DNA of 64,000 nucleotides, from positions 806,001 to 870,000 of the forward strand of contig NZ_JAFKCU010000002.1 in the NCBI RefSeq assembly GCF_017254845.1. Reading direction: 5' to 3'. The position numbers and the translations under genes were made by a program. A model generated the notes under the pieces. That model saw only the letters and a program-made list of their open reading frames with translations. It had not been told where the DNA came from and did no database searches. This document shows positions 1-64,000 of this stretch, piece by piece. The first letter of the stretch is position 1. Every line of letters begins with the position of its first letter. The DNA is from Algoriphagus pacificus (lineage in GTDB: Bacteria; Bacteroidota; Bacteroidia; Cytophagales; Cyclobacteriaceae).

Positions 1-779
1 TGGATCATGGAATTAATTTTTTGGATACGGCAGATTTATACCAAGGAGGATGGAATGAAGAAATGATCGGGAAAACGATCCAAGGAAAGAGAAGTTCTGT
101 GGTTTTGGCCACAAAAGTTGGGAATCAACTAAGGCCAGATGGGAGTGGATGGGACTGGAACCCAAGAAAATCCTACATTTTGGAAGCTGTGGATAAAAGT
201 CTGAAAAGACTCCAAACAGATTTTATCGACCTATACCAATTGCATGGAGGAACCATCGAGGATCCTTGGGATGAAACCTTGGAAGCCTTCGAGATTTTGA
301 AAAAGCAGGGAAAAATCAAGGCATTTGGAATTTCTTCAATCCGACCAAATGTGATCAGAAAAGTTCTTTCAGATTCCAATCCTGCAACTGTGATGATGCA
401 GTATTCACCTTTAGACAGAAGACCGGAGGAAGAAGCATTTCCTTTGATATCCACTACCCAAACAAAAGTTTTGGTACGTGGAAGCCTTGCCAAAGGTATG
501 TTGATCAATAAAGCAGCCGGAGAATATCTGGATAGGACGAAAGAAGAAGTGCAAGCTATGAAGATTGCTATTCAGGAATCTGGTTTCTCTCCAGAGGCAT
601 TTTTGATCAAATTTGGATTGATGGAGTCTTCCGTAGGAGCTTTAATCATAGGGGCAAGTTCAGTAAGCCAAATCGAAAAAATGGCTCAAGGATACGAGGA
701 GAGTATGCAAATTCCAGATCAGCTGATCATTGATTTTAAAGAAAAATTCAGTCCAAACTACTACCAACAGCATCGGTAA
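1..779 (+). CDS. Aldo/keto reductase, 5'-truncated by window edge
   Basis: The reading frame is already open at base 3 and begins inside a gene: the first residues spell GINFLDTADLY, the conserved aldo/keto reductase strand carrying the catalytic Asp and Tyr. Downstream are the family landmarks LATKVG with the catalytic Lys, a segment ending IDLYQLHGG with the active-site His, and a C-terminal cofactor region ending in GASS. Such proteins are soluble (alpha/beta)8-barrels that reduce aldehydes or ketones with NADPH. About 40-50 N-terminal residues are outside the window, so the true start cannot be given. The physiological substrate cannot be inferred. The following gene lies 86 bases on and is probably transcribed separately. 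Confidence 0.9.
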   Translation, partial: DHGINFLDTADLYQGGWNEEMIGKTIQGKRSSVVLATKVGNQLRPDGSGWDWNPRKSYILEAVDKSLKRLQTDFIDLYQLHGGTIEDPWDETLEAFEILKKQGKIKAFGISSIRPNVIRKVLSDSNPATVMMQYSPLDRRPEEEAFPLISTTQTKVLVRGSLAKGMLINKAAGEYLDRTKEEVQAMKIAIQESGFSPEAFLIKFGLMESSVGALIIGASSVSQIEKMAQGYEESMQIPDQLIIDFKEKFSPNYYQQHR

Positions 780-865
780 AATTTCTGTTGTCCACTGAAA
801 ACAAATAGTTTATTTTCGGCAACCCTGGATTTGATTCCTATAACCACCCAAATTTTAAAACAAAG

Positions 866-3052
866 ATGAAGTTTCGATTACTCTATTTGGCATTGCCACT
901 TTTGGTATTTGCCTGCCAACCTAAAGAACTCACTGAACAAGAACGCTGGGAAGCTACTGCAGAACGAGTAGAGATTATCCGTGATGATTTTGGCGTTCCG
1001 CATATTTATGGCGCAACCGATGCGGATGCAGTTTTTGGAATGCTCTATGCCCAGTGTGAAGATGACTTTAGGAGAGTAGAGCGAAACTATGTTTGGGCGA
1101 CTGGTAGATTAGCCGAATTGGAAGGAGAGGAGGCGATTTACTCTGATCTTCGTGCCAATCTCTACATGACAGAAGCGGAGGCTAAAGCGGCCTATGATAC
1201 AGCGCCGGACTGGTTGAAAAAGCTTTGTATAGCCTTTGCTGATGGGGTTAATTATTATTTAGCTACGCATCCAGAAGTCACTCCTCAGGTGATTACACAC
1301 TATGAACCATGGATGCCCATGTTCTTCTCAGAGGGTTCCATTGGCGGAGACATTGAGCAGATTCCAACCCGAAGAATTGCTGCTTTTTATGGGGATAACC
1401 AATCCTTGGCTTTGAATGAATTTGGCAGTGGGTTAGATCCTGTGGATCTGACTGAAGAACCGAAAGGTTCCAATGGAATTGCTGTTTCTGGGAAATTAAC
1501 AGAATCAGGAAATGCCATGTTACTTATCAATCCTCATACTTCTTTTTATTTCCGACCAGAAATCCATGTGGTCAGCGAAGAAGGCCTGAATGCCTATGGA
1601 GCGGTGACTTGGGGGCAGTTTTTTGTCTATCAGGGATTCAATGAAAAGACCGGTTGGATGCATACCTCCACAGGAGTGGATTTTATCGATGAATTTGTGG
1701 AGGATGTGACAGAGACAGAGGGAAAATTGACCTACAAATATGGAGAAGAAAGCAGAGCTGTAACCGAGCTTCCGATTACGATCAAGTATAAAGAAGGAAG
1801 TGAGATCAAGGAAAAATCTTTTACCATGTATCGCACGCATCATGGTCCAGTGACGCACAAACTCGATGATAAATGGGTTGTGACCAAAATCAATTGGGAC
1901 CCAGTAAATGCTTTGACGCAAAGTTTTACAAGAACCAAGTTGAACAACCATGCGGAGTTTAAGGAAATGATGAACATCCGTACCAATTCCTCAAACAACA
2001 CGGTATATGCTGATGCAGATGGGAATATTGCCTATTTCCATGGCAATTTTATTCCAAAGCGAAATCCAGGTTTTGATTTTTCTAAGCCAGTGGATGGTTC
2101 CGATCCGGCTTCGGATTGGCAAGGTTTACACACGCTAGATGAAAGCATTACTTTGCTCAATCCTGGAACAGGCTGGATCCAAAACTGTAATTCGACACCA
2201 TACACTGCTGCTGGTGAGTTTAGCCCGAAAGCCGAAAATTATCCTGTTTACATGGCTCCGGAATCAGAAAATTACAGAGCTGTACATGCCGTTAGCGTAT
2301 TAAAAGACGCCAATCAACTGACTTTGGATAAATTGATTGATTTGGCTTATGATCCGTATTTGCCAGCATTCGAAAAATTGATTCCGATGCTTTTGAAAGC
2401 CTATGACCAAAAAGGGGTGGGTGATCCGGAATTAACCGAACCGATGAAAGTTTTGGAAAATTGGGATTACCGCACGAGAAAAGAATCCGTGGCCATGTCA
2501 TTGGCACATTTCTTTGGGATGAATTTTATGCGGAACCATGGAAATATCAATAACCTGCTTGAGTTTAATGCAGGAAAAGGAGAAATCCCAGCACCTGCAG
2601 CAACTGATCTTTTGGCAACTTTTAGAAGTACGATAGAGCAGATGAATGCTGATTTTGGTACTTGGAATACACCTTGGTCGGAGATCAACAGATTCCAGAG
2701 ATTGACAGGGGCTATCGATCTGAAGTTTGATGATGATAAACCTTATGTGCCAGTTGGTTTAGCTTCAGGAACCTGGGGAGCTTTGGCAGCTTATGGAGCC
2801 AGATCCACTCCGGAAACCAAGCGTTTGTACGGTTATAGAGGAAACAGTTTTGTAGCAGTAGTAGAGTTTGGAGAAAAAGTAAAAGCCAAATCTATATTGG
2901 CAGGAGGACAAAGTGCTGATCCGAATTCTCCTCATTTTGATGATCAAGCCCAGCGCTATGCAGATGCTGAATTCAAAGACGTGGCATTTTATAGAGAAGA
3001 TATCGAGGCTCGGGCAGAGGAGAAGTATCAGCCCGGCAAAAGGAATAAATAG
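866..3052 (+). CDS. Penicillin acylase family (Ntn-hydrolase) lipoprotein
   Basis: A 728-residue precursor with a lipoprotein signal (lipobox LVFAC, Cys17) followed by the penicillin-acylase fold. The N-terminal part (about residues 33-100) has the family's DDFGVPHIYG and YAQCEDDF segments. The autocatalytic cleavage point is visible as KGSNGIAVSG, where Ser202 would become the N-terminal nucleophile of the beta chain after self-processing. Relatives are periplasmic or surface amidases acting on beta-lactams, N-acyl homoserine lactones or other acyl amides; the sequence does not settle the substrate. Length fits the family. The upstream AKR gene is in the same direction but separated, and a terminator-like hairpin follows about 100 bases downstream. 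Confidence 0.92.
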   Translation: MKFRLLYLALPLLVFACQPKELTEQERWEATAERVEIIRDDFGVPHIYGATDADAVFGMLYAQCEDDFRRVERNYVWATGRLAELEGEEAIYSDLRANLYMTEAEAKAAYDTAPDWLKKLCIAFADGVNYYLATHPEVTPQVITHYEPWMPMFFSEGSIGGDIEQIPTRRIAAFYGDNQSLALNEFGSGLDPVDLTEEPKGSNGIAVSGKLTESGNAMLLINPHTSFYFRPEIHVVSEEGLNAYGAVTWGQFFVYQGFNEKTGWMHTSTGVDFIDEFVEDVTETEGKLTYKYGEESRAVTELPITIKYKEGSEIKEKSFTMYRTHHGPVTHKLDDKWVVTKINWDPVNALTQSFTRTKLNNHAEFKEMMNIRTNSSNNTVYADADGNIAYFHGNFIPKRNPGFDFSKPVDGSDPASDWQGLHTLDESITLLNPGTGWIQNCNSTPYTAAGEFSPKAENYPVYMAPESENYRAVHAVSVLKDANQLTLDKLIDLAYDPYLPAFEKLIPMLLKAYDQKGVGDPELTEPMKVLENWDYRTRKESVAMSLAHFFGMNFMRNHGNINNLLEFNAGKGEIPAPAATDLLATFRSTIEQMNADFGTWNTPWSEINRFQRLTGAIDLKFDDDKPYVPVGLASGTWGALAAYGARSTPETKRLYGYRGNSFVAVVEFGEKVKAKSILAGGQSADPNSPHFDDQAQRYADAEFKDVAFYREDIEARAEEKYQPGKRNK

Positions 3053-3054
3053 AA

Positions 3055-3110
3055 ATTAGATACTATAGAAATAGGCACTCCGCTGGTGGCGGAGAGCGAA
3101 ATAAATTAAG
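3055..3110. repeat. Short hairpin repeat related to the 6.6-kb array
   Basis: Just after the acylase stop codon lies a GAAATA-flanked palindrome: stem CTCCGC (3078-3083) pairs with GCGGAG (3089-3094), followed by AGCGAAATA. The same layout (GAAATA, GC-rich hairpin, GCGAAATA) recurs at 6.57-6.75 kb, so this is probably a single copy of that intergenic repeat family. No coding potential is evident. Confidence 0.55.
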
Positions 3111-3155
3111 ATAGGATTTAGGGATTATGTTGAACTATAATTCTAAAAAATTAAT

Positions 3156-3190
3156 ATTCCGAGGGAATTGAATCTCTCGGATTTTATTTT
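3156..3190 (+). terminator. Terminator-like hairpin after the acylase gene
   Basis: CCGAG (3159-3163) pairs with CTCGG (3176-3180), and the stem is extended on its loop side by GA/TC. A T-rich run follows from 3181. It would end transcription from the acylase gene on the plus strand. The stem is short, so the call is moderate. Confidence 0.5.
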
Positions 3191-3369
3191 TCAATGAAAA
3201 TCAGATTGTTTAGTAAACGGAAGCTGCTAACGAAGAAAAATTTTCTCATTTTATGGTCTTAATTCTAAGTTAAGCCGGTGTTACTTGAAACGACCTTTTG
3301 CAAAGTGAATAAAACGAACATTTGAAGGGATTAACAAAAATACAAAGTATTGGAAATGGGATAATAAAG

Positions 3370-3906
3370 ATGAAATTCAAAAGTCCTATAACTTTGGATG
3401 AATTCATTGTGCTCTTCGTTTTTGGAATAGTCTTGATCGCATTAACTATTCTCAATATCAATAAGGGAAAAACATTAATTGATAATATTTTAATTTTTGT
3501 TCCTGGAGTATTCGGGCTATTACTTTTGATTTGGTTTTTTGAACTGGTACTTCTCAATTTTCGAACATTAATAATCAATAAAAAGGCTGGAAATATTCTA
3601 TTTAAAAAAGTGATTAGTAGAAAAACAGTTCCGATTTCTGAAGTGAGTCACGTTTTATTAGGTAAAAAGAGAAATTCAGGGATACGGAACAACAGTGGAT
3701 TTAAAGGATCTGACACTATTACCACCTCAATCTACTTGCAGCTTAAGAACGGAAAGTTGGTAAATTTAATCCAAACGAGAGGTGTTAATATCTCAAACAA
3801 GAATGCTATAAATCAATTAAATAGTCACACAAAAATATCAGCTACTGAAATTGCCAACTTGCTAAATGTCAAAGTGAAAGTTGATAAAAATGATTTTTTT
3901 TGGTAG
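3370..3906 (+). CDS. Hypothetical membrane protein with PH-like C-terminal domain
   Basis: About 178 residues from the ATG at 3370; a TTG at 3322 would add 16 residues, but the ATG places a charged start directly before the first membrane segment. Two hydrophobic helices (about residues 13-30 and 42-62) are followed by a soluble domain starting LIINKKAGNILFKKV, which looks like the opening strands of a bacterial pleckstrin-homology-like domain. No catalytic motif is visible and I do not recognise a named family. The gene is AT-rich with many AAT/ATT codons and stands alone between a terminator-like hairpin and the photobiology cluster. Function unknown. Confidence 0.6.
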   Translation: MKFKSPITLDEFIVLFVFGIVLIALTILNINKGKTLIDNILIFVPGVFGLLLLIWFFELVLLNFRTLIINKKAGNILFKKVISRKTVPISEVSHVLLGKKRNSGIRNNSGFKGSDTITTSIYLQLKNGKLVNLIQTRGVNISNKNAINQLNSHTKISATEIANLLNVKVKVDKNDFFW

Positions 3907-3994
3907 CAGTATTTTCTGTTAATTGGACTCAATCACCTTTAAAATCTATCTAGTCCTAAACATTTTTTTTCCTTTCGGCTTTATCTAATTAGAA

Positions 3995-4309
3995 ATGAAT
4001 TCAAGGGAATTTGTATCCTATTTTCCTTTTGAAGATCGATTTTATATGACAGATAGAGAAATAGACCGGATTATAGAAATGGCTTGGGAGGATCGAACTC
4101 CCTTTGAAGCAATCGAAAACCAATTTGGGATTTCGGAAGCCCAAGTAATCAAATTGATGCGAAAAGAACTGAAACAGAGCTCTTTCAAAATGTGGCGAAA
4201 GCGTGTCAATAGCGGCGTTAGCCAAAAGCATCTCAAAAAGCGAAGCATTGAAATCAACCGATTTAAGTGTTCCAGACAGAGAAGCATTTCCCTGAATAAA
4301 ATTTCCTAG
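3995..4309 (+). CDS. DUF2805 / TIGR03643 family small protein
   Basis: A 104-residue protein whose core (about residues 19-80) carries the family's TDREIDRIIEMAWEDRTPFE segment, a helix-turn-helix-like stretch (FGISEAQVIKLMRKELK) and SSFKMWRKRV. The middle looks like a small three-helix DNA- or RNA-binding domain, and the tail is strongly basic. The function of the family is not known to me. It is the first gene of a four-gene same-strand run (flavin reductase, DUF2256, cryptochrome/photolyase) with a 16-base gap to the next gene, which suggests co-transcription and a role linked to light or DNA repair. The C-terminal 20 residues are poorly conserved-looking. Confidence 0.85.
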   Translation: MNSREFVSYFPFEDRFYMTDREIDRIIEMAWEDRTPFEAIENQFGISEAQVIKLMRKELKQSSFKMWRKRVNSGVSQKHLKKRSIEINRFKCSRQRSISLNKIS

Positions 4310-4325
4310 CGCTTTCCTCCATCAC

Positions 4326-4955
4326 ATGCAGTTAAAAAAAGAAGAACTAGAAAAGCTTGAGCGCAAGTTTAGGCTGAATCTGATCAATTCCATTTCAGGA
4401 ATAAAACCGGCCAATCTGATTGGAACAAAATCTCCCAATCAAGAAGAAAACGTGGCGGTATTTTCCTCGGTGGTCCATTTGGGTTCCAGTCCCGCCCAAC
4501 TGGGATTTATCATGCGTCCCCAAACGGAAGTTCCTAGAGATACCTATCCGAATATTATGGAGACGGGTTTTTACACGATCAATCATATTTCGAAATCCTT
4601 TATCAAGAAGGCTCATTTCACTTCCGCGAAATTGAAAAAGGGAGAATCTGAATTTGAGCGGATGAAATTACAACCGGAATACATAGCGGATTTTTATGCT
4701 CCCTTTGTGAAAGAGAGTTCTGTAAAAATCGGGATGAAACACCTGGAAAGCATTCCCTTGCCCAATGGTTGCATTTTTGTGATTGGATCGGTAGAACTGC
4801 TTGTTGTACCCGATCAGGTCATAAACTCGCTGGGTCAATTGGATTTGGAAAGCTATGATGGGGTAGGGATTTCCGGACTAAACAGCTATTACGGTTTGAA
4901 TTTGCTCGAAACCTTTCCCTATGTACGGGAAGATGAAATCCCTGATTTTGAATGA
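4326..4955 (+). CDS. Flavin reductase-like (FMN-binding split-barrel) protein
   Basis: 209 residues with the flavin-reductase-like fold: an N-terminal [11 protein letters not shown] strand, the [19 protein letters not shown] segment where such proteins bind the FMN phosphate, and a [18 protein letters not shown] stretch. Members hold FMN and either reduce free flavin or act as flavin-dependent oxidoreductases. No signal peptide is seen. The ATG follows the DUF2805 stop by 16 bases, and its stop codon overlaps the DUF2256 start (ATGA), so translation is likely coupled. A partner role supplying reduced flavin to the neighbouring photolyase is an inference from position only. Confidence 0.85.
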
Positions 4956-5098
4956 AGAAATCTGATTTGCCTACCAAGATTTGCATGGTCTGCAAGCGAC
5001 CTTTTTCCTGGCGGAAAAAATGGGAAAAAGACTGGGACGAAGTAAAATATTGCAGTGAACGCTGCCGAAGAAACAAATCGCATGGTACTAGCCATTAA
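4952..5098 (+). CDS. DUF2256 small zinc-finger-like protein (48 aa)
   Basis: A 48-residue protein, easily missed because of size. It has the DUF2256 signature: a CMVC pair, then [19 protein letters not shown] and SERC, giving four cysteines (C-x2-C ... C-x3-C) that should bind one zinc, with many Arg/Lys and Trp residues between. The ATG overlaps the flavin reductase stop by four bases, and the stop lies 17 bases inside the cryptochrome/photolyase frame, so the three genes are translationally interleaved. DUF2256 genes are commonly found beside cryptochrome/photolyase genes. Biochemical role unknown; a nucleic-acid-binding accessory is plausible. Confidence 0.88.
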
Positions 5099-6560
5099 CC
5101 TTATTTTTCCACATCAGCTTTTTTCTTCCAGTCCTTTGTTGGAAAATAAGCATGAGGTTTACCTGATTGAGGAGTTTTTGTTTTTCAGGCAATACAATTT
5201 TCACAAGCAAAAGTTGGCATTTCATAGAGCTTCGATGAAAGCCTACCAAAGTTTCTTGGAGGAAAAAGGAAAAAAGGTTCACTACATCGCAAGCGACTCT
5301 GAGCTTTCCGACATTAGGAAATTTCAAAAAGAGATCGAAGAAAAGAAGATTACCGAGATCCATTTCATAGATCCAGTTGATAACTGGCTGGAAAAAAGAT
5401 TCCGAAAAGCAGCCAAATCCTGCAAATTGACATTGCATGAGAATCCAGCATTTCTGAATAGCAAAAAAGAGCTTTCCAAGTTTTTCAAGCCTGATAAAAA
5501 ATCGTTTTTCCAGACAACTTTCTACAAGCAGGAGCGGAAAGACAAAGAGATTCTCATGGATAAGGATCATGAGCCGGAGGGTGGAAATTGGACTTACGAT
5601 ACTGAAAACCGGAAGAAATATCCCAAAGGCAAAACCCCTCCTTCGATTCAATTCCCTGATGCTTCTGATTTTTGGGAGGAAGCTGTGACTTACACCAAAA
5701 AGCATTTTGGAGATAATCCCGGCAAACTGACCAAAGAGCCTATTTATCCCATCAATCAGCAACAAGCGGAGGCATGGTTGGATCAGTTTTTAGAAAAGAG
5801 ATTTCATGAATTTGGGCCTTACGAGGATGCAATTGTTAAGGATGAGTCCTACCTAAACCACAGTTTGCTTTCTCCTCTGATCAATGTGGGATTGCTACTT
5901 CCGGATCAGGTATTGGATAAGAGTCTAGAATTTGCCAAAAAAGAAAAAGTCCCTATCAATTCTACTGAAGGATTTGTCCGGCAAATTATAGGTTGGAGGG
6001 AGTTTATCAGAGGGATGTATGAATGCAAGGGTACTTATTCCAGAACCCGGAATTACTGGGGATTTAAGCGAAAGATTCCAGCAAGTTTTTATGATGGAAG
6101 TACAGGTATAGCTCCAGTTGACCAAACGATCAAAAAGGTATTGAAAACCGGATATTGTCATCATATCGAGCGTTTGATGATTCTGGGTAATTTTATGTTA
6201 CTCTGCGAATTTGACCCGGATGAAGTGTATCGATGGTTTATGGAATTGTTTATAGATGCCTACGACTGGGTGATGGTACCCAATGTGTATGGTATGAGTC
6301 AGTTTGCAGATGGGGGATTATTCGCAACGAAACCCTATATCGCTGGATCCAATTACCTGAAAAAGATGAGTGACTATCCAAAGGGTGATTGGGAGGAAAT
6401 TTGGGATGGTCTCTTTTGGAGATTTATAGACGAGCATTCTGATTTTTTCCAAGGCAACCCAAGGTTATCGATGATGTATCATACTTGGAATAAGATGTCA
6501 AAGGATAAAAAAGAAGCGCATCTGAATAATGCCAAGGCGTTTTTGGGGAAGTTGAATTAA
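5082..6560 (+). CDS. Cryptochrome/photolyase family protein, FeS-BCP type lacking Fe-S cysteines
   Basis: 492 residues from the ATG at 5082 ([14 protein letters not shown]); a GTG at 5055 would add nine residues but is less likely. The N-terminal half is the deoxyribodipyrimidine photolyase-related Rossmann domain; the C-terminal half is the FAD-binding helical domain with [26 protein letters not shown] and [14 protein letters not shown]. Family members repair UV photoproducts (often 6-4) or act as cryptochromes. The prototype binds a [4Fe-4S] cluster through four Cys. Here the expected C-x2-C region after KMSDY reads [14 protein letters not shown] with no Cys, and the first ligand position has Pro-Val context (GIAPVDQT). 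The chain ends a translationally coupled cluster. Confidence 0.92.
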
Positions 6561-6561
6561 A

Positions 6562-6876
6562 GAGAAATACAGTAGAGATACAATGGAAATATGCTCACCG
6601 CCGGCTGGCGGATCGCGAAATATTTAGATAGCCCTTCTCGGGCAGATATTTTAAAGATATGGCTAAAGCCAAGATATTTCAGGGGATATCTCCGAAATAC
6701 CTAGAAATACAGTAGAAATAAGCTTACCACTGATGACGGTAAGCGAAATACATAGAAATAGAGTTTTGACTAAGGTATTTCGCGAAGCGTATCTCGGGAG
6801 CGAAGCGACCTTATTTCGCCGAAGGCGTATTTCAGCGAAGCTGTATCTCGCTGTAGCCTTTCTCGCCGAAGACCAA
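6562..6876. repeat. Array of short hairpins with GAAATA/TATTTC spacers
   Basis: The 385-base gap between photolyase and ssb holds at least nine short palindromes. Left part (6562-6760): CCGCCGG.. (6598-6612), GCCC/GGGC (6631-6643), GGCT/AGCC (6661-6669), GGGGATATCTCC (6682-6693), CTTACC/GGTAAG (6723-6743), separated by GAAATA motifs. Right part (6776-6876): GCGAAGC three times (6782, 6799, 6834), GCCGAAGGC (6818) and GCTGTAGC (6850), separated by TATTTC or TATCTCG, i.e. the reverse complement of the left spacer. GCGAAGC is a sequence known to fold into an unusually stable DNA mini-hairpin. No gene is supported in this stretch. Confidence 0.75.
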
Positions 6877-6894
6877 TTAAAAAATCCAATAAAA

Positions 6895-6923
6895 AAACCG
6901 GGAAAGTATTCTTCTCCCGGTTT
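6895..6923 (-). terminator. Rho-independent terminator of ssb
   Basis: AAACCGGGA (6895-6903) pairs with TCCCGGTTT (6915-6923). On the minus strand the stem is followed by a run of T (the A run at 6891-6897), 22 bases after the ssb stop codon. It also separates ssb from the hairpin array. Confidence 0.85.
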
Positions 6924-6945
6924 TTGGTTTAGGATAATATCCATT

Positions 6946-7335
6946 TTAGAAAGGCAAATCATCCTCAGTTTCTTCAGCAGCTTCTGCGGAGATACTTGCT
7001 TTTCTATCACCCATCAAAAGGATGTTTTGTACGATGACTTCAGTGATATACCGCTTGTTGCCTTCCTTGTCTTCATAGGAACGGTTGCTAAGCTTGCCTT
7101 CGATGGCGATTTCCGAACCCTTGTCTGTGTACTTTTCTAGAAGCTGAGCTTGCTTGCCCCAGGCAACCAGATTATGCCAGGTGGTTTCTTCTACACGTTC
7201 ACCTTTTTGGTTTTTGTAATACTCGTTGGTGGCGAGAGCTACCTTCCCTAGGGATTTGCCACCCTCTAGATTTTTGATTTCTACTTTGGCTCCTAGACGT
7301 CCGATTAGCTGTACTCTGTTTCTTAGCGTGTTCAT
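6946..7335 (-). CDS. ssb: Single-stranded DNA-binding protein
   Basis: 129 residues beginning MNTLRNRVQLIGRLG, the typical start of Bacteroidota SSB. The OB-fold covers about residues 1-105 with the conserved TTWHNLVAWGKQAQLLEKY and GSEIAIEGKL segments. The C-terminus is the acidic tip DDLPF that recruits replication and repair partners. It binds ssDNA as a tetramer in replication, recombination and repair. The gene is monocistronic: a strong terminator follows, and a 10-base tandem repeat lies about 100 bases upstream. It is short of the usual 140-180 residues because the linker is brief, which is common for a second, repair- or element-associated SSB; whether this is the main SSB is uncertain. 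Confidence 0.95.
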   Translation of the reverse strand: MNTLRNRVQLIGRLGAKVEIKNLEGGKSLGKVALATNEYYKNQKGERVEETTWHNLVAWGKQAQLLEKYTDKGSEIAIEGKLSNRSYEDKEGNKRYITEVIVQNILLMGDRKASISAEAAEETEDDLPF

Positions 7336-7433
7336 AATGTTTGTTGTTTTGTTGTGAAAATTTGTTTTTCGTTTTCGCTAGAGGAATTCGATAAGCCAAA
7401 GTTGGGAGATGGCTATAAGTAGAGTCGGGAGTT

Positions 7434-7469
7434 AGTCGTTTGTATCCGTTTGTAGTCGTTTGTTGTCGG
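7434..7469. repeat. 10-bp tandem repeat upstream of ssb
   Basis: Three and a half units of a 10-base repeat: AGTCGTTTGT (7434), ATCCGTTTGT (7444), AGTCGTTTGT (7454), then TGTCGG. The period matches one helical turn, so the core CGTTTGT falls on the same DNA face each time. It lies about 100-135 bases upstream of the ssb start codon and before the accessory island. It could be a regulatory site or part of the island boundary. Confidence 0.45.
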
Positions 7470-7613
7470 ATAAGCTTCATTTAGAGGCTATTGAGGCGGA
7501 TTATTATTGAAAAAAGTTTAGTAGGTTTAGTATAGAAAAATGTGACATTCGTATAAATGGGTGTTAGCGGTCATTGTAACGAACGAAACAAACCCACAGA
7601 AAAGTAACGGAAA

Positions 7614-8501
7614 ATGAAACAGACAATAATTTTTGCATTAACAATTTTCACATTGACCTCGTGCAACAACAAAACAGAAAACACAGATAAGAGTATGGCG
7701 ACAACAACAAACGATAGTTTGACTTTTAAAAATGGCTATTCCGAAGTGAACGGACTGAAAATGTATTTTGAAATTTACGGACAAGGCAAACCACTTGTTC
7801 TCATTCACGGTGGTGGTTCGACAATCCAGTCCAACTTTGAAAAAGTTATTCCATTATTTGCAAAAAATAGAAAAGTAATTGCGGTTGAACTTCAAGCACA
7901 CGGACGGACAAATGACCGAAATGCTGACCTAACATTTGAACAGGACGCAGATGATGTTGCTACACTTCTCAAAAACTTGAAAATAGACAAGGCGGACTTT
8001 TTCGGTTTTAGTAACGGTGGGACAACTACTTTACAAATCGCTATTCGACACCCTGAATTAGTTGATAAAATAATTTTAGGTTCTGCACTTGCCAAACGTA
8101 ACGGAGTTCCTGAATGGTTTTGGGGTTTTATGTCGCAAGCAAAATTGGAAAATATGCCTGAGCAACTAAAAGAAGGTTATAAAAAAGTTGCGGCTGACAC
8201 AAATGGTTTACAAGTTATGCACGACAGAGATGCCAAGAGAATGGTAAACTTCAAAGACATTCCAGATGAACAAATTAAATCTATAAAAGCACCGACTTTA
8301 ATCATCATTGGAGACAAAGATGTTATTACACCCGAACACGCAATTGAATTGCACAGACAAATTAAAAATTCTGATTTAGCAATTATTCCAGGCGGACACG
8401 GACAATACATTGGAGAAATTACAACAATAACACCCGACACAAAAGAAAGTGAATTTGTTGTGCCGATGATTGAAAAGTTTTTGAACAAATCGAAAGAATA
8501 A
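7614..8501 (+). CDS. Alpha/beta hydrolase lipoprotein in putative gene cassette
   Basis: 295 residues with a lipoprotein signal (LTLTSC-type lipobox, Cys17). The alpha/beta-hydrolase core shows the oxyanion segment LVLIHGGGS (61-69), the nucleophile elbow GFSNGG (Ser133), APTLIIIGDKD with the likely acid, and IPGGHG with the catalytic His near the C-terminus. It would act on the outer membrane or periplasmic side; substrate unknown. Base use differs from neighbours: every His in the visible core is CAC, Thr is mostly ACA and about half the Asp codons are GAC, where flanking core genes favour CAT and GAT. With the attC-like palindrome right after the stop, this suggests acquisition as a mobile cassette. 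Confidence 0.85.
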   Translation: MKQTIIFALTIFTLTSCNNKTENTDKSMATTTNDSLTFKNGYSEVNGLKMYFEIYGQGKPLVLIHGGGSTIQSNFEKVIPLFAKNRKVIAVELQAHGRTNDRNADLTFEQDADDVATLLKNLKIDKADFFGFSNGGTTTLQIAIRHPELVDKIILGSALAKRNGVPEWFWGFMSQAKLENMPEQLKEGYKKVAADTNGLQVMHDRDAKRMVNFKDIPDEQIKSIKAPTLIIIGDKDVITPEHAIELHRQIKNSDLAIIPGGHGQYIGEITTITPDTKESEFVVPMIEKFLNKSKE

Positions 8502-8511
8502 ACAACGAACT

Positions 8512-8634
8512 GCCAACATTGTGTATAAGCAATAGCGGGTAAAGTGCTATTTTGAAATGTAAAACTTTAAATCAAAGGTAGGTACTATCGGATAGTTTAG
8601 TAGCTTGAAATCCGCTACTGCTCATACACTTGGC
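8512..8634. repeat. Long attC-like imperfect palindrome
   Basis: Left arm GCCAAC then GTGTATAAGCAATAGCGG (8521-8538); right arm CCGCTACTGCTCATACAC (8612-8629) then TTGGC. The 18-base arms match at 16 positions, and CCAA/TTGG extends them with an unpaired CATT on one side. The 123-base span, terminal AAC/TTGG boxes, internal asymmetry and position directly after a stop codon resemble a long integron attC site. The right core lacks the canonical GTT. I know similar sequences as common intergenic elements in Bacteroidota, so a non-integron origin is possible. Confidence 0.5.
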
Positions 8635-8655
8635 TATTGGGAGGAATTATATAAA

Positions 8656-9543
8656 ATGACATTAATCGTAGCAAAAAATATCGATGGGAAAATCCAGATT
8701 GAATCTGACTCTCGTATAACAGATTCAAATGTTGTTAAAGCAAATCCACTGAAAGGATTAATTAAATTAATAATTTACCTACCTGAAGTATCAATAGCAT
8801 ATGCTGGGGATGTCAAATTTGCTGAAGAGGCAATCAATACTTTATATAAGTTAAAACCAAATTACTTAAATGATTTAGTAGGTATATTGATGGCTAGTCA
8901 TCAAAAATCAATTGGCGAAACTGATTTTATTATAGCTACACTAGTAAAAGGAACTTGTAATCTTATTAAAATATCATCAGGAAGAATTGAGGATAATCTT
9001 CAAACGGCTTGGATAGGAGATATTGATGCATTTGAATTATTTCAAAAGAACTTTCATGAACTTAAAGGAAACGAGGAAGAGAATGTTAACATATTTTCTG
9101 AAGCGTTCAAAAAAACAATTGAAAATGAATCCTTGGAAAGTGTTGGAGACTTTCAAATTTCAGTTTTAACCACTGATAATAACTCTCATAAAGTTCCTGT
9201 GTTTATGTATCAGGAACGGATGGAGTTAACATCCGGAGGAACCATAAAACAAACAATACCTGCGGGGGAATCAGTGGCTTTATCATTTGGTAATGCTAGT
9301 AATGGATCTTTCGGTATCAGCTATTTCACAGCTACTGACCTTTATAAACAAGCAATTGGAGTCTATTTCTCAGAAGGCAATTTTGGTCTTCTATTCTTTC
9401 CAATGAAAAGATTGACTAACATTAAATTTCCAGAATTAACTGCCCAAGAGTTTATAGATAAAATAAAAAAGGAATATGGAGTTCCCATGAGAGGGTTTGA
9501 AAGGATGTCTGAAACTTCAATAAGGTTAATTGCATCAAATTAA
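8656..9543 (+). CDS. Predicted stand-alone Ntn hydrolase, proteasome-beta/HslV-like
   Basis: 295 residues from the ATG at 8656. After Met removal the chain begins TLIVAK, and the first 60 residues follow the proteasome-beta/HslV pattern: Thr1, then Asp17 and Arg19 in ESDSRIT (equivalent to the GDGQ/GDRR turn), Lys at 32 and 36 in LKGLIKL (Lys33 region), and IAYAGDVKFAEEAI like the SIAGFAG helix start. Later ETDFIIATLVKG and TAWIGDIDAFELF match the second half of the fold. It has no propeptide, signal or ATPase partner. Identification rests on pattern and not on close similarity, so activity is inferred. AT-rich and flanked by attC-like palindromes. Confidence 0.6.
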   Translation: MTLIVAKNIDGKIQIESDSRITDSNVVKANPLKGLIKLIIYLPEVSIAYAGDVKFAEEAINTLYKLKPNYLNDLVGILMASHQKSIGETDFIIATLVKGTCNLIKISSGRIEDNLQTAWIGDIDAFELFQKNFHELKGNEEENVNIFSEAFKKTIENESLESVGDFQISVLTTDNNSHKVPVFMYQERMELTSGGTIKQTIPAGESVALSFGNASNGSFGISYFTATDLYKQAIGVYFSEGNFGLLFFPMKRLTNIKFPELTAQEFIDKIKKEYGVPMRGFERMSETSIRLIASN

Positions 9544-9550
9544 TAACTCC

Positions 9551-9608
9551 TCCTAACAACTGGTATAGTTCATGCCCTTGGGGACACGTACTATACCCAA
9601 ACCGTTCT
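9551..9608. repeat. Short attC-like palindrome
   Basis: 58 bases between the Ntn hydrolase stop and the DUF6090 gene: CCTAAC (9552-9557), arm GGTATAGT (9562-9569), inner CCC/GGG (9575-9583), arm ACTATACC (9590-9597, perfect complement) and GTT (9604-9606). Order, length and the AAC...GTT ends closely follow an integron attC folded strand, with unequal spacers on the two sides. The right core reads GTTCTTC, not the consensus GTTRRRY. Confidence 0.5.
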
Positions 9609-9631
9609 TCATTATTTTCAACTAATAGCCA

Positions 9632-10417
9632 GTGATAAAATTCATTAGAAAAATTCGACAAAACTTACTCATGGAAAATAAAACTGGGAAGTATTTTAAA
9701 TATGCAATAGGAGAGATTGTCCTTGTCGTTATTGGAATCTTGATTGCTTTACAGATTAATAATTGGAATGAGCAAAGAAAAGATAACATAAAGGAACAAG
9801 GTTTACTTAAACAACTGCAAGAAGATTACCAATCCAATCTTTTACAATTAGAGGAAAAAATGGTAACCAGGGAAATCTCGCTAAATTCTGCAGTAAAACT
9901 TTTGAATGCCTTTGATGAATCTGATGGAGTTGTAAAAGATTCAGTAATTAAAGATCTCGCTAATATTAGACATGATCCGACATTCGATCCTATAAAAAAT
10001 AACTTAACCAGTTCGGAGAATTTAAGATTGATTCGCAACAACGAATTGAGGCGTTTGCTATCAAACTGGTCGTCTGATGTAGTGGGAGTAACAGAAGTCG
10101 AAACGACTTGGAGTAATTTAGTGAATGAGCAATATCATCCAATTATCTCAGAATTAGGTTTGGGTAGAGATATCTATAATAGTTTTGTAAATGATACTGA
10201 ACATAATTGGCTATTAGATAAGAATTCAAATTCATTTAAATCAGAAATTGGGATTTCAAAACTAAGTGCACCACTAAATGAAATGTTAATAAATAAAGAA
10301 TTGGAATCTATGATTTCTGCATCTATTGTTTTTAATAGAGGTGCAAATCTGCAATCTGAGGCTTTACGACAAAGAATCTTGGAGATTTTAGAATTAATAG
10401 CAGAGGAAATTAAATAA
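9632..10417 (+). CDS. DUF6090 family membrane-anchored protein
   Basis: 261 residues from a GTG start; homologues begin with the same MIKF.RKIRQ.L motif, which supports GTG here. A single membrane helix (about residues 25-44, containing EIVLVVIGILIALQINNW) is followed by a long helical, Asn/Glu/Leu-rich domain with coiled-coil character. The family is widespread in Bacteroidota and of unknown function; no catalytic residues are evident. It follows the second attC-like palindrome, but no such palindrome follows it, so it may be the island's end and not a cassette. A CAGAGGA/TCCTCTG inverted repeat (10401-10407, 10446-10452) spans its 3' end. Confidence 0.82.
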   Translation: MIKFIRKIRQNLLMENKTGKYFKYAIGEIVLVVIGILIALQINNWNEQRKDNIKEQGLLKQLQEDYQSNLLQLEEKMVTREISLNSAVKLLNAFDESDGVVKDSVIKDLANIRHDPTFDPIKNNLTSSENLRLIRNNELRRLLSNWSSDVVGVTEVETTWSNLVNEQYHPIISELGLGRDIYNSFVNDTEHNWLLDKNSNSFKSEIGISKLSAPLNEMLINKELESMISASIVFNRGANLQSEALRQRILEILELIAEEIK

Positions 10418-10557
10418 GGAAAACAAAACAATAGCTAAGCAAATATCCTCTGTTTAACTGAATAAGAATAAGCTCCATCTTTCAATCCACGATTTTTTCA
10501 GGCTAGAAAATTCACGTTTTGAAAGCCGCAGATTTCTTGGCCAAGGCCGTTTCTCCA

Positions 10558-10692
10558 ATGAAAATGAATAAACATGTTGAATTACGTTGGGGGATTTTTC
10601 TTTTGTCGGTACTCTTGGTGGCTTTTGGTCGATTAACAGTTTTTTTTATTCATCTCATTTCCCACCATTTCCAATTCATTGATTTTGTATAA
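10558..10692 (+). CDS. Possible 44-aa single-helix membrane peptide
   Basis: Within the 323-base gap 10418-10740 an ATG opens a 44-residue frame: a short basic start (MKMNKHVELRW), then one hydrophobic helix (IFLLSVLLVAFGRLTVFFI) and a His-rich end. It could be a small membrane protein, a gene remnant or chance. Nothing else supported is in this gap apart from the inverted repeat at its left end. Confidence 0.25.
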   Translation: MKMNKHVELRWGIFLLSVLLVAFGRLTVFFIHLISHHFQFIDFV

Positions 10693-10740
10693 ATTAGATA
10701 GTTTTCATTCTGTCTTTTTTCTTATTTAATCCCCAAACCC

Positions 10741-11202
10741 ATGGCCAGTGAAATGATTGTTGAGAAGTCCATCGTGATCGACCAACCCAAAGATGTTGTT
10801 TTTGACTACCTGAAGTTTTCCAAAAATATGGATCACTACAGTGTCTGGAATATGAAGGACCCCAATAAAAAAGCCGAATATATCGGAACAGATGGATCGG
10901 TTGGTTTTATCTACAAATGGGATAGTACTGATAAAAGTGTGGGTGCTGGCCAACAAAAAATCACCAATCTGATCAAAGGAGAGCGAATTGAATACGAGAT
11001 GATTTTTGAAAGACCAATGAAAAATACCGGTACTTCGAAGTTTCTCATTTCCGAAGTAAATCCTAAACAAACTATGGTGACTTGGGATTTTCGGGGACCT
11101 ACCAAATTTCCAATGAGCCTACTCAAAGGGATTTTCCAAAGAATGCTGGGCAAAGACTTAATGGCAAGTCTGGAAAACCTGAAAAAAATACTCGAAAAAT
11201 AA
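10741..11202 (+). CDS. SRPBCC (START-like) ligand-binding protein
   Basis: 153 residues of the polyketide cyclase/dehydrase-like SRPBCC fold: an N-terminal strand VEKSIVIDQPKDVVFDYL, the middle WDSTDKSVGAGQQKI segment, and a long C-terminal helix (GKDLMASLENLKKILEK) that closes the hydrophobic pocket. Such proteins bind lipophilic ligands or act in small-molecule chemistry; no catalytic residue can be named. The stop is 10 bases before the DUF1801 gene and the DUF2200 gene follows in the same direction, so the three are probably one operon of small cytosolic proteins. Confidence 0.85.
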   Translation: MASEMIVEKSIVIDQPKDVVFDYLKFSKNMDHYSVWNMKDPNKKAEYIGTDGSVGFIYKWDSTDKSVGAGQQKITNLIKGERIEYEMIFERPMKNTGTSKFLISEVNPKQTMVTWDFRGPTKFPMSLLKGIFQRMLGKDLMASLENLKKILEK

Positions 11203-11212
11203 GTTTTAGACT

Positions 11213-11644
11213 ATGGCAAAAGAGAATAAAACCGTCGTAACTGAAGTCAGTATTGCTGATTTCATAGATTCATTTGTAGACAAAGAGCAGAAGAAAACCG
11301 AAAGCTTTGAACTGATCCAATTGATGGTAAAGTGCTCGGGTTTTCAGGCGAAAATGTGGGGTCCAAGTATCATTGGTTTTGGAATCCATCATTACAAATA
11401 TGCTTCTGGCCATGAGGGTGACATGCCTTTGATTGCATTTTCTCCCCGTAAGGCTGCTTTCTCTTTGTACATCTATACCGATTCGGAAGAAAGTAAAAAG
11501 CTTTTGTCAGAACTAGGAAAGTATAAAATGGGAAAAGCCTGTATATACGTCAATAAGCTCGCAGACATAGATTTGAATGTCTTGGAGAAGCTTTGCAAAG
11601 CAGGGATTAATCATCTGCAAAACCATCCAGAGTCTGCCTGTTAG
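11213..11644 (+). CDS. DUF1801 domain protein
   Basis: 143 residues with the DUF1801 (YdhG-like) layout: SFELIQLMVKCSGFQAKMWGPSIIGFG near residue 40, the HYKYASGHEGDMPLIAFSPRKAAFSLYI central strand pair, and a C-terminal LEKLCKAGINHL helix. It is a small soluble alpha/beta protein of uncharacterised function, sometimes described as iron-chaperone-like, which I would not transfer here. Second gene of the SRPBCC-DUF1801-DUF2200 run. Confidence 0.88.
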   Translation: MAKENKTVVTEVSIADFIDSFVDKEQKKTESFELIQLMVKCSGFQAKMWGPSIIGFGIHHYKYASGHEGDMPLIAFSPRKAAFSLYIYTDSEESKKLLSELGKYKMGKACIYVNKLADIDLNVLEKLCKAGINHLQNHPESAC

Positions 11645-11713
11645 GGAAATAGAAAAAATTGTAAAAATGAAGAGGCCTCTAAGAAAGGTTGTAATAAAAA
11701 CTGATTGAATCCG

Positions 11714-12076
11714 ATGAAAACAACTCCGGAACACGATGCTAAAATTGCCAGACTGACTTTTGCCTCAGTCTATCCTCATTATGTAACCAAAGTTGAAAAG
11801 AAAGGAAGAACCAAAGAAGAATTACATCAGATTATAACTTGGTTGACTGGCTTTGATGAGAAGCAAATCCAGAAAATGATAGAAGAGAAGGTAACCTTTG
11901 ATATATTTTTTGAGAAGGCAACCCTAAACCCAAATGCAGAACTGATCACGGGAGTAATCTGTGGCTATAGGATTGAGGAAATAGAAACTCCTTTGACCAG
12001 ACAAATCCGATATTTGGATAAGGTGGTCGATGAACTCGCCAAAGGCAAAAAGATTGAAAAAATCATGCGGGAATAA
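11714..12076 (+). CDS. DUF2200 family protein
   Basis: 120 residues from the ATG at 11714, chosen because homologues start with MK.TPEH.AKIA; an upstream TTG would add three residues. The protein is conserved almost end to end with the family: [52 protein letters not shown] and [14 protein letters not shown]. It looks like a compact, mostly helical cytosolic protein. The function of the family is not known. It lies 69 bases after the DUF1801 gene. Confidence 0.9.
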
Positions 12077-12240
12077 AAGATTTATTCCATAAAATATCTG
12101 GTTCATAGGTGTTTACATTAATTTTTTATTAAATATTTTTGTAAAAACATTTTATAGACAGGAGATTGATTTTTTTAAATCGACTTTCTAAAAGAATGGT
12201 TTTAGGATTTGTATTTCAATTTTTTACCAAATTCTGACCT

Positions 12241-13965
12241 ATGAAAATTCTAAAAATCTCAATTTTTTCTTCAGCACTTTTCCTGATTGGTTGCGAAGAA
12301 AAAACACCTTCGTTTGAGGCTCCAATCCTAGAAAATATTGGGGATTACAGTGTGTCTGTGACTACAGATTCGAAGTATTCCCAGCAGTTTTTTAATCAAG
12401 GGATCATCATGGCCAACAATTTTAACCATGCTGAAGCAGAAAGATCCTTTAGAGAGGCTGTGCGATTAGATCCTGATTTCGCTATGGGATATTGGGGAAT
12501 TGCTTACGTCTTAGGTCCAAATTTTAACTCCTCAGATAACATGGGGGCAGTGAATGAAATCCGGGAAGCTGTGACCAAAGCAACCGAACTTAGCAGAAAC
12601 TCTTCGGATTGGGAAAAAGCCGTTATTCAGGCGATCCAGGTAAAATTCCCAATGGATAATTCAGAGTCTGATGGTGAAGGATTTGCTAAAGCCATGAAAG
12701 ATGCCTTTTTAAAATTTCCCGACAATTCTTTTGTTGCCACACTTTATGCAGAGGCAGAAATGAATTTGCACCCTTGGGATTTTTATGATAAAAGAGGAGG
12801 GGAACCAAGAGATTGGACTCCAGAAATTGTTGCTCTTTTGGAAAAAGTAATTTCTATTGATCCTAAGAATCCACTCGCAAATCATTTGTATCTGCATGCG
12901 ACAGAAGCAAGTCCAGATATTGAAAAGGCCTTGGCAAGTGCAGAAAGACTTAAGACTTTGGTTCCGGCTGCCGGACATTTGGTACACATGCCATCTCATA
13001 TTTATATCAATACCGGAGACTATCATGAGGGTTCAATAGCTAATGAAAAAGCAGTGGTTGCAGATAGTATTTACATCGCTGAATGCAAGGCCCAAGGATA
13101 TTATCCTCAAATGTATTATCCACATAATTATCATTTCTTGGCAGCTACAGCAGCATTTGAAGGGCGAGGGGCAAGGTCATTGGAAGCAGCCTACAAAACT
13201 GCAAGTTTGGTGGATAGGCAATATTATCATGAGCCAGGGTATGAAATGGTCCAGCATTACCTGACGATTCCTTCCCATATCCTGGTGAAGTTTGGGCAGT
13301 GGGAGAAAATTATGTTGTTACCAAAGCCCACAGAGGATTTGATTTATCCGGCTGCTATTTGGCATTATGCCCGTGGAATGGCTTTAGTTAATCAAAATAA
13401 ATTGGAAGAAGCCAAAGCTGAATTGGCTTTATTGAACGAGCTCAGTCAATCCCCTACGATTGCAGATCAGATGAATTGGGGGATAAATAAGGTGACAGAA
13501 GTCTGTAAAATATCTTCAAAGGTTTTGGAAGCTTCCTTGAAAGAAAAAGAAGGTGATTTAGACACCGCAGTTCAATTATTGATAGAAGCAATTACAATAG
13601 AAGACCAACTGAATTACAATGAGCCACCGGACTGGTTTTTCTCGGTGAGGCATGTTTTGGGAAATATTCTTTTGAAAAAAGGAGACTTCGAAAAAGCTGA
13701 GGAAATCTACCAAGAAGACCTTTATAATTGGCCGAAAAATGGATTTGCACTGAGTGGACTTTATGAGAGTTTAATGGCCCAAAACAAATCTGAAGAAGCA
13801 GAATCAGTCAAAAATCTATTTGTCGAATCTTGGAAATATGCGGATACGGAATTGAAGGCTTCTATGGTAGATCCTGATAAGCGAAAAGATTTAGCCTTGA
13901 AAATTGACCAGAATTCTCCCTCAGACTTAATTTATTTGGCGGCAGCAGCATGTGTTACAAAGTAA
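12241..13965 (+). CDS. TPR-repeat lipoprotein
   Basis: 574 residues with a lipoprotein signal (FLIGC, Cys18). The body is tetratricopeptide repeats: an early NFNHAEAERSFREAVRLDPDFAMGYWGIAY, a second pair near HVLGNILLKKGDFEKAEEIYQEDL, and intermediate helices including HMPSHIYINTGDYHEG. The HxxPSHIY-type His cluster (LVHMPSHI, HATEAS) is a hallmark of this large Bacteroidota/proteobacterial family of unknown function and could suggest a metal or active site. Exported, anchored to a membrane leaflet. The upstream 164 bases are AT-rich with no gene. It converges on the molybdoenzyme genes with an 11-base gap and a small TTGAGC/GCTCAA stem at the junction. Confidence 0.85.
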   Translation: MKILKISIFSSALFLIGCEEKTPSFEAPILENIGDYSVSVTTDSKYSQQFFNQGIIMANNFNHAEAERSFREAVRLDPDFAMGYWGIAYVLGPNFNSSDNMGAVNEIREAVTKATELSRNSSDWEKAVIQAIQVKFPMDNSESDGEGFAKAMKDAFLKFPDNSFVATLYAEAEMNLHPWDFYDKRGGEPRDWTPEIVALLEKVISIDPKNPLANHLYLHATEASPDIEKALASAERLKTLVPAAGHLVHMPSHIYINTGDYHEGSIANEKAVVADSIYIAECKAQGYYPQMYYPHNYHFLAATAAFEGRGARSLEAAYKTASLVDRQYYHEPGYEMVQHYLTIPSHILVKFGQWEKIMLLPKPTEDLIYPAAIWHYARGMALVNQNKLEEAKAELALLNELSQSPTIADQMNWGINKVTEVCKISSKVLEASLKEKEGDLDTAVQLLIEAITIEDQLNYNEPPDWFFSVRHVLGNILLKKGDFEKAEEIYQEDLYNWPKNGFALSGLYESLMAQNKSEEAESVKNLFVESWKYADTELKASMVDPDKRKDLALKIDQNSPSDLIYLAAAACVTK

Positions 13966-13976
13966 TTTGAGCTGGC

Positions 13977-16196
13977 TCAACTTAAAATCTTTTCAGGAGT
14001 GATTGGCAAATCATAAACCCGCTTACCACTAGCCTTATACACCGCATTTGCAATGGCTGCACCAGTTGGAGGCATGGAAACTTCTCCGCCTCCTTCTGCT
14101 GCTTCTTCTGGTCTATTGATCATGTGGACTTCCACTTCCGGGATTTCCGGGAACCTGAAAATCGGATAGCTGTCCCAGTCTTCACTTGTGATTTTATTTC
14201 CTTCAAAAGTCACCTCTTCTTTCAGTGTCCAGCTTGCAGCCTGAATCATTCCACCTTCAAGCTGATTGATGATTCCGTCCATGTTGATGATTTCTCCTAC
14301 GTCCACTGCGGCCCACATTTTGAGAACTTTCACTGCACCGCTCTTAGTGTCAACAGCTACATGCACAGCCACCGCAGCATATGCAGTGGTGTTTTTATAT
14401 CGGGAAAAAGCAAAGCCAATTCCTTCGCCATCGTTCAGTTTTGCTGAATTTGTTGTCTCTTTGATTTTCTTCAAAACCTCTATCGCTCTAGGATCTTCAA
14501 GATGTGTCAGGCGAAATTCAATCGGATCTTTTCCTTCTTTTTCCGCCAATTCATCCATAAAAGACTCAATTGAAAAAATAGTCCCATAAGATCCTAAGCT
14601 CCTCAAAGAGGATACTCTCAATGGACCATTAAAGAAATGTGCATTGACCTGCATGTTTGGAATCGAATAATAGGGATCAGCATTTCGATGACCTCCTCCC
14701 AAGTAGCCTCTTCCTTTCAGTTGGGCTGGAGATTCCAAATAGCGGGTATCCAATAAAGTTGCCGGATCGCTATCGGGACGCATACTATGGGTGTCTGTCC
14801 ATACATCCGTAGTCCATGTTTGGATTTTCCCCTGAGAGTCCAGCCCAGCTTTTAAATCCAAAATCATCGAACTTCCATATGGTTCCCAGGTATGTTCGTC
14901 TTCTCGGGACCATTGCACCCGGATATGTTTTCCTGGCAAAGTCATAGCAAGAATTGCCGCATCCGCAGCTGCATCATCTGCAGTACTATGGCCAAAGCAT
15001 CCAGCTCCCGGAACAGAGATGACATGAATTTTTTCTTGATCCATTTTAAGCATTCCGGAAATAGCTCTCCGCATTGGGTAGATTCCCTGACTATGGGACC
15101 AGATATGTAGGATATCTCCGTCAAACATTGCAATGCCACATCCTGGGCCGATGGATCCATGTTGCAGGTATGGTTTGGTATAGCTCGCCTGATAGGTGCT
15201 TATTCCATTGTTTGCCTCATTAACATTCCCATCATTTCTGATTTGCTGAGGTGGATCGGCAATTTCTTTCAGGTGGGAATACATATTTTCCTGTCTTGGA
15301 AAATCTGGGCTTTCCGACCATTGGGAGCGCTTTTTTAGAAAATCCACTGCTTTTACAGCTTCATATTCTCTTACAGTAATTACACCCACAAAACTTCCAT
15401 TGACAACTGTTTTGACCAAGCCGGAAACTGCAGAGCCAAGCCCTGAATCATCCAATTTCTCCAATTTTGATTGGTATCCTGCTGGTCTTAAAACCCTGGC
15501 ATGGAGCATTCCGGGAAATCGTAAATCCTGAATGTAAATTTCCTCAGCACGAACCATTTTAGGAATGTCTTTTCTCGGAATAGCTTTTCCAACATAGCGA
15601 TAACCAGATTTGACTTTCACCGGAACAGGCTTGGTCACTTCCATCTCTAATTGCGCACCCTCTAAAAGCTGAGCAAAATTCATGGATTGACTTCCGTTTT
15701 TGGTTTTCACAAGACCGTTGTAAAGAATCAATTCGGATTCAGGGGTATTCAGTTTTTTGCTTGCCAGTTCCAATAATTTTTTCCTTGCCATAGCAGCAGC
15801 ATATCTAGCAGACATGGCGCTATTGGGCACAGAACCGCTACCCGCAGTGTAGCCTTCATCAGGAGTCAAACCAGTTTCAGCCAAATGAACTTCCACTTGA
15901 TCCAATTCCATATCCAACTCTTCAGCGGCAACTTGACAAATGGCCATTCTGATTCCTTGACCCAATTCCACCTTGCCCGAAAAAACCTTTACGCTACCAT
16001 CTTCCATTACCCGAAGCCATGCATTTATTTGATTGGCATTTCGCATGCTCCCTGGGAGATTTCCATTATATAAGACACGCGCAGCCATTTCTGGATCTTG
16101 ATTCAGGAAAGCAAAACCAAGCATCGGAAACCCTACGCTGATATAGCCTAGGTTCTTTAGGAATTTTCTTCTGGAAGTTTTTGGAAGTTCAATCAT
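13977..16196 (-). CDS. Xanthine dehydrogenase-family molybdopterin subunit (IorB-like), Tat-exported
   Basis: 739 residues. The N-terminus carries a twin-arginine signal (SRRKFLK, residues 8-14, then a hydrophobic stretch), so the folded enzyme is exported to the periplasm. The molybdenum-cytosine-dinucleotide fold shows GKVELGQGIRMAICQ, YTAGSGSVPNSAMSARYAA, PGAGCFGH, and near the C-terminus EGGGEVSMPP where Glu705 is the expected catalytic base. This is the two-subunit isoquinoline 1-oxidoreductase type, hydroxylating N-heterocycles or aldehydes; the substrate is not readable. Its start overlaps the [2Fe-2S] subunit stop by four bases. A cytochrome acceptor gene, often present in such systems, is not in the window. 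Confidence 0.92.
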   Translation of the reverse strand: MIELPKTSRRKFLKNLGYISVGFPMLGFAFLNQDPEMAARVLYNGNLPGSMRNANQINAWLRVMEDGSVKVFSGKVELGQGIRMAICQVAAEELDMELDQVEVHLAETGLTPDEGYTAGSGSVPNSAMSARYAAAMARKKLLELASKKLNTPESELILYNGLVKTKNGSQSMNFAQLLEGAQLEMEVTKPVPVKVKSGYRYVGKAIPRKDIPKMVRAEEIYIQDLRFPGMLHARVLRPAGYQSKLEKLDDSGLGSAVSGLVKTVVNGSFVGVITVREYEAVKAVDFLKKRSQWSESPDFPRQENMYSHLKEIADPPQQIRNDGNVNEANNGISTYQASYTKPYLQHGSIGPGCGIAMFDGDILHIWSHSQGIYPMRRAISGMLKMDQEKIHVISVPGAGCFGHSTADDAAADAAILAMTLPGKHIRVQWSREDEHTWEPYGSSMILDLKAGLDSQGKIQTWTTDVWTDTHSMRPDSDPATLLDTRYLESPAQLKGRGYLGGGHRNADPYYSIPNMQVNAHFFNGPLRVSSLRSLGSYGTIFSIESFMDELAEKEGKDPIEFRLTHLEDPRAIEVLKKIKETTNSAKLNDGEGIGFAFSRYKNTTAYAAVAVHVAVDTKSGAVKVLKMWAAVDVGEIINMDGIINQLEGGMIQAASWTLKEEVTFEGNKITSEDWDSYPIFRFPEIPEVEVHMINRPEEAAEGGGEVSMPPTGAAIANAVYKASGKRVYDLPITPEKILS

Positions 16197-16666
16197 AATC
16201 CTGCTGAGTTTTTAACTGCTTTTTTGACGGCTTTGATGATTCTCGCTTGAGTGCTGCATCTGCATAGGTTCAGTTCCAGCGCTTCCTTTATTTCTTCATC
16301 GTTTGGATTTGGCTTTGAATCCAGTAAAGCAACTGAAGCCATGACCATCCCATTGAGGCAATACCCGCATTGCGCAGCTTGCTCTTCGACAAATGCTTCT
16401 TGAACAGGATGAAGTTTTCCATTTTTATCTGCCAATCCCTCCAAAGTGATGATTTCGGCATCTCCAACTGAAGAGATTGGTCTTATGCAGCTAGTTGCAG
16501 CTTTTCCATTGATCAAAACCATACAGGCCCCACATTGAGATAGTCCACAGCCAAACTTTGGACCGTTGAGTTCGAGATGATCTCTCAATACGTAGAGTAA
16601 TGGGGTGTCAGAGTCGGCCTCGATGGTTTTTTTAGAACCGTTGAGTTTTATTGTGAATTTGGGCAT
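16193..16666 (-). CDS. [2Fe-2S] subunit of molybdoenzyme (IorA-like)
   Basis: 157 residues from the ATG at 16666 (MPKFTIKLNG); a TTG at 16681 is less likely. Two [2Fe-2S] clusters are visible: plant-ferredoxin type C-x4-C-x2-C ... C (Cys40, 45, 48, 60: FGCGLSQCGAC ... TSC) and the helical C-x2-C ... C-x-C type (Cys100, 103, 135, 137: QCGYC ... LCRC). It shuttles electrons from the molybdopterin subunit. It has no Tat signal and is presumably co-exported with its partner. The short intergenic space upstream is shared divergently with the SGNH hydrolase gene. Confidence 0.95.
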   Translation of the reverse strand: MPKFTIKLNGSKKTIEADSDTPLLYVLRDHLELNGPKFGCGLSQCGACMVLINGKAATSCIRPISSVGDAEIITLEGLADKNGKLHPVQEAFVEEQAAQCGYCLNGMVMASVALLDSKPNPNDEEIKEALELNLCRCSTQARIIKAVKKAVKNSAGL

Positions 16667-16738
16667 GGTAGCAAAAGTCAAATTCCAAGTTAAGAAATTG
16701 GAAGGGGAATTGGGATGCCATTTATCAAAACTGAGACC

Positions 16739-16769
16739 TTTGGCCGTATCTCAAATCTATATACCTAAA
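16739..16769 (+). promoter_or_regulatory. Candidate Bacteroidota promoter for the SGNH hydrolase gene
   Basis: TTTG (16739-16742), a 19-base spacer, then TACCTAAA (16762-16769) matches the -33/-7 spacing of the Bacteroidota primary sigma factor, with TA at the key positions. It would give an untranslated leader of about 90 bases before the ATG at 16864. Confidence 0.35.
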
Positions 16770-16863
16770 ATGTTTTCTTAAGCTTTAAGATTTTACAAGA
16801 AGAAATATTTCCATTTATCCCAATACCCATTCTCTGAGAAAAAATCCCGATTTTAAGCATCTT

Positions 16864-18645
16864 ATGAAAAATCAGCATTCTTATTCTCGGCTTTTACTCT
16901 CTCTTCTATTTTTATTTGGATTATTAAGCTTTGCGCAAGCTCAGGAATCTAGCAGTTTAAAATGGTGGAATCCTTCGGAAAGTGCATTTCCAGTGATTTC
17001 GGGTCAATCATGGGCGGATGAAGTTCCTTCCCTCTATCATCGACTTCCTGCCAGAGCTGAGAGTAATGTGCGAACCGCAGTTTGGAATCTTTCCAAGCAA
17101 TCTGCTGGATTGTCGATTCGATTCTGGAGTAATTCAGACACAATTCAAGTCAGATATAAAGTGAAAGGCAATATTTCAATGCCACATATGCCTGCAACAG
17201 GAGTCAGTGGTTTGGACCTTTACAGCAAATCATATGATGGGGAATGGGCTCGAAGCTGGGGTAGATATTCTATCAAAGAGGAGTCTTCTTACACTTTTGT
17301 GATCAATGACGATTCTCCTAAATATGAAAAATACGGGAGAGAGTATCAGCTATTTTTACCCCTTTACAATGAGGTAGAAAACCTTGAAATTGGAGTTGAG
17401 AAATCTGCCTTTTTTGAGGTTCTTCCAGTCAGAAGAGAGAAACCAATCGTAGCATACGGAACATCTATTTGCCAAGGTGCATGTGCCAGCCGACCCGGCA
17501 TGGCTTGGAGTAATATTCTAGAGAGGAAGTTGGAAAGACCGGTTATGAACTTTGGTTTTTCGGGAAATGGCAGAATGGAGCCTGAGGTAATTGCTCTTCT
17601 GACAGAGATAGATGCCAAAGCTTATATATTGGATTGTTTACCCAATTTAAGCCCAGATTCACATGATGTGTACCAATTGACACTAGATGCTGTACATCAA
17701 TTGAAATCTAAAAGACCCAATGTTCCGATTATTTTGACAGAGCACGTGGGGTATGCTGATTCCTTCACCAATATCAAAAATGCAGATCATGTCAAAAGAC
17801 TAAATGAGCAATACAAAAAAGCCTTTTTGAAACTGAAAGAGGAGGGAGTAACAGGTATTTACCTATTGGAAAACGAGAGTATGGGTTTGGGTTTTGAATC
17901 CTTTGTGGACATCATCCATCCGAATGATTACGGAATGATCCAATATGCTGAGGCTTATGAAAAATTGATTTTGGAAGTTTTAAATGAGGAAAAGGGTCAA
18001 ATTTTTACCACAATTTCCACTAGTCAAAGTAGGGATATAGCTGTCTATAAGTGGGAGGAAAGACATCAGGAAATCCTGAAAATGAATCAAGAGAATCCTC
18101 CTAAAATCTTACTGTTTGGCAATTCGATCGTGAATTTTTGGGGCGGTGAACCCAAGATTAAAACTGTCAATGGACCTGATTCTTGGGAAAATATGCTCAA
18201 ACCCGCTGGCGTTCGGAATTTTGGTTATGGATGGGATAGAATAGAAAATGTATTGTGGAGAATTTATCATGATGAATTGGATGGATTTGAAGCAGATCAG
18301 ATTCTATTGATGATCGGGACAAATAATCTTCAAATCAACTCCCAACAAGAAATAGTTCTTGGGCTTGAAAACCTCATTCAGGAAATCAAAGAACGACAAC
18401 CATCCAGTGAAATAGTGATGGTTGGGTTGCTGCCAAGAAGAGGGATGGAGAAGGAAGTAGAGCAGATCAATTTGAAAATTTCGCAAATGGCTGATTTGGC
18501 AAATGCTATATACTTGGAGGTTGGGAAAGGCCTTTTGTTACCAGATGGAAAATTGAATGAATCGCTTTTTTCAGACGGATTACATCCCAATGAATCTGGT
18601 TATCAAGTGATAGCTAAAGAGTTGGTTCCAAAACTCCATAAATAA
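16864..18645 (+). CDS. Secreted protein with two SGNH hydrolase domains
   Basis: 593 residues with a signal peptide (hydrophobic to about residue 24, AQAQ). A beta-rich N-terminal domain (to about 190) precedes SGNH domain 1: YGTSICQGACAS (nucleophile Ser), GFSGNGRME, LDCLPN and DIIHPNDYG with the catalytic Asp-x2-His. Domain 2 (from about 415) has LLFGNSIVNFWGG, NFGYGWDRIENVLWR, IGTNNLQ and DGLHPNESGYQ. Both have the serine, Gly, Asn and His blocks, though the usual GDS is GTS and GNS. Such enzymes remove acetyl or other acyl groups from glycans. Two catalytic domains in one chain suggest a polysaccharide esterase. A GNAT gene follows eight bases later. Confidence 0.88.
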   Translation: MKNQHSYSRLLLSLLFLFGLLSFAQAQESSSLKWWNPSESAFPVISGQSWADEVPSLYHRLPARAESNVRTAVWNLSKQSAGLSIRFWSNSDTIQVRYKVKGNISMPHMPATGVSGLDLYSKSYDGEWARSWGRYSIKEESSYTFVINDDSPKYEKYGREYQLFLPLYNEVENLEIGVEKSAFFEVLPVRREKPIVAYGTSICQGACASRPGMAWSNILERKLERPVMNFGFSGNGRMEPEVIALLTEIDAKAYILDCLPNLSPDSHDVYQLTLDAVHQLKSKRPNVPIILTEHVGYADSFTNIKNADHVKRLNEQYKKAFLKLKEEGVTGIYLLENESMGLGFESFVDIIHPNDYGMIQYAEAYEKLILEVLNEEKGQIFTTISTSQSRDIAVYKWEERHQEILKMNQENPPKILLFGNSIVNFWGGEPKIKTVNGPDSWENMLKPAGVRNFGYGWDRIENVLWRIYHDELDGFEADQILLMIGTNNLQINSQQEIVLGLENLIQEIKERQPSSEIVMVGLLPRRGMEKEVEQINLKISQMADLANAIYLEVGKGLLLPDGKLNESLFSDGLHPNESGYQVIAKELVPKLHK

Positions 18646-18653
18646 TTTGTGTG

Positions 18654-19151
18654 ATGATACAGATTCGACCTGCTGATAATAAAAATGACCTAGATGGCAT
18701 CTGGGAGATTTTTTCAAAGGTGATTCAAACAGGGGATACTTATGTTTTTGATCCAAAAACTCCCAAGGAAAAGCTTTCAGATCTTTGGTTTGCCAGCTCC
18801 ATGGATACATTTGTTTTGGAAAATGAAAGTGGGAAAATAGCAGCAACATATTTCATCAAGCCTAATCAGATTGATTTAGGTAATCACATCGCTAATTGTG
18901 GGTACATGGTTCATCCTGATGAGCAAGGAAATGGTTATGGAAGTATGCTTTGTGAGCATTCCATTCAATTTGCTAAGCAAAAAGGCTATTTAGGAATCCA
19001 GTTTAATATTGTGATCAGCACCAATCATGCTGCGATTCACCTTTGGAAAAAACATGGTTTCGAAATTATTGGAACCACTCCAAAAGGATTCAGGCATAGC
19101 CAGCTCGGATTTGTAGATACTTTTGTGATGTTTTTGAATCTTAAAAGCTGA
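18654..19151 (+). CDS. GNAT-family N-acetyltransferase
   Basis: 165 residues from ATG at 18654 (a GTG one codon earlier is possible). GNAT landmarks: IQIRPADNKNDLDGIWEIF first strand/helix, the acetyl-CoA pyrophosphate loop MVHPDEQGNGYGSMLCEH and the terminal strand HGFEIIGTTPKGF. It transfers an acetyl group to an amine, but the acceptor is unknown. It starts eight bases after the SGNH hydrolase, so it is probably co-transcribed with it. Confidence 0.9.
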   Translation: MIQIRPADNKNDLDGIWEIFSKVIQTGDTYVFDPKTPKEKLSDLWFASSMDTFVLENESGKIAATYFIKPNQIDLGNHIANCGYMVHPDEQGNGYGSMLCEHSIQFAKQKGYLGIQFNIVISTNHAAIHLWKKHGFEIIGTTPKGFRHSQLGFVDTFVMFLNLKS

Positions 19152-19208
19152 CAGGTTTGTTTCATTTTTCGTAAATACTACTTTATCAAAGTACTTTAAT
19201 CATTTTCC

Positions 19209-20360
19209 ATGCTCCACTGCCAAAAACACCTTTTCACACTAGATCCAGAAATTCATTACCTCAACAATGCTTATCGTGCTCCGTTGCTAAAAGCTTCTGA
19301 GGAGGCTGGCATTGCTTCAATAATCAATCAGAGAAGTCCACATAAATTCAGCTCAGATGATTTTTTTGACGGAGTAATGGATGTAAGGTCTGCTTTTGCA
19401 AAGCTTGTGAACTGTTCGGCAACTGATGTGGCAGTAGTGCCATCCACTTCTTATGGATTTACCTCAGTTTTAAACAACATCAAAACCGGCAAAGGAAAGA
19501 AAGCGATTACAGTCAAAGATGAGTTTCCAAGTGGCTACTTTTCGCTGGAAAGATGGTCCAGAGAAAATGATGCAACACTTCAGGTAATAGCACCTTATCC
19601 GAATCAGAATCAAAAAGGAGCAAATTGGAATAAGCGTCTTATTGATGCTATCGATTCAGAAACTGCAGTGGTTTTGATTTCGTCGATTCATTGGATGAGC
19701 GGAGTCAAATTTGATTTGGAATCCATTGGAAATAGATGTCAAGAAGTAGGAGCTTATTTCATTGTCGATGGAACCCAATCAGTGGGTGCGATGCCAATTG
19801 ATGTCAAAGCATTCAAGATTGATGCTTTTGTCTGCGCAACATACAAATGGTTGTTAGGACCTTATTCCCTCGCTTTGGCTTTTATTGGAGAAAAATTCGC
19901 AGATGGAAATCCTTTAGAAGAATCATGGATGAACCGGGTCAATGCCCGTGATTTCAGTTCGCTATCTGATTACGCTTCTAACTATCAACCCGGTGCAGGT
20001 AGATTCAATGTGGGTGAAACAAGTAATTTCATTTTGATGCCCATGTTGAAAACAAGTTTGAATCTTTTACTGGAATGGAAACCGGAATCGATTCAAGAAT
20101 ATGCACGTAAACTCAACGCTCCTTTAAGAGAATTTGTCCAGGAAATCGGTGGTTCTGTGGAAGATGATGAATTTCTTGCTTATCATTTAATCTCTCCTAA
20201 ACTCCCTTCAAAAATTGATTTGCCAAAATTAAAGCAGGCACTTGATAAGCAACAGGTTTTTCTTTCCGCCAGAGGCGAGAATTTGAGGGTTTCTGTAAAT
20301 GTGTTTAATACTGAGGAAGATATTCAGCAACTTATAGAGGTTATAAAAGCTGAATTGTAA
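19209..20360 (+). CDS. PLP-dependent aminotransferase class V family enzyme
   Basis: 383 residues of the fold-type I class V (cysteine-desulfurase/isopenicillin-N-epimerase-like) family. Visible are the PLP-stacking His161 in SIHWMSG, Asp187 and Gln190 in VDGTQSVGA, and the Schiff-base Lys213 in CATYKWLLGPY. A NVGETSNF segment follows near residue 270. The Cys loop typical of dedicated NifS/IscS desulfurases is not seen, so Fe-S assembly is not the likely job; a role as an aminotransferase, epimerase or lyase is possible. No tight operon partner. Confidence 0.9.
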   Translation: MLHCQKHLFTLDPEIHYLNNAYRAPLLKASEEAGIASIINQRSPHKFSSDDFFDGVMDVRSAFAKLVNCSATDVAVVPSTSYGFTSVLNNIKTGKGKKAITVKDEFPSGYFSLERWSRENDATLQVIAPYPNQNQKGANWNKRLIDAIDSETAVVLISSIHWMSGVKFDLESIGNRCQEVGAYFIVDGTQSVGAMPIDVKAFKIDAFVCATYKWLLGPYSLALAFIGEKFADGNPLEESWMNRVNARDFSSLSDYASNYQPGAGRFNVGETSNFILMPMLKTSLNLLLEWKPESIQEYARKLNAPLREFVQEIGGSVEDDEFLAYHLISPKLPSKIDLPKLKQALDKQQVFLSARGENLRVSVNVFNTEEDIQQLIEVIKAEL

Positions 20361-20426
20361 ACTAATTTTATAAATATCGTTCCTGAAATTCGTTTAATTT
20401 CTTAGATTAAGGTTAGTTTTTTGGGT

Positions 20427-20795
20427 ATGAGCATAGAAAAAAGAACCTGTTTGAATTGTGGTGAACCGATCCGTGGACGGGTGGATAAGAAGTTTTGTGA
20501 TGATTCTTGTAGAAACAATTATAACAATCAGCAAAATGCCATTTCAACCAATCTGATTCGAAACATCAATAATGCCCTAAAGCGGAACAGAAATATTTTG
20601 GAAAGCTTGATCCCGGCAGGGGAGGACCTGGCAAAATCATCTAAGGATAAGCTGATGCGCGCAGGTTTTAATTTTAAGTATTTCACCCATATCTACACCA
20701 ATAAGAAGGGAAATCAATACCATTATTGTTATGATTTTGGTTTCCTGGAATTGGAAAACGATTGGTTTTTAATAGTCAAAGGCAAAGAACAATAA
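20427..20795 (+). CDS. Small protein with N-terminal zinc ribbon, function unknown
   Basis: 122 residues from ATG at 20427 (a TTG two codons earlier is less likely). Residues 6-30 hold a C-x2-C ... C-x4-C zinc ribbon (CLNCGEPIRGR, FCDDSCRNNYNN) like those in DUF2116-type proteins. A helical middle (NLIRNINNALKRNRNILESL) is followed by FNFKYFTHIYTNKKGNQYHYCYDFG, a strand-rich end. It is cytosolic and has no known partner. Conserved in Bacteroidota to my recollection; no function should be assigned. Confidence 0.75.
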   Translation: MSIEKRTCLNCGEPIRGRVDKKFCDDSCRNNYNNQQNAISTNLIRNINNALKRNRNILESLIPAGEDLAKSSKDKLMRAGFNFKYFTHIYTNKKGNQYHYCYDFGFLELENDWFLIVKGKEQ

Positions 20796-20808
20796 AACAG
20801 AGATTCGA

Positions 20809-21228
20809 ATGAAAAAACGCGTGACTGCAATTGGAGGAATATTTTTCAAAGTAAAAGATCCATCCAAAACCAAAGACTGGTATAAAAAACATCTTGGACT
20901 TCAAACAGATGATTATGGGACTACTTTTGAATGGAGAAGTTCAGAAAACCCAGATCAAAAAGGGTTTACTCAATGGTCTCCAATGAAAGACACAACTGGT
21001 TACTTTAAGCCTTCTGAGAAAGATTTCATGATCAATTATTGTGTTGAAAATTTAGAAGAACTAGTGGAAGAATTGAAAAAAGAAGGGGTTACGATTCTAG
21101 ATGAAATAGCTTCTTACGATTATGGAAAATTTGTCCATATTTTAGATCCAGATGGGCATAGTATTGAGCTTTGGGAGCCTGTCAATGAAGTCTATGATGA
21201 AATGGTAGAAAAGAAAACGGAAAGTTAA
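20809..21228 (+). CDS. VOC (glyoxalase/bleomycin-resistance) family protein
   Basis: 139 residues, a two-module vicinal-oxygen-chelate protein. FFKVKDPSKTKDWYKKHLGL is the typical first beta-alpha unit. The second half ends HILDPDGHSIELWEP with the metal-binding Glu. Such proteins bind a divalent metal and act on a range of small molecules. It follows the zinc-ribbon gene by 13 bases and precedes a small GNAT by 21, so a small operon is likely. Confidence 0.88.
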   Translation: MKKRVTAIGGIFFKVKDPSKTKDWYKKHLGLQTDDYGTTFEWRSSENPDQKGFTQWSPMKDTTGYFKPSEKDFMINYCVENLEELVEELKKEGVTILDEIASYDYGKFVHILDPDGHSIELWEPVNEVYDEMVEKKTES

Positions 21229-21249
21229 AACTTGGTTATTTAATTAAAA

Positions 21250-21531
21250 ATGGAAATACAACATCAATTTGATGGTAGAAAAGGGTCCTTCTATATTGAA
21301 GAAGGAGCGAAGCGATTTGCAGAGATGGTCTATGTTATGGCTGGTCCAAAAAAGCTGATCATTGAACATACGGAAGTAGATGATTCACTTCAAGGCCAAG
21401 GCATCGGAGCCAAATTATTGGAAGCTTTGGTGGATTACGTCCGAAAGGAAGAAATTAAAGTTTTGCCACTCTGCCCATTTGCAAAAGCCACTTTCAAAAA
21501 ACGCCCAGATCTTCAGGATGTCTTGACTTAA
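21250..21531 (+). CDS. Small GNAT protein (NATD1/YjdJ type)
   Basis: 93 residues of the minimal GNAT family: an N-terminal strand pair ending GSFYIEEG, then IEHTEVDDSLQGQGIGAKLLEALVDYVR with the QGQGIG acetyl-CoA loop, and a C-terminal LPLCPFAKATFKKRPD in which the Cys and Pro are typical for the family. It overlaps the convergent gene on the minus strand by four bases. Substrate unknown. Confidence 0.92.
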   Translation: MEIQHQFDGRKGSFYIEEGAKRFAEMVYVMAGPKKLIIEHTEVDDSLQGQGIGAKLLEALVDYVRKEEIKVLPLCPFAKATFKKRPDLQDVLT

Positions 21532-21794
21532 CTCATCATATAAAGAATCAGAAACAGGATAAATCCACCAATCCAGACTCCTCTAAAGGTCCATTTTCTA
21601 AAATTCTCTTGTTTGATTTTTCTTTCTATCCTGAAATGAATTGACTCATCCAAAGCTTTCAAATTGACCAAATCAATTTTCTCCTTGTAAGAATAGGAAT
21701 CTGAAACGACAGGAATTGGTCGGATCTTACCTAAATTTCGGTTGTCTTTCAAAGAATGATTACCCGACAAACTAAAACCTGCTCCTCCTGCCAT
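21528..21794 (-). CDS. Hypothetical protein with C-terminal membrane helix
   Basis: 88 residues: a polar, charged N-terminal two thirds and a single C-terminal hydrophobic helix (GVWIGGFILFLILYMMS), a tail-anchored topology. No family recognised. It is bounded by convergent GNAT genes on both sides and starts 25 bases from the divergent GNAT at 21820, which suggests a real gene and not a shadow of another frame. Confidence 0.6.
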   Translation of the reverse strand: MAGGAGFSLSGNHSLKDNRNLGKIRPIPVVSDSYSYKEKIDLVNLKALDESIHFRIERKIKQENFRKWTFRGVWIGGFILFLILYMMS

Positions 21795-21819
21795 AAACCT
21801 TGAATTAATTCTTTAATAT

Positions 21820-22227
21820 ATGGTTTCTATTCAAACAGAACAAACAATCACATTGGGAGAATTCATAAAAGTTTTGAATGAATCGGGCTTGGGAAAAAGG
21901 AGACCAATGGAAGATGAAAATCTCTTAAACCAGATGGTTTTGGGAGCCAATCTATGGGTAACTGCTAGGGAAGAAGGAACTCTGATCGGACTGATGCGGG
22001 GCATTTCTGATTACTGCTATCGCACTTTTGTGGCTGATCTTGCAGTCATTGAGAGTTGGCAAGGAAAAGGAATTGGAAGGAAATTGTTGATTTGCACCCG
22101 GGAAGTTGCTCCCTCCGCCAGGCTTTTTCTTTTTTCTGCAGAAGATGCGGAAGATTTTTATAGAAAATTGGGCTTTCACCTGCATGAGCGATGCTATCAA
22201 TTGAAAACAGACGAGCCATTGTGCTGA
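21820..22227 (+). CDS. GNAT-family N-acetyltransferase
   Basis: 135 residues with the GNAT core: NLWVTAREEGTLIGLMRGI, then FVADLAVIESWQGKGIGRKLLICTRE containing the QGKGIGRKL acetyl-CoA loop, and FLFSAEDAEDFYRKLGFHLH. It is typical of small single-domain acetyltransferases acting on unknown amines. A terminator-like hairpin follows 155 bases after the stop. Confidence 0.88.
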   Translation: MVSIQTEQTITLGEFIKVLNESGLGKRRPMEDENLLNQMVLGANLWVTAREEGTLIGLMRGISDYCYRTFVADLAVIESWQGKGIGRKLLICTREVAPSARLFLFSAEDAEDFYRKLGFHLHERCYQLKTDEPLC

Positions 22228-22382
22228 TTTTTTAGTAAACTGCTTCTGAATTCAATGGATCGGACAATTGCATTTAAAATTGATAAAGGAAGGATTTTCT
22301 TTATCCTTTCATTTAGATAATTGTTTTCAAAAATTGGATTAGCGATTTCTTCTGAAATATGAGGAATCAAATTTGAAATTAG

Positions 22383-22407
22383 AGCCCGAAGTTTTGGGCT
22401 TTTTTTA
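22383..22407 (+). terminator. Rho-independent terminator
   Basis: AGCCC (22383-22387) pairs with GGGCT (22396-22400), followed by seven T residues. It lies between the GNAT gene and the S10 peptidase. A second stem GATAAAG/CTTTATC (22281-22287, 22298-22304) lies upstream. Confidence 0.6.
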
Positions 22408-22450
22408 AAAAGTAGTTTAAACCTTTCCACTCAACCAAAATCAAAGAATC

Positions 22451-23956
22451 ATGAAAGTCAGATTTTTATTTGTCCTTTTCTTGGTTTCAACTTTTGCCTT
22501 TGCTCAGGAAAAAGAAGAAGCTAAGAAAGACACACCAAAAGCACAGGTTTTTGAATCCAAGCAGTCCGTTACCATCGATGGGAAAACTATCAATCTGAAT
22601 GCAAAAGCCGGTACTTTTGAATTGAAAGATGAGCAAAATAAGCCAATTGCCCTTTTTGGGTTCACGGCTTATTTCAAAGAAAATCCTGAGAAAAACAGAC
22701 CGATAATTTTCTCTTATAACGGAGGACCAGGATCTTCTTCCTATTGGCTTCATATGGGAATCATGGGGCCAAAAAGAATTGTGGTCGACGATCCAAACTA
22801 CAACCAAGCTGGACCTTATGAATTGGCAAACAATGAGTATTCTATTTTAGATGTAGCAGATGTCGTGATGATGGATCCGGTTGGTACTGGCCTTAGTGTC
22901 CCAATTGGAGATGCAACTGGCAAAGACTTCTGGGGAGTAGATCAGGATATCAGAAGTGTGAGTTTATTCATCATGCAGTTTTTGAAGGAGTATGATCGTT
23001 TGAATTCTCCTAAATATATCTTGGGAGAGAGCTATGGTACTTTCAGAAATGCCGGCGTGATGAGTAATCTCTTAGACAATGGTTATGCGCTTAATGGTGT
23101 GATCATGGTATCCTCAGTATTTGATCTAAGAACCTTGTTTTTTGTTCCTACAGAAGATATTTCCAATATTGTTTATTTGCCAACGGTGGCTGTAACGGCC
23201 AGATATCATGACAGGATAACCAATAAAGGAGCTGATTTAGAATCCTTTGTCCAAGAGGTTAGAGAGTTTACTGAGAATGAATATGCACCAGCTCTTTTTA
23301 AAGGAAATACCATATCTGAAGCTGCAGAAAATGCCATTGCCCAAAAACTGGAAGGCTATACTGGCATTTCGGCAGAGATTTGGAAAAGAGCCGATCTAAA
23401 ACTGAATGCAGGGGAGATTTTTCAGGAAATGCTCCGCGATGAAGAAATGACAGTAGGTCGATTGGATTCTAGATACAAAGGGATAAACAAAGACCCAATG
23501 TCAATGGCTTCTTTCACAGATCCTCAGAGTGATGCTATTTCCCCAGCTTATACCAGCTTATTCTTGGATTACTTCCATGGTTCTTTGGGAGTAAGTAAAG
23601 ATTTACTTTATGCTCCTTCAGCTTATAGTAAAGAAGGATTTAAATGGGATTGGTCACATAATGGAAACCAATATTGGGGAACTACTGGTGCCATCACCAC
23701 ACTTCCGGATATGGCTGATGCTTTGAGCAAAGACCCGAATATGAAAGTCTTGATCATGAATGGTTATTATGATCTAGCCACGGTGTTTTATGGTGTGGAG
23801 CACTCGATATCTCACTTGGGATTACCAAAATCAGCTTCAGATCGTATTATCATGACTTATTATGAAGCAGGTCACATGATGTACACACACCTTCCTTCTG
23901 CTGCCAAGTTTCGTGCAGACTTAAAAGATTTTATTCAGGATACATTAAGGAAATAA
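22451..23956 (+). CDS. S10-family serine carboxypeptidase-like protein
   Basis: 501 residues with an N-terminal signal peptide (cleavage near FAFAQ). Peptidase S10 features are in order: SYNGGPGSSSYWLHMG (oxyanion region, 88-103), MDPVGTGLSVP, ILGESYGTFR with the nucleophile Ser194, IMNGYYDLATVF with the catalytic Asp, and YEAGHMMY with the catalytic His. It is an exported alpha/beta-hydrolase that trims C-terminal residues from peptides or acts as an acyl hydrolase. The following beta-lactamase-like gene starts four bases after the stop, so the pair is likely one transcript. Confidence 0.93.
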   Translation: MKVRFLFVLFLVSTFAFAQEKEEAKKDTPKAQVFESKQSVTIDGKTINLNAKAGTFELKDEQNKPIALFGFTAYFKENPEKNRPIIFSYNGGPGSSSYWLHMGIMGPKRIVVDDPNYNQAGPYELANNEYSILDVADVVMMDPVGTGLSVPIGDATGKDFWGVDQDIRSVSLFIMQFLKEYDRLNSPKYILGESYGTFRNAGVMSNLLDNGYALNGVIMVSSVFDLRTLFFVPTEDISNIVYLPTVAVTARYHDRITNKGADLESFVQEVREFTENEYAPALFKGNTISEAAENAIAQKLEGYTGISAEIWKRADLKLNAGEIFQEMLRDEEMTVGRLDSRYKGINKDPMSMASFTDPQSDAISPAYTSLFLDYFHGSLGVSKDLLYAPSAYSKEGFKWDWSHNGNQYWGTTGAITTLPDMADALSKDPNMKVLIMNGYYDLATVFYGVEHSISHLGLPKSASDRIIMTYYEAGHMMYTHLPSAAKFRADLKDFIQDTLRK

Positions 23957-23960
23957 GGAT

Positions 23961-25088
23961 ATGAAATCCAGCAACTTTCATTGTTTTATTCATCAATTGC
24001 AACTGGCAGGTAAAGTAATTGCGAGTTGCTGGATTTTATTTTTCACTTCCTGTGTCGACGCACAGCAACCTTCAAAAGGTGTCAATTTATATTTCCCAGA
24101 CTCAGAGACTTCAACCTGGGAGGAAGTTAATTATCAGGAATTAAACTGGGATGGAACTGCTTTAGCAGAGCTTTTAGCCTGGTTGCCAACCCAAGATACA
24201 CGAGCTTTTATCATTCTAAAAGACGGTAAAATTGTAGTGGAGGAGTATTGGGGAAGCAAGTTGACCGGAATGGGGGAGATGGACCAAAATTCACTTTGGT
24301 ATTGGGCATCGGCAGGAAAAACATTGACTGCGGCCTTGGTGGGAATTGCTCAGGAACAAAGGTTATTATCCATTAAGGACCGGACTCAGAAATATTTGGG
24401 AGAAGGTTGGACTTCTCTCAGTAACGATCAGGAAAGGGATATTCGAATTTCCCATCAACTCAGAATGACCACGGGTTTGGATGATGGAGTGGCCAATAGA
24501 GATGATGTCAGTCCTGCTTCTTTGGTTTTCAAAGCAGAAGCTGGGACTAGATGGGCATATCATAATGCTCCCTACACCTTATTGGAAAAAGTTGTAGAAA
24601 AAGCTTCAGAGTCTAGTTATCAGAATTTTTTCAAAAATAATCTGGGTGAAAAAATCGGAATGACTGGTTTTTGGCAGCAAACAGGTGAGAATAACGTTTT
24701 TTATAGCAATGCCCGATCAATGGCTCGCTTTGGTCTATTGTTACTGGCAAATGGCTATTGGAAAGATCAGAAAATCTGGTCGAGTAGATACTTTGAAGAC
24801 CTTCATGAATCTTCACAAAAATTGAATGAAAGCTATGGGTATTTGACCTGGCTAAATGGAAAGAATTCCTACATGTTTCCGCAAAGCCAACAAGTCTTAC
24901 CAGGTAGTTTGATTCCTCAGGCTCCAGCAGACATGTACCAAGCCATGGGGAAAAATGGGCAGTTCTTGATGGTCATTCCATCGGAGAATATGGTGGTAGT
25001 AAGAATGGGAGGAGCTCCTGGAGATTTGCCGGTTCCTTTTTTGTTGATCCGGGATATCTGGGATAGACTAGCTCCAGTTATACAATAA
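23961..25088 (+). CDS. Serine hydrolase, beta-lactamase/class C family, exported
   Basis: 375 residues with a long N-region and hydrophobic segment ending FFTSC (Cys31), so probably a lipoprotein. The serine beta-lactamase fold is shown by the S-x-x-K motif SAGK (Ser117-Lys120), the Y-x-N motif YHN, and a KNG box near residue 335 (MGKNGQF). Members include D-alanyl-D-alanine peptidases, esterases and lactamases; the fold alone does not imply antibiotic resistance. It is coupled to the S10 peptidase gene, which suggests a peptide-processing role. Confidence 0.9.
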   Translation: MKSSNFHCFIHQLQLAGKVIASCWILFFTSCVDAQQPSKGVNLYFPDSETSTWEEVNYQELNWDGTALAELLAWLPTQDTRAFIILKDGKIVVEEYWGSKLTGMGEMDQNSLWYWASAGKTLTAALVGIAQEQRLLSIKDRTQKYLGEGWTSLSNDQERDIRISHQLRMTTGLDDGVANRDDVSPASLVFKAEAGTRWAYHNAPYTLLEKVVEKASESSYQNFFKNNLGEKIGMTGFWQQTGENNVFYSNARSMARFGLLLLANGYWKDQKIWSSRYFEDLHESSQKLNESYGYLTWLNGKNSYMFPQSQQVLPGSLIPQAPADMYQAMGKNGQFLMVIPSENMVVVRMGGAPGDLPVPFLLIRDIWDRLAPVIQ

Positions 25089-25092
25089 TCGC

Positions 25093-25482
25093 TTATTTGT
25101 TGTATTTGGACAGTTGAAAATGAATCTTGTCCAATGTGAGAGGTTTCTCTAAAAATCCGGATACAATTTCAAAATCCTGTGCTTTTTGTCTATCCTGAAA
25201 GTCGATAGAACTGGAAAGGATAACTATTTTATCATTTCTGTGAGGGTATTTTTCCTTGTATTCCTCGAGGAATTCCCAACCGTTCATGACAGGCATGTTG
25301 ATGTCCAGAAAAACCAATAATTCTTTTTCTAAAGGTATGTCTCCGATGCGTTCTATAGCATATTGACCCTCTAAAAATTCCTCTATCGTCTCTGATACTC
25401 TAACCTTACTCAAAAGCCTGTTATTTATCAGGTTGTTGATTGGGTCATCATCCACTAGAAAAATGGCGTCAAAGTGAATCAT
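25093..25482 (-). CDS. Stand-alone response regulator receiver domain
   Basis: 129 residues, a single CheY-like receiver with no output domain. The acidic pocket is VDDDP (11-13), the phosphoacceptor is Asp60 in FLDINMPVMNGWE, and the switch residues ILSSS and the EKPL Lys are present. No kinase gene is adjacent; the nearest in this window is the GAF histidine kinase at 62 kb. It converges on the serine hydrolase gene with a four-base gap. Single-receiver proteins of this kind often act in phosphorelays. Confidence 0.92.
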   Translation of the reverse strand: MIHFDAIFLVDDDPINNLINNRLLSKVRVSETIEEFLEGQYAIERIGDIPLEKELLVFLDINMPVMNGWEFLEEYKEKYPHRNDKIVILSSSIDFQDRQKAQDFEIVSGFLEKPLTLDKIHFQLSKYNK

Positions 25483-25607
25483 TGAATGATTTAATAATAT
25501 CAGTTGGGGTATTCATAGCAAAATACAATTATTCCATATCCTAGAAAAAGTATTTTCTTGGTTTTTTAATAAAAAATACGTTTTGCACCTTATAATCAGA
25601 CAAATAA

Positions 25608-25635
25608 AAAAGGAGATCAAAATGATCTCCTTAGT
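25608..25635 (-). terminator. Rho-independent terminator of groES-groEL
   Basis: AGGAGATCA (25611-25619) pairs perfectly with TGATCTCCT (25623-25631). On the minus strand the stem is followed by T residues. It lies 22 bases past the groEL stop codon. Confidence 0.88.
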
Positions 25636-25656
25636 TTATTTATCAAATGTTCGGAA

Positions 25657-27303
<1,647 letters not shown>

Positions 27304-27323
27304 TTAACGTTTTTGGTGATTAC

Positions 27324-27602
27324 TTACAGGATAGCGAAAATATCAGATTCTCTCATGATGAGGTAATCCTTGCCATCTACATTCAGTTCAGTACCAGAGT
27401 ATTTTCCGTACAATACGGTATCTCCTACTGAAACAGTCAAGGGCTCATCTTTTTTACCATTACCCACTGCTACTACGGTGCCTTTCTGAGGCTTTTCTTT
27501 TGCAGTGTCCGGGATATAAAGTCCGGATGCGGTTTTCTCTTCAGCTGCAGCTGGCTGTACCAAAACCCGATCTGCAAGAGGTTTGATGTTCACGTTTGAC
27601 AT
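27324..27602 (-). CDS. groS: 10-kDa co-chaperonin GroES
   Basis: 92 residues with the standard GroES layout: [27 protein letters not shown] (including the mobile loop that docks on GroEL), [13 protein letters not shown] and [11 protein letters not shown], ending DIFAIL. It caps the GroEL cavity as a heptamer. First gene of the operon; the upstream region has repeated motifs described separately. Confidence 0.99.
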
Positions 27603-27639
27603 ATTATGTATTTGTTTAAAATGTTAGATTAAAATGCAT

Positions 27640-27790
27640 ATGGCTATTAGCACTTCCTGTGCCATTAGCAGATATTTAAAAAAGGCTGACAAATCGGCTG
27701 TAAATGTCAGGTGACTGCCTCTACCAATACGACAGATTGGAAAAAAAGAACTGTCAATTTTTCCAAAACTGTCAGTTTTTATGTCAGATT
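27640..27790. promoter_or_regulatory. Repeat-rich divergent control region upstream of groES
   Basis: The 217-base divergent spacer has several ordered repeats. ATTAGCA occurs at 27646 and 27664 (18-base period). CTGACA (27686) and TGTCAG (27705) form an inverted pair. TGTCA recurs at 27752, 27770 and 27782. These are candidate operator sites for a heat-shock regulator. The classic CIRCE palindrome is absent: only the TTAGCAC half is present. Neither promoter could be placed confidently. Confidence 0.4.
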
Positions 27791-27819
27791 TTAGTATTTT
27801 TTGGTAAACCTATATCCCT

Positions 27820-28539
27820 ATGAAGACATTACCGAAAAACTGGATTGCCGAAGGCTTGATTGATTTTGAGTATAAGAAATACCAGCTGCTGGCATACTTA
27901 CAGGAGACAGACCAACAATTTGATGCGACAAAGCTCTACCCGGTACTTGGAGAGCTGATTGAGCATCATCGGCTTTTGGATGATTTGAAAAAAGGAAAGT
28001 CTGAGTTGAAAAACCTTTTTCCTAAGGCTATCTCAGTTATTGATCTCCAAAATGCCAAAATCCATTATCAACCCAGGGAAAATGAAAGTGATTTGATGCA
28101 AGAAATTGCCAATATCACAGAGTACGCCCTTCCTTTATTTTCTCAGCAAATCCACAAAGGGAAAGAGATTTATCAGCATGTTGAAAGCCAAGTTAAATTT
28201 GAACCGGTAGGAATTATGCCAATTTATACACAAGAAGGGTTTATTCTGGTTTCCAAAGAGTCCAAGGCTGATATCCATGCTTTCAGATACCAATCCAGCT
28301 TCTTGCAATTGGCAGGGGAGAAGTTCCGAAGCATACGCATGTGGCTAGTTGGGATTTTTCAGAAATCTCTTGTGAATACCTTGGAGAAAATCAAACTACA
28401 ATTGATCCGGGAAATTAAAGAATTGCCGAATCCTGCAACTTGGAGATTGCATAGCCCGCATGATTTTCCAATGGAAGAAACATTGCTACCAATCAGCAAG
28501 AGGTTGCTGCTTCAGCATGTTTCACCAGATAAAGGCTGA
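27820..28539 (+). CDS. Conserved hypothetical protein divergent from groES
   Basis: 239 residues, soluble, without signal or membrane segments. It is helix-rich in the first half (FEYKKYQLLAYLQETDQQF, VLGELIEHHRLLDDLKKGKSELKNLF) with a mixed second half (GIMPIYTQEGFILVSKESKADIHAFRYQ) and TWRLHSPHDFPMEETLLP near the end. I do not recognise a named family; the length and clear start suggest a conserved Bacteroidota gene. It diverges from groES across a repeat-rich region, so co-regulation with heat shock is possible. It converges on the sterol desaturase gene with a two-base gap. Confidence 0.7.
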   Translation: MKTLPKNWIAEGLIDFEYKKYQLLAYLQETDQQFDATKLYPVLGELIEHHRLLDDLKKGKSELKNLFPKAISVIDLQNAKIHYQPRENESDLMQEIANITEYALPLFSQQIHKGKEIYQHVESQVKFEPVGIMPIYTQEGFILVSKESKADIHAFRYQSSFLQLAGEKFRSIRMWLVGIFQKSLVNTLEKIKLQLIREIKELPNPATWRLHSPHDFPMEETLLPISKRLLLQHVSPDKG

Positions 28540-28541
28540 AA

Positions 28542-29489
28542 TTATTTCTCCTGAACTTCCAGGGCTAATACCTTCTCCTCAACTTCAGGAGAAGGGTTAG
28601 CTGTTATGCTTTTTTCAGCTTTTTCCCTGTTGGCTATCACCTCAGCTCCTGGCTTGTCAAAAAGAACTCTCCATCCTTCTTTGAAATCTTTGGCCTTTCG
28701 AAGGTCTTTGAAAATATCAACCCACTCGTGAAAAACCAGGTAGATCGGATTGTAGGAAGTGACAGGTTTTGTGATCCCATAAGTTGGTCTTTCTCCTTCT
28801 GGCATAAATGTGCCAAACATTCTATCCCAAATAATAAATGTGGAACCGTAATTTTTGTCTAAGTAATGCTCGTCGCTGGCGTGGTGAACGCGGTGATGTG
28901 ATGGTGTGGTAAAGAAAAACTCTATTGGTCTTGGCAGTTTTGTGATGTATTCTGTGTGAATCCAAAACTGATATAAAACCGCAATTTGATGACAGATAAA
29001 GAATACAAATGGATTGAATCCCATAAACATCACAGGGAAAAAGAATATCACTTTGATGTGCTGGGTCCAGCCTAATCTGAAGGAAACAGAAAGGTTGTAT
29101 TTGGATGAATTGTGATGGGTAATGTGAGTAGCCCACCAAAACCGCTGCTCATGAGCTATTCTATGTGCCCAGTATCTTGCAAAATCTATCGCTACAAAAC
29201 AAAGGATAAAAGACCACCAAGTTACCGGAATGGTAAAAGGTGAAATATTATAGAAGAACAAGGCCGATCCAAAAGTGGCTAGTTTGATTAATGCGCTGAT
29301 CCCAACATTGACTAATCCAATGGTGGAAGCTGCGAAAAAATCTTTGGTATTATAAGCGTCTTTTTTCTGATAGGCGCTGATGCCCCATTCAATAAAGACG
29401 AGTAGGAACATGATCGGGGCTGCCCATAAGATTAAGTTCGGCCAATTTTCGATATGCAAGTCCTCTAGACGAATAGGTTTTGTATTCAT
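28542..29489 (-). CDS. Sterol desaturase / fatty acid hydroxylase family membrane protein
   Basis: 315 residues with four or more hydrophobic helices and the di-iron histidine boxes of the family: HRIAH (about 125), HITHHN (about 138), HTEYI and HHRVHHASD (about 200). These ligate a di-iron centre that hydroxylates or desaturates lipid carbons; in bacteria the substrate may be a carotenoid, hopanoid or fatty acid. It is an inner-membrane protein with a charged C-terminal tail. The 163-base stretch upstream contains the secG terminator and no gene. Confidence 0.92.
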   Translation of the reverse strand: MNTKPIRLEDLHIENWPNLILWAAPIMFLLVFIEWGISAYQKKDAYNTKDFFAASTIGLVNVGISALIKLATFGSALFFYNISPFTIPVTWWSFILCFVAIDFARYWAHRIAHEQRFWWATHITHHNSSKYNLSVSFRLGWTQHIKVIFFFPVMFMGFNPFVFFICHQIAVLYQFWIHTEYITKLPRPIEFFFTTPSHHRVHHASDEHYLDKNYGSTFIIWDRMFGTFMPEGERPTYGITKPVTSYNPIYLVFHEWVDIFKDLRKAKDFKEGWRVLFDKPGAEVIANREKAEKSITANPSPEVEEKVLALEVQEK

Positions 29490-29599
29490 TTGGAAAGGTT
29501 ATGAGAGATGATAAAATGTTCTGGTAGCTCAAAAACGAATCAAAAGACCAGATTTTGGTGACTAGATAGGAAAATACTAGATCGAACTTATTTAAACAA

Positions 29600-29630
29600 A
29601 AAAAGTCTGCCCTTTTGAGGCAGACTTTCA
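29600..29630 (-). terminator. Rho-independent terminator of the miaB-secG operon
   Basis: AAAGTCTGCC (29602-29611) pairs with GGCAGACTTT (29619-29628). On the minus strand it is followed by a T run (the A run at 29598-29604). It lies 25 bases after the secG stop. Confidence 0.9.
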
Positions 29631-29652
29631 ATTTTTTCTCGAATTACTCTAA

Positions 29653-30018
29653 TTATTCACCACCTGAGGTAGTGTCTTCGCTAGTCGCAGGAGTAGTTTC
29701 AGTAGGCAATAAGCTTTCGTCATTTCCAAAAGCAGGTGCTACAACTTGCTGTTTTGCATTTTCGATATTGGGAGATGAGAATTGGTTTGACTGGCCCTCT
29801 GTATAAAATGCAGAAGATGCCAAAGACAGTACTAAGATAGAAACTGCCAATACCCAAGTAGCTTTTTCCAAAACATTTCCAGTTCTAGTGACACCCATAA
29901 TTTGAGATGCACTACCACCAAAAGCTGCTCCAACGCCACCTTTAGAGTTTTGACCTAAAATAACTAGTATCAGCAATACAGCTAAAATCAGGATAACGGT
30001 GATTAATAAAGTAAACAT
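29653..30018 (-). CDS. secG: Protein translocase subunit SecG
   Basis: 121 residues with two membrane helices (about 3-22, ILILAVLLILVILGQNSKGG, and about 53-70) joined by the cytoplasmic loop SKGGVGAAFGGSASQIMGVTRTGNVLEKATW that defines SecG. A low-complexity Thr/Glu tail follows, as in other Bacteroidota SecG. It assists the SecYEG channel. Last gene of the miaB / sigma-54 regulator / lptE / TPR / secG operon, 10 bases after the preceding gene. Confidence 0.95.
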   Translation of the reverse strand: MFTLLITVILILAVLLILVILGQNSKGGVGAAFGGSASQIMGVTRTGNVLEKATWVLAVSILVLSLASSAFYTEGQSNQFSSPNIENAKQQVVAPAFGNDESLLPTETTPATSEDTTSGGE

Positions 30019-30028
30019 ATAAATGGGA

Positions 30029-30787
30029 TTATTCTTTCAGTTTTTCAATCAAGTCCGCAAAGTAAGACCTTTTATCCGGAAATTTCAATATCAATTTCTC
30101 ATAAATTTCCTTTGCCATGGACTTTTTGCCTTGTGCCACTAGTAATTTGGCGTATGATTCAGAAATCAAATTGTCATTGATCTGAGTGCTATTGGCTGCC
30201 AGGTTTTCAGTATTTTGATTTGCTTCTATTTCCTTGATTGTAGCCAGTTTGATGGACTTTTTGCTAAAAGCTTTGATCAAATCATTCTGCTCTTTCTTTT
30301 TACTGTCAAGGATTTCCTTTTTCTCTTTCTGTTTAATTGACTCAATCAGGTCATCTTTAGGCGGTTTCCTTCTTTTTCGGACTGGTTTAGGAGCTTCTTC
30401 CGGCAAATCTGTTACTTCAGGAGCCTTCGTTCCTTTTAAGTCATTCCCTAATTTAACCAGCGATTGAGTTCTAAGATTTGGATCTTTTTTTCCTCCAGTT
30501 TCTTCTGGTAATAAATCTTCAGTTTCAGGTGTAGATTTAGAGGAAGGTGTATCAGTTTTCTTATGAATAAAATTCTTTAACCAAATTCTATCAGGACTGG
30601 TGATAGCCGCAAAACCCAACGAGTCGGATCCTTTTGAAGGACTTTTCAGATAATCATACCTCGCGGCAAGTACATGTGGAATCTGGAAATAAGGGAAGTT
30701 TTCCTGAATTTTCTTCAATGACAATAAATCACTTCTTTCAGGAGCTTCTGACTTATTTAAAATTTCTATAAACTGAGCTGCGTTCAC
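30029..30787 (-). CDS. Conserved protein with basic linker and C-terminal TPR-like helices
   Basis: 252 residues in three parts: an N-terminal helical segment (residues 1-80), a highly charged low-complexity linker (about 80-190: PVRKRRKPPKDD, KKEILDSKKKEQND), and a C-terminal tetratricopeptide-like hairpin SESYAKLLVAQGKKSMAKEIYEKLILKFP. No signal peptide. It is placed between lptE and secG in a conserved Bacteroidota operon. Role unknown; a scaffold at the export machinery is a positional guess only. Confidence 0.75.
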   Translation of the reverse strand: MNAAQFIEILNKSEAPERSDLLSLKKIQENFPYFQIPHVLAARYDYLKSPSKGSDSLGFAAITSPDRIWLKNFIHKKTDTPSSKSTPETEDLLPEETGGKKDPNLRTQSLVKLGNDLKGTKAPEVTDLPEEAPKPVRKRRKPPKDDLIESIKQKEKKEILDSKKKEQNDLIKAFSKKSIKLATIKEIEANQNTENLAANSTQINDNLISESYAKLLVAQGKKSMAKEIYEKLILKFPDKRSYFADLIEKLKE

Positions 30788-30819
30788 GCTGGGGAATTTT
30801 GGGATTTAATATAGGGATT

Positions 30820-31359
30820 TTACCAGTTAGCTACTGTAGCAGTGAAGATATCTTGGATAATATTTTGAAAGATTTCCTCTACCAGTTGGCTTTCTACATC
30901 CAAAAGAGTAGTGGTTCTGGAATCATAGTCTTTAAAGAACGAAAAAGTCCTTCTGAGATTTTCTTCCTCATTGGCTAAATTGATGTATTCCACTTCTACA
31001 GAAATGGTCAGTCGCATCTGACCGGCACGGTCAGGGAGATTCGGGTCAGAACTGGAAACAGCAGATTGAGGGGTCAACCTATATCCGTTGATTGCTCCTG
31101 CAAACTGAAGATCTCCATTTGATCGAACCAGCTCTAATTGCGTGTTTCTTTGGTAATATTCCTTGAGGGATTCAGTAAATAGCTGCTCCATGTTGGCAGG
31201 GCCACCCCCTGAATCATTGAAGAAATTTTCTACCGTAAAGGTCTGAACCAAGTCATAATTAATATTGGTGCCTGTGAAACTGTATTTTACCGAACAGCCC
31301 TGAAACAGTAAGAATATTCCAACAGCAAGTAATCCTCTCAACTTATTGATCGATTTCAT
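30820..31359 (-). CDS. lptE: LptE-family outer-membrane lipoprotein
   Basis: 179 residues from the ATG at 31359 (MKSINKLRG). Lipobox FLLFQGC with Cys near residue 22. The rest follows LptE: SFTGTNINYDLVQTFTVENFFN, a helical region LFTESLKEYYQRNTQLELV and GDLQFAGAINGYRLTPQ. LptE plugs LptD to deliver lipopolysaccharide to the outer leaflet. The start codon overlaps the 3' end of the sigma-54 regulator by 17 bases, so translation is probably coupled. An upstream TTG start is less likely because it would bury the signal peptide. Confidence 0.88.
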   Translation of the reverse strand: MKSINKLRGLLAVGIFLLFQGCSVKYSFTGTNINYDLVQTFTVENFFNDSGGGPANMEQLFTESLKEYYQRNTQLELVRSNGDLQFAGAINGYRLTPQSAVSSSDPNLPDRAGQMRLTISVEVEYINLANEEENLRRTFSFFKDYDSRTTTLLDVESQLVEEIFQNIIQDIFTATVANW

Positions 31360-32635
31360 ATTGTTTGATCTTCCTGTACAAAGTTCGTTCGGAGATTCCC
31401 AAATCGCTCGCTGCATATTTTCTCTTGTTATTATGTTTGCGCAAAGCCTTCAGAATCATTTCCTTTTCTTTTCTCTCCAAAGAAAGCGAATTATCATCTT
31501 CCTCATGGTAAATATCTTCAATGACATTGTCTTCGTAGTCATCTTCTTCAATTGAATTGCCCTTTTGAGGAGCAATCACCAACGGAACGGAATAATTTGG
31601 ACTGCTTTCACTTGGTTCTTTAGCCGCGATTCCGCTGTCCATGTCTTCAAATAACCCTTGATGTTTTTGGATGATGCTTTGGTTTAGACCACCGCTTTGA
31701 TATGATTCCAGCACGAGTTTTTTCAACTCGTTCATGTCTTTTTTCATATCAAAAAGGACTTTGTAAAGGATATCTCTTTCCGAAAAGTCCGTAGATTCTG
31801 ATCCAGCACTTGGATTATTTAACGCCATAGGAAGCCTGGAATTGTCAGTTGGCAAATATCTTGACAAGGTTTCGGCATTCACGTCTCTGGATTCTTCCAA
31901 AAGAGAGATTTGCTCGGCTAGATTTTTTAACTGGCGGATATTTCCTGGAAAAGGATAGCGCATAAGCAAACGCTGTGCGTCTAAGTCTAAAGAGATCGGT
32001 TTCACATGATATTTCTCAGAAAAATCAGAAGTAAATTTTCTGAAAAGTAAAACCACATCTTCACCTCGTTCCCTCAGCGGCGGCACATAAATAGGCACCG
32101 TATTCAAACGATAGTAAAGATCTTCCCGGAATTTTCCTTTTTCTACTGCTTTTAAAAGCTTGACGTTAGTCGCTGTGATGACGCGAACATTCGTTTTTTG
32201 CACTTTGGAAGAACCAACCTTGATAAATTCTCCATTTTCCAAGACCCTTAAAAGTCGGGCTTGAGTTCCAAGTGGCATTTCGCCGATTTCATCCAAGAAA
32301 ATAGATCCTCCGTCAGTTACTTCAAAATATCCTTTTCTAGCTTCATGAGCGCCGGTAAATGAACCTTTTTCATGTCCAAAAAGCTCTGAATCAATGGTTC
32401 CTTCAGGTATCGCACCGCAGTTGATTGCAATGAATTTCCCATGCTTGCGAAGGCTAAGTGAATGGATGATCTTTGAAAAGCTTTCCTTCCCACTTCCACT
32501 TTCACCTGTGATCAATACAGTCATATCTGTTGGAGATGCCTGCATTGCCACCTGAATCGCATGATTCAAAAGCGGACTATTTCCGATTATCCCAAATCGT
32601 TGTTTGACACTTTGTATTTCCGCTTCTGTTATCAT
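31343..32635 (-). CDS. Sigma-54-interacting AAA+ transcriptional activator
   Basis: 430 residues from the ATG at 32635, which overlaps the miaB stop (ATGA). It has no N-terminal receiver or sensory domain. The AAA+ domain has Walker A GESGSGKE, the sigma-54-contacting loop as GSFTGA (family consensus GAFTGA), Walker [12 protein letters not shown], and the arginine-finger region. An acidic linker leads to a Fis-type HTH at the C-terminus ([29 protein letters not shown]). It activates sigma-54 promoters. Position between miaB and lptE is typical of Bacteroidota; target genes are not evident here. Confidence 0.93.
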
Positions 32636-34110
32636 CCAATAGCTGGGTTTACAGTGATGATTTCTCCGAATAAAGTCGCAGGAGTACAATCAATGATTTT
32701 CACGAGTACGTAATCGCCAATTTTATAATCTCCTGCCGGGATGATGACCACTTTATTGGCTGAGTTTCTTCCTCTGTATTCCTGGTCAGATTTTTTAGAA
32801 ATACCCTCTACTAGAATCAACTGCTCTTTGCCAAGATCCATTTTGTTTCTTGCATGAGAAAGTTCACTTTGCTTGGTAATTACCTCTGCAAGCCTTCTTT
32901 TCTTTATTTCTAGCGGAATATCATCCTCAAATTTTTTGGCAGCCAAAGTTCCTGGACGCTCTGAGTAGAAGAACATGTATGAAAAATCATACTGCACAAT
33001 GTCCATAATAGATAAGGTATCCTGATGCTCTTCCTCTGTTTCTGTACAAAAACCAGTAATCATATCAGAGGAAATTCCACATTCATCGCCAAGGATATCT
33101 CTGATTGCCCGAACTCGATCCAGATACCATTCCCGATCATAAGTTCTGTTCATCAGTTCCAAAACACGACTATTTCCGCTTTGCACAGGCAAGTGAATGT
33201 ATTTACAGATGTTGTCGTACTTTTTCATGGTGTAAAGTACCTCGTCTGTGATGTCTTTTGGATGGGAAGTCGAGAATCTGATACGAAGCAAAGGACTTAC
33301 TTGAGCCACCATTTCCAATAGATTGGCAAAATTGACAACAGTACTGACTGCACCTTCTTTTTTCTCCAGTCTTGCTTTATTGTTTTCTTCTGGAGACCAT
33401 TTGTAGCTATCCACATTTTGGCCTAAGAGTGTCACTTCTTTGTAGCCTTTGTCAAACAGATCCTGAGCTTCTGCCACGATGGAATGTGGATCACGGCTTC
33501 TTTCTCTTCCTCGAGTGAATGGAACCACACAGAATGAACACATATTGTCACATCCACGCATGATGGAAATGAACGCAGTGACTCCATTGGAATTCAATCT
33601 TACAGGCGCAATGTCCGCATAGGTTTCTTCTCTGGAAAGAAAAGTATTCACCCCTTTATTGCCATCTTCTGCTGCAGAAACCAAATTTGGTAAGTCCCTG
33701 TAAGCATCTGGACCAACTACAACGTCAACTATTTTCTCTTCTTCAAGAAGCTTGTCTTTCAATCTTTCAGCCATACAACCCAAGACTCCAATAGTCATGT
33801 CTGGGCGACTTTTTTTGGCTCTATTGAAATCAGAAAGGCGCTTTCTTACTGTTTGTTCGGCTTTTTCTCGAATCGAACAAGTATTTAAAAATATTACATC
33901 TGCTTGGTTGAAATCCGAAGTTGTATCAAAACCATTTTCTTTCATAATGGAAGCGACAATTTCAGAATCGGAAAAATTCATTGCGCAACCATAGCTTTCT
34001 ATGTAAAGCTTTTTGGTTTTGCCGGTGTTTTCATCGGCAGTTGTTTTGAAATCACATGCCTGAGCTTCCTCAGCAGAGATGATATCTATGTCTTTAATCA
34101 AATTATCCAT
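32632..34110 (-). CDS. miaB: tRNA-2-methylthio-N6-dimethylallyladenosine synthase MiaB
   Basis: 492 residues. The N-terminal UPF0004 domain has the three [4Fe-4S] cysteines (Cys42 in ESYGCAMN, Cys78 in LNTCSIRE, Cys112 in GCMAER). The radical-SAM motif is C-x3-C-x2-C in [17 protein letters not shown] (Cys187, 191, 194). A C-terminal TRAM domain follows (residues about 430-490). It methylthiolates A37 of tRNAs reading UNN codons. First gene of the five-gene operon; overlaps the sigma-54 activator by four bases. Confidence 0.97.
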
Positions 34111-34255
34111 GAATAGAATTTCTTTCGGGATGCGAAATTAATAAAATGCAGACAAAATGGCAGTTTGATTGTCTGATTTATTTCAAGCATACGGATGATT
34201 CAGTTTTAGAGCTGAGGGAATTGGGCTTTTTTGTCTAAAAATTTTCTAAATCCTA

Positions 34256-35350
34256 TTAAAGCTCGAAAGGGATCTTCAATTGTTCTCCAAAATGCTGTAC
34301 CTCCTCTGTGATATTCAAGTTTGAAAGGCCAAGACCCAAAAGGCGAACTGGTTTTGGGATTTCTTCTTGGTTCAAAAGCTCTTTTGCCAAGTCCCAGATA
34401 TGATTGGTTTCAACGTATTGCTCCAGGGTTTTACTTCTGGTCTGTTGGGTGAAATCAGCATATTTTATTTTTAAAGTTACGGTTCTGCCTTTTACTCCAG
34501 TTTTTTCCAATCTCCGAATTAGTTCCTCGTAGATTGAGTTTAAGGACTGTTCCATTTCCTCTAAAAGCACTAGGTCCTTTTCAAAAGTATTCTCAGCACT
34601 TAGAGACTTCCTCAAACGATGCGGTTGCACTTCCGAGAGGTGGATTCCACGTACTATATTGAAATAGTGTAGGCCTGATTTTCCGAATTTCTTGGTAAGA
34701 AATTGCAAAGAAAACTGCTTTAAATCCGCCCCGTTATGAATGCCGATTTTCTGCATTTTCTCAGCTGTTACCTTTCCAATCCCAAAGAATTTCCCGATTG
34801 CCAGCTTCTCAAGAAACTCCTCAGCTTCTTCAGGTAGAATCACTGCTTGACCATTGGGTTTGTTTAGGTCAGACGCGATTTTGGCTAAGAATTTATTGTA
34901 ACTCACCCCAGCCGATGCATTGAGTCCCGTTTTGATTTTTATTTTCTCACGGATTTGTCGGGCAATTAAAATGGCTGATTTCAGACCTTTTTTGTTTTCT
35001 GTTACATCTAAAAATGCCTCATCAAGGGATAGTGGTTCCACCAAATCCGTGTATTCAAAAAAGATCTCCCGAATCTGATAAGAGATTTCTTTGTATCGAT
35101 CAAAGCGGGGTTTAGCAAAAATTAGCTGAGGACATTTTCTGGCAGCGATGCTAGAAGCCATCGCTGAAAATATTCCATACTTTCTTGCTTCATAGCTGGC
35201 TGCCGCGACCACACCACGGGATTCATTTCCTCCGACTACCAGTGGTTTTCCTCTCCATTCCGGATGATCCATTTGCTCCACAGATGCATAAAATGCATCC
35301 ATATCCACATGGATGATTTTTCGGACAGGGTTATTTTCTGGGTTTTCCAT
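34256..35350 (-). CDS. dinB: DNA polymerase IV (Y family)
   Basis: 364 residues with the Y-family palm: HVDMDAFYASVEQMD (first metal-binding Asp, residues 14-28), the steric-gate region, and LSLDEAFLDVTE (second pair of acidic ligands). The HhH segment GIGKVTAEKMQKIGI and the little finger (RSKTLEQYVE) complete the protein. It performs error-prone translesion synthesis. The start overlaps the preceding pabB-like gene by 20 bases, so the two are coupled. A C-terminal beta-clamp motif could not be identified with confidence. Confidence 0.96.
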   Translation of the reverse strand: MENPENNPVRKIIHVDMDAFYASVEQMDHPEWRGKPLVVGGNESRGVVAAASYEARKYGIFSAMASSIAARKCPQLIFAKPRFDRYKEISYQIREIFFEYTDLVEPLSLDEAFLDVTENKKGLKSAILIARQIREKIKIKTGLNASAGVSYNKFLAKIASDLNKPNGQAVILPEEAEEFLEKLAIGKFFGIGKVTAEKMQKIGIHNGADLKQFSLQFLTKKFGKSGLHYFNIVRGIHLSEVQPHRLRKSLSAENTFEKDLVLLEEMEQSLNSIYEELIRRLEKTGVKGRTVTLKIKYADFTQQTRSKTLEQYVETNHIWDLAKELLNQEEIPKPVRLLGLGLSNLNITEEVQHFGEQLKIPFEL

Positions 35351-36587
35351 GGAGTACTTCCAAAAGTACCTGAGCTTTTAACAGACATTCTTCGTATTCC
35401 AGAGCTGCCTCAGCATCTGAAGTAATGGCACTTCCAACTCCAAAATATAGTTTTTTTGTGGCTAGGTCAGCGAGGATGCTTCGAATAATAACAGAAAAGT
35501 CAAAATCTCCTTTTTCATCTATCCACCCAAATGCTCCTGAAAACCAATTTCTTTTGAAGGATTCCAGTTCATCTATTAATTCCATGGTTCGGATCTTTGG
35601 TGCTCCGGTCATACTTCCCATTGGGAAAGTGGCGTCTATGATCTCCTTAAATGAAATGTCTGGCTTCAAGGTAGATTGTACAGTTGAGATCATCTGGAAA
35701 ACTCTGGGTAGCTCATAAATGCCAAAAAGCTCTTGAACTTGAACCGAACCAGTTTTTGAGATTTTGGAGAGATCATTTCTGGTCAAATCAGTGATCATCA
35801 GATTTTCAGCTCTCTCTTTTTCACTTTCTAAAAGTGCTTGTTTGTTTTCCTGATCCTCAATCTCATTCTTTCCTCTTCTAATGGTTCCTTTGATAGGCTG
35901 TGCAATGATTTTTGTTCCGACTTTTTTTAAAAATCGCTCAGGTGAAGCTGAAACAAGCCATTTTGAACCTGCTTTAAAAAGGACAGAGAATGGCATGGGA
36001 GACACTTCCTGTAATTGAAAGAAAGAAGAAATTGGATCCCAATTTTCAAAAGTGCCTTCGAAGGTCTGACAGAAATTTAATTCATACGTTTCTCCTTCAC
36101 GGATTTGCTCTTGGATTGCATGGACTTTTTCGATGTATTCCATTTTATTCAAATGTGAGATTACATCGCAGGAGGTATTGCTATTAGGTAATTCTACTGT
36201 TTCAATTTCCTTCCAAAACCCTTCGCTGAGCTTGTATTTACTGTTTACTTGATCCTTTTCAAATTGAAAACAGATACTAGGTGTGAAAAAGCAAAGTTCG
36301 GGAAGACCTAAATAAGAAGGGTTTTCACTTTTCAGCTTTTCAAGCTGGTTTTTATAATCATAACCAATTATCCCTACTTTAAATTGTTTCCGGGATTCAT
36401 TCCAGATTTCACTTTCACTCAATTCTTGGGATCCTGCGAAAAATAAATTTTGAAAAGGTTCTGAAGGGTAGGGGGATGCGTTTCCATCCAAGTAGGCAAA
36501 AAAATCGAAATTGGAATTTGCCCAATACATTAATTTTTGCTTCCAAAACTTAAATCCAGGAGAATATTGATAAGGGAATCGCTTCAT
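35331..36587 (-). CDS. pabB: Aminodeoxychorismate synthase component I-like (chorismate-binding)
   Basis: 418 residues of the anthranilate/aminodeoxychorismate synthase family. Catalytic blocks: QPIKGTIRRG with the Lys that forms the covalent chorismate intermediate in PabB, MITDLTRNDLSKI, and the MGSMTGAPKIRTMELIDELE metal-chorismate loop. PIKGT favours PabB (folate p-aminobenzoate branch) over TrpE. A matching glutamine amidotransferase PabA is not adjacent, and the class I amidotransferase at 41.7 kb belongs to a different operon. Coupled to dinB by overlap. Confidence 0.85.
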   Translation of the reverse strand: MKRFPYQYSPGFKFWKQKLMYWANSNFDFFAYLDGNASPYPSEPFQNLFFAGSQELSESEIWNESRKQFKVGIIGYDYKNQLEKLKSENPSYLGLPELCFFTPSICFQFEKDQVNSKYKLSEGFWKEIETVELPNSNTSCDVISHLNKMEYIEKVHAIQEQIREGETYELNFCQTFEGTFENWDPISSFFQLQEVSPMPFSVLFKAGSKWLVSASPERFLKKVGTKIIAQPIKGTIRRGKNEIEDQENKQALLESEKERAENLMITDLTRNDLSKISKTGSVQVQELFGIYELPRVFQMISTVQSTLKPDISFKEIIDATFPMGSMTGAPKIRTMELIDELESFKRNWFSGAFGWIDEKGDFDFSVIIRSILADLATKKLYFGVGSAITSDAEAALEYEECLLKAQVLLEVLHGKPRK

Positions 36588-36600
36588 CAGAGCACAAAAA

Positions 36601-36628
36601 AAAGAGGAATTCGGCTGAATTCCTCTTT
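36601..36628 (-). terminator. Rho-independent terminator of the YceI gene
   Basis: AAAGAGGAATTC (36601-36612) pairs perfectly with GAATTCCTCTTT (36617-36628) over a GGCT loop. On the minus strand the stem is followed by T residues (the A run at 36596-36603). It lies 20 bases past the YceI stop. Confidence 0.92.
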
Positions 36629-36648
36629 AAAATATTTTTTAATACTGA

Positions 36649-37374
36649 TTAGTCTACCGCTTTCACGTCCAGTTCAAGAGAAACTGTATTGTAGATAAAC
36701 TTATCTTTTGCTTTGTCTACTGCAGTAGCTTCGTCGCCATATGCTAGACCCCAAGCTGTTCTGTCAATATTGAAACCAGCTTTCGCTACAACAGCACCGT
36801 TTTCAATTGAAACAGCCGCTGGGAACTTGATATTTTTTGTAGTTCCTCTCATAGTCAAGTTACCGCTGATCCAATGCGTTGGATTCTCTGGAGTGATTTC
36901 TGAAGCTGCCTTTGGAGTGTTATCAGTTACGAATTGCTCTTTGTCTTCAATTACATCACCTGCTGAAAATGGTTCTACATCAGTGATTTCGAAAGTAGCT
37001 TGAGGATAGTTAGCTGCGTCAAAGAAATCTGGAGATTGCAAGTGACCCCAAAGTTTACCGTAGCTCTCATCTGTTTCCTGCATATCTTCGATCTTTAGAC
37101 CTGTAATGTCAAAAGTGAATTTTCCTCCTGTGATTTCTTCACCTTGAACAGCCAATGTGCCTTCTACAGCTGGAATTTTACCGAAATGCTGTCCTGCTGG
37201 CTTATAGCCTCTCCAAGCGATAGTTGTTTCAGTTGGTACAATTTCTAATGTTTTACCTTCTGCTGCTGCTACTTCCTGTGCTTCTGTAGTCTCAACCGTT
37301 TCGGTTGGTTTGTTACAGGAGAAAGCGATCATTGCAGCGGCAATGAATAATCCTGATAGTTTAATAGTTCTCAT
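36649..37374 (-). CDS. YceI-family lipoprotein
   Basis: 241 residues from the ATG at 37374 (MRTIKLSG); the longer upstream frame lacks a sensible signal. Lipobox AFSC with Cys near residue 20, an Ala/Glu-rich linker, then the YceI lipocalin-like barrel: IAWRGYKPAGQHFGKIPAVEG at its start, GGKFTFDITGL, and GLAYGDEATAVD near the end. YceI proteins bind polyisoprenoids or related lipids in the periplasm. It has its own promoter and terminator, so it is monocistronic. Confidence 0.93.
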   Translation of the reverse strand: MRTIKLSGLFIAAAMIAFSCNKPTETVETTEAQEVAAAEGKTLEIVPTETTIAWRGYKPAGQHFGKIPAVEGTLAVQGEEITGGKFTFDITGLKIEDMQETDESYGKLWGHLQSPDFFDAANYPQATFEITDVEPFSAGDVIEDKEQFVTDNTPKAASEITPENPTHWISGNLTMRGTTKNIKFPAAVSIENGAVVAKAGFNIDRTAWGLAYGDEATAVDKAKDKFIYNTVSLELDVKAVD

Positions 37375-37407
37375 TTTGGTTAGTTTGATAAGGGTTGAAA
37401 TATTTTG

Positions 37408-37438
37408 CGAATTTAAATGTATATACATGTAACTCAAA
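37408..37438 (-). promoter_or_regulatory. Bacteroidota-type promoter for the YceI gene
   Basis: On the minus strand TTTG (37438-37435), a 19-base spacer, then TAAATTCG (37415-37408), agreeing with TAnnTTTG except one base. The implied start point gives a leader of about 25 bases before the ATG at 37374. It is the clearest promoter in the window and supports the Bacteroidota assignment. Confidence 0.5.
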
Positions 37439-37520
37439 ATTTTTCTAAAAGTTTCATTTAGGATAAATAAAGTTCCTACTAAGGAATGCTTAGATTTGAT
37501 TTGAATAACGATTTCAGCTT

Positions 37521-38033
37521 ATGGCATTAATTATTCCAGTAAACTCAAAAGAGCCAATATTCGGTGATAATTGTTGGCTTGCACCTAATGCAACTGTGGT
37601 TGGGGATGTAGAAATGGGTAAAAATTGTACTGTATGGTTCAATGCAGTAATTCGAGGAGATGTACACCAAATCCGAATAGGTGATGACACAAACATACAA
37701 GATGGGGCAGTTATCCACTGTACGTATCAAAAACACCCCACTATAATTGGCAATAAAGTTTCGATTGCCCATAACGCTGTCGTGCATGGATGTACAATTC
37801 ATGATCGGGTGTTGATCGGAATGGGCGCAATTGTAATGGATGGTGCGGTGGTGCATTCTGGAGCTGTAATCGCAGCTGGGGCAGTAGTTCTGGCAGGGAC
37901 GGTTGTTGAGGAAAATTCAATTTATGCAGGAATGCCTGCGAAAAAAGTCAAAGATACAGGTGAGGGAATGCAGGAAGTAATTGATCGAACAGCAAGGAAT
38001 TATCCAATGTATGCAACTTGGTTTTCAAAATAG
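37521..38033 (+). CDS. Gamma-class carbonic anhydrase / left-handed beta-helix protein
   Basis: 170 residues of hexapeptide repeats (left-handed parallel beta helix), e.g. APNATVVGDVEMGKNCTVWFNAVIRGDVH. The three metal-binding histidines of gamma carbonic anhydrases are present: His66 in AVIHCTYQ, His84 and His89 in SIAHNAVVHG. A C-terminal helix (about 150-170) trimerises it. Enzymatic activity of such paralogues varies, so it may be a carbonic anhydrase or a related acetyl-group protein. It is divergent from the YceI gene, and an AT-rich perfect palindrome (38057-38075) lies after its stop. Confidence 0.92.
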   Translation: MALIIPVNSKEPIFGDNCWLAPNATVVGDVEMGKNCTVWFNAVIRGDVHQIRIGDDTNIQDGAVIHCTYQKHPTIIGNKVSIAHNAVVHGCTIHDRVLIGMGAIVMDGAVVHSGAVIAAGAVVLAGTVVEENSIYAGMPAKKVKDTGEGMQEVIDRTARNYPMYATWFSK

Positions 38034-38131
38034 GATTTTATAATAAAAGCCAGTTTTTTTATAATTATTATAAAAGTATCTTGGTCTAGAATTAAGATTT
38101 TTAGTATTTTTAGTTTTTAAATTCATTTTTT

Positions 38132-38668
38132 ATGGTTTCAAAGACAATTTTTTCTTCTCTCGAGAGGAGACCGATATTAATCAGTCTTACTGTACTATTC
38201 TTCGGATTCAATTTTTTATTAAAGCATTTTATTTCCGCTGAATATGCACTCGACCTAAAATTTGCATATTCTGTAGACCAAGCTTATCAGGCAATAGGAA
38301 GTTTATCAAAATCGGAATTGAATATGTACCAATTTGGAATTTGGGCATTGGATTTTCCTTATATGGTCGTTTACGGCCTTTTAGCCACTGGCTTGTTATT
38401 CAAATTATGGAGAAATAAGAAAGTGGTCTTTGTTCCTTTGTTTATCGTACTTTTTGATGCTTTGGAAAATATCCTGATTTCTCAATTGCTCGAAAACTTC
38501 CCCGAGCGCCACGAAGATTTAGCAATTTTCGCATCTGTTTTTACCACATTCAAATGGGTTTCTGTCTCCTTTTTAATTCTCCTTTTGCTTTGGGGCATAA
38601 CTAAATTCTACAAAAGAGAAAAACTCGAGCATACCAAAAGCTTAAAGCCTGAAATGAAAAATTATTAG
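38132..38668 (+). CDS. Hypothetical membrane protein, about four helices
   Basis: 178 residues with hydrophobic segments at about 15-32, 70-90, 97-113 and 137-160, and a basic C-terminal tail (YKREKLEHTKSLK). An acidic pair, DALEN, sits within the third segment. No family recognised. It lies 101 bases before the amidoligase operon on the same strand, so it may belong to it, but the gap is larger than those within the operon. Function unknown. Confidence 0.65.
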   Translation: MVSKTIFSSLERRPILISLTVLFFGFNFLLKHFISAEYALDLKFAYSVDQAYQAIGSLSKSELNMYQFGIWALDFPYMVVYGLLATGLLFKLWRNKKVVFVPLFIVLFDALENILISQLLENFPERHEDLAIFASVFTTFKWVSVSFLILLLLWGITKFYKREKLEHTKSLKPEMKNY

Positions 38669-38769
38669 GCATGATCATCCTAATTAAGTTTTTGTTTTTG
38701 AGGATTTTTGACTAGTATTTGATTTGAAGAGGAAACCTCTTAACAATCAGGTATTCAAAGTCAAATTCG

Positions 38770-39483
38770 ATGAAAGAAGAGTATTTTAAGTGGTTTTCAA
38801 ATTATCTCCAGCGAGATGTCGAGATGCTGGTCTTTGGTCACGCAGGATATCCGGTGGTCGTTTTTCCAACCTCTATGGGTTCTTTTCATGAAAACCGTGA
38901 CATGGGCTTGATAGAATCAGCTCGATGGTATATAGAGCAGGGTTTGATTCAGATTTATTGCCCTGAAAGCAACGACAAGCAAAGTTTTTACAATAAGCAG
39001 CTCCACCCGCATCAGCGCATTCAAAATCATGTGGCTTACGACAAGATGATCTGCCATGAATTAGTGGAGAGAATCAGGCTAAATACCAGAGTAGGCAAAG
39101 TTGTGACTGCTGGCTGTAGTTTCGGAGGATATCATGCTGCAAATTTTGCCTTTCGGCATCCAGGTTATGTCAGTCATATGTTTAGTATGTCTGGAGCCTT
39201 CAATATCCGCAACTTTATGGATGGATACGTCCACGATGATATCTATTACAATAGCCCATTAGAGTTCTTAGGAGCTCTGAATGACCATGAATTATGGAAT
39301 ATGGATATTGTTTTGGGGACTTCAAATTGGGATATCTGCTTCGATGCTAACCTTAAGATGCATGAGGCACTCAAATCGAAAGGCTTGAATCATTGGTTTG
39401 ATGTGAGGCAAAATCGAGAACATGACTGGGGAGTCTGGAAGGAGATGTTTCCTCATTATTTATCCAGGATCAAATTTGATTAA
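38770..39483 (+). CDS. Alpha/beta-hydrolase esterase, first gene of amidoligase operon
   Basis: 237 residues without signal peptide, of the esterase (EstA/PHB-depolymerase-like) family. The nucleophile elbow is AGCSFGGYHA (Ser117), the oxyanion region is VVFPTSMGSFHEN, and REHDWGVW near the C-terminus supplies the catalytic His. Its ATP-grasp neighbour starts 40 bases after the stop. In this context it could hydrolyse an ester or thioester intermediate or release the operon's product; the sequence does not decide. Confidence 0.85.
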   Translation: MKEEYFKWFSNYLQRDVEMLVFGHAGYPVVVFPTSMGSFHENRDMGLIESARWYIEQGLIQIYCPESNDKQSFYNKQLHPHQRIQNHVAYDKMICHELVERIRLNTRVGKVVTAGCSFGGYHAANFAFRHPGYVSHMFSMSGAFNIRNFMDGYVHDDIYYNSPLEFLGALNDHELWNMDIVLGTSNWDICFDANLKMHEALKSKGLNHWFDVRQNREHDWGVWKEMFPHYLSRIKFD

Positions 39484-39523
39484 CAAAGCAAAAATCTACT
39501 AATCACCTTTTTATATTAATAGC

Positions 39524-40480
39524 ATGAAAAAAATCGGAATACTTTTCGGAATGGAGGATACCTTTCCACAGGCATTTATTGATCGAGTAAATCAAAAGGC
39601 TGAAAAAGGAATTATGGCTGAGGCGGTGAAAATTGACAAGGTGATTCAAAATCATTTGTCAGAATATGCTGTCATCATAGATAGGATTTCGCAGGACGTC
39701 CCTTTTTACAGAGCTTATCTCAAAAATGCCGCACTGACGGGTACTGCAGTTATCAATAATCCGTTTTGGTGGAGTGCAGATGATAAGTTTTTCAATAATG
39801 CATTAGCAGATCAGTTGGGAGTGCCACTTCCTAAAACAGTGCTTTTACCTTCTTCTCAACATCCGACAGATACAACCAGCAAATCTTTCAGAAATCTTGC
39901 TGCTCCTTTGGATTGGAATGGGATGTTTGAATACATCGGTTTCCCGGCATACATGAAACCATATGCTGGCGGAGGTTGGAAAAATGTTTATCGACTAGAG
40001 AACAAAGAAGAGTTTTTTCAAAAACATCCTGAAACTGGTCAATTGGTAATGTTGCTTCAAGAAGAAATTGTTTTTGATGAATATTTCAGAGTGTATTGTT
40101 TGGGAGGTAAAGCTGTTCGAATCATGGAATACGAACCAAGAAATCCCCATCATTTAAGGTATGTGGTAGATAAGGCTCCGGCTTCTAAAAAGCTTTTGGC
40201 TACAGTAAAAGATTATACTATCAAGCTTTGCAAAGGACTTGGCTATGATTTCAACACGGTGGAATTTGCTGTAAGAGATGGAATTCCTTACGCTATTGAT
40301 TTTGGGAACCCGGCTCCCGATGCCGACATTAATTCTGTTGGGCAAGCAAATTTTGACTGGGTAGTAGAAGAGGCCGCAAAAATGGCGATCAGTTATGCTA
40401 AAGCTCAAAAGCCTGGGAAAATGAATTTGACCTGGGGAACATTTATCCGGGATGCAGCTTCCACCGCCAAACGTTTTTAA
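39524..40480 (+). CDS. ATP-grasp ligase (RimK/Ddl-like)
   Basis: 318 residues. The ATP-grasp fold is shown by Lys145 in YIGFPAYMKPYAGGGWKN (nucleotide-binding Lys and glycine loop), QEEIVFDEYFRVYCLGG, and the metal-binding set Glu247, Asp259 and Asn262 in FNTVEFAV / YAIDFGNPAPD. These enzymes activate a carboxylate as acyl phosphate and join it to an amine or thiol. The N-terminal 100 residues form the pre-ATP-grasp domain. No acceptor can be named. Second gene of the five-gene operon; the next starts 17 bases later. Confidence 0.88.
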   Translation: MKKIGILFGMEDTFPQAFIDRVNQKAEKGIMAEAVKIDKVIQNHLSEYAVIIDRISQDVPFYRAYLKNAALTGTAVINNPFWWSADDKFFNNALADQLGVPLPKTVLLPSSQHPTDTTSKSFRNLAAPLDWNGMFEYIGFPAYMKPYAGGGWKNVYRLENKEEFFQKHPETGQLVMLLQEEIVFDEYFRVYCLGGKAVRIMEYEPRNPHHLRYVVDKAPASKKLLATVKDYTIKLCKGLGYDFNTVEFAVRDGIPYAIDFGNPAPDADINSVGQANFDWVVEEAAKMAISYAKAQKPGKMNLTWGTFIRDAASTAKRF

Positions 40481-40497
40481 CACTTAAAAGGGATTTC

Positions 40498-41625
40498 ATG
40501 AAAGAGGGAGTAAAAAGGTTGCCCAAATTCACCTTGGGTGTTGAAGAGGAATATCAGATCATAGATCCAAAAACAAGGGATCTTAGATCACACATGTCCA
40601 AGATTGTGGAAGGGGGAAAAATCCATTTGAGGGAACAGGTGAAAGCTGAGATGCATCAATCTGTGGTGGAAGTAGGTACGAATGTCTGTGAAAATATCTC
40701 TCAAGCTAGAAGAGAAGTTTCTTTTTTAAGAGGTAAAATTTTCGAACTGGCGCAAAAACAGGATTTAATCGTCGGTGCTGCAGGGACACACCCATTTTCT
40801 AAATGGCAGGATCAAGAAATTACTGATGATACCCGCTATCATGAGATTGTAAACGAATTGAAAGACATCGCAAGATCAAATTTGATTTTCGGGCTCCACG
40901 TTCATGTGGGGATTGATAATCGGGATATTGCTTTGCAATTGATGAATCAGGCTTGTTATTTCTTGCCTCACATTTATGCTTTGTCTACCAACTCACCTTT
41001 TTGGGAAGGTAGAAATACTGGTTTTAAGGCTTTTAGGGCAAAGGTTTTTGCGAAATTTCCAAGAACCGGATTACCAGAATATTTTGATTCAGTACAGTCT
41101 TACGACAACTTTCTTGAGATTTTAGTCAAAACGAACTGTATCGATAATCCTAAAAAAATCTGGTGGGATTTGAGGATGCACCCATTCTTTAGCACTATTG
41201 AGTTTCGGATTTGTGACATGTGCCTCACAGTGGACGAAACAATTTGTATCACCGCGTTGATCCAAGCTGTAGTTGCTAAGCTTTATAAACTCTTGACAAG
41301 TAATACAAGCTTCAATATTTATCGGATCGCTTTAATCAGAGAGAATAAATTTAGGGCCGCAAGAAATGGAATAGACGGGCAATTGATCGATTTCGGCAAA
41401 AAGACCGAAGTCCCTACCCGAGAGTTGATTCACGAATTATTAGATTTTATAGATGATGTGGTTGATGAATTGGAAAGCCGAGATGAAATCAACTATGTAC
41501 ATGAAATCCTCAAGAAAGGAACAGGAGCAGACCAACAGTTGGCAGTTTTTGAAGAAACTAAAGATCTGATTAAAGTCGTGGATTTTATTACCGATAAGTT
41601 TACGCAAGGGATTCGTACCCATTGA
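40498..41625 (+). CDS. GCS2-type carboxylate-amine ligase (YbdK-like)
   Basis: 375 residues of the glutamate-cysteine ligase type 2 fold. The signature FTLGVEEEYQIID (11-23) carries the metal-binding glutamates, FGLHVHVGI is the His-x-His strand, and DLRMHPFFSTIEFRICDMC matches the Arg-Glu pair used for the acceptor. Such enzymes make amide bonds between a carboxylate and an amine with ATP; many have no known product. Third gene of the operon; the next (GTG) start is 33 bases on. Confidence 0.92.
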   Translation: MKEGVKRLPKFTLGVEEEYQIIDPKTRDLRSHMSKIVEGGKIHLREQVKAEMHQSVVEVGTNVCENISQARREVSFLRGKIFELAQKQDLIVGAAGTHPFSKWQDQEITDDTRYHEIVNELKDIARSNLIFGLHVHVGIDNRDIALQLMNQACYFLPHIYALSTNSPFWEGRNTGFKAFRAKVFAKFPRTGLPEYFDSVQSYDNFLEILVKTNCIDNPKKIWWDLRMHPFFSTIEFRICDMCLTVDETICITALIQAVVAKLYKLLTSNTSFNIYRIALIRENKFRAARNGIDGQLIDFGKKTEVPTRELIHELLDFIDDVVDELESRDEINYVHEILKKGTGADQQLAVFEETKDLIKVVDFITDKFTQGIRTH

Positions 41626-41658
41626 TTAACTTTGCATCAAATACAAAGAAAGAGAACC

Positions 41659-42492
41659 GTGCGTAAGAAAAAGATCAATCTGGCGATTTTGGATATGTAT
41701 GATGGCGAGGCCAACCAAGGCATGCGCTGCATCAAAGATATAGTATCCAGATTTTCGGATCAGATTACCTATAGAGTATACGATGTGAGGGGTAAGGCAG
41801 AAATCCCTGAAATCCATGATTACGATTTATATATTTCCACTGGAGGCCCTGGAGATCCGCTGGAAGGAAATGGAAACTGGGATTTGAAGTACTTTGATCT
41901 ATTGGATCAAATCTGGATTTGGAATCAAAATCACTCACACAAAAAACACATTCTATTGATTTGCCATTCTTTCCAAATGGCTTGTCGCCATTTTGGGCTT
42001 GGTCAATTGAGCAAAAGAAAGTCAACTTCTTTTGGTGTGATGTCTATTCACAAGACAGCAGAAGGTATGAATGATCCCTTGTTTTTGGGATTAGATAATC
42101 CATTTTGGGCAGTTGATTCCAGAGATTACCAAGTCTTGCAGCCTAACCAGAAGAAATTCAATTTATTGGGAGCTAAAATTATTGCGTTGGAAAAAATTCG
42201 AACTCATGTTGAATACGAGCGCGCGATTATGGCAATTCGTTTTTCCGATGAGATTATCGGAACCCAATTTCACCCTGAAGCAGATCCAGTAAGTTTTCTG
42301 GCACATTTGAAAAAGCAGGAAGTTCGGGATAAAATCATCGCCTCTAAGGGGAAGACAAAGTTTAGAGCCATGCTTGAGCATCTGGTTGATGAAAATAAGA
42401 TCTATAAGACAAATGAGACTTTGATTCCTAACTTTTTGGAGCAATCAATTCGTAAGATCAAGTCGGCAAAAACACCTTCCCTTATCCTATAA
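41659..42492 (+). CDS. Class I glutamine amidotransferase (GATase1)
   Basis: 277 residues from the GTG at 41659 (MRKKKINLAILDM); an earlier TTG is out of keeping with the family start. The triad is visible: Cys102 in LLICHSFQ, His205 and Glu207 in TQFHPEADP. An oxyanion-type STGGPGDP strand lies at about 60-67. The nucleophile elbow is ICHSF where the usual form is GxCxG. The enzyme would hydrolyse glutamine to supply ammonia, or cleave a gamma-glutamyl bond. A C-terminal extension of about 60 residues follows the catalytic domain. It is separated from the last gene by three bases. Confidence 0.85.
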   Translation: MRKKKINLAILDMYDGEANQGMRCIKDIVSRFSDQITYRVYDVRGKAEIPEIHDYDLYISTGGPGDPLEGNGNWDLKYFDLLDQIWIWNQNHSHKKHILLICHSFQMACRHFGLGQLSKRKSTSFGVMSIHKTAEGMNDPLFLGLDNPFWAVDSRDYQVLQPNQKKFNLLGAKIIALEKIRTHVEYERAIMAIRFSDEIIGTQFHPEADPVSFLAHLKKQEVRDKIIASKGKTKFRAMLEHLVDENKIYKTNETLIPNFLEQSIRKIKSAKTPSLIL

Positions 42493-42495
42493 ATT

Positions 42496-43686
42496 ATGAT
42501 TTCTGACCTTCGAGACGATTTTAATGCGAGCTTTTCAGCAGAAAAGTACGAGGAGTTCTTGAAGGATATAGCTAGTGATTTTGGCTTTGCACCTACGTTT
42601 AGAATTGCAGAAACGCCTTTTTTTATTCCTGATGAGCTTAAAGATAAAATTCTTGAAGCTTGCGATTCGGTAATTGAATTTGTGATGAGGCCTGATTTCA
42701 AAGAAATCACCCAGCGGGCTATAGATTTGAATACCTCAGTGCCAAATGAGGATGAGCATACCCAATTTCTGGCCATTGATTTTGGGATTTGTGAGGAGGA
42801 TGGACAAATCATTCCCAAGCTGATTGAAGTTCAAGGTTTTCCTTCCGTCTTTAATTTCCAATTTAATCTCTTCAAGAAATTCAGGAAGCATTATCCTCTT
42901 TTAGAGAATTCCAGTCCTTATTTGGATGGAATAGACGATGTAGCCTATTTAGTGCTTTTGAGAAAAGTAATCCAAGGTAGGCATAGTCCCGAAGAGGTGG
43001 TTCTTTTAGAAATTGAACCTGCAAAACAGAATACAAAAATTGATTTTCATTACTGTCAGCATGACTTGGGTATTCCCATTGTCTGCGTGACGGATGTGGA
43101 AAAGGAAGACAATAAACTTTTTTACAAGGATGATTCCGGTAAGAAAATTCAAATCAAACGAATCTACAACCGAGTAATTTTTGATGAATTGGATATGCGA
43201 CCTGATCTGAAATTAAATTTTAGTTTTCAGGATGATTTAAATGTGGAGTGGGCAGGGCACCCAAATTGGTATACCCGGATTTCAAAATTTATTTTGCCTT
43301 ATCTGGAAGGCCCTTATTTTATTGAGAGCAAACTTTTAAGTGAAATATCTGAGATTCCAGAAGACTTGGAAAATTATGTTTTAAAACCTTTGTTTTCCTT
43401 TTCCGGAAGCGGTGTTAAATTCCATGTGACTAAGGAGGATATCGCAGAAGTGAAGGAAAAAGATTTGTTTATTCTTCAAAAGAAAGTGCATTATGCTCCC
43501 GTGATCAAATCGCCAAACGGTCAAGTAAAAGTAGAAGTTAGAATATTGGCCCTTTGGCCTGAAGGTGATGCTAGACCTACCATTGTTGGCAACTTGTCCC
43601 GTTTAAGTAGGGGAGAAATGATAGGAGTAAAGTTTAATAAGGACAAGGATTGGGTTGGCGGATCCATCGGATTGTTCCAAAAGTAA
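42496..43686 (+). CDS. ATP-grasp-fold protein, last gene of amidoligase operon
   Basis: 396 residues without signal peptide. The C-terminal half resembles an ATP-grasp of the circularly permuted/glutathionylspermidine-synthase-like kind: ENYVLKPLFSFSGSGVKF (Lys plus glycine loop), LFILQKKVHYAPVI, VEVRILALWPEG and SRLSRGEMIGVKFN. In the N-terminal half IPKLIEVQGFPSVF is reminiscent of the acidic metal-binding strand. The identification is from motif pattern only. It would be the second ligase of the pathway. A bidirectional terminator follows directly. Confidence 0.65.
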   Translation: MISDLRDDFNASFSAEKYEEFLKDIASDFGFAPTFRIAETPFFIPDELKDKILEACDSVIEFVMRPDFKEITQRAIDLNTSVPNEDEHTQFLAIDFGICEEDGQIIPKLIEVQGFPSVFNFQFNLFKKFRKHYPLLENSSPYLDGIDDVAYLVLLRKVIQGRHSPEEVVLLEIEPAKQNTKIDFHYCQHDLGIPIVCVTDVEKEDNKLFYKDDSGKKIQIKRIYNRVIFDELDMRPDLKLNFSFQDDLNVEWAGHPNWYTRISKFILPYLEGPYFIESKLLSEISEIPEDLENYVLKPLFSFSGSGVKFHVTKEDIAEVKEKDLFILQKKVHYAPVIKSPNGQVKVEVRILALWPEGDARPTIVGNLSRLSRGEMIGVKFNKDKDWVGGSIGLFQK

Positions 43687-43709
43687 AAAAGCTGGTTTTA
43701 CCAGCTTTT
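43687..43709. terminator. Bidirectional terminator between amidoligase operon and pyrE
   Basis: AAAAGCTGGT (43687-43696) pairs with ACCAGCTTTT (43700-43709) over TTT, with A residues on one side and T on the other. It can end the plus-strand amidoligase operon and the minus-strand pyrE. Confidence 0.85.
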
Positions 43710-43715
43710 CTAATT

Positions 43716-44360
43716 TCAAGGTTTCCAGCTTCCCGGATCTTTTCGCCAAGAAGAAAGAGATTTTAGAGTCTCATCTGTAACATACTTTTTTTCTATAGCT
43801 CTAGGCAAAAGCGCTTCGTAATGGCTCAAGCAAATCAATTTTACTCCTGCCTTTTTAAAGTTTTCAGCAGCAACATCAAAGCCATAGGTGAAAATGGCTA
43901 CCATTCCCAAAACTTCAAATCCAGCATTTTTTAGATCTTCTACTGCTTTCAGAGAGCTACCACCAGTCGATACCAAATCTTCAACTACTACAACCTTTTG
44001 CCCTGGTACAACTTTTCCTTCAATCATATTTTCCATGCCATGTCCCTTTGGTTTGGATCTGACATAGATAAAAGGAATTTCGAGATCATTTGCGATCAAA
44101 GCTCCCTGAGGAATACCTGCAGTTGCCACACCGGCAATAGCCTCAGCATTTGGGAAATAATGCATTACACTTTTTACCAGTTGATTTTTGATCAGATTCC
44201 TAACAGGAGGAAAGGAAAGAGAAAGTCTATTGTCGCAATAAATAGGAGACTTCCATCCTGAAGCCCAAGTGAAAGGATTTTCTGGTTGAAGTCTAATAGC
44301 TTGGATTTCAAGTAATTTATCAGCTACTTCTGCTGCTACGCTTTGGTCTAATATTTCCAT
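43716..44360 (-). CDS. pyrE: Orotate phosphoribosyltransferase
   Basis: 214 residues with the type I phosphoribosyltransferase PRPP loop VVVVEDLVSTGGSSLKAVE (residues about 120-138), the FTWASGWKSPIYCDNRLSLSFP N-terminal hood, and the flexible loop RSKPKGHGMEN carrying catalytic Lys/His. It forms OMP from orotate in pyrimidine synthesis. Divergent from the NUDIX gene (97 bases apart). Confidence 0.97.
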   Translation of the reverse strand: MEILDQSVAAEVADKLLEIQAIRLQPENPFTWASGWKSPIYCDNRLSLSFPPVRNLIKNQLVKSVMHYFPNAEAIAGVATAGIPQGALIANDLEIPFIYVRSKPKGHGMENMIEGKVVPGQKVVVVEDLVSTGGSSLKAVEDLKNAGFEVLGMVAIFTYGFDVAAENFKKAGVKLICLSHYEALLPRAIEKKYVTDETLKSLSSWRKDPGSWKP

Positions 44361-44457
44361 GTGACAAAAATAAGTGATTAACTTTCTGGAAGGTTGCTGC
44401 TGCTGTTTTTTTTATGCATTTTTGACCGAATCATACGATATCTTACTCAGACCCACC

Positions 44458-45147
44458 ATGAGAATTTTTGTAAACGACAAGCCATTGGACTTGCTTTCTT
44501 ACGAAGAGTTAGATTCCAAAAAAAGTTACGAGTCGATTTACCATCAATCTGAAGAATTACCCGCACAGATTACCTGGCAAGATGATATTTTGTTTCATGA
44601 GCCTTCTCATGATTTGATTATCAGGTTATTATATATTCTCAGGACGAGGAAATTAAAGGATCTAGATTCCATTACTTTAGTCACTAAAGACAAATCTGCT
44701 TTGAAGCAGTTTGTAAAAAGCCGTTTCAATATCATCAAAGCCGCAGGAGGCGTGGTGACAAATAAAAAGCAAAAAGTTCTCTTGATTTTTAGATTGGGAA
44801 AATGGGATTTTCCGAAAGGTAAATTTGATAAAGGAGAAACTCCGGAGCAATGTGCGCTACGTGAAGTGGAGGAGGAATGCGCTATTAAAGTCAGAACGAA
44901 GAGACATCTTTACAACACCTGGCATACCTATACCCAAAATCGGAAAAGCATTCTGAAGAAAACTTATTGGTATGAAATGGAGTGTCTGGACGATAAGAAC
45001 ATGGCTCCACAGAAAGAAGAGGGGATTGATGATATTAGATGGTTTTATGAGGCTGATGCCAAAATTGCTTTGGTCAATTCCTATCCATCCATGAGGTTCT
45101 TATTCAAGCAGTTTATCAAAAACCACCCAAAACCTCAGATTTTGTAA
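44458..45147 (+). CDS. NUDIX hydrolase with N-terminal extension
   Basis: 229 residues from the ATG at 44458 (MRIFVNDKPLD); an upstream frame adds a Cys-rich stretch unlikely to be translated. The NUDIX box is GKFDKGETPEQCALREVEEEC (about 122-142), matching GX5EX7REUXEE. An N-terminal domain of about 95 residues precedes it. It hydrolyses a nucleoside diphosphate linked to another moiety; the substrate is not readable. It overlaps the convergent coaD by 13 bases. Confidence 0.9.
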   Translation: MRIFVNDKPLDLLSYEELDSKKSYESIYHQSEELPAQITWQDDILFHEPSHDLIIRLLYILRTRKLKDLDSITLVTKDKSALKQFVKSRFNIIKAAGGVVTNKKQKVLLIFRLGKWDFPKGKFDKGETPEQCALREVEEECAIKVRTKRHLYNTWHTYTQNRKSILKKTYWYEMECLDDKNMAPQKEEGIDDIRWFYEADAKIALVNSYPSMRFLFKQFIKNHPKPQIL

Positions 45148-45590
45148 GGTAAAAATTCCTGAACTTCACCACCATATCGGTGAACTTCACGGATTACTGT
45201 AGAGCTGATTGCTGCAAACTGAGGAGAAGTAATCAAAAATACTGTTTCGAGTTCATCATTCAAGTAGCGATTCATTTGACTGATCGTGTTTTCGTACTCG
45301 AAATCCGTGGTGTTCCTTAGCCCTCTGACTAAAAATCCTGCATTGTGTTTTTTCGCTAAAGTCGAAGTTAGTTCATTGTAGACAATCACTTTGACTGAAT
45401 CCATTCCCTTGTATACTTCCTTGATCTTCGATACCATCAAATCAATATCGAAGTAGCGATTTTGTTTGGTAGAATTATAGCCAATTCCAATGATGACCTC
45501 ATCAAAAAGCTTCAAACTTCTAATGACAATGTCATGGTGTCCCATGGTAAATGGATCAAATGACCCTGGAAATATGGCTATCTTTTTCAT
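45135..45590 (-). CDS. coaD: Phosphopantetheine adenylyltransferase
   Basis: 151 residues of the nucleotidyltransferase fold: IFPGSFDPFTMGHHDI with the T/HxGH motif (residues 6-21), LVRGLRNTTDFEYE for 4'-phosphopantetheine, and ISSTVIREV at the C-terminus. It transfers AMP to phosphopantetheine in CoA synthesis. It follows the DUF3822 gene by two bases, a pairing seen across Bacteroidota. Confidence 0.97.
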   Translation of the reverse strand: MKKIAIFPGSFDPFTMGHHDIVIRSLKLFDEVIIGIGYNSTKQNRYFDIDLMVSKIKEVYKGMDSVKVIVYNELTSTLAKKHNAGFLVRGLRNTTDFEYENTISQMNRYLNDELETVFLITSPQFAAISSTVIREVHRYGGEVQEFLPYKI

Positions 45591-45592
45591 GC

Positions 45593-46411
45593 TTAATCAA
45601 ATTGCCAGTAGGCTTCAAAAAGACCTCCAGACTTCAAATGCTTGAAACCATGGGAGTAATTTTGATTAGAATGCGGCGTCATAATCCTGAAATGATGGAA
45701 ATATTTTTTGCCCCATTCTTCAGTTATTTGCTGATTTTCAGAAACTCCAAATACATTGACCCGGACATGATTCTTGTCAAATTTCAATTGGGCAATTAAA
45801 ATGGAAACATACTTGAGAATATCTTCTCTATCGTTGATTTCAAAAATATTGAAGACACTTAGCTCTTGATCTGTAAAAGCAGCGATATAGATGTAATTGT
45901 CTAAGATGCAGATTAAGATTTCCTGACCGATTAAATTGAATCGTTCTTTGAAAAGGTAGGATAGGAAGGAGGTGCCTCCATGGTGAAAAGTCAGCTCGGA
46001 GAACCTAGCCTCGAGTGATTTTTTCAGTTTACTAGAAATGTAGGAAACCAGCTGGATGTTATTGCTATCCAAAGGGGTAGCAAAATAGAAATTGTCGCTG
46101 TCCAATTTTCCTGCAAAAGAAAGATAAGTTTCTTCCTTTCCAGGGTAAAATAGTACTCCAGGTACCAAACTGAATAGAGGTTGGTGAAGATAAATCTTGG
46201 TAGGTACATCCAATCTCAACAAAGGATCGGAGACAACCATTTTATCCAATTCGCTCCATTCGATGGAAGTGTAATAATGAATCCCAATGTTTGCTTGATT
46301 CTTGTCTTTGGCAAAAATTGCCATCGAATTGGGATATAAAAAAAGTGATAAGCTTGTTGTGTCCTCCACATCAAACTTATCACTTTTATATACTTTGAGA
46401 GTGTTTTCCAA
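45593..46411 (-). CDS. DUF3822 family protein
   Basis: 272 residues, soluble, matching the Bacteroidota DUF3822 family by length, position beside coaD and its two-lobed layout. The first lobe contains LSLFLYPNSMAIFAKD and the second ILICILDNYIYIAAFTDQELSVFN, each resembling an actin/ASKHA-like subdomain strand pair. It ends in GLFEAYWQFD. No catalytic residue is assigned and the function is unknown. The first 100 bases of the coding region contain a perfect 12-base inverted repeat that would fold in the mRNA. Confidence 0.8.
   Translation of the reverse strand: MENTLKVYKSDKFDVEDTTSLSLFLYPNSMAIFAKDKNQANIGIHYYTSIEWSELDKMVVSDPLLRLDVPTKIYLHQPLFSLVPGVLFYPGKEETYLSFAGKLDSDNFYFATPLDSNNIQLVSYISSKLKKSLEARFSELTFHHGGTSFLSYLFKERFNLIGQEILICILDNYIYIAAFTDQELSVFNIFEINDREDILKYVSILIAQLKFDKNHVRVNVFGVSENQQITEEWGKKYFHHFRIMTPHSNQNYSHGFKHLKSGGLFEAYWQFD
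46341..46387. repeat. 12-bp inverted repeat inside the DUF3822 5' coding region
   Basis: AAAAGTGATAAG (46341-46352) and CTTATCACTTTT (46376-46387) are perfect complements 23 bases apart, covering codons 9 to about 24 of the DUF3822 gene. In the mRNA this forms a stable stem close to the start codon. Possible translational control, or coincidence of codon use. Confidence 0.5.
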
Positions 46412-46423
46412 AATCCTTTGGGA

Positions 46424-47005
46424 TTATTTCCAGTTACCTTCCGTAGAAGCGTCAGTTCTGGAACCCACTTTAAGAGCTTTCTCGTTATTGTTTAATCTTC
46501 TTTCAGGGTTGATTGGAGCAGGGTCTCTGATCTCGAAGACAGCGATTTCATAGCTGTTTCTTTCGATTTTGTCAGCAAAGAATTCAAACTGCTTTCCACC
46601 AGAACCTGGCACTACTGCCAAAGCTTCTAGATTGAAGTTAGGGTATTTTCTATCATTGAATAGAGAATCCATCACGTTTACAGAACCTAGAGTATCAAAA
46701 GTAACAGTAGTTTCTTCTTTACCATATTCCAACAATTTGGTTGATTCAGTTCTCTGTACAAGCCAGATTTTTCCTTCCTTGATGAATTGCTTTAAGCTGT
46801 CCCAGTTGTCTGCATATTTTCCGTTTGCAGCTTGGTAAGCTAGTTCAGCATCACGTAGCATCTGAAGTTTTTCGATAATTGCAGCTTCTGTCAAAGCAAT
46901 TCTTTTCTCAGTTTCTACTACATCATCTACACCTTTCCAAAGTAGGTAACCAAGACCTAGAGCTGCTAGAAGGAAGACAAAGGATAATACTTTCGTTAGA
47001 TTCAT
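46424..47005 (-). CDS. Conserved protein with N-terminal membrane helix, pseudopilin-like
   Basis: 193 residues with one N-terminal hydrophobic helix (residues 5-23) followed by a long amphipathic helix containing LQMLRDAELAYQAANGKYADNWDSLKQFI. That stretch resembles the LR-AQ-AY---GKY---L--L segment of type II secretion pseudopilins and related proteins, but a prepilin peptidase site is not evident. It is probably inner-membrane anchored with the bulk in the periplasm. It lies 12 bases from DUF3822 and may share its transcript. Function unknown. Confidence 0.6.
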   Translation of the reverse strand: MNLTKVLSFVFLLAALGLGYLLWKGVDDVVETEKRIALTEAAIIEKLQMLRDAELAYQAANGKYADNWDSLKQFIKEGKIWLVQRTESTKLLEYGKEETTVTFDTLGSVNVMDSLFNDRKYPNFNLEALAVVPGSGGKQFEFFADKIERNSYEIAVFEIRDPAPINPERRLNNNEKALKVGSRTDASTEGNWK

Positions 47006-47053
47006 TTTGATTAAATTTTAAATCAAGGTAAGGTTGAAGGTTTTTAAAACGTG

Positions 47054-47563
47054 CTATTTTATGGAAATATTTCCAAAATTAAAATATCCTTTCCACAAAC
47101 CTAGGTCCTCAAGTGAATTTATTCGCCAAAAGATTTGATGAAGGGAGTCCTGAGGCAGTGAACGGATATCTTCTATACTCATCCACGCTATTTCATTCAA
47201 TAACTGGAATTGTTTACTAAGTTCGGGATCTTCTCCGAGTTTTAAACTACCTCCGGTGGATTTTAAACTAAAAAAATGCTCTAAAGCGTGTAATGGAGGC
47301 TCTAAAAACTCATGAACGAATAAATATTTGGAAACTTTAACATCCAATCCCGTTTCTTCCCGGAATTCCCGAATTAGATTTTCTTCAGCATTTTGACCGA
47401 AAACCATCCCACCGCCCGGAACAGACCATAAAATCCTTCCATTACCCATCAGATGTTTGACCATCAAAAGTTTATTGTCCTCAATTAAGATCCCATTAAC
47501 CCGGATTCTTAAATGATTTCCAAATTTTGATTCTATTTCCTTGCTGATTTCGTCTTTTGCCAT
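47054..47563 (-). CDS. NUDIX hydrolase
   Basis: 169 residues. NUDIX box GMVFGQNAEENLIREFREETG (about 51-71) preceded by LWSVPGG. Short N-terminal strand RIRVNGILIEDNKLLMVKH. It is a typical house-cleaning pyrophosphohydrolase with unknown substrate. Its start codon lies 14 bases from the start of the divergent helicase gene. Confidence 0.92.
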   Translation of the reverse strand: MAKDEISKEIESKFGNHLRIRVNGILIEDNKLLMVKHLMGNGRILWSVPGGGMVFGQNAEENLIREFREETGLDVKVSKYLFVHEFLEPPLHALEHFFSLKSTGGSLKLGEDPELSKQFQLLNEIAWMSIEDIRSLPQDSLHQIFWRINSLEDLGLWKGYFNFGNISIK

Positions 47564-47577
47564 TTACATTCGCTTCT

Positions 47578-49023
47578 ATGGCTAAAGATAATCAGCACTT
47601 GCCGAAGCCTTCGGATTTATTGATCAAAAATTTCCCTTTTCCTCCAACAGGAGGGCAAATGGATTTTTTTAGAAAAATGGATAATTTTCTTTTAATGGAA
47701 TCTGAATCAAAGCCCACGTTCGTCTTGAGAGGCTATGCTGGTACAGGTAAGACTTCCGTTATTTCCGCTTTGGTGAAAACCTTGCCTCGCTTGAATATGC
47801 GATCCTTGCTTTTGGCTCCTACGGGTCGAGCGGCCAAGGTCATGGGGAATTACAGTAAGAGAGCTGCCTACACGATTCATAAGATTATCTATAAGCCAAA
47901 AGGAGAAGATGGAAGTCTTGGAATGGGCTTTATCCTTCAAAAAAACTACTACAAAGACACCGTATTCATTGTCGATGAATCTTCCATGCTTGCGGATGAT
48001 GGCGGCATGTCAGGTACATTATTGGGAGATTTGGTTCGATTTACCTTTCAGGGTTCGGGTAATAGATTGATTTTGGTTGGTGATACGGCACAGTTGCCTC
48101 CTGTGGGAAGCGACTACAGTCCAGCCTTGGAATCTGGGTATTTGCTGAGGCATTTTCGACTAAAAGCATCTCAAATCGAACTTACTGAAGTGATGAGGCA
48201 GCGATTGGAATCAGGAATACTTTTCAATGCGACAAACCTCCGAGATCAGCTAAAAAAAGAGCCTCCAGTCATTCAAATCACCACAAATACTTTCAAGGAT
48301 ACTTTTAAAATGACAGGGGAAAGGCTGGAAGATGGTTTGCGGTATGCCTATGATAAATTTGGAACAGAAAATACAACCATCGTTACAAGATCAAATAAAG
48401 CAGCGGTACAATACAATCTCTACATCCGAAAAGTCATTCATTTTTTCGAAGATGAGATCAGCTCAGGAGACTTGTTGATGATTGTAAAGAATAATTATAC
48501 CTACATGGCGGAATCAGATCGGGTAAACTTCTTGGCCAATGGAGACATGGCAGAAGTGATGAAAATCCGATCATTTGAAGAATTGTATGGTTTCCGCTTT
48601 GCCACTTTGGAGCTTCGCCTTTTGGATTACCCAGATGAACCCCACTTTGAGGCGAAAGTACTCTTGGATACGCTTTATTCTCCTAGCCCATCTTTGATTA
48701 GAGACCAATACAGGACGCTCTATCAGCAAGTTTCGGAAGATTATGCTGATGTAGCCAGCAAAGTAGAGCGAATGGAATTGATACGGAAAGATCCCTATTT
48801 GAATGCGCTTCAGGTGAAATTTGCCTATGCTTTGACATGTCATAAAGCTCAAGGAGGGCAGTGGAAAGCGGTTTTTGTGGACCAAGGCTATTTAAAAGAA
48901 GATCAGGTAGACCAAGATTTTACACGGTGGTTATACACTGCAATCACTCGAGCAACAGAGGAATTATACTTGGTGAATTTTAACCCTGTTTTCTTTGTTA
49001 AATCCTCGGAAGATCCTTCTTGA
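47578..49023 (+). CDS. RecD-like AAA ATPase / DNA helicase
   Basis: 481 residues from the ATG at 47578. Superfamily 1 helicase motifs in order: GYAGTGKT (motif I, about 52-59), LAPTGRAAKVM (Ia), FIVDESSML (II), LILVGDTAQLPPVG (III), VMRQ (IV region) and TCHKAQGGQW with TAITRATEEL (V/VI). It looks like a stand-alone 5'-3' RecD2-type helicase; no nuclease domain or RecBC partner is nearby. Role in DNA repair or recombination is inferred from the family. Confidence 0.93.
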   Translation: MAKDNQHLPKPSDLLIKNFPFPPTGGQMDFFRKMDNFLLMESESKPTFVLRGYAGTGKTSVISALVKTLPRLNMRSLLLAPTGRAAKVMGNYSKRAAYTIHKIIYKPKGEDGSLGMGFILQKNYYKDTVFIVDESSMLADDGGMSGTLLGDLVRFTFQGSGNRLILVGDTAQLPPVGSDYSPALESGYLLRHFRLKASQIELTEVMRQRLESGILFNATNLRDQLKKEPPVIQITTNTFKDTFKMTGERLEDGLRYAYDKFGTENTTIVTRSNKAAVQYNLYIRKVIHFFEDEISSGDLLMIVKNNYTYMAESDRVNFLANGDMAEVMKIRSFEELYGFRFATLELRLLDYPDEPHFEAKVLLDTLYSPSPSLIRDQYRTLYQQVSEDYADVASKVERMELIRKDPYLNALQVKFAYALTCHKAQGGQWKAVFVDQGYLKEDQVDQDFTRWLYTAITRATEELYLVNFNPVFFVKSSEDPS

Positions 49024-49088
49024 AGGAATTCTGACCAAAATTGGCAAGGTATTTTCATTAGGTAACCCAATAGTTTTCAAATTCGTTA

Positions 49089-49119
49089 TTTGATGCTATT
49101 CGAAAAAATTGAATATTTG
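49089..49119 (+). promoter_or_regulatory. Candidate promoter for the DUF1573 gene
   Basis: TTTG (49089-49092), 19 bases, then AATATTTG (49112-49119), matching TAnnTTTG except the first base. It would start transcription about 15 bases before the ATG at 49142. Confidence 0.4.
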
Positions 49120-49141
49120 AACACCATTAGATAGTTAAATC

Positions 49142-49537
49142 ATGAAAAAATTAGCAATCCTTTTTAGTCTATTTGCCTTCGCGTTGGTATTTCATGCAAA
49201 TGCACAGGAGGCTTCAGGAGCAGCGATCACATTTAAAGAAAAGTCTATCGACTTTGGTGATATCACTCAAGGGGATAAGGTTTCTCATACCTTCGAATTG
49301 ACCAACACTGGTAAAGCTCCTTTGATTATTTCCAATGTAGCTGCTACATGTGGATGTACTGTACCAAGCTGGCCAAAAGAGCCAATTGCACCGGGAAGTT
49401 CTGCTGAAATCAAGGTTTCCTTTAATTCAGCTGGAAAAATGGGTAAGCAAAATTCAGTAGTAAGAATCTATTCAAATGCTTCTGAGCCAATTGAAAAAGT
49501 TTCTCTGATTTCAAACGTCCTTCCGAAAACGAAGTAA
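49142..49537 (+). CDS. DUF1573 exported Ig-like protein
   Basis: 131 residues with a signal peptide (cleavage near HANAQ). One DUF1573 domain: SIDFGDITQGDKVSHTFELTNTGKAPLIISN, the ATCGCTVPSWP turn with a pair of cysteines, and GSSAEIKVSFNSAGKMG. It is an immunoglobulin-like beta sandwich common in Bacteroidota envelopes, with no known enzymatic role. It is flanked by its own promoter and terminator. Confidence 0.95.
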   Translation: MKKLAILFSLFAFALVFHANAQEASGAAITFKEKSIDFGDITQGDKVSHTFELTNTGKAPLIISNVAATCGCTVPSWPKEPIAPGSSAEIKVSFNSAGKMGKQNSVVRIYSNASEPIEKVSLISNVLPKTK

Positions 49538-49560
49538 GATCAATTAAGACAAAATTATTA

Positions 49561-49588
49561 AGCCTTCCATTTTGGGAGGCTTTTTTTT
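49561..49588 (+). terminator. Rho-independent terminator of the DUF1573 gene
   Basis: AGCCTTCC (49561-49568) pairs with GGGAGGCT (49574-49581, one G-T wobble), followed by eight T residues. It lies 23 bases after the stop codon. Confidence 0.88.
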
Positions 49589-49744
49589 GATCCAGATATT
49601 CTTGAGGAATTAAATCAGGTTGTTTTTCCATTACCTAAAATCAAAAAGAGAAGTAATCCTTTTAAATTTTTCATTGCTGCTTCTATTGTATCATTTTGTA
49701 ACAATAAAATTTTTAGCTTACTTCAGGGCCAAATCAGGATTCTT

Positions 49745-50596
49745 ATGAATAATACAGCTCTTCTTCTATTTCTTTTTTCAGCCATTGTTACTTCAAGTTT
49801 TGCGAAATCAGATACGGTTCAAATAGCCAATTCCAAAACTTCAATCACATACAAGGCAGTTGTGGTTACTCCAAGTTCATATGAACAAGGAAGTAAAAAT
49901 TATCCTACGCTATACTTATTGCACGGAGGAATAGGGAAGTTTTCTGATTGGACACAGCAGATTTCTGACAAAGCCTTAATCCAAAAACTGGCTGATCAAT
50001 ACGGATTTATTATTGTCATGCCAGAGGGTGATGTGTTTAGTTATTACTTAGATAGCCCTGTGGTTGAGAATAGTCAGTTCGATACTTATATTTCTAAAGA
50101 TGTAGTCAATTTCATGGATAAGAATTATAGAACTATTGCCAAAAAAGAGGGTAGGGCTATAACCGGTTTATCAATGGGTGGATTTGGCGCATTGTATTTA
50201 TCTGCCAAACACCCAGAGTTATTTTTGGCAGCTGGAAGTATGAGTGGAGCTATTAACCCGGACCTCAAAGGTTGGGGCCTTCCACAACAAGCGATGATTG
50301 ATGTCGGAAAAGGATTTGCTAGTATTTTAGGTAGCAAAGAAGAGTTTCCAGAGCGATACGAGGAGGTAAGTATTATCAACAATATACATGTTTACAAAGA
50401 GCACGGGATCCATTTGATGATAGACTGTGGTGTCAATGACTTTTTAATTCAGCCCAATCGTGAGCTGCATAGAAGGTTAGTCTTCGAAGGTATTTCACAT
50501 GATTATACTGAGCGAGATGGCGGACATTCTTGGAAATATTGGGAAAATGCACTCCCTTATCACCTCGTGTTTTTTGCAAGCTTGCTGGAAAAATAG
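49745..50596 (+). CDS. Secreted esterase (alpha/beta hydrolase, esterase D-like)
   Basis: 283 residues with signal peptide (hydrophobic to about residue 19). Alpha/beta hydrolase motifs: YPTLYLLHGGIGKFSDW (oxyanion), RAITGLSMGGFGALYLS with the nucleophile Ser, MIDCGVNDF and GGHSWKYW with the catalytic His. Similar enzymes deacylate acetylated sugars or feruloyl esters. It is monocistronic and converges on the DUF2306-like gene. The 208 bases upstream hold a terminator and an AT-rich stretch. Confidence 0.92.
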   Translation: MNNTALLLFLFSAIVTSSFAKSDTVQIANSKTSITYKAVVVTPSSYEQGSKNYPTLYLLHGGIGKFSDWTQQISDKALIQKLADQYGFIIVMPEGDVFSYYLDSPVVENSQFDTYISKDVVNFMDKNYRTIAKKEGRAITGLSMGGFGALYLSAKHPELFLAAGSMSGAINPDLKGWGLPQQAMIDVGKGFASILGSKEEFPERYEEVSIINNIHVYKEHGIHLMIDCGVNDFLIQPNRELHRRLVFEGISHDYTERDGGHSWKYWENALPYHLVFFASLLEK

Positions 50597-50609
50597 GCTG
50601 AAAGGGAAC

Positions 50610-51257
50610 TCAAGAGGTTGCTTTCAAAAACTTATTGATATTTTTCTCTACTAAGAAAGCAACAATAAGCGAAACTAGAAGAGGTGCGAAAGTTGACATT
50701 TCCAAGCTGATAAAATCAATTTTTATTCCGATTCTGATGATGGCCATTACCGCAAAGCCAAATGTCAGAATCATTCGAAAAGCATGACGTTTGACATAAA
50801 ACAAGTGGTCCTCAGGCTTACTTCTAATTAATTTAATATCCTTTAAAATCAAGATTCCGAAGGTCAAAGCAAATAAAAGTCTAGTAGCTGCACCAAGAGA
50901 AATTTCAGGAAGGATCCTAATGAATTGAAGGAAAGAAAATGCAAATAACAGAATTGGGATTAACAGAATTGTTCTGTCGATGATGTAACTGGATTTTCTA
51001 GTATGCCTCAATGCTGCTATGGAACTCATCAACAAATAGACGGTGGCAAATCCCATCAGGACTGCTAAAGGAAGGAATTCCTCCATCATGAAAATAATCG
51101 TAGAAATGGAAGAATAGAACATGCCAAAAACAAAAATCCATCCTCCGGTTTTATGGATTTTTGATCCTTTTTTTGTGCTCAAGGCTATAATTCCTCCTCC
51201 AAAAGCGAAGGATCCAATAATCACATGTGCGATGCGATTTATTTCAAACAAGTCCAT
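50610..51257 (-). CDS. Hypothetical multi-pass membrane protein (DUF2306-like)
   Basis: 215 residues with about six to seven hydrophobic segments, the first with HVIIGSFAFGGGIIAL and then KGSKIHKTGGWIFVFGM. The HKTGGWIF turn resembles the HR/KxxG motif of DUF2306 and related small membrane proteins. No catalytic residue and no signal peptide beyond the first helix. Function unknown. Confidence 0.65.
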   Translation of the reverse strand: MDLFEINRIAHVIIGSFAFGGGIIALSTKKGSKIHKTGGWIFVFGMFYSSISTIIFMMEEFLPLAVLMGFATVYLLMSSIAALRHTRKSSYIIDRTILLIPILLFAFSFLQFIRILPEISLGAATRLLFALTFGILILKDIKLIRSKPEDHLFYVKRHAFRMILTFGFAVMAIIRIGIKIDFISLEMSTFAPLLVSLIVAFLVEKNINKFLKATS

Positions 51258-51567
51258 TTGTTACTAATTAATTGTTGCAATAAATAATCTCAAAGAACCA
51301 GCAACCATTGAACTAACTTCTATCTGGATCAAAAAAGATTAAGGATTGAAATAATAAATTAATGAATAATTTGATTTTATATGCTGATTCATAGTCTTTT
51401 AGTACAAATAATTGAAGCGTCTCAAAGACAATTATAGCTGAGGTTTTTATTGGACTTATAGTTTAAAAATTTTCTTAGAGCATTTTTATTTTCTATAAAA
51501 TATTCTTGGGGCTATTTTGGAACTGTGAAACAGGATTTTGGGTTTTCCAGTCTTAACAAACTATTTC
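51258..51567. other. AT-rich divergent intergenic region, no gene seen
   Basis: 310 bases between the divergent membrane protein and the ABC transporter. It is AT-rich and contains no coding frame or strong hairpin that I can support. Promoters for both flanking genes must lie here, but none matches well enough to be called. Confidence 0.5.
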
Positions 51568-53313
51568 ATGGCTAAAAAAGCAGAACGAAAAGTGACTATG
51601 GGTCAGGTTTTTAAAACCATTATTTGGCCCAGAAGAAAGCATTTATTTTTAGGACTGTTTCTAATTATCATCAGTAGACTTGCCAGCTTGGTTTTGCCAG
51701 GAGCCAGTAAATATCTGATTGATGATGTGATCCCAAGTAACGATTTGAATATGCTCAAGTGGTTGATCATCGCAGTAGTTACAGCCATAGTTGTTCAATC
51801 AGTTACCTCATACGCGCTTACTCAAATCCTGAGTGTTGAAGCGCAGAACCTGATCGCAAAACTTCGGTCTCAAGTTCAAAGTCACATTATTAAGCTACCG
51901 ATTCGATTTTTTGATAATACGAAAACAGGAGAATTGGTTTCCAGAATCATGTCAGATGTAGAGGGAGTTAGAAACCTTGTCGGAACAGGCTTTGCTCAAA
52001 TGATCGGAGGAATATTGACTGCGGTGATTTCCCTCTTTTTATTGATCAGTATATCACCAAAGATGACCTTGTTTGTGTTGCTTCCGGTGGTTGTTTTTGG
52101 CCTGGTTTCTTTAAAAGCTTTTGGTAAAATCCGTCCGATCTTCCGTGAAAGAGGGAAGATAAATGCACAGGTAACCGGAAGGCTAACAGAAACACTTGGA
52201 GGGATTCGTGTGATCAAAGGTTTTAATGCTGAGCAACAAGAAATTAAAACTTTTGCAAAAGGCGTTGAAGAGCTTTTCTTAAATGTGAAGGCAAGTTTGA
52301 CCGCAACTAGTTTTGTGACTTCTGCAGGTGCTCTTTTATTAGGACTTGCTTCAGCAGGAATCATGGGGCTTGGAGGTTATATGATCATGCAGGACCAATT
52401 AACTTTTGGAGATTTTCTGGCTTTCACACTTTACCTCGGCTTTATGATCGCACCAATCGTTCAGATGTCCAATATTGGAAGTCAGTTGACAGAAGCTTTT
52501 GCGGGGTTGGATCGTACCGAAGAAATAATGAATACTCCATTGGAGGCTGATGATAACTTGAGAACCCTTTCTTTAGATAAAATCAAAGGAAAGATGGTTT
52601 TTGATAAAGTTTCTTTCGCCTATGAAGAAGGAAAGGAAGTGGTCAAAGAAATCAGTTTCGAAGCTCCTGCTGGATCAGTTACTGCTTTGGTTGGAACTTC
52701 TGGTTCGGGAAAGACCACAATTGCTGGTTTAGCTGCGACATTTTTAACCCCTGATTCAGGTACGATTTATCTGGATGGAAATGATCTTGCAACCGTGACA
52801 TTGGATTCTTTTAGATCCAAACTCGGAGTTGTTTTACAAGATGATTTTCTATTTGAAGGGACTATCCGCGAAAATATTTTATTTCCGAGGCCTGATGCTT
52901 CCGAAACCCAATTGCAGCAAGCTGTCCATGCAGCCCATGTGCAGGAGTTTACAGATCGCTTCGAAAATGGATTAGATACTTTGATTGGAGAAAGAGGAGT
53001 GAAGCTATCAGGTGGACAAAGACAGAGAATAGCCATCGCAAGAGCAATTTTGGCAGATCCTAGAATACTTATTTTGGATGAGGCTACTTCCAATTTGGAT
53101 ACAGAATCCGAGACATTAATTCAAGCCAGTTTGAAAGACCTGATGCAGGGAAGAACCACTTTTGTGATTGCTCACAGGCTGAGTACGATCCGACAAGCCG
53201 ATCAAATTCTAGTGATTGAGCAAGGAAACATTGTCGAAAGAGGAAAGCACGAAGATTTAATTGCCTTGGAAGGAAGATATTATCAATTGTACACTTACCA
53301 AGCTAGGATTTAA
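51568..53313 (+). CDS. ABC transporter, fused permease-ATPase (MsbA-like exporter)
   Basis: 581 residues from the ATG at 51568 (MAKKAERK); the upstream extension is unlikely. Six membrane helices occupy about 1-310. The ATPase domain has Walker A GTSGSGKT (about 389-396), the LSGGQRQR signature, Walker B ILILDEATS, and the H-loop IAHRL. It is a homodimeric half-transporter exporting lipids, drugs or peptides; type I exporter. Cargo unknown. Confidence 0.95.
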   Translation: MAKKAERKVTMGQVFKTIIWPRRKHLFLGLFLIIISRLASLVLPGASKYLIDDVIPSNDLNMLKWLIIAVVTAIVVQSVTSYALTQILSVEAQNLIAKLRSQVQSHIIKLPIRFFDNTKTGELVSRIMSDVEGVRNLVGTGFAQMIGGILTAVISLFLLISISPKMTLFVLLPVVVFGLVSLKAFGKIRPIFRERGKINAQVTGRLTETLGGIRVIKGFNAEQQEIKTFAKGVEELFLNVKASLTATSFVTSAGALLLGLASAGIMGLGGYMIMQDQLTFGDFLAFTLYLGFMIAPIVQMSNIGSQLTEAFAGLDRTEEIMNTPLEADDNLRTLSLDKIKGKMVFDKVSFAYEEGKEVVKEISFEAPAGSVTALVGTSGSGKTTIAGLAATFLTPDSGTIYLDGNDLATVTLDSFRSKLGVVLQDDFLFEGTIRENILFPRPDASETQLQQAVHAAHVQEFTDRFENGLDTLIGERGVKLSGGQRQRIAIARAILADPRILILDEATSNLDTESETLIQASLKDLMQGRTTFVIAHRLSTIRQADQILVIEQGNIVERGKHEDLIALEGRYYQLYTYQARI

Positions 53314-53340
53314 GGACTTTGATGTAAAGAGCCTTAAGTT

Positions 53341-54030
53341 TTACAAGCCTTTGACCATTTCCAAAATTTGAGAAATGTTTTCAGCCTTGTGAAAGTTTAT
53401 ATGTTCGATTTCATGCTCGATCATTTCATGCTTCCAAGTGATATGAAATGGGATATGAATGGCATATCCTCCTAGGTTTAGCACAGGTAGAATATCTGAT
53501 TTCAAACTGTTTCCAATCATCATAAACTCAGAAGGGTGTACATCCAGATGTCCGATTAACTTCTTGAAATCATCTAGTCCTTTCTCGCTCATGATTTCAA
53601 TGTGGTGGAAGTATTTTTCCAAACCAGATTTTTTGAGTTTTCTTTCCTGATCCACCAGATCTCCTTTGGTGGCTAGAACCAATCGGTATTCTTGAGAAAG
53701 CTGGCTTAAAACATTTTCTACATGGGGCATGAGTTCGACAGGTTTTGCAAGCATTTCCCTACCGATCTCTAGGATTTTTTCGATTAAAACAAGAGGTACT
53801 TTCTTGTCTGTTACTCTCAAGGCCGTCTCAATCATCGACAAAATAAAGCCTTTGATCCCGTAGCCATATAGATTGATATTCTCTATTTCAGTGTGATATA
53901 ATTCTTTCAAGATGCTATGCTGTGGCATAAAATCTTCAAGCATTTCGGTAAACTGCTCTTCAGCCTCTCGGAAGAAAGGTTCGTTGACCCATAAAGTGTC
54001 ATCGGCGTCGAATGCAATTACTTTGATCAT
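53341..54030 (-). CDS. HAD-family hydrolase
   Basis: 229 residues from the ATG at 54030 (MIKVIAFDADDTLW). Motif I is FDADDTLW (Asp8 nucleophile, Asp10), motif II LVLATKGD, and motif III/IV K...MMIGNSLKSDI. A C1 cap helical domain lies between. It is a phosphatase acting on a small phosphoester; the substrate is unknown. It lies in the same direction as the sugar cluster but separated by a terminator. Confidence 0.92.
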   Translation of the reverse strand: MIKVIAFDADDTLWVNEPFFREAEEQFTEMLEDFMPQHSILKELYHTEIENINLYGYGIKGFILSMIETALRVTDKKVPLVLIEKILEIGREMLAKPVELMPHVENVLSQLSQEYRLVLATKGDLVDQERKLKKSGLEKYFHHIEIMSEKGLDDFKKLIGHLDVHPSEFMMIGNSLKSDILPVLNLGGYAIHIPFHITWKHEMIEHEIEHINFHKAENISQILEMVKGL

Positions 54031-54054
54031 CTTTATTCGATACTTTTTAAACTT

Positions 54055-54091
54055 AAAAGCCGGTTTAACCAAATTGTTCAAACCGACTTTT
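54055..54091 (-). terminator. Terminator-like hairpin ending the sugar-catabolic operon
   Basis: AAAAGCCGGTTT (54055-54066) pairs with AAACCGACTTTT (54080-54091, one mismatch) over a 13-base loop, 17 bases after the esterase stop on the minus strand. The T tail is short, so strength is uncertain. Confidence 0.6.
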
Positions 54092-54108
54092 GAAAACTGT
54101 TTTTCTTA

Positions 54109-55029
54109 CTATTTACTATCCAAAGATTTCATCCAATCCAACAAAACATCTCTCCAGCCATCTACTGGACCTTTTCCTAAACCAAACCCGAATCCATGTC
54201 CTCCAGCAGGATAAATATGCAAAGAGGCAGGGACGCCTTTGGCATCCAAAGCTTTGTAATACAAAAAGCTATTCTCGATTGGAACACCTTTGTCATCCTG
54301 AGCATGAACCAAGAATGTTGGTGGTGTTTCTTCTGTGACGTTGAGTTCACCGGAAAAGCGATCTATTAATTCCTGGGAAGCATCCTCGCCAATCAGGTTT
54401 CTTCTTGAACCAGAATGAGCGCTTGCATCTCTAAAAGAAATTACCGGATAAGCTAAAATTGAATAGTCAGGACGTGCAGAAAGTGCGTCTATTTCATCTT
54501 TTGCCCTGTCAACTTCATGCATGTATTGTGTGCTTACCGTAGATGCTAAATGTCCGCCGGCAGAGAATCCCAAAACACCAATTTTGCTCGGATCAATTTT
54601 CCATTCTTCTGCATGGAATCTAGCCATGCGAATTGCCCGCTGAGCGTCAAGTAGCGGCACTTCTTTGGCATCTGTCAACGACTTGGAATCGGGTAATCTA
54701 TATTTCACAACAATTCCCACAATCCCTTGGGTATTCAACCATTTGGCAAAATCCCTTCCTTCCCAATCATAGGCAAGAATATGATATCCACCACCTGGGA
54801 AAATCACCACAGCCTGTCCTGTTCGCATTTGCTTACTTGGTAGAAAAACCTCAATCTGTGGGATCTGAACATTTTCGATTCGAATGATTCCCTCTTCTAT
54901 TGCTTTTTCTTCAAGCCCCATATCCTTTTGAAGGGGAGGGGTTCCTTCCCAAAGTGGTAAAATTAGTTCTTGGGCGTTAGCGAATAGGCTAGTCATGGCC
55001 AGACTGAGGATTAGAAATGTCTTTTTCAT
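54109..55029 (-). CDS. Secreted alpha/beta hydrolase, xylan-esterase/BD-FAE type
   Basis: 306 residues with signal peptide (to about residue 20, FANAQ). Motifs: VVIFPGGGYHILAYDWEG (oxyanion), GVLGFSAGGHLAST with the nucleophile Ser, TFLVHAQDDKGVP (acid), and YPAGGHGFGFG (His). This family deacetylates glycans or acylated sugars. As the last gene of the fucose-type cluster it may strip acyl groups from fucose-containing polysaccharide outside the cell. It follows the mutarotase by 11 bases. Confidence 0.92.
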   Translation of the reverse strand: MKKTFLILSLAMTSLFANAQELILPLWEGTPPLQKDMGLEEKAIEEGIIRIENVQIPQIEVFLPSKQMRTGQAVVIFPGGGYHILAYDWEGRDFAKWLNTQGIVGIVVKYRLPDSKSLTDAKEVPLLDAQRAIRMARFHAEEWKIDPSKIGVLGFSAGGHLASTVSTQYMHEVDRAKDEIDALSARPDYSILAYPVISFRDASAHSGSRRNLIGEDASQELIDRFSGELNVTEETPPTFLVHAQDDKGVPIENSFLYYKALDAKGVPASLHIYPAGGHGFGFGLGKGPVDGWRDVLLDWMKSLDSK

Positions 55030-55040
55030 ACTGGGTTATT

Positions 55041-55378
55041 TTAGGCTTGAAAATCAAATATTTTTTCTGTCAATGCCCATCTCCAATTGGGTGGAGTTCC
55101 GGGAAGATTGGTCTGGTATTGACCAAGAAATGCTTCCCATTCCTGCACTTTTGGATTGGCATCATCCAATTTAGCTTTTTTCTCAAAGGAAAATTCTTCA
55201 TTCCCCACCAAGATCATGGTTAATCTGTTTCTCCAACGATAAATACTCATTTGTAGCACTCCAGCTACTCGGATGCTTTCGATGATTTCAGGAGCAACGG
55301 ACTCATGACATTTGACATATGCTTGAATTGCCTCCTCTTCATCTTTGAGATCACAGATCAATACAAATGTTTGGGTTT

Positions 55379-55382
<4 letters not shown>
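55041..55382 (-). CDS. L-rhamnose/L-fucose mutarotase
   Basis: 113 residues of the RhaM fold: CDLKDEEEAIQAYVKCHESVAPEIIESIRVAGVLQMSIYRW, with the conserved His and Glu, and a C-terminal EWEAFLGQYQTNLPGTPPNWRW. It interconverts the alpha and beta anomers of a deoxyhexose. Neighbouring FucP and fuconate enzymes make L-fucose the likely sugar. Overlaps fucP by four bases. Confidence 0.9.
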
Positions 55383-57480
<2,098 letters not shown>

Positions 57481-57488
57481 TCAATAAT

Positions 57489-58319
57489 TTATTCTTTTAT
57501 CCCGTAAAAATCAGCTGCGTTTTTGCCCAAAATCTGATTCTTTTCAGTTGGAGAAAGCGTATCTGTAAATCTTTCTACCAAGTCAAAAACCTGTTCGTAA
57601 GCACCTGCCACTAGACATACTGGCCAGTCTGAGCCAAACATCAGGCGTTTGGGGCCAAAAAGCTCCAAAGCAATTTCCATGTATTGCTGAAAATCTTCTT
57701 TTGTCCAGTCTTTCCAGTTTGCTTCAGTGACCATTCCAGAGATTTTGCAGGAAACATAATCCCGCTCTGCGATCAGTGCGAGCTCTTTTTTCCATTCCCT
57801 CCAGATTCCCAGTTTGATATTTGGTTTCGCCAAATGATCTATGACAAAGGCTTGTTCTGGGCTTGATTTAAGAAACTTCAAAGTGGCCTCCAGTTGGTTA
57901 TGAAAAATGAGGATATCATAGGCATAGCCTCGTTTCCCGATTTTTTCAATGCCTCGGATAAACTCTTTTCGAAGCATGTATTCGACAGGCTTGGACTGAA
58001 GTACTTCGCGATAGCCTTTTAACTTGGAATGACTGGAAAACTGGTCCAGATCTTTGTCCAGATCATCACTGGCGAGGTCAGCCCAACCGACCACTGCTTT
58101 GATCTCTTGGTATTCATCTGCCAGATCAATCAAGAAAGCCGTTTCATGAAAACTTTCATCTGCTTGCACGGCTACACAGCCATCTATCTGGTGTTCAGAA
58201 AGTAGAGGAAGTAAGTCATCCGGAAGAAAATTCTTCTGGATGACTTTCATATCATCATTGATCCATTCGTGTTTTTTTGGATTATACTTCCAAAAATGCT
58301 GGTGAGCATCTAGTCTCAT
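57489..58319 (-). CDS. Amidohydrolase family, candidate L-fuconolactonase
   Basis: 276 residues of the COG3618 amidohydrolase family. RLDAHQHFWKY carries the first metal His pair, AVVGWADLASDD and FVIDHLAKP (His) follow, and LMFGSDWPVC supplies the catalytic Asp. This family contains the L-fucono-1,5-lactonase that opens the lactone formed by fucose dehydrogenase. Its start overlaps the FAH gene by four bases. Confidence 0.9.
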   Translation of the reverse strand: MRLDAHQHFWKYNPKKHEWINDDMKVIQKNFLPDDLLPLLSEHQIDGCVAVQADESFHETAFLIDLADEYQEIKAVVGWADLASDDLDKDLDQFSSHSKLKGYREVLQSKPVEYMLRKEFIRGIEKIGKRGYAYDILIFHNQLEATLKFLKSSPEQAFVIDHLAKPNIKLGIWREWKKELALIAERDYVSCKISGMVTEANWKDWTKEDFQQYMEIALELFGPKRLMFGSDWPVCLVAGAYEQVFDLVERFTDTLSPTEKNQILGKNAADFYGIKE

Positions 58320-59176
58320 GCTTCAGGATCATTTATTGCCACTTGACGGGAAACTCCCAATCCATCAATTCCCAACTCCACAACATCTCCTTCTGAAAGG
58401 TATTTTGGTGGGTCAAAGCCTAAGCCAACCCCAGCCGGAGTACCAGTTGAAATAACATCGCCTGGTAGCAAAGTCATGTATTGGCTGAGATGCTCAATCA
58501 AAGTCGGGATGTCAAAAACCAAATCGGAAGTGTTGCTGTCTTGGATGGTTTCCCCATTTAGCTTTAGCCAAAGTCTCAGGTTGTGAGGATCAGGGATTTC
58601 AAATTTAGTCGCCAAAAATGGACCCAGCGGAGCAAAATTATCAGCACTTTTTCCTTTGACCCATTGGCCGCCATGACGCAATTGAAAATCTCTTTCGCTG
58701 ACATCGTTGTGTAGGCAATATCCAGCAATATAGTCTATTGCATTTTCCTTGCTCACATATTTAGCGCGCTTACCGATGACCACAGCAAGTTCTACTTCCC
58801 AGTCTGTGGCTACCGAGTTTTTAGGAATATAGATTGGATCAAAAGGGCCGCAAAGAGAAGAAGTTGCTTTCATGAAAATGATAGGAATCTCAGGCACTGC
58901 CATCCCAGATTCAATGGCATGCTTGCGGTAGTTCAGACCAATACAAACAATTTTGGATGGACGAGCAACTGGAGAACCAATTCTGGAGTTTTCCGGGATT
59001 TTATTAAGACTTTCAAGATTTGCTTCCAGCCAAGCATCCAAACGGTCGAGCCCGTTATTTTCGAAAAAAGCCTCGTTCCAGTCTTCCTGAAATGCAGAGC
59101 AATCCAAATAATTTCCTGCTGCATCTATAATCCCTGGCTTTTCTTTGCCGGCCTCGCCGAATCGTATAAGTTTCAT
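58316..59176 (-). CDS. Fumarylacetoacetate hydrolase family, candidate 2,4-diketo-3-deoxy-L-fuconate hydrolase
   Basis: 286 residues. The FAH fold shows IGLNYRKHAIESG, the metal ligands Glu127 and Glu129 in DWEVELAVVIG, Asp158 in HNDVSERDFQ, and the catalytic-loop GQWVKGKSADNFAPLGP. In the non-phosphorylating L-fucose pathway a member of this family cleaves the diketo acid to pyruvate and L-lactate. The assignment is from the cluster. Confidence 0.92.
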   Translation of the reverse strand: MKLIRFGEAGKEKPGIIDAAGNYLDCSAFQEDWNEAFFENNGLDRLDAWLEANLESLNKIPENSRIGSPVARPSKIVCIGLNYRKHAIESGMAVPEIPIIFMKATSSLCGPFDPIYIPKNSVATDWEVELAVVIGKRAKYVSKENAIDYIAGYCLHNDVSERDFQLRHGGQWVKGKSADNFAPLGPFLATKFEIPDPHNLRLWLKLNGETIQDSNTSDLVFDIPTLIEHLSQYMTLLPGDVISTGTPAGVGLGFDPPKYLSEGDVVELGIDGLGVSRQVAINDPEA

Positions 59177-59298
59177 AACAGTTTCTTGTAATAAATATTG
59201 AATTTCACGTATTGGGTCAAAAGTTTTGGATTCAAAAAGCTAATTTAAATTTGGAATAAGTTATTGATTTTCAAAACCTTAATTTATTGTTGATTGAG

Positions 59299-60054
59299 TT
59301 ACATTTTCAGACCTAAGAATCCTCCGTCAATCGGGATATCAGTGCCTGTGAAGAAACTTCCTGCATCCGAACTGATAAAGTAAGCAAGTTCGGCAATTTC
59401 TTCTGGCGTACCCATCCTGCCTATAGGCTGGGTTGCAGATAATTTTTCAAACATTTCTTTTTCCTGGCCTGGGTAATTTTTCGCCAAAAAACCATCTACA
59501 AATGGAGTGTGGACTCTTCCCGGTGAAATGCAATTACATCGGATTCCATCTTGAACGTAATCCCTGGCAATGCTTAAAGTCATGGAATAAGCCGCTCCTT
59601 TAGTCATACTGTAAGCAAACCGGTCTGGAATCCCGATGGTAGCAGCCACAGAGGCCATGTTCAAAATCGAACCTCCACCATCTTGTTTTATTTTCGGCAA
59701 AGCAGCACGGGTACAATTGAACATCCCCTTCACATTGACCTGAAAAAGCCTGTCAAAATCTTCCTCACTGGTATTTTCCAGATTGCCCACATGACTAACT
59801 CCTGCATTATTAATCAATACATCGATTTTGCCTGGGATACTTTGGATAGCCTGTTCAGCTTCAGAAGTAGAAGCGATATTGCATTTTATGAACTCTGCTT
59901 TTTGTCCTTCGGCAGCTAGTTCTTGGCTGATTTCATTACCAGCATCATTTAAGTCCAGGAAGTAAACATGGGATTGTTCCTTTGCAAATTTTTTTACCAT
60001 GGCCAGACCTATTCCGCTGGCACCTCCTGTTATTACAATTACTTTGTCTTTCAT
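59299..60054 (-). CDS. SDR oxidoreductase, candidate 2-keto-3-deoxy-L-fuconate dehydrogenase
   Basis: 251 residues: GGASGIG (10-16), NNAGVSHVG, NMASVAATIG, Tyr148 and Lys152 in AYSMTKGA, and a C-terminal DIPIDGGFLGLKM. It closely resembles SDRs annotated as 2-keto-3-deoxy-L-fuconate dehydrogenase, which would pair with the FAH-family gene next to it. A 122-base gap separates the two. Substrate inferred. Confidence 0.92.
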   Translation of the reverse strand: MKDKVIVITGGASGIGLAMVKKFAKEQSHVYFLDLNDAGNEISQELAAEGQKAEFIKCNIASTSEAEQAIQSIPGKIDVLINNAGVSHVGNLENTSEEDFDRLFQVNVKGMFNCTRAALPKIKQDGGGSILNMASVAATIGIPDRFAYSMTKGAAYSMTLSIARDYVQDGIRCNCISPGRVHTPFVDGFLAKNYPGQEKEMFEKLSATQPIGRMGTPEEIAELAYFISSDAGSFFTGTDIPIDGGFLGLKM

Positions 60055-60117
60055 GATTCTAATTGAAAAATTAAGATAGGGCTGTGCGAGACTATTCGCA
60101 AAATAAAAACTACCTAT

Positions 60118-61197
60118 CTAAAGATTAATAGTTTTACCGGTTTTTACCGACTCATCGCAGGCAAATGCTATTTTCAGACTATTTAATGCATCTTCTAAAT
60201 GAGCGTCAAGGTATAAGTCATTTTGGATAACATTGAGAAAATACGCTTGTTCCCGATTGCAGAGTTCCTGATGATCCGGTTCATCTGTCATATCAATCCA
60301 CTCATCTGCTTTGGTAAATTTATTGTTAGCGTCAATTTCAGCATGATGAATCCGAATTGATTCGGTTTTGGTATGGCTGTCCACATGGTCTGACTTACCT
60401 GAAGCTCCCGCATCTTTGGCTGTGATCGAAACAGATCCTTTTGGACCGAACACATCTTTGACAAAGAATGCAGTTTCGCTGACCATCGGACCCCAACCCG
60501 CTTCATACCATCCAACACTTCCGTCCTCAAAGCGAATCTGTAACTGGCCATAATTGTAATTATCCTTAGCAATATCTTCTGTCAATCTTGCTCCAATTGC
60601 TGAAACAGAAAGTGGTTTTGATCTGGTCATTTGACACATGACGTCGATGTAATGAACTCCACAGTCCACTATGGGACTTAGACTTTTCATCAAATTACGA
60701 TGGACATCCCACATATAGCCATGACTCTGTTGATTCAGATTCATCCGCATGACTAGTGGTTTTCCCATTTTACTGGCTTCTTCAATAAATCGAATCCAAG
60801 AAGGGTGATGTCTCAAAATATAACCCACAACCACTTTTTTATTTCTTTCCTTGGCTTTTTCGATGATCCTCTCGCAGCCAAGGATGGAGTCTGCCAAAGG
60901 CTTTTCTATGAAAACATGACAATTGGAATCCAGTGCTTTCAAAGCAAATTCCTCATGTGTATCAGGATAAGTACTTATGCATACAGCATCAGGTTGAGTT
61001 GCTATTAATGCTTGGTCAAAGTCTTCAAAAAGCGGATAACCCGAACCTAGTTTTTCATTTAGTCTGATTTTGCTGTTTCCTCTTGCTACTAAGCCGCAGA
61101 TTTCAAATTCACTCATTTGATGGTATGCAGCTGCATGGGAAGCCCCCATATTACCGCAGCCGACAATTAGGATTCTGATTGGGTTTATTGAGTTCAT
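60118..61197 (-). CDS. Gfo/Idh/MocA family oxidoreductase
   Basis: 359 residues. The NAD-binding segment is VGCGNMGASHAAAYH (12-26), and the catalytic Lys is in HVFIEKPLADS (about 98). The C-terminal alpha/beta domain includes DCGVHYIDVMCQM with the catalytic Asp/His. The family oxidises or epimerises sugars and sugar acids. It may extend the cluster to related deoxysugars; its substrate is unknown. Confidence 0.92.
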   Translation of the reverse strand: MNSINPIRILIVGCGNMGASHAAAYHQMSEFEICGLVARGNSKIRLNEKLGSGYPLFEDFDQALIATQPDAVCISTYPDTHEEFALKALDSNCHVFIEKPLADSILGCERIIEKAKERNKKVVVGYILRHHPSWIRFIEEASKMGKPLVMRMNLNQQSHGYMWDVHRNLMKSLSPIVDCGVHYIDVMCQMTRSKPLSVSAIGARLTEDIAKDNYNYGQLQIRFEDGSVGWYEAGWGPMVSETAFFVKDVFGPKGSVSITAKDAGASGKSDHVDSHTKTESIRIHHAEIDANNKFTKADEWIDMTDEPDHQELCNREQAYFLNVIQNDLYLDAHLEDALNSLKIAFACDESVKTGKTINL

Positions 61198-61254
61198 AAA
61201 ATCGGTTTTCTGAAGAGTGAAAATTTAAAAAATGGAGGTGATCACCATTTCTAT

Positions 61255-61842
61255 TTATTTCTGTAGTTTTTCAATTTTCGAACCTGAAAGATATTTGATT
61301 TTAATCTTCATGTTTACAGGTTCCAATGGCTCATCTTTATCATTGGTAGGTGCATTTGCTATTTTTTCTACCACATCCATTCCGTCAATTACATGCCCAA
61401 AAACTGTATAGTCTCCATCCAATCGATGGACCCCTTCAGGATTTTGAATGATATAAAACTGGCATCGAGCACTGATTTTTTGTGGATTGCCATCTCTTCC
61501 TGCCCCCACGGCTCCATACTTGTGCGTGAGCTCCGGGGTAATTTCAGGTGCCAATAAGTATTCTGGATCATTGAAGCCTTCTGGTGTGTCGGGGCAGCCA
61601 CCTTGGTTGACGAAGTTTGGGATGACTCTGTTAAAAGTCAAAGTGTCCCAGTATCCAGCATTCGCCAAATCAATAAAGCTATCCCGATGGTTTGGAGTTC
61701 TGTCATCCAAGGAAATCAAGATCTTACCATAAGGAGTTTTGATCTCTCCGACAGGTACTTTCTCCTGCTTTTGTGCCATTCCAAATGTCAAAGAAGCCAA
61801 TAATATAAAAATCGTCAGAGGAAGTGATCGGATTTGAAGCAT
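61255..61842 (-). CDS. Cyclophilin-type peptidyl-prolyl isomerase, exported
   Basis: 195 residues with signal peptide (to about residue 23, FGMAQ). Cyclophilin core: LTFNRVIPNFVNQGG (Arg of the active site), SARCQFYIIQ and DYTVFGHVIDGMDVVEKI. The spacing is consistent with a periplasmic prolyl isomerase. It lies 58 bases upstream of the Gfo/Idh gene on the same strand; a link to the cluster is not implied. Confidence 0.93.
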   Translation of the reverse strand: MLQIRSLPLTIFILLASLTFGMAQKQEKVPVGEIKTPYGKILISLDDRTPNHRDSFIDLANAGYWDTLTFNRVIPNFVNQGGCPDTPEGFNDPEYLLAPEITPELTHKYGAVGAGRDGNPQKISARCQFYIIQNPEGVHRLDGDYTVFGHVIDGMDVVEKIANAPTNDKDEPLEPVNMKIKIKYLSGSKIEKLQK

Positions 61843-61945
61843 GGATCGTAAGTTATTTTTAAGTTAAATATATAACCATTTGAAATTGGAATTGAAGGAA
61901 AATTATTTTATTTCGGTTTCTATTGTTGGGAATTAATAATAAATA

Positions 61946-63166
61946 ATGAGTGAAAAGTATACTTCTGATAGTGAACTAGAAAGATTATTGTCTTTAAGTA
62001 ATTTAGATTTGGATTATTATGATGGTAAACATGGCGTAAATTGGCTAGCCGAAATGGCTGCCATTGTTGCAGGAACCAAAGTATCGCTAGTAAACCTTAT
62101 CGATTCCTATACACAATGGAGTATTGCTAAAGTTGGATTAGATATTACCCAAATGCCTCGTGAAGACTCTGTTTGCCAGTATACTATGGAAAAGGAAGAG
62201 GGTGAAGAATTTGAGGTAAACGACCTAAGTCAAGATGATCGGTTCAAAGAGAAATTTTATGTCAAAGATGATCCCAATTTGACTTATTATTTTGGAGTCC
62301 CCCTAACCACTTCTGAAGGATATAATCTTGGTGCTCTGTGTGTGATGGATGTTGAAGCCAAGCAAATAGCTTCTGAAAAAAGAGAGCTTTTGAAATTAAT
62401 AGCCAGACAGATAGTAGATCGATTAAAGATTAACAGCAAACTGGCCGAGCTCAAATCCCAAATGGCTGAGATCCTTCAAAATCAAAAGAAAATGGCGCAT
62501 GATGTGCGAGGACCGATTAGTGGGATTGTTGGATTAGCGGAAATTATCAAAATGCAGGGAGAGGAAAATCCAATGGATGAGGTTCTGGAATACATGGATC
62601 TAATCCAGAAAAGTGGAAACTCAATTTTGGATTTGGCGGATGAGATACTCAGTCAGAATTTTGATTCTCGGCTTCAGATGATGCGAGAGCCAAAAGAAAA
62701 TGAATTAAATTTGCTGATTTTCAAGAGTAAAATCATGGACCTTTTTGCTCCCCAGGCTATGGTCAAAAAATTGAATTTTACTGTAGAACTAGGAGAGGAA
62801 AATCACTTTTATCCCTTTCGTAAATCAAAATTGATGCAGATAGTTGGGAACCTGATTTCTAACTCCATCAAATTCACTCCGGCTTACGGTTCAGTTGCGG
62901 TTTTATTAGCGATGGAATGTACCGATAAGATTCAGAATTTGACTATTAAAGTGGCTGATACCGGTACAGGTATCCCTCAGTCCAAAATAGATCAGATTCT
63001 CTCGAGCACTGCAACGAGTGAAAAGGGAACTTCAGGAGAGAAAGGATTTGGCTTTGGTTTGAATGTAGTTGTGAAACTTGTCAGTGAAATAGGAGGGGAA
63101 TTGACGATCAAATCTGAAGAAGGAAATGGGACGACTTTTACGATCAATGTTCCTTTCAACCAGTAG
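61946..63166 (+). CDS. GAF-domain sensor histidine kinase
   Basis: 406 residues without membrane helices. GAF domain (about 15-165: VSLVNLIDSYTQWSIAKVGL, FGVPLTTSEGYNLGALCVMDV). HisKA with the phosphoacceptor His185 in KKMAHDVRGPISGIVGLAE. HATPase with NLISNSIKFTP, DTGTGIPQ and GFGFGLNVV. It is a cytoplasmic sensor; the GAF ligand is unknown. No response regulator is adjacent. The 3' end overlaps the convergent acyltransferase by 11 bases. Confidence 0.95.
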   Translation: MSEKYTSDSELERLLSLSNLDLDYYDGKHGVNWLAEMAAIVAGTKVSLVNLIDSYTQWSIAKVGLDITQMPREDSVCQYTMEKEEGEEFEVNDLSQDDRFKEKFYVKDDPNLTYYFGVPLTTSEGYNLGALCVMDVEAKQIASEKRELLKLIARQIVDRLKINSKLAELKSQMAEILQNQKKMAHDVRGPISGIVGLAEIIKMQGEENPMDEVLEYMDLIQKSGNSILDLADEILSQNFDSRLQMMREPKENELNLLIFKSKIMDLFAPQAMVKKLNFTVELGEENHFYPFRKSKLMQIVGNLISNSIKFTPAYGSVAVLLAMECTDKIQNLTIKVADTGTGIPQSKIDQILSSTATSEKGTSGEKGFGFGLNVVVKLVSEIGGELTIKSEEGNGTTFTINVPFNQ

Positions 63167-64000
63167 TTTGCGACTCCAGACTTTTCTTTTGATTGTTGAC
63201 AGGATTGGCATACATGGCTAGGAAGTTCTTGACCATCAGCGCATTCTTAGTATCTACCTTTTCAATCAGGCGTTTTTCAAAATCACTTTTCTCTGCCGCT
63301 GTGTAGCAACCACTGTATTCCTCATTTCCGTAAAGCAAGTCATGAGCAATGTAATTACTAGGCCAAAGTTTGTAGCCTTTCCAGATTCTTTGATCAATAA
63401 TAGAAGCTAAGTGAGACAGCTTTTCTGCTTGATTGATATCCATCTTGGCAATTTCTGAAATCTCCTCATCTAGAATTCCGTTTACCTGAATGTGAATCCT
63501 TTTCTTGGTACCCATAATACCTCTTAACAGATTCAAAAAGTCCTCATTTTCACTTTTGATATACTTTTCATCCCGGGATTTAGCCAATAATTCAGGCATC
63601 TTCAAGATATCTGTTGGATCGTATTCGTAAGAAATAGAAATAGGTACTAGTTTGATTTTCTCGAAATAACCAAAGGGATTTGGTCCTTCTTCGCAAAGCG
63701 TAAGCATTTTTAAAACCCCTCGATGGGTGGCATCATTTCCATCCTTTGTTCTTCCTTCTTTTTGAGCTGTCCAAACAGATCTATTTTCATGAAGGAGTGA
63801 CTTTTTGATGTATTCTGAGGTAATCAATGAACTTTCCAAAAGAGCCCGGCCTTGCACGCCTCTTTTGATGGCAAAATTTCTATTCAGCCTCGAAAGCGTA
63901 TGCAAAAATGGTTTTTTGATCAAATTGTCTCCGATCGCAGAGGTGGTTAAAACCAATCCGTTCTCGTACAAACTGGCATTCAGAAGCGAAGTGTCCAGCA
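63156..64000 (-). CDS. PlsC-like 1-acyl-glycerol-3-phosphate acyltransferase, 5'-truncated
   Basis: The frame stays open through base 64000 (visible start residues LDTSLLNASLYENG), so the N-terminus is outside the window. LDTSLLN looks like the end of the H-x4-D acyltransferase motif, and VWTAQKEGRTKDG like the substrate-phosphate EGT(R) motif. About 280 residues are visible, including a long C-terminal region beyond the acyltransferase domain. It transfers an acyl group to a lipid phosphate or a related acceptor. The assignment is good for the family, weaker for the substrate. Confidence 0.8.
   Translation of the reverse strand, partial: LDTSLLNASLYENGLVLTTSAIGDNLIKKPFLHTLSRLNRNFAIKRGVQGRALLESSLITSEYIKKSLLHENRSVWTAQKEGRTKDGNDATHRGVLKMLTLCEEGPNPFGYFEKIKLVPISISYEYDPTDILKMPELLAKSRDEKYIKSENEDFLNLLRGIMGTKKRIHIQVNGILDEEISEIAKMDINQAEKLSHLASIIDQRIWKGYKLWPSNYIAHDLLYGNEEYSGCYTAAEKSDFEKRLIEKVDTKNALMVKNFLAMYANPVNNQKKSLESQTTG

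Follow-up and report, generated by a model that had tools for sequence, protein, structure and literature searches.

A recurrent set of ligase and hydrolase-like genes in Bacteroidota and its proposed role in making a small glutamyl-type peptide or amide

Clusters of amidoligase genes that also encode ATP-grasp and further ligases are reportedly the subject of a survey by Iyer et al. that appeared in Mol Biosyst in 2009. A different assemblage, the COG2308/alpha-E/Anbu peptide-tagging system, is marked by linked alpha-E, transglutaminase or Anbu genes, none of which was found among the nine proteins searched from the window studied here (a stretch of 64,000 nucleotides from Algoriphagus pacificus). 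Multiple instances of operons linking ligases of the amidoligase clusters are mentioned, with the survey cited, in PMC4431377. The five genes described below, A to E, share with the amidoligase clusters, as far as these are portrayed there, the linkage of ligases of unrelated folds, but the product of the last gene scores above no Pfam or NCBIfam cut-off. Glutathione synthesis by a GCS2-type ligase and a eukaryotic-type glutathione synthetase has ligase folds in common with C and E; it differs in that the operon studied here has a third ligase (B) and the hydrolase-like proteins A and D. The literature searched, including PMC4431377, PMC8939145 and PMC12568646, does not describe this gene set; as the search covered few subscription journals and did not extend to the 2009 survey, absence from print is not claimed.

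Organization of the locus

The five open reading frames all lie on the + strand of the window, between 38770 and 43686:

38770..39483, + strand, gene A: alpha/beta-hydrolase, predicted esterase, 237 aa (PF00756, 28.2 bits, cut-off 22)
39524..40480, + strand, gene B: predicted classical ATP-grasp ligase, 318 aa (sub-threshold RimK-family score, AF2 model, Foldseek)
40498..41625, + strand, gene C: predicted GCS2/YbdK-type carboxylate-amine ligase, 375 aa (PF04107, NF010039)
41659..42492, + strand, gene D: predicted protein of class I GATase fold, 277 aa with the GTG start (PF00117)
42496..43686, + strand, gene E: predicted ATP-grasp ligase with the circularly permuted fold of glutathione synthetase, GspS and YgiC, 396 aa (structure model)
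43687..43709, no strand: symmetric, terminator-like hairpin after E (-12.2 kcal/mol, z -3.7)

Gene D was listed as an open reading frame with a TTG start at 41632 (41632-42492); the alternative GTG at 41659 matches the lengths of many relatives and gives gaps of 40, 17, 33 and 3 bases, confirming the one-strand, five-gene arrangement with these gaps that an earlier note on this DNA had described. Where it placed a terminator, a perfect 10-bp hairpin follows the stop codon of E, between E and the convergent orotate phosphoribosyltransferase gene; this hairpin is absent from the output of a simple terminator scan. A promoter scan returned 13 sites against 12.6 in shuffled sequence, i.e. no excess, and the Bacteroidetes-type pattern gave 6 sites against 4.46 expected, none of them ahead of gene A.

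Predicted activities of the encoded proteins

Scores above both relevant cut-offs place the predicted gene C product in the YbdK/GCS2 carboxylate-amine ligase family: 195.4 bits for PF04107 (cut-off 21) and 527.7 bits for NF010039 (cut-off 371), with an E-value of 2e-51 against the YbdK structure 1r8g. NF010039 is a generic 'carboxylate-amine ligase' model, and no gene of the set passed a cut-off for an enzyme of a known unrelated pathway; the orthology that the earlier note had named as an argument against its own reading was not observed. In gene A, S117, D188, D211 and H218 are each conserved to 98% or more across an alignment of 85 sequences (the window sequence included), and three of these four presumably form the catalytic triad.

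By its PF00117 score (35.8 bits, cut-off 22.8) and its Cys-His-Glu residues, the product of D is a predicted class I glutamine amidotransferase, as expected from the ammonia- or gamma-glutamyl-handling enzyme postulated before; a sequence search against the PDB returned nothing useful for it. An enzyme of this class would be expected to act as a glutaminase with a synthetase partner. The GGPG motif, C102, Q106, H205 and E207 are invariant in all 17 aligned sequences, and the retention of these glutaminase-like GGPG and Cys...Gln motifs suits the supply of ammonia as well as hydrolysis.

Gene B yielded only sub-threshold RimK-type matches in Pfam and NCBIfam (33.8 bits against a cut-off of 143.4 for the RimK family TIGR00768) and nothing useful in a sequence search of the PDB. 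In a Foldseek search, however, its AF2 model (pLDDT 79.9) resembles PsnB, Ddl and RimK, with 11-17% identity among the matches listed, which supports an ATP-grasp fold. K145, E247, D259 and N262 are conserved in the alignment. The first of these matches are to PsnB, a graspetide ligase, which raises the question of whether B crosslinks a ribosomal precursor peptide in a graspetide (RiPP) cluster. We regard this as the least probable reading of the locus: PsnB outscores Ddl and RimK by only a little, all of them at these low identities, the intergenic gaps are too small for a precursor gene inside the operon, and B is unlinked from the other members in many genomes.

The second ATP-grasp-like protein, E, had been uncertain by sequence. 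Pfam and NCBIfam searches gave only sub-threshold matches to CP_ATPgrasp_1 (18.0 bits, gathering threshold 23.1) and to GSP_synth (13.1 bits against 29.3, which sets E apart from E. coli YgiC/YjfC and GspS), and a plain sequence search of the PDB gave nothing useful; in profile searches of the PDB the sole sensible match was YgiC (E-values 0.082 and 0.012). The predicted structure, on the other hand, matches over its full length the circularly permuted ATP-grasp of the glutathione-synthetase/GspS fold, with 26 Foldseek matches at an E-value of 0.001 or better, all at 9-16% identity. The model thereby supports the assignment of E to the circularly permuted ATP-grasp proteins, as in glutathione synthetase, glutathionylspermidine synthetase and YgiC. 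Cp1B, a fungal protein of E-64 biosynthesis, is 11% identical to E and has different partner genes. With this fold, the two or three amide-forming activities supposed earlier become three predicted ligase folds, C being backed by family score and B and E by predicted structure.

The PuuA/PuuD pair and glutathionylspermidine synthetase/amidase offer a precedent for attachment to a polyamine followed by removal; the amidase of GspS is of a different fold and is fused to the synthetase. By analogy, C and E might conjugate a polyamine with glutamyl or peptidyl groups that D would then remove. YgiC and YjfC head the VIA list for E, with GspS close behind, and the title of a paper cited in PMC12568646 ascribes peptide-spermidine ligase activity to YgiC/YjfC. 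However, glutathione synthetases tie with YgiC and YjfC within 1-2 Z, so that the fold of E cannot choose between an amino acid and a polyamine, and no polyamine gene was found by Pfam among the window neighbours searched. Polyamine conjugation thus appears quite unlikely.

The pairing of a GCS2 protein with a glutathione-synthetase-like fold follows the logic of glutathione synthesis, and the operon might then simply make glutathione or another thiol that is already known. The genome, however, carries a separate glutathione synthase on contig C38 (392.5 bits against an equivalog cut-off of 272), with a GCS2 protein 1.1 kb downstream of it (118.7 against 21 bits), and the ligases of the operon are accordingly unlikely to be its glutathione ligases; it also encodes BshC of bacillithiol synthesis (419.5 bits). 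Because genes for both thiols lie elsewhere, glutathione and bacillithiol are improbable products. Furthermore, E has no match to a glutathione synthetase model of Pfam or NCBIfam up to an E-value of 1. We therefore consider a known thiol pathway very unlikely.

Co-occurrence and replacement across Bacteroidota

We surveyed 296 Bacteroidota genomes for B, C, D and E, the co-occurrence tests ignoring the relatedness of the genomes. D was found in 70 genomes, E in 92, C in 103 and B in 108; 84 genomes have the trio of B, C and E, and 176 have none of the four. Among the 92 genomes with E, B is found in 89 (it was not detected at an E-value of 1e-20 in the other three) and C in 87; at genus level, each of the 63 that carry E carries B as well. 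C occurs alone in nine genomes. The order A-B-C-D-E is invariant in 56 of the 92 E neighbourhoods, those in which a further gene of the set lies on the strand of E no more than 8 kb away; 35 genomes have E without such a neighbour, and B and C are both found elsewhere in 31 of them. In the best 80 of 584 confirmed E loci, a selection weighted to near kin, A, B, C and D all lie beside E in 64, which exceeds what chance would give, and the conservation in relatives that the earlier note had proposed to check is thus seen both there and in the phylum-wide counts. Two Flavobacterium loci show C-D-E but neither A nor B within the stretch retrieved. Of 13 pattern matches to E in viral contigs none was confirmed, and tblastn found no match to B or E in plasmids. 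Two adjoining genes were set aside as pathway members: a histidine-ammonia-lyase gene adjoins B in one family only and an Amidohydro_3 gene adjoins E in two families only.

A ligase-like protein of about 450 residues, x450, which adjoins B and differs from E, is present in 15 of the 296 genomes when an identity of at least 55% is required, exactly the 15 that have B and D and lack E. At that identity it is found in none of the 92 E genomes, one of which has a 36% relative. One member of x450 falls below the gathering thresholds of CP_ATPgrasp_2 (25.8 against 32 bits) and CP_ATPgrasp_1 (20.3 against 23.1 bits), and comparison of the E and x450 profiles with hhalign was not significant (probability 0.75%, E-value 0.075), leaving homology of the two without profile support. 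C is missing from five of the 92 E genomes and from eight of the 15 with x450, indicating that three ligases are not always needed; the constant core is B plus either E or x450.

A second replacement concerns D. Thirty-four genomes hold B, C and E but not D, and 28 of these lack a relative of M29-type peptidases as well. With an identity of at least 59%, this relative is found in six of the 296 genomes, each of which has E but no D; in five of the six it sits between C and E, in the slot of D. A peptidase in this position favours a hydrolytic role for D. The alternative is that D is a glutaminase giving ammonia to E, much as CarA supplies ammonia to CarB, which would give the product a terminal primary amide. 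Its intact catalytic motifs would suit this, as would its placement: D is the nearest of A-D before E in all 39 neighbourhoods with D on E's strand within 8 kb, it follows x450 in 14 of the 15 E-less genomes (in the fifteenth it is on another contig), and it is found only alongside E or x450 (70 of 70). Against this, D is absent from 37 of the 92 E genomes, the peptidase relative takes its slot at five loci, in one genome D lies 1.1 kb upstream of E but on the other strand, and, to our knowledge, the structural kin of E add amino acids or polyamines and not ammonia. On balance we consider ammonia supply unlikely, though the second choice after hydrolysis.

Taken together, the sampled Bacteroidota tend to retain, lose or replace A-E as one set, which points to a common small peptide-like molecule; the exchanges of E for x450 and of D for the M29 relative support shared roles of the set.

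The proposed pathway

Modelled folds, conserved catalytic residues, co-occurrence, gene order and the two replacements lead us to propose that A-E probably constitute one pathway, making a small glutamyl-type peptide or amide by successive ligations with neither ribosome nor NRPS. We infer the order of reactions, the substrates used and what D and A catalyse. C would form an amide from a carboxylate of a glutamate-like acid and an amine, B, as a classical ATP-grasp enzyme, would make a second amide bond, and the glutathione-synthetase-like E would make the last, adding an amino acid or an amine. D would most likely cleave an amide of the intermediate or product (a gamma-glutamyl or terminal residue), with ammonia supply to E as the second choice, and A might hydrolyse an ester or acyl group.

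New relative to the earlier reading are the fold of E, the co-occurrence across the phylum, both replacements and the finding that glutathione and bacillithiol have genes of their own elsewhere in the genome. More tentatively, and with less than even confidence, we suggest a widespread, unnamed small peptide of Bacteroidota built by a glutathione-like logic (a glutamyl ligase, a glutathione-synthetase-like ligase and a third ligase), present in a largely all-or-none manner in about a third of the sampled genomes, and with interchangeable last-step ligases (E/x450) and hydrolases (D/M29). The presence and absence of the set within one genus (g12, apparently Flavobacterium) provides natural pairs for metabolomics, and the replacements reveal which enzyme roles are fixed. 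If this proposal is true, a large share of Bacteroidota would make a common amide metabolite that apparently has no name.

Gene order and boundaries of the operon

The five genes described in the earlier note are all present as open reading frames at the positions claimed, and the gaps of 40, 17, 33 and 3 bases hold provided that D starts at GTG 41659, an alternative to the longer TTG start at 41632 given by the ORF listing.

38770..43686, forward strand: A, esterase; B, classical ATP-grasp ligase; C, GCS2/YbdK-type carboxylate-amine ligase; D, class I glutamine-amidotransferase-fold protein; E, circularly permuted ATP-grasp ligase (glutathione-synthetase/GspS/YgiC fold by model)
43687-43709: perfect hairpin 3' of E, before the convergent orotate phosphoribosyltransferase gene
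38132-38668, forward strand: small gene upstream of the operon

The hairpin is compatible with the proposed terminator, though a simple terminator scan did not report it. Of the 10 loci with Algoriphagus in their title, 9 contain the small upstream gene, which gave no Pfam or NCBIfam match. A graspetide precursor within the operon was rejected, there being no room between the genes. We likewise rejected assignment to glutathione or bacillithiol synthesis: another contig of the source genome (C38) encodes a glutathione synthase above the equivalog cut-off with a GCS2 gene 1.1 kb downstream, and a BshC gene is also present, so that these thiols, if made at all, are made by other genes.

Conservation and linkage across Bacteroidota

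The closest named locus for E is from A. boseongensis (76% identity, among the best 80 of 584 confirmed), which places the host close to Algoriphagus. A-B-C-D accompany E in 64 of these 80 named loci, which, as the best 80 of 584, are biased toward near kin. Among 296 evenly drawn Bacteroidota genomes (thresholds 1e-3 for E, 1e-20 for B and C, 1e-10 for D), 92 have E, 108 have B, 103 have C and 70 have D, and together the two samples bear out the expectation that the genes are conserved together. The Fisher test for B with E, which takes no account of relatedness, gives 3e-52 when genomes are counted and 3e-26 when the 139 genera are counted. Gain or loss of the whole set occurs even inside one genus: among the genomes listed for g12, which appears to be Flavobacterium, three have E and five lack all of B, C, D and E.

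Gene patterns among the 296 genomes (genes present, number of genomes)
BCDE, 50
BCE, 34
C only, 9
BD, 8
BCD, 7
B only, 4
BDE, 4
CE, 2
BE, 1
CDE, 1
none, 176

The 92 E neighbourhoods outside the window, which come from 91 other genomes (in one of them E is divided between two contigs) and some of which stop at contig ends, contain all five genes in 23 cases, a subset in 33 and E alone in 36. Same-strand members within 8 kb of E follow the order A-B-C-D-E without exception. When the genome with split E is left out, 35 genomes have no same-strand member within 8 kb of E, and 31 of them encode both B and C elsewhere. This retention of B, C and E despite their being unlinked speaks more strongly for a common pathway than the operon does.

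Replacements and the proposed pathway

B and D occur without E in 15 genomes, each of which encodes a protein of about 450 residues, x450, adjoining B. The one member tested matched CP_ATPgrasp_2/1 weakly, without reaching the Pfam cut-offs (25.8 vs 32), and K355, E135 and N137 are invariant among nine aligned sequences. Searched for across the phylum, x450 turned up in 16 of the 296 genomes: these 15, at no less than 55% identity, and G137, which also has E and whose relative is only 36% identical. Hence, at 55% or above, having B and D without E is equivalent to having x450; as x450 was first spotted in the same 15 genomes, the actual test is that none of the 92 E genomes has it at that identity. 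D is accompanied by E or x450 in all 70 sampled genomes that have it. E or x450 is likewise present in 104 of the 108 genomes with B, the remaining four holding only 34-43% relatives of B. The constant core is thus B plus E or x450, while C is found in 87 of the 92 E genomes and 7 of the 15 x450 genomes.

D too has a replacement: five loci (L057, whose copy is annotated, L060, L072, L094 and L096) carry a gene for an M29-peptidase relative, placed after C and before E. Close relatives (at least 59% identity) occur in 6 of the 296 genomes, each of which has E and lacks D (chance 0.003 within E genomes, relatedness ignored); in the sixth, G208, the gene is unlinked. Another 29 genomes have only distant M29 proteins (31% identity or less).

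A gene set of this kind has the layout of a pathway that proceeds by stepwise, non-ribosomal ligation. C would act as a glutamyl ligase, and B and E would catalyse the two ligations that follow. As a peptidase occupies its place, D is most likely a hydrolase cutting an amide of the pathway. That D is instead a glutaminase serving E, as its intact motifs and its position adjoining the ligase might suggest, we regard as less likely. Structural kin of E take amino acids or polyamines; the folds do not reveal the substrates.

Other genes near operon members

Cyanophycin synthetase and cyanophycinase genes lie downstream of E in four of five neighbourhoods of genus g10 (L084, with copies above NCBIfam cut-offs; L087, L091 and L092, by similarity); the fifth neighbourhood, L093, lies on a short contig. 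A third ATP-grasp protein of about 400 residues (ATP-grasp_4 in L042) is found near the operon in 37 of the 235 loci searched (L031-L265, some repeating a genome); these include Flavobacterium loci as well as others, and the variant that lacks E is represented too (e.g. L042:6702-7898, L084:3828-5036, L204, L207, L212). In 9 of the 15 genomes that have x450 in place of E (L204, L205, L207-L212, L217), D is followed by a second esterase of about 313 residues (PF00756 in L209). In family f24, a histidine ammonia-lyase gene follows B on the same strand (L225, L226, L228-L232, L239); the L225 copy scores above the hutH cut-off and carries Ser-Ser-Gly, the usual motif being Ala-Ser-Gly. An Amidohydro_3-type gene directly precedes E in 11 genomes of families f24 and f27 (L097, whose copy is annotated, L105-L108, L113, L115, L117-L120), in which D was not found at 1e-10. 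A 43-44% relative of B in G160 (L223) has a different context, directly before two genes that we take to be squalene/phytoene-synthase-like.

Operons that combine ligases with differing folds are already known as a type, according to PMC4431377, which cites Iyer et al. 2009. The literature searched, with partial coverage, yielded no description of the five-gene set. To our knowledge, neither the co-occurrence of B, C, D and E nor the x450 and M29 replacements have been described. This co-occurrence, with the two replacements, makes the pathway directly testable.
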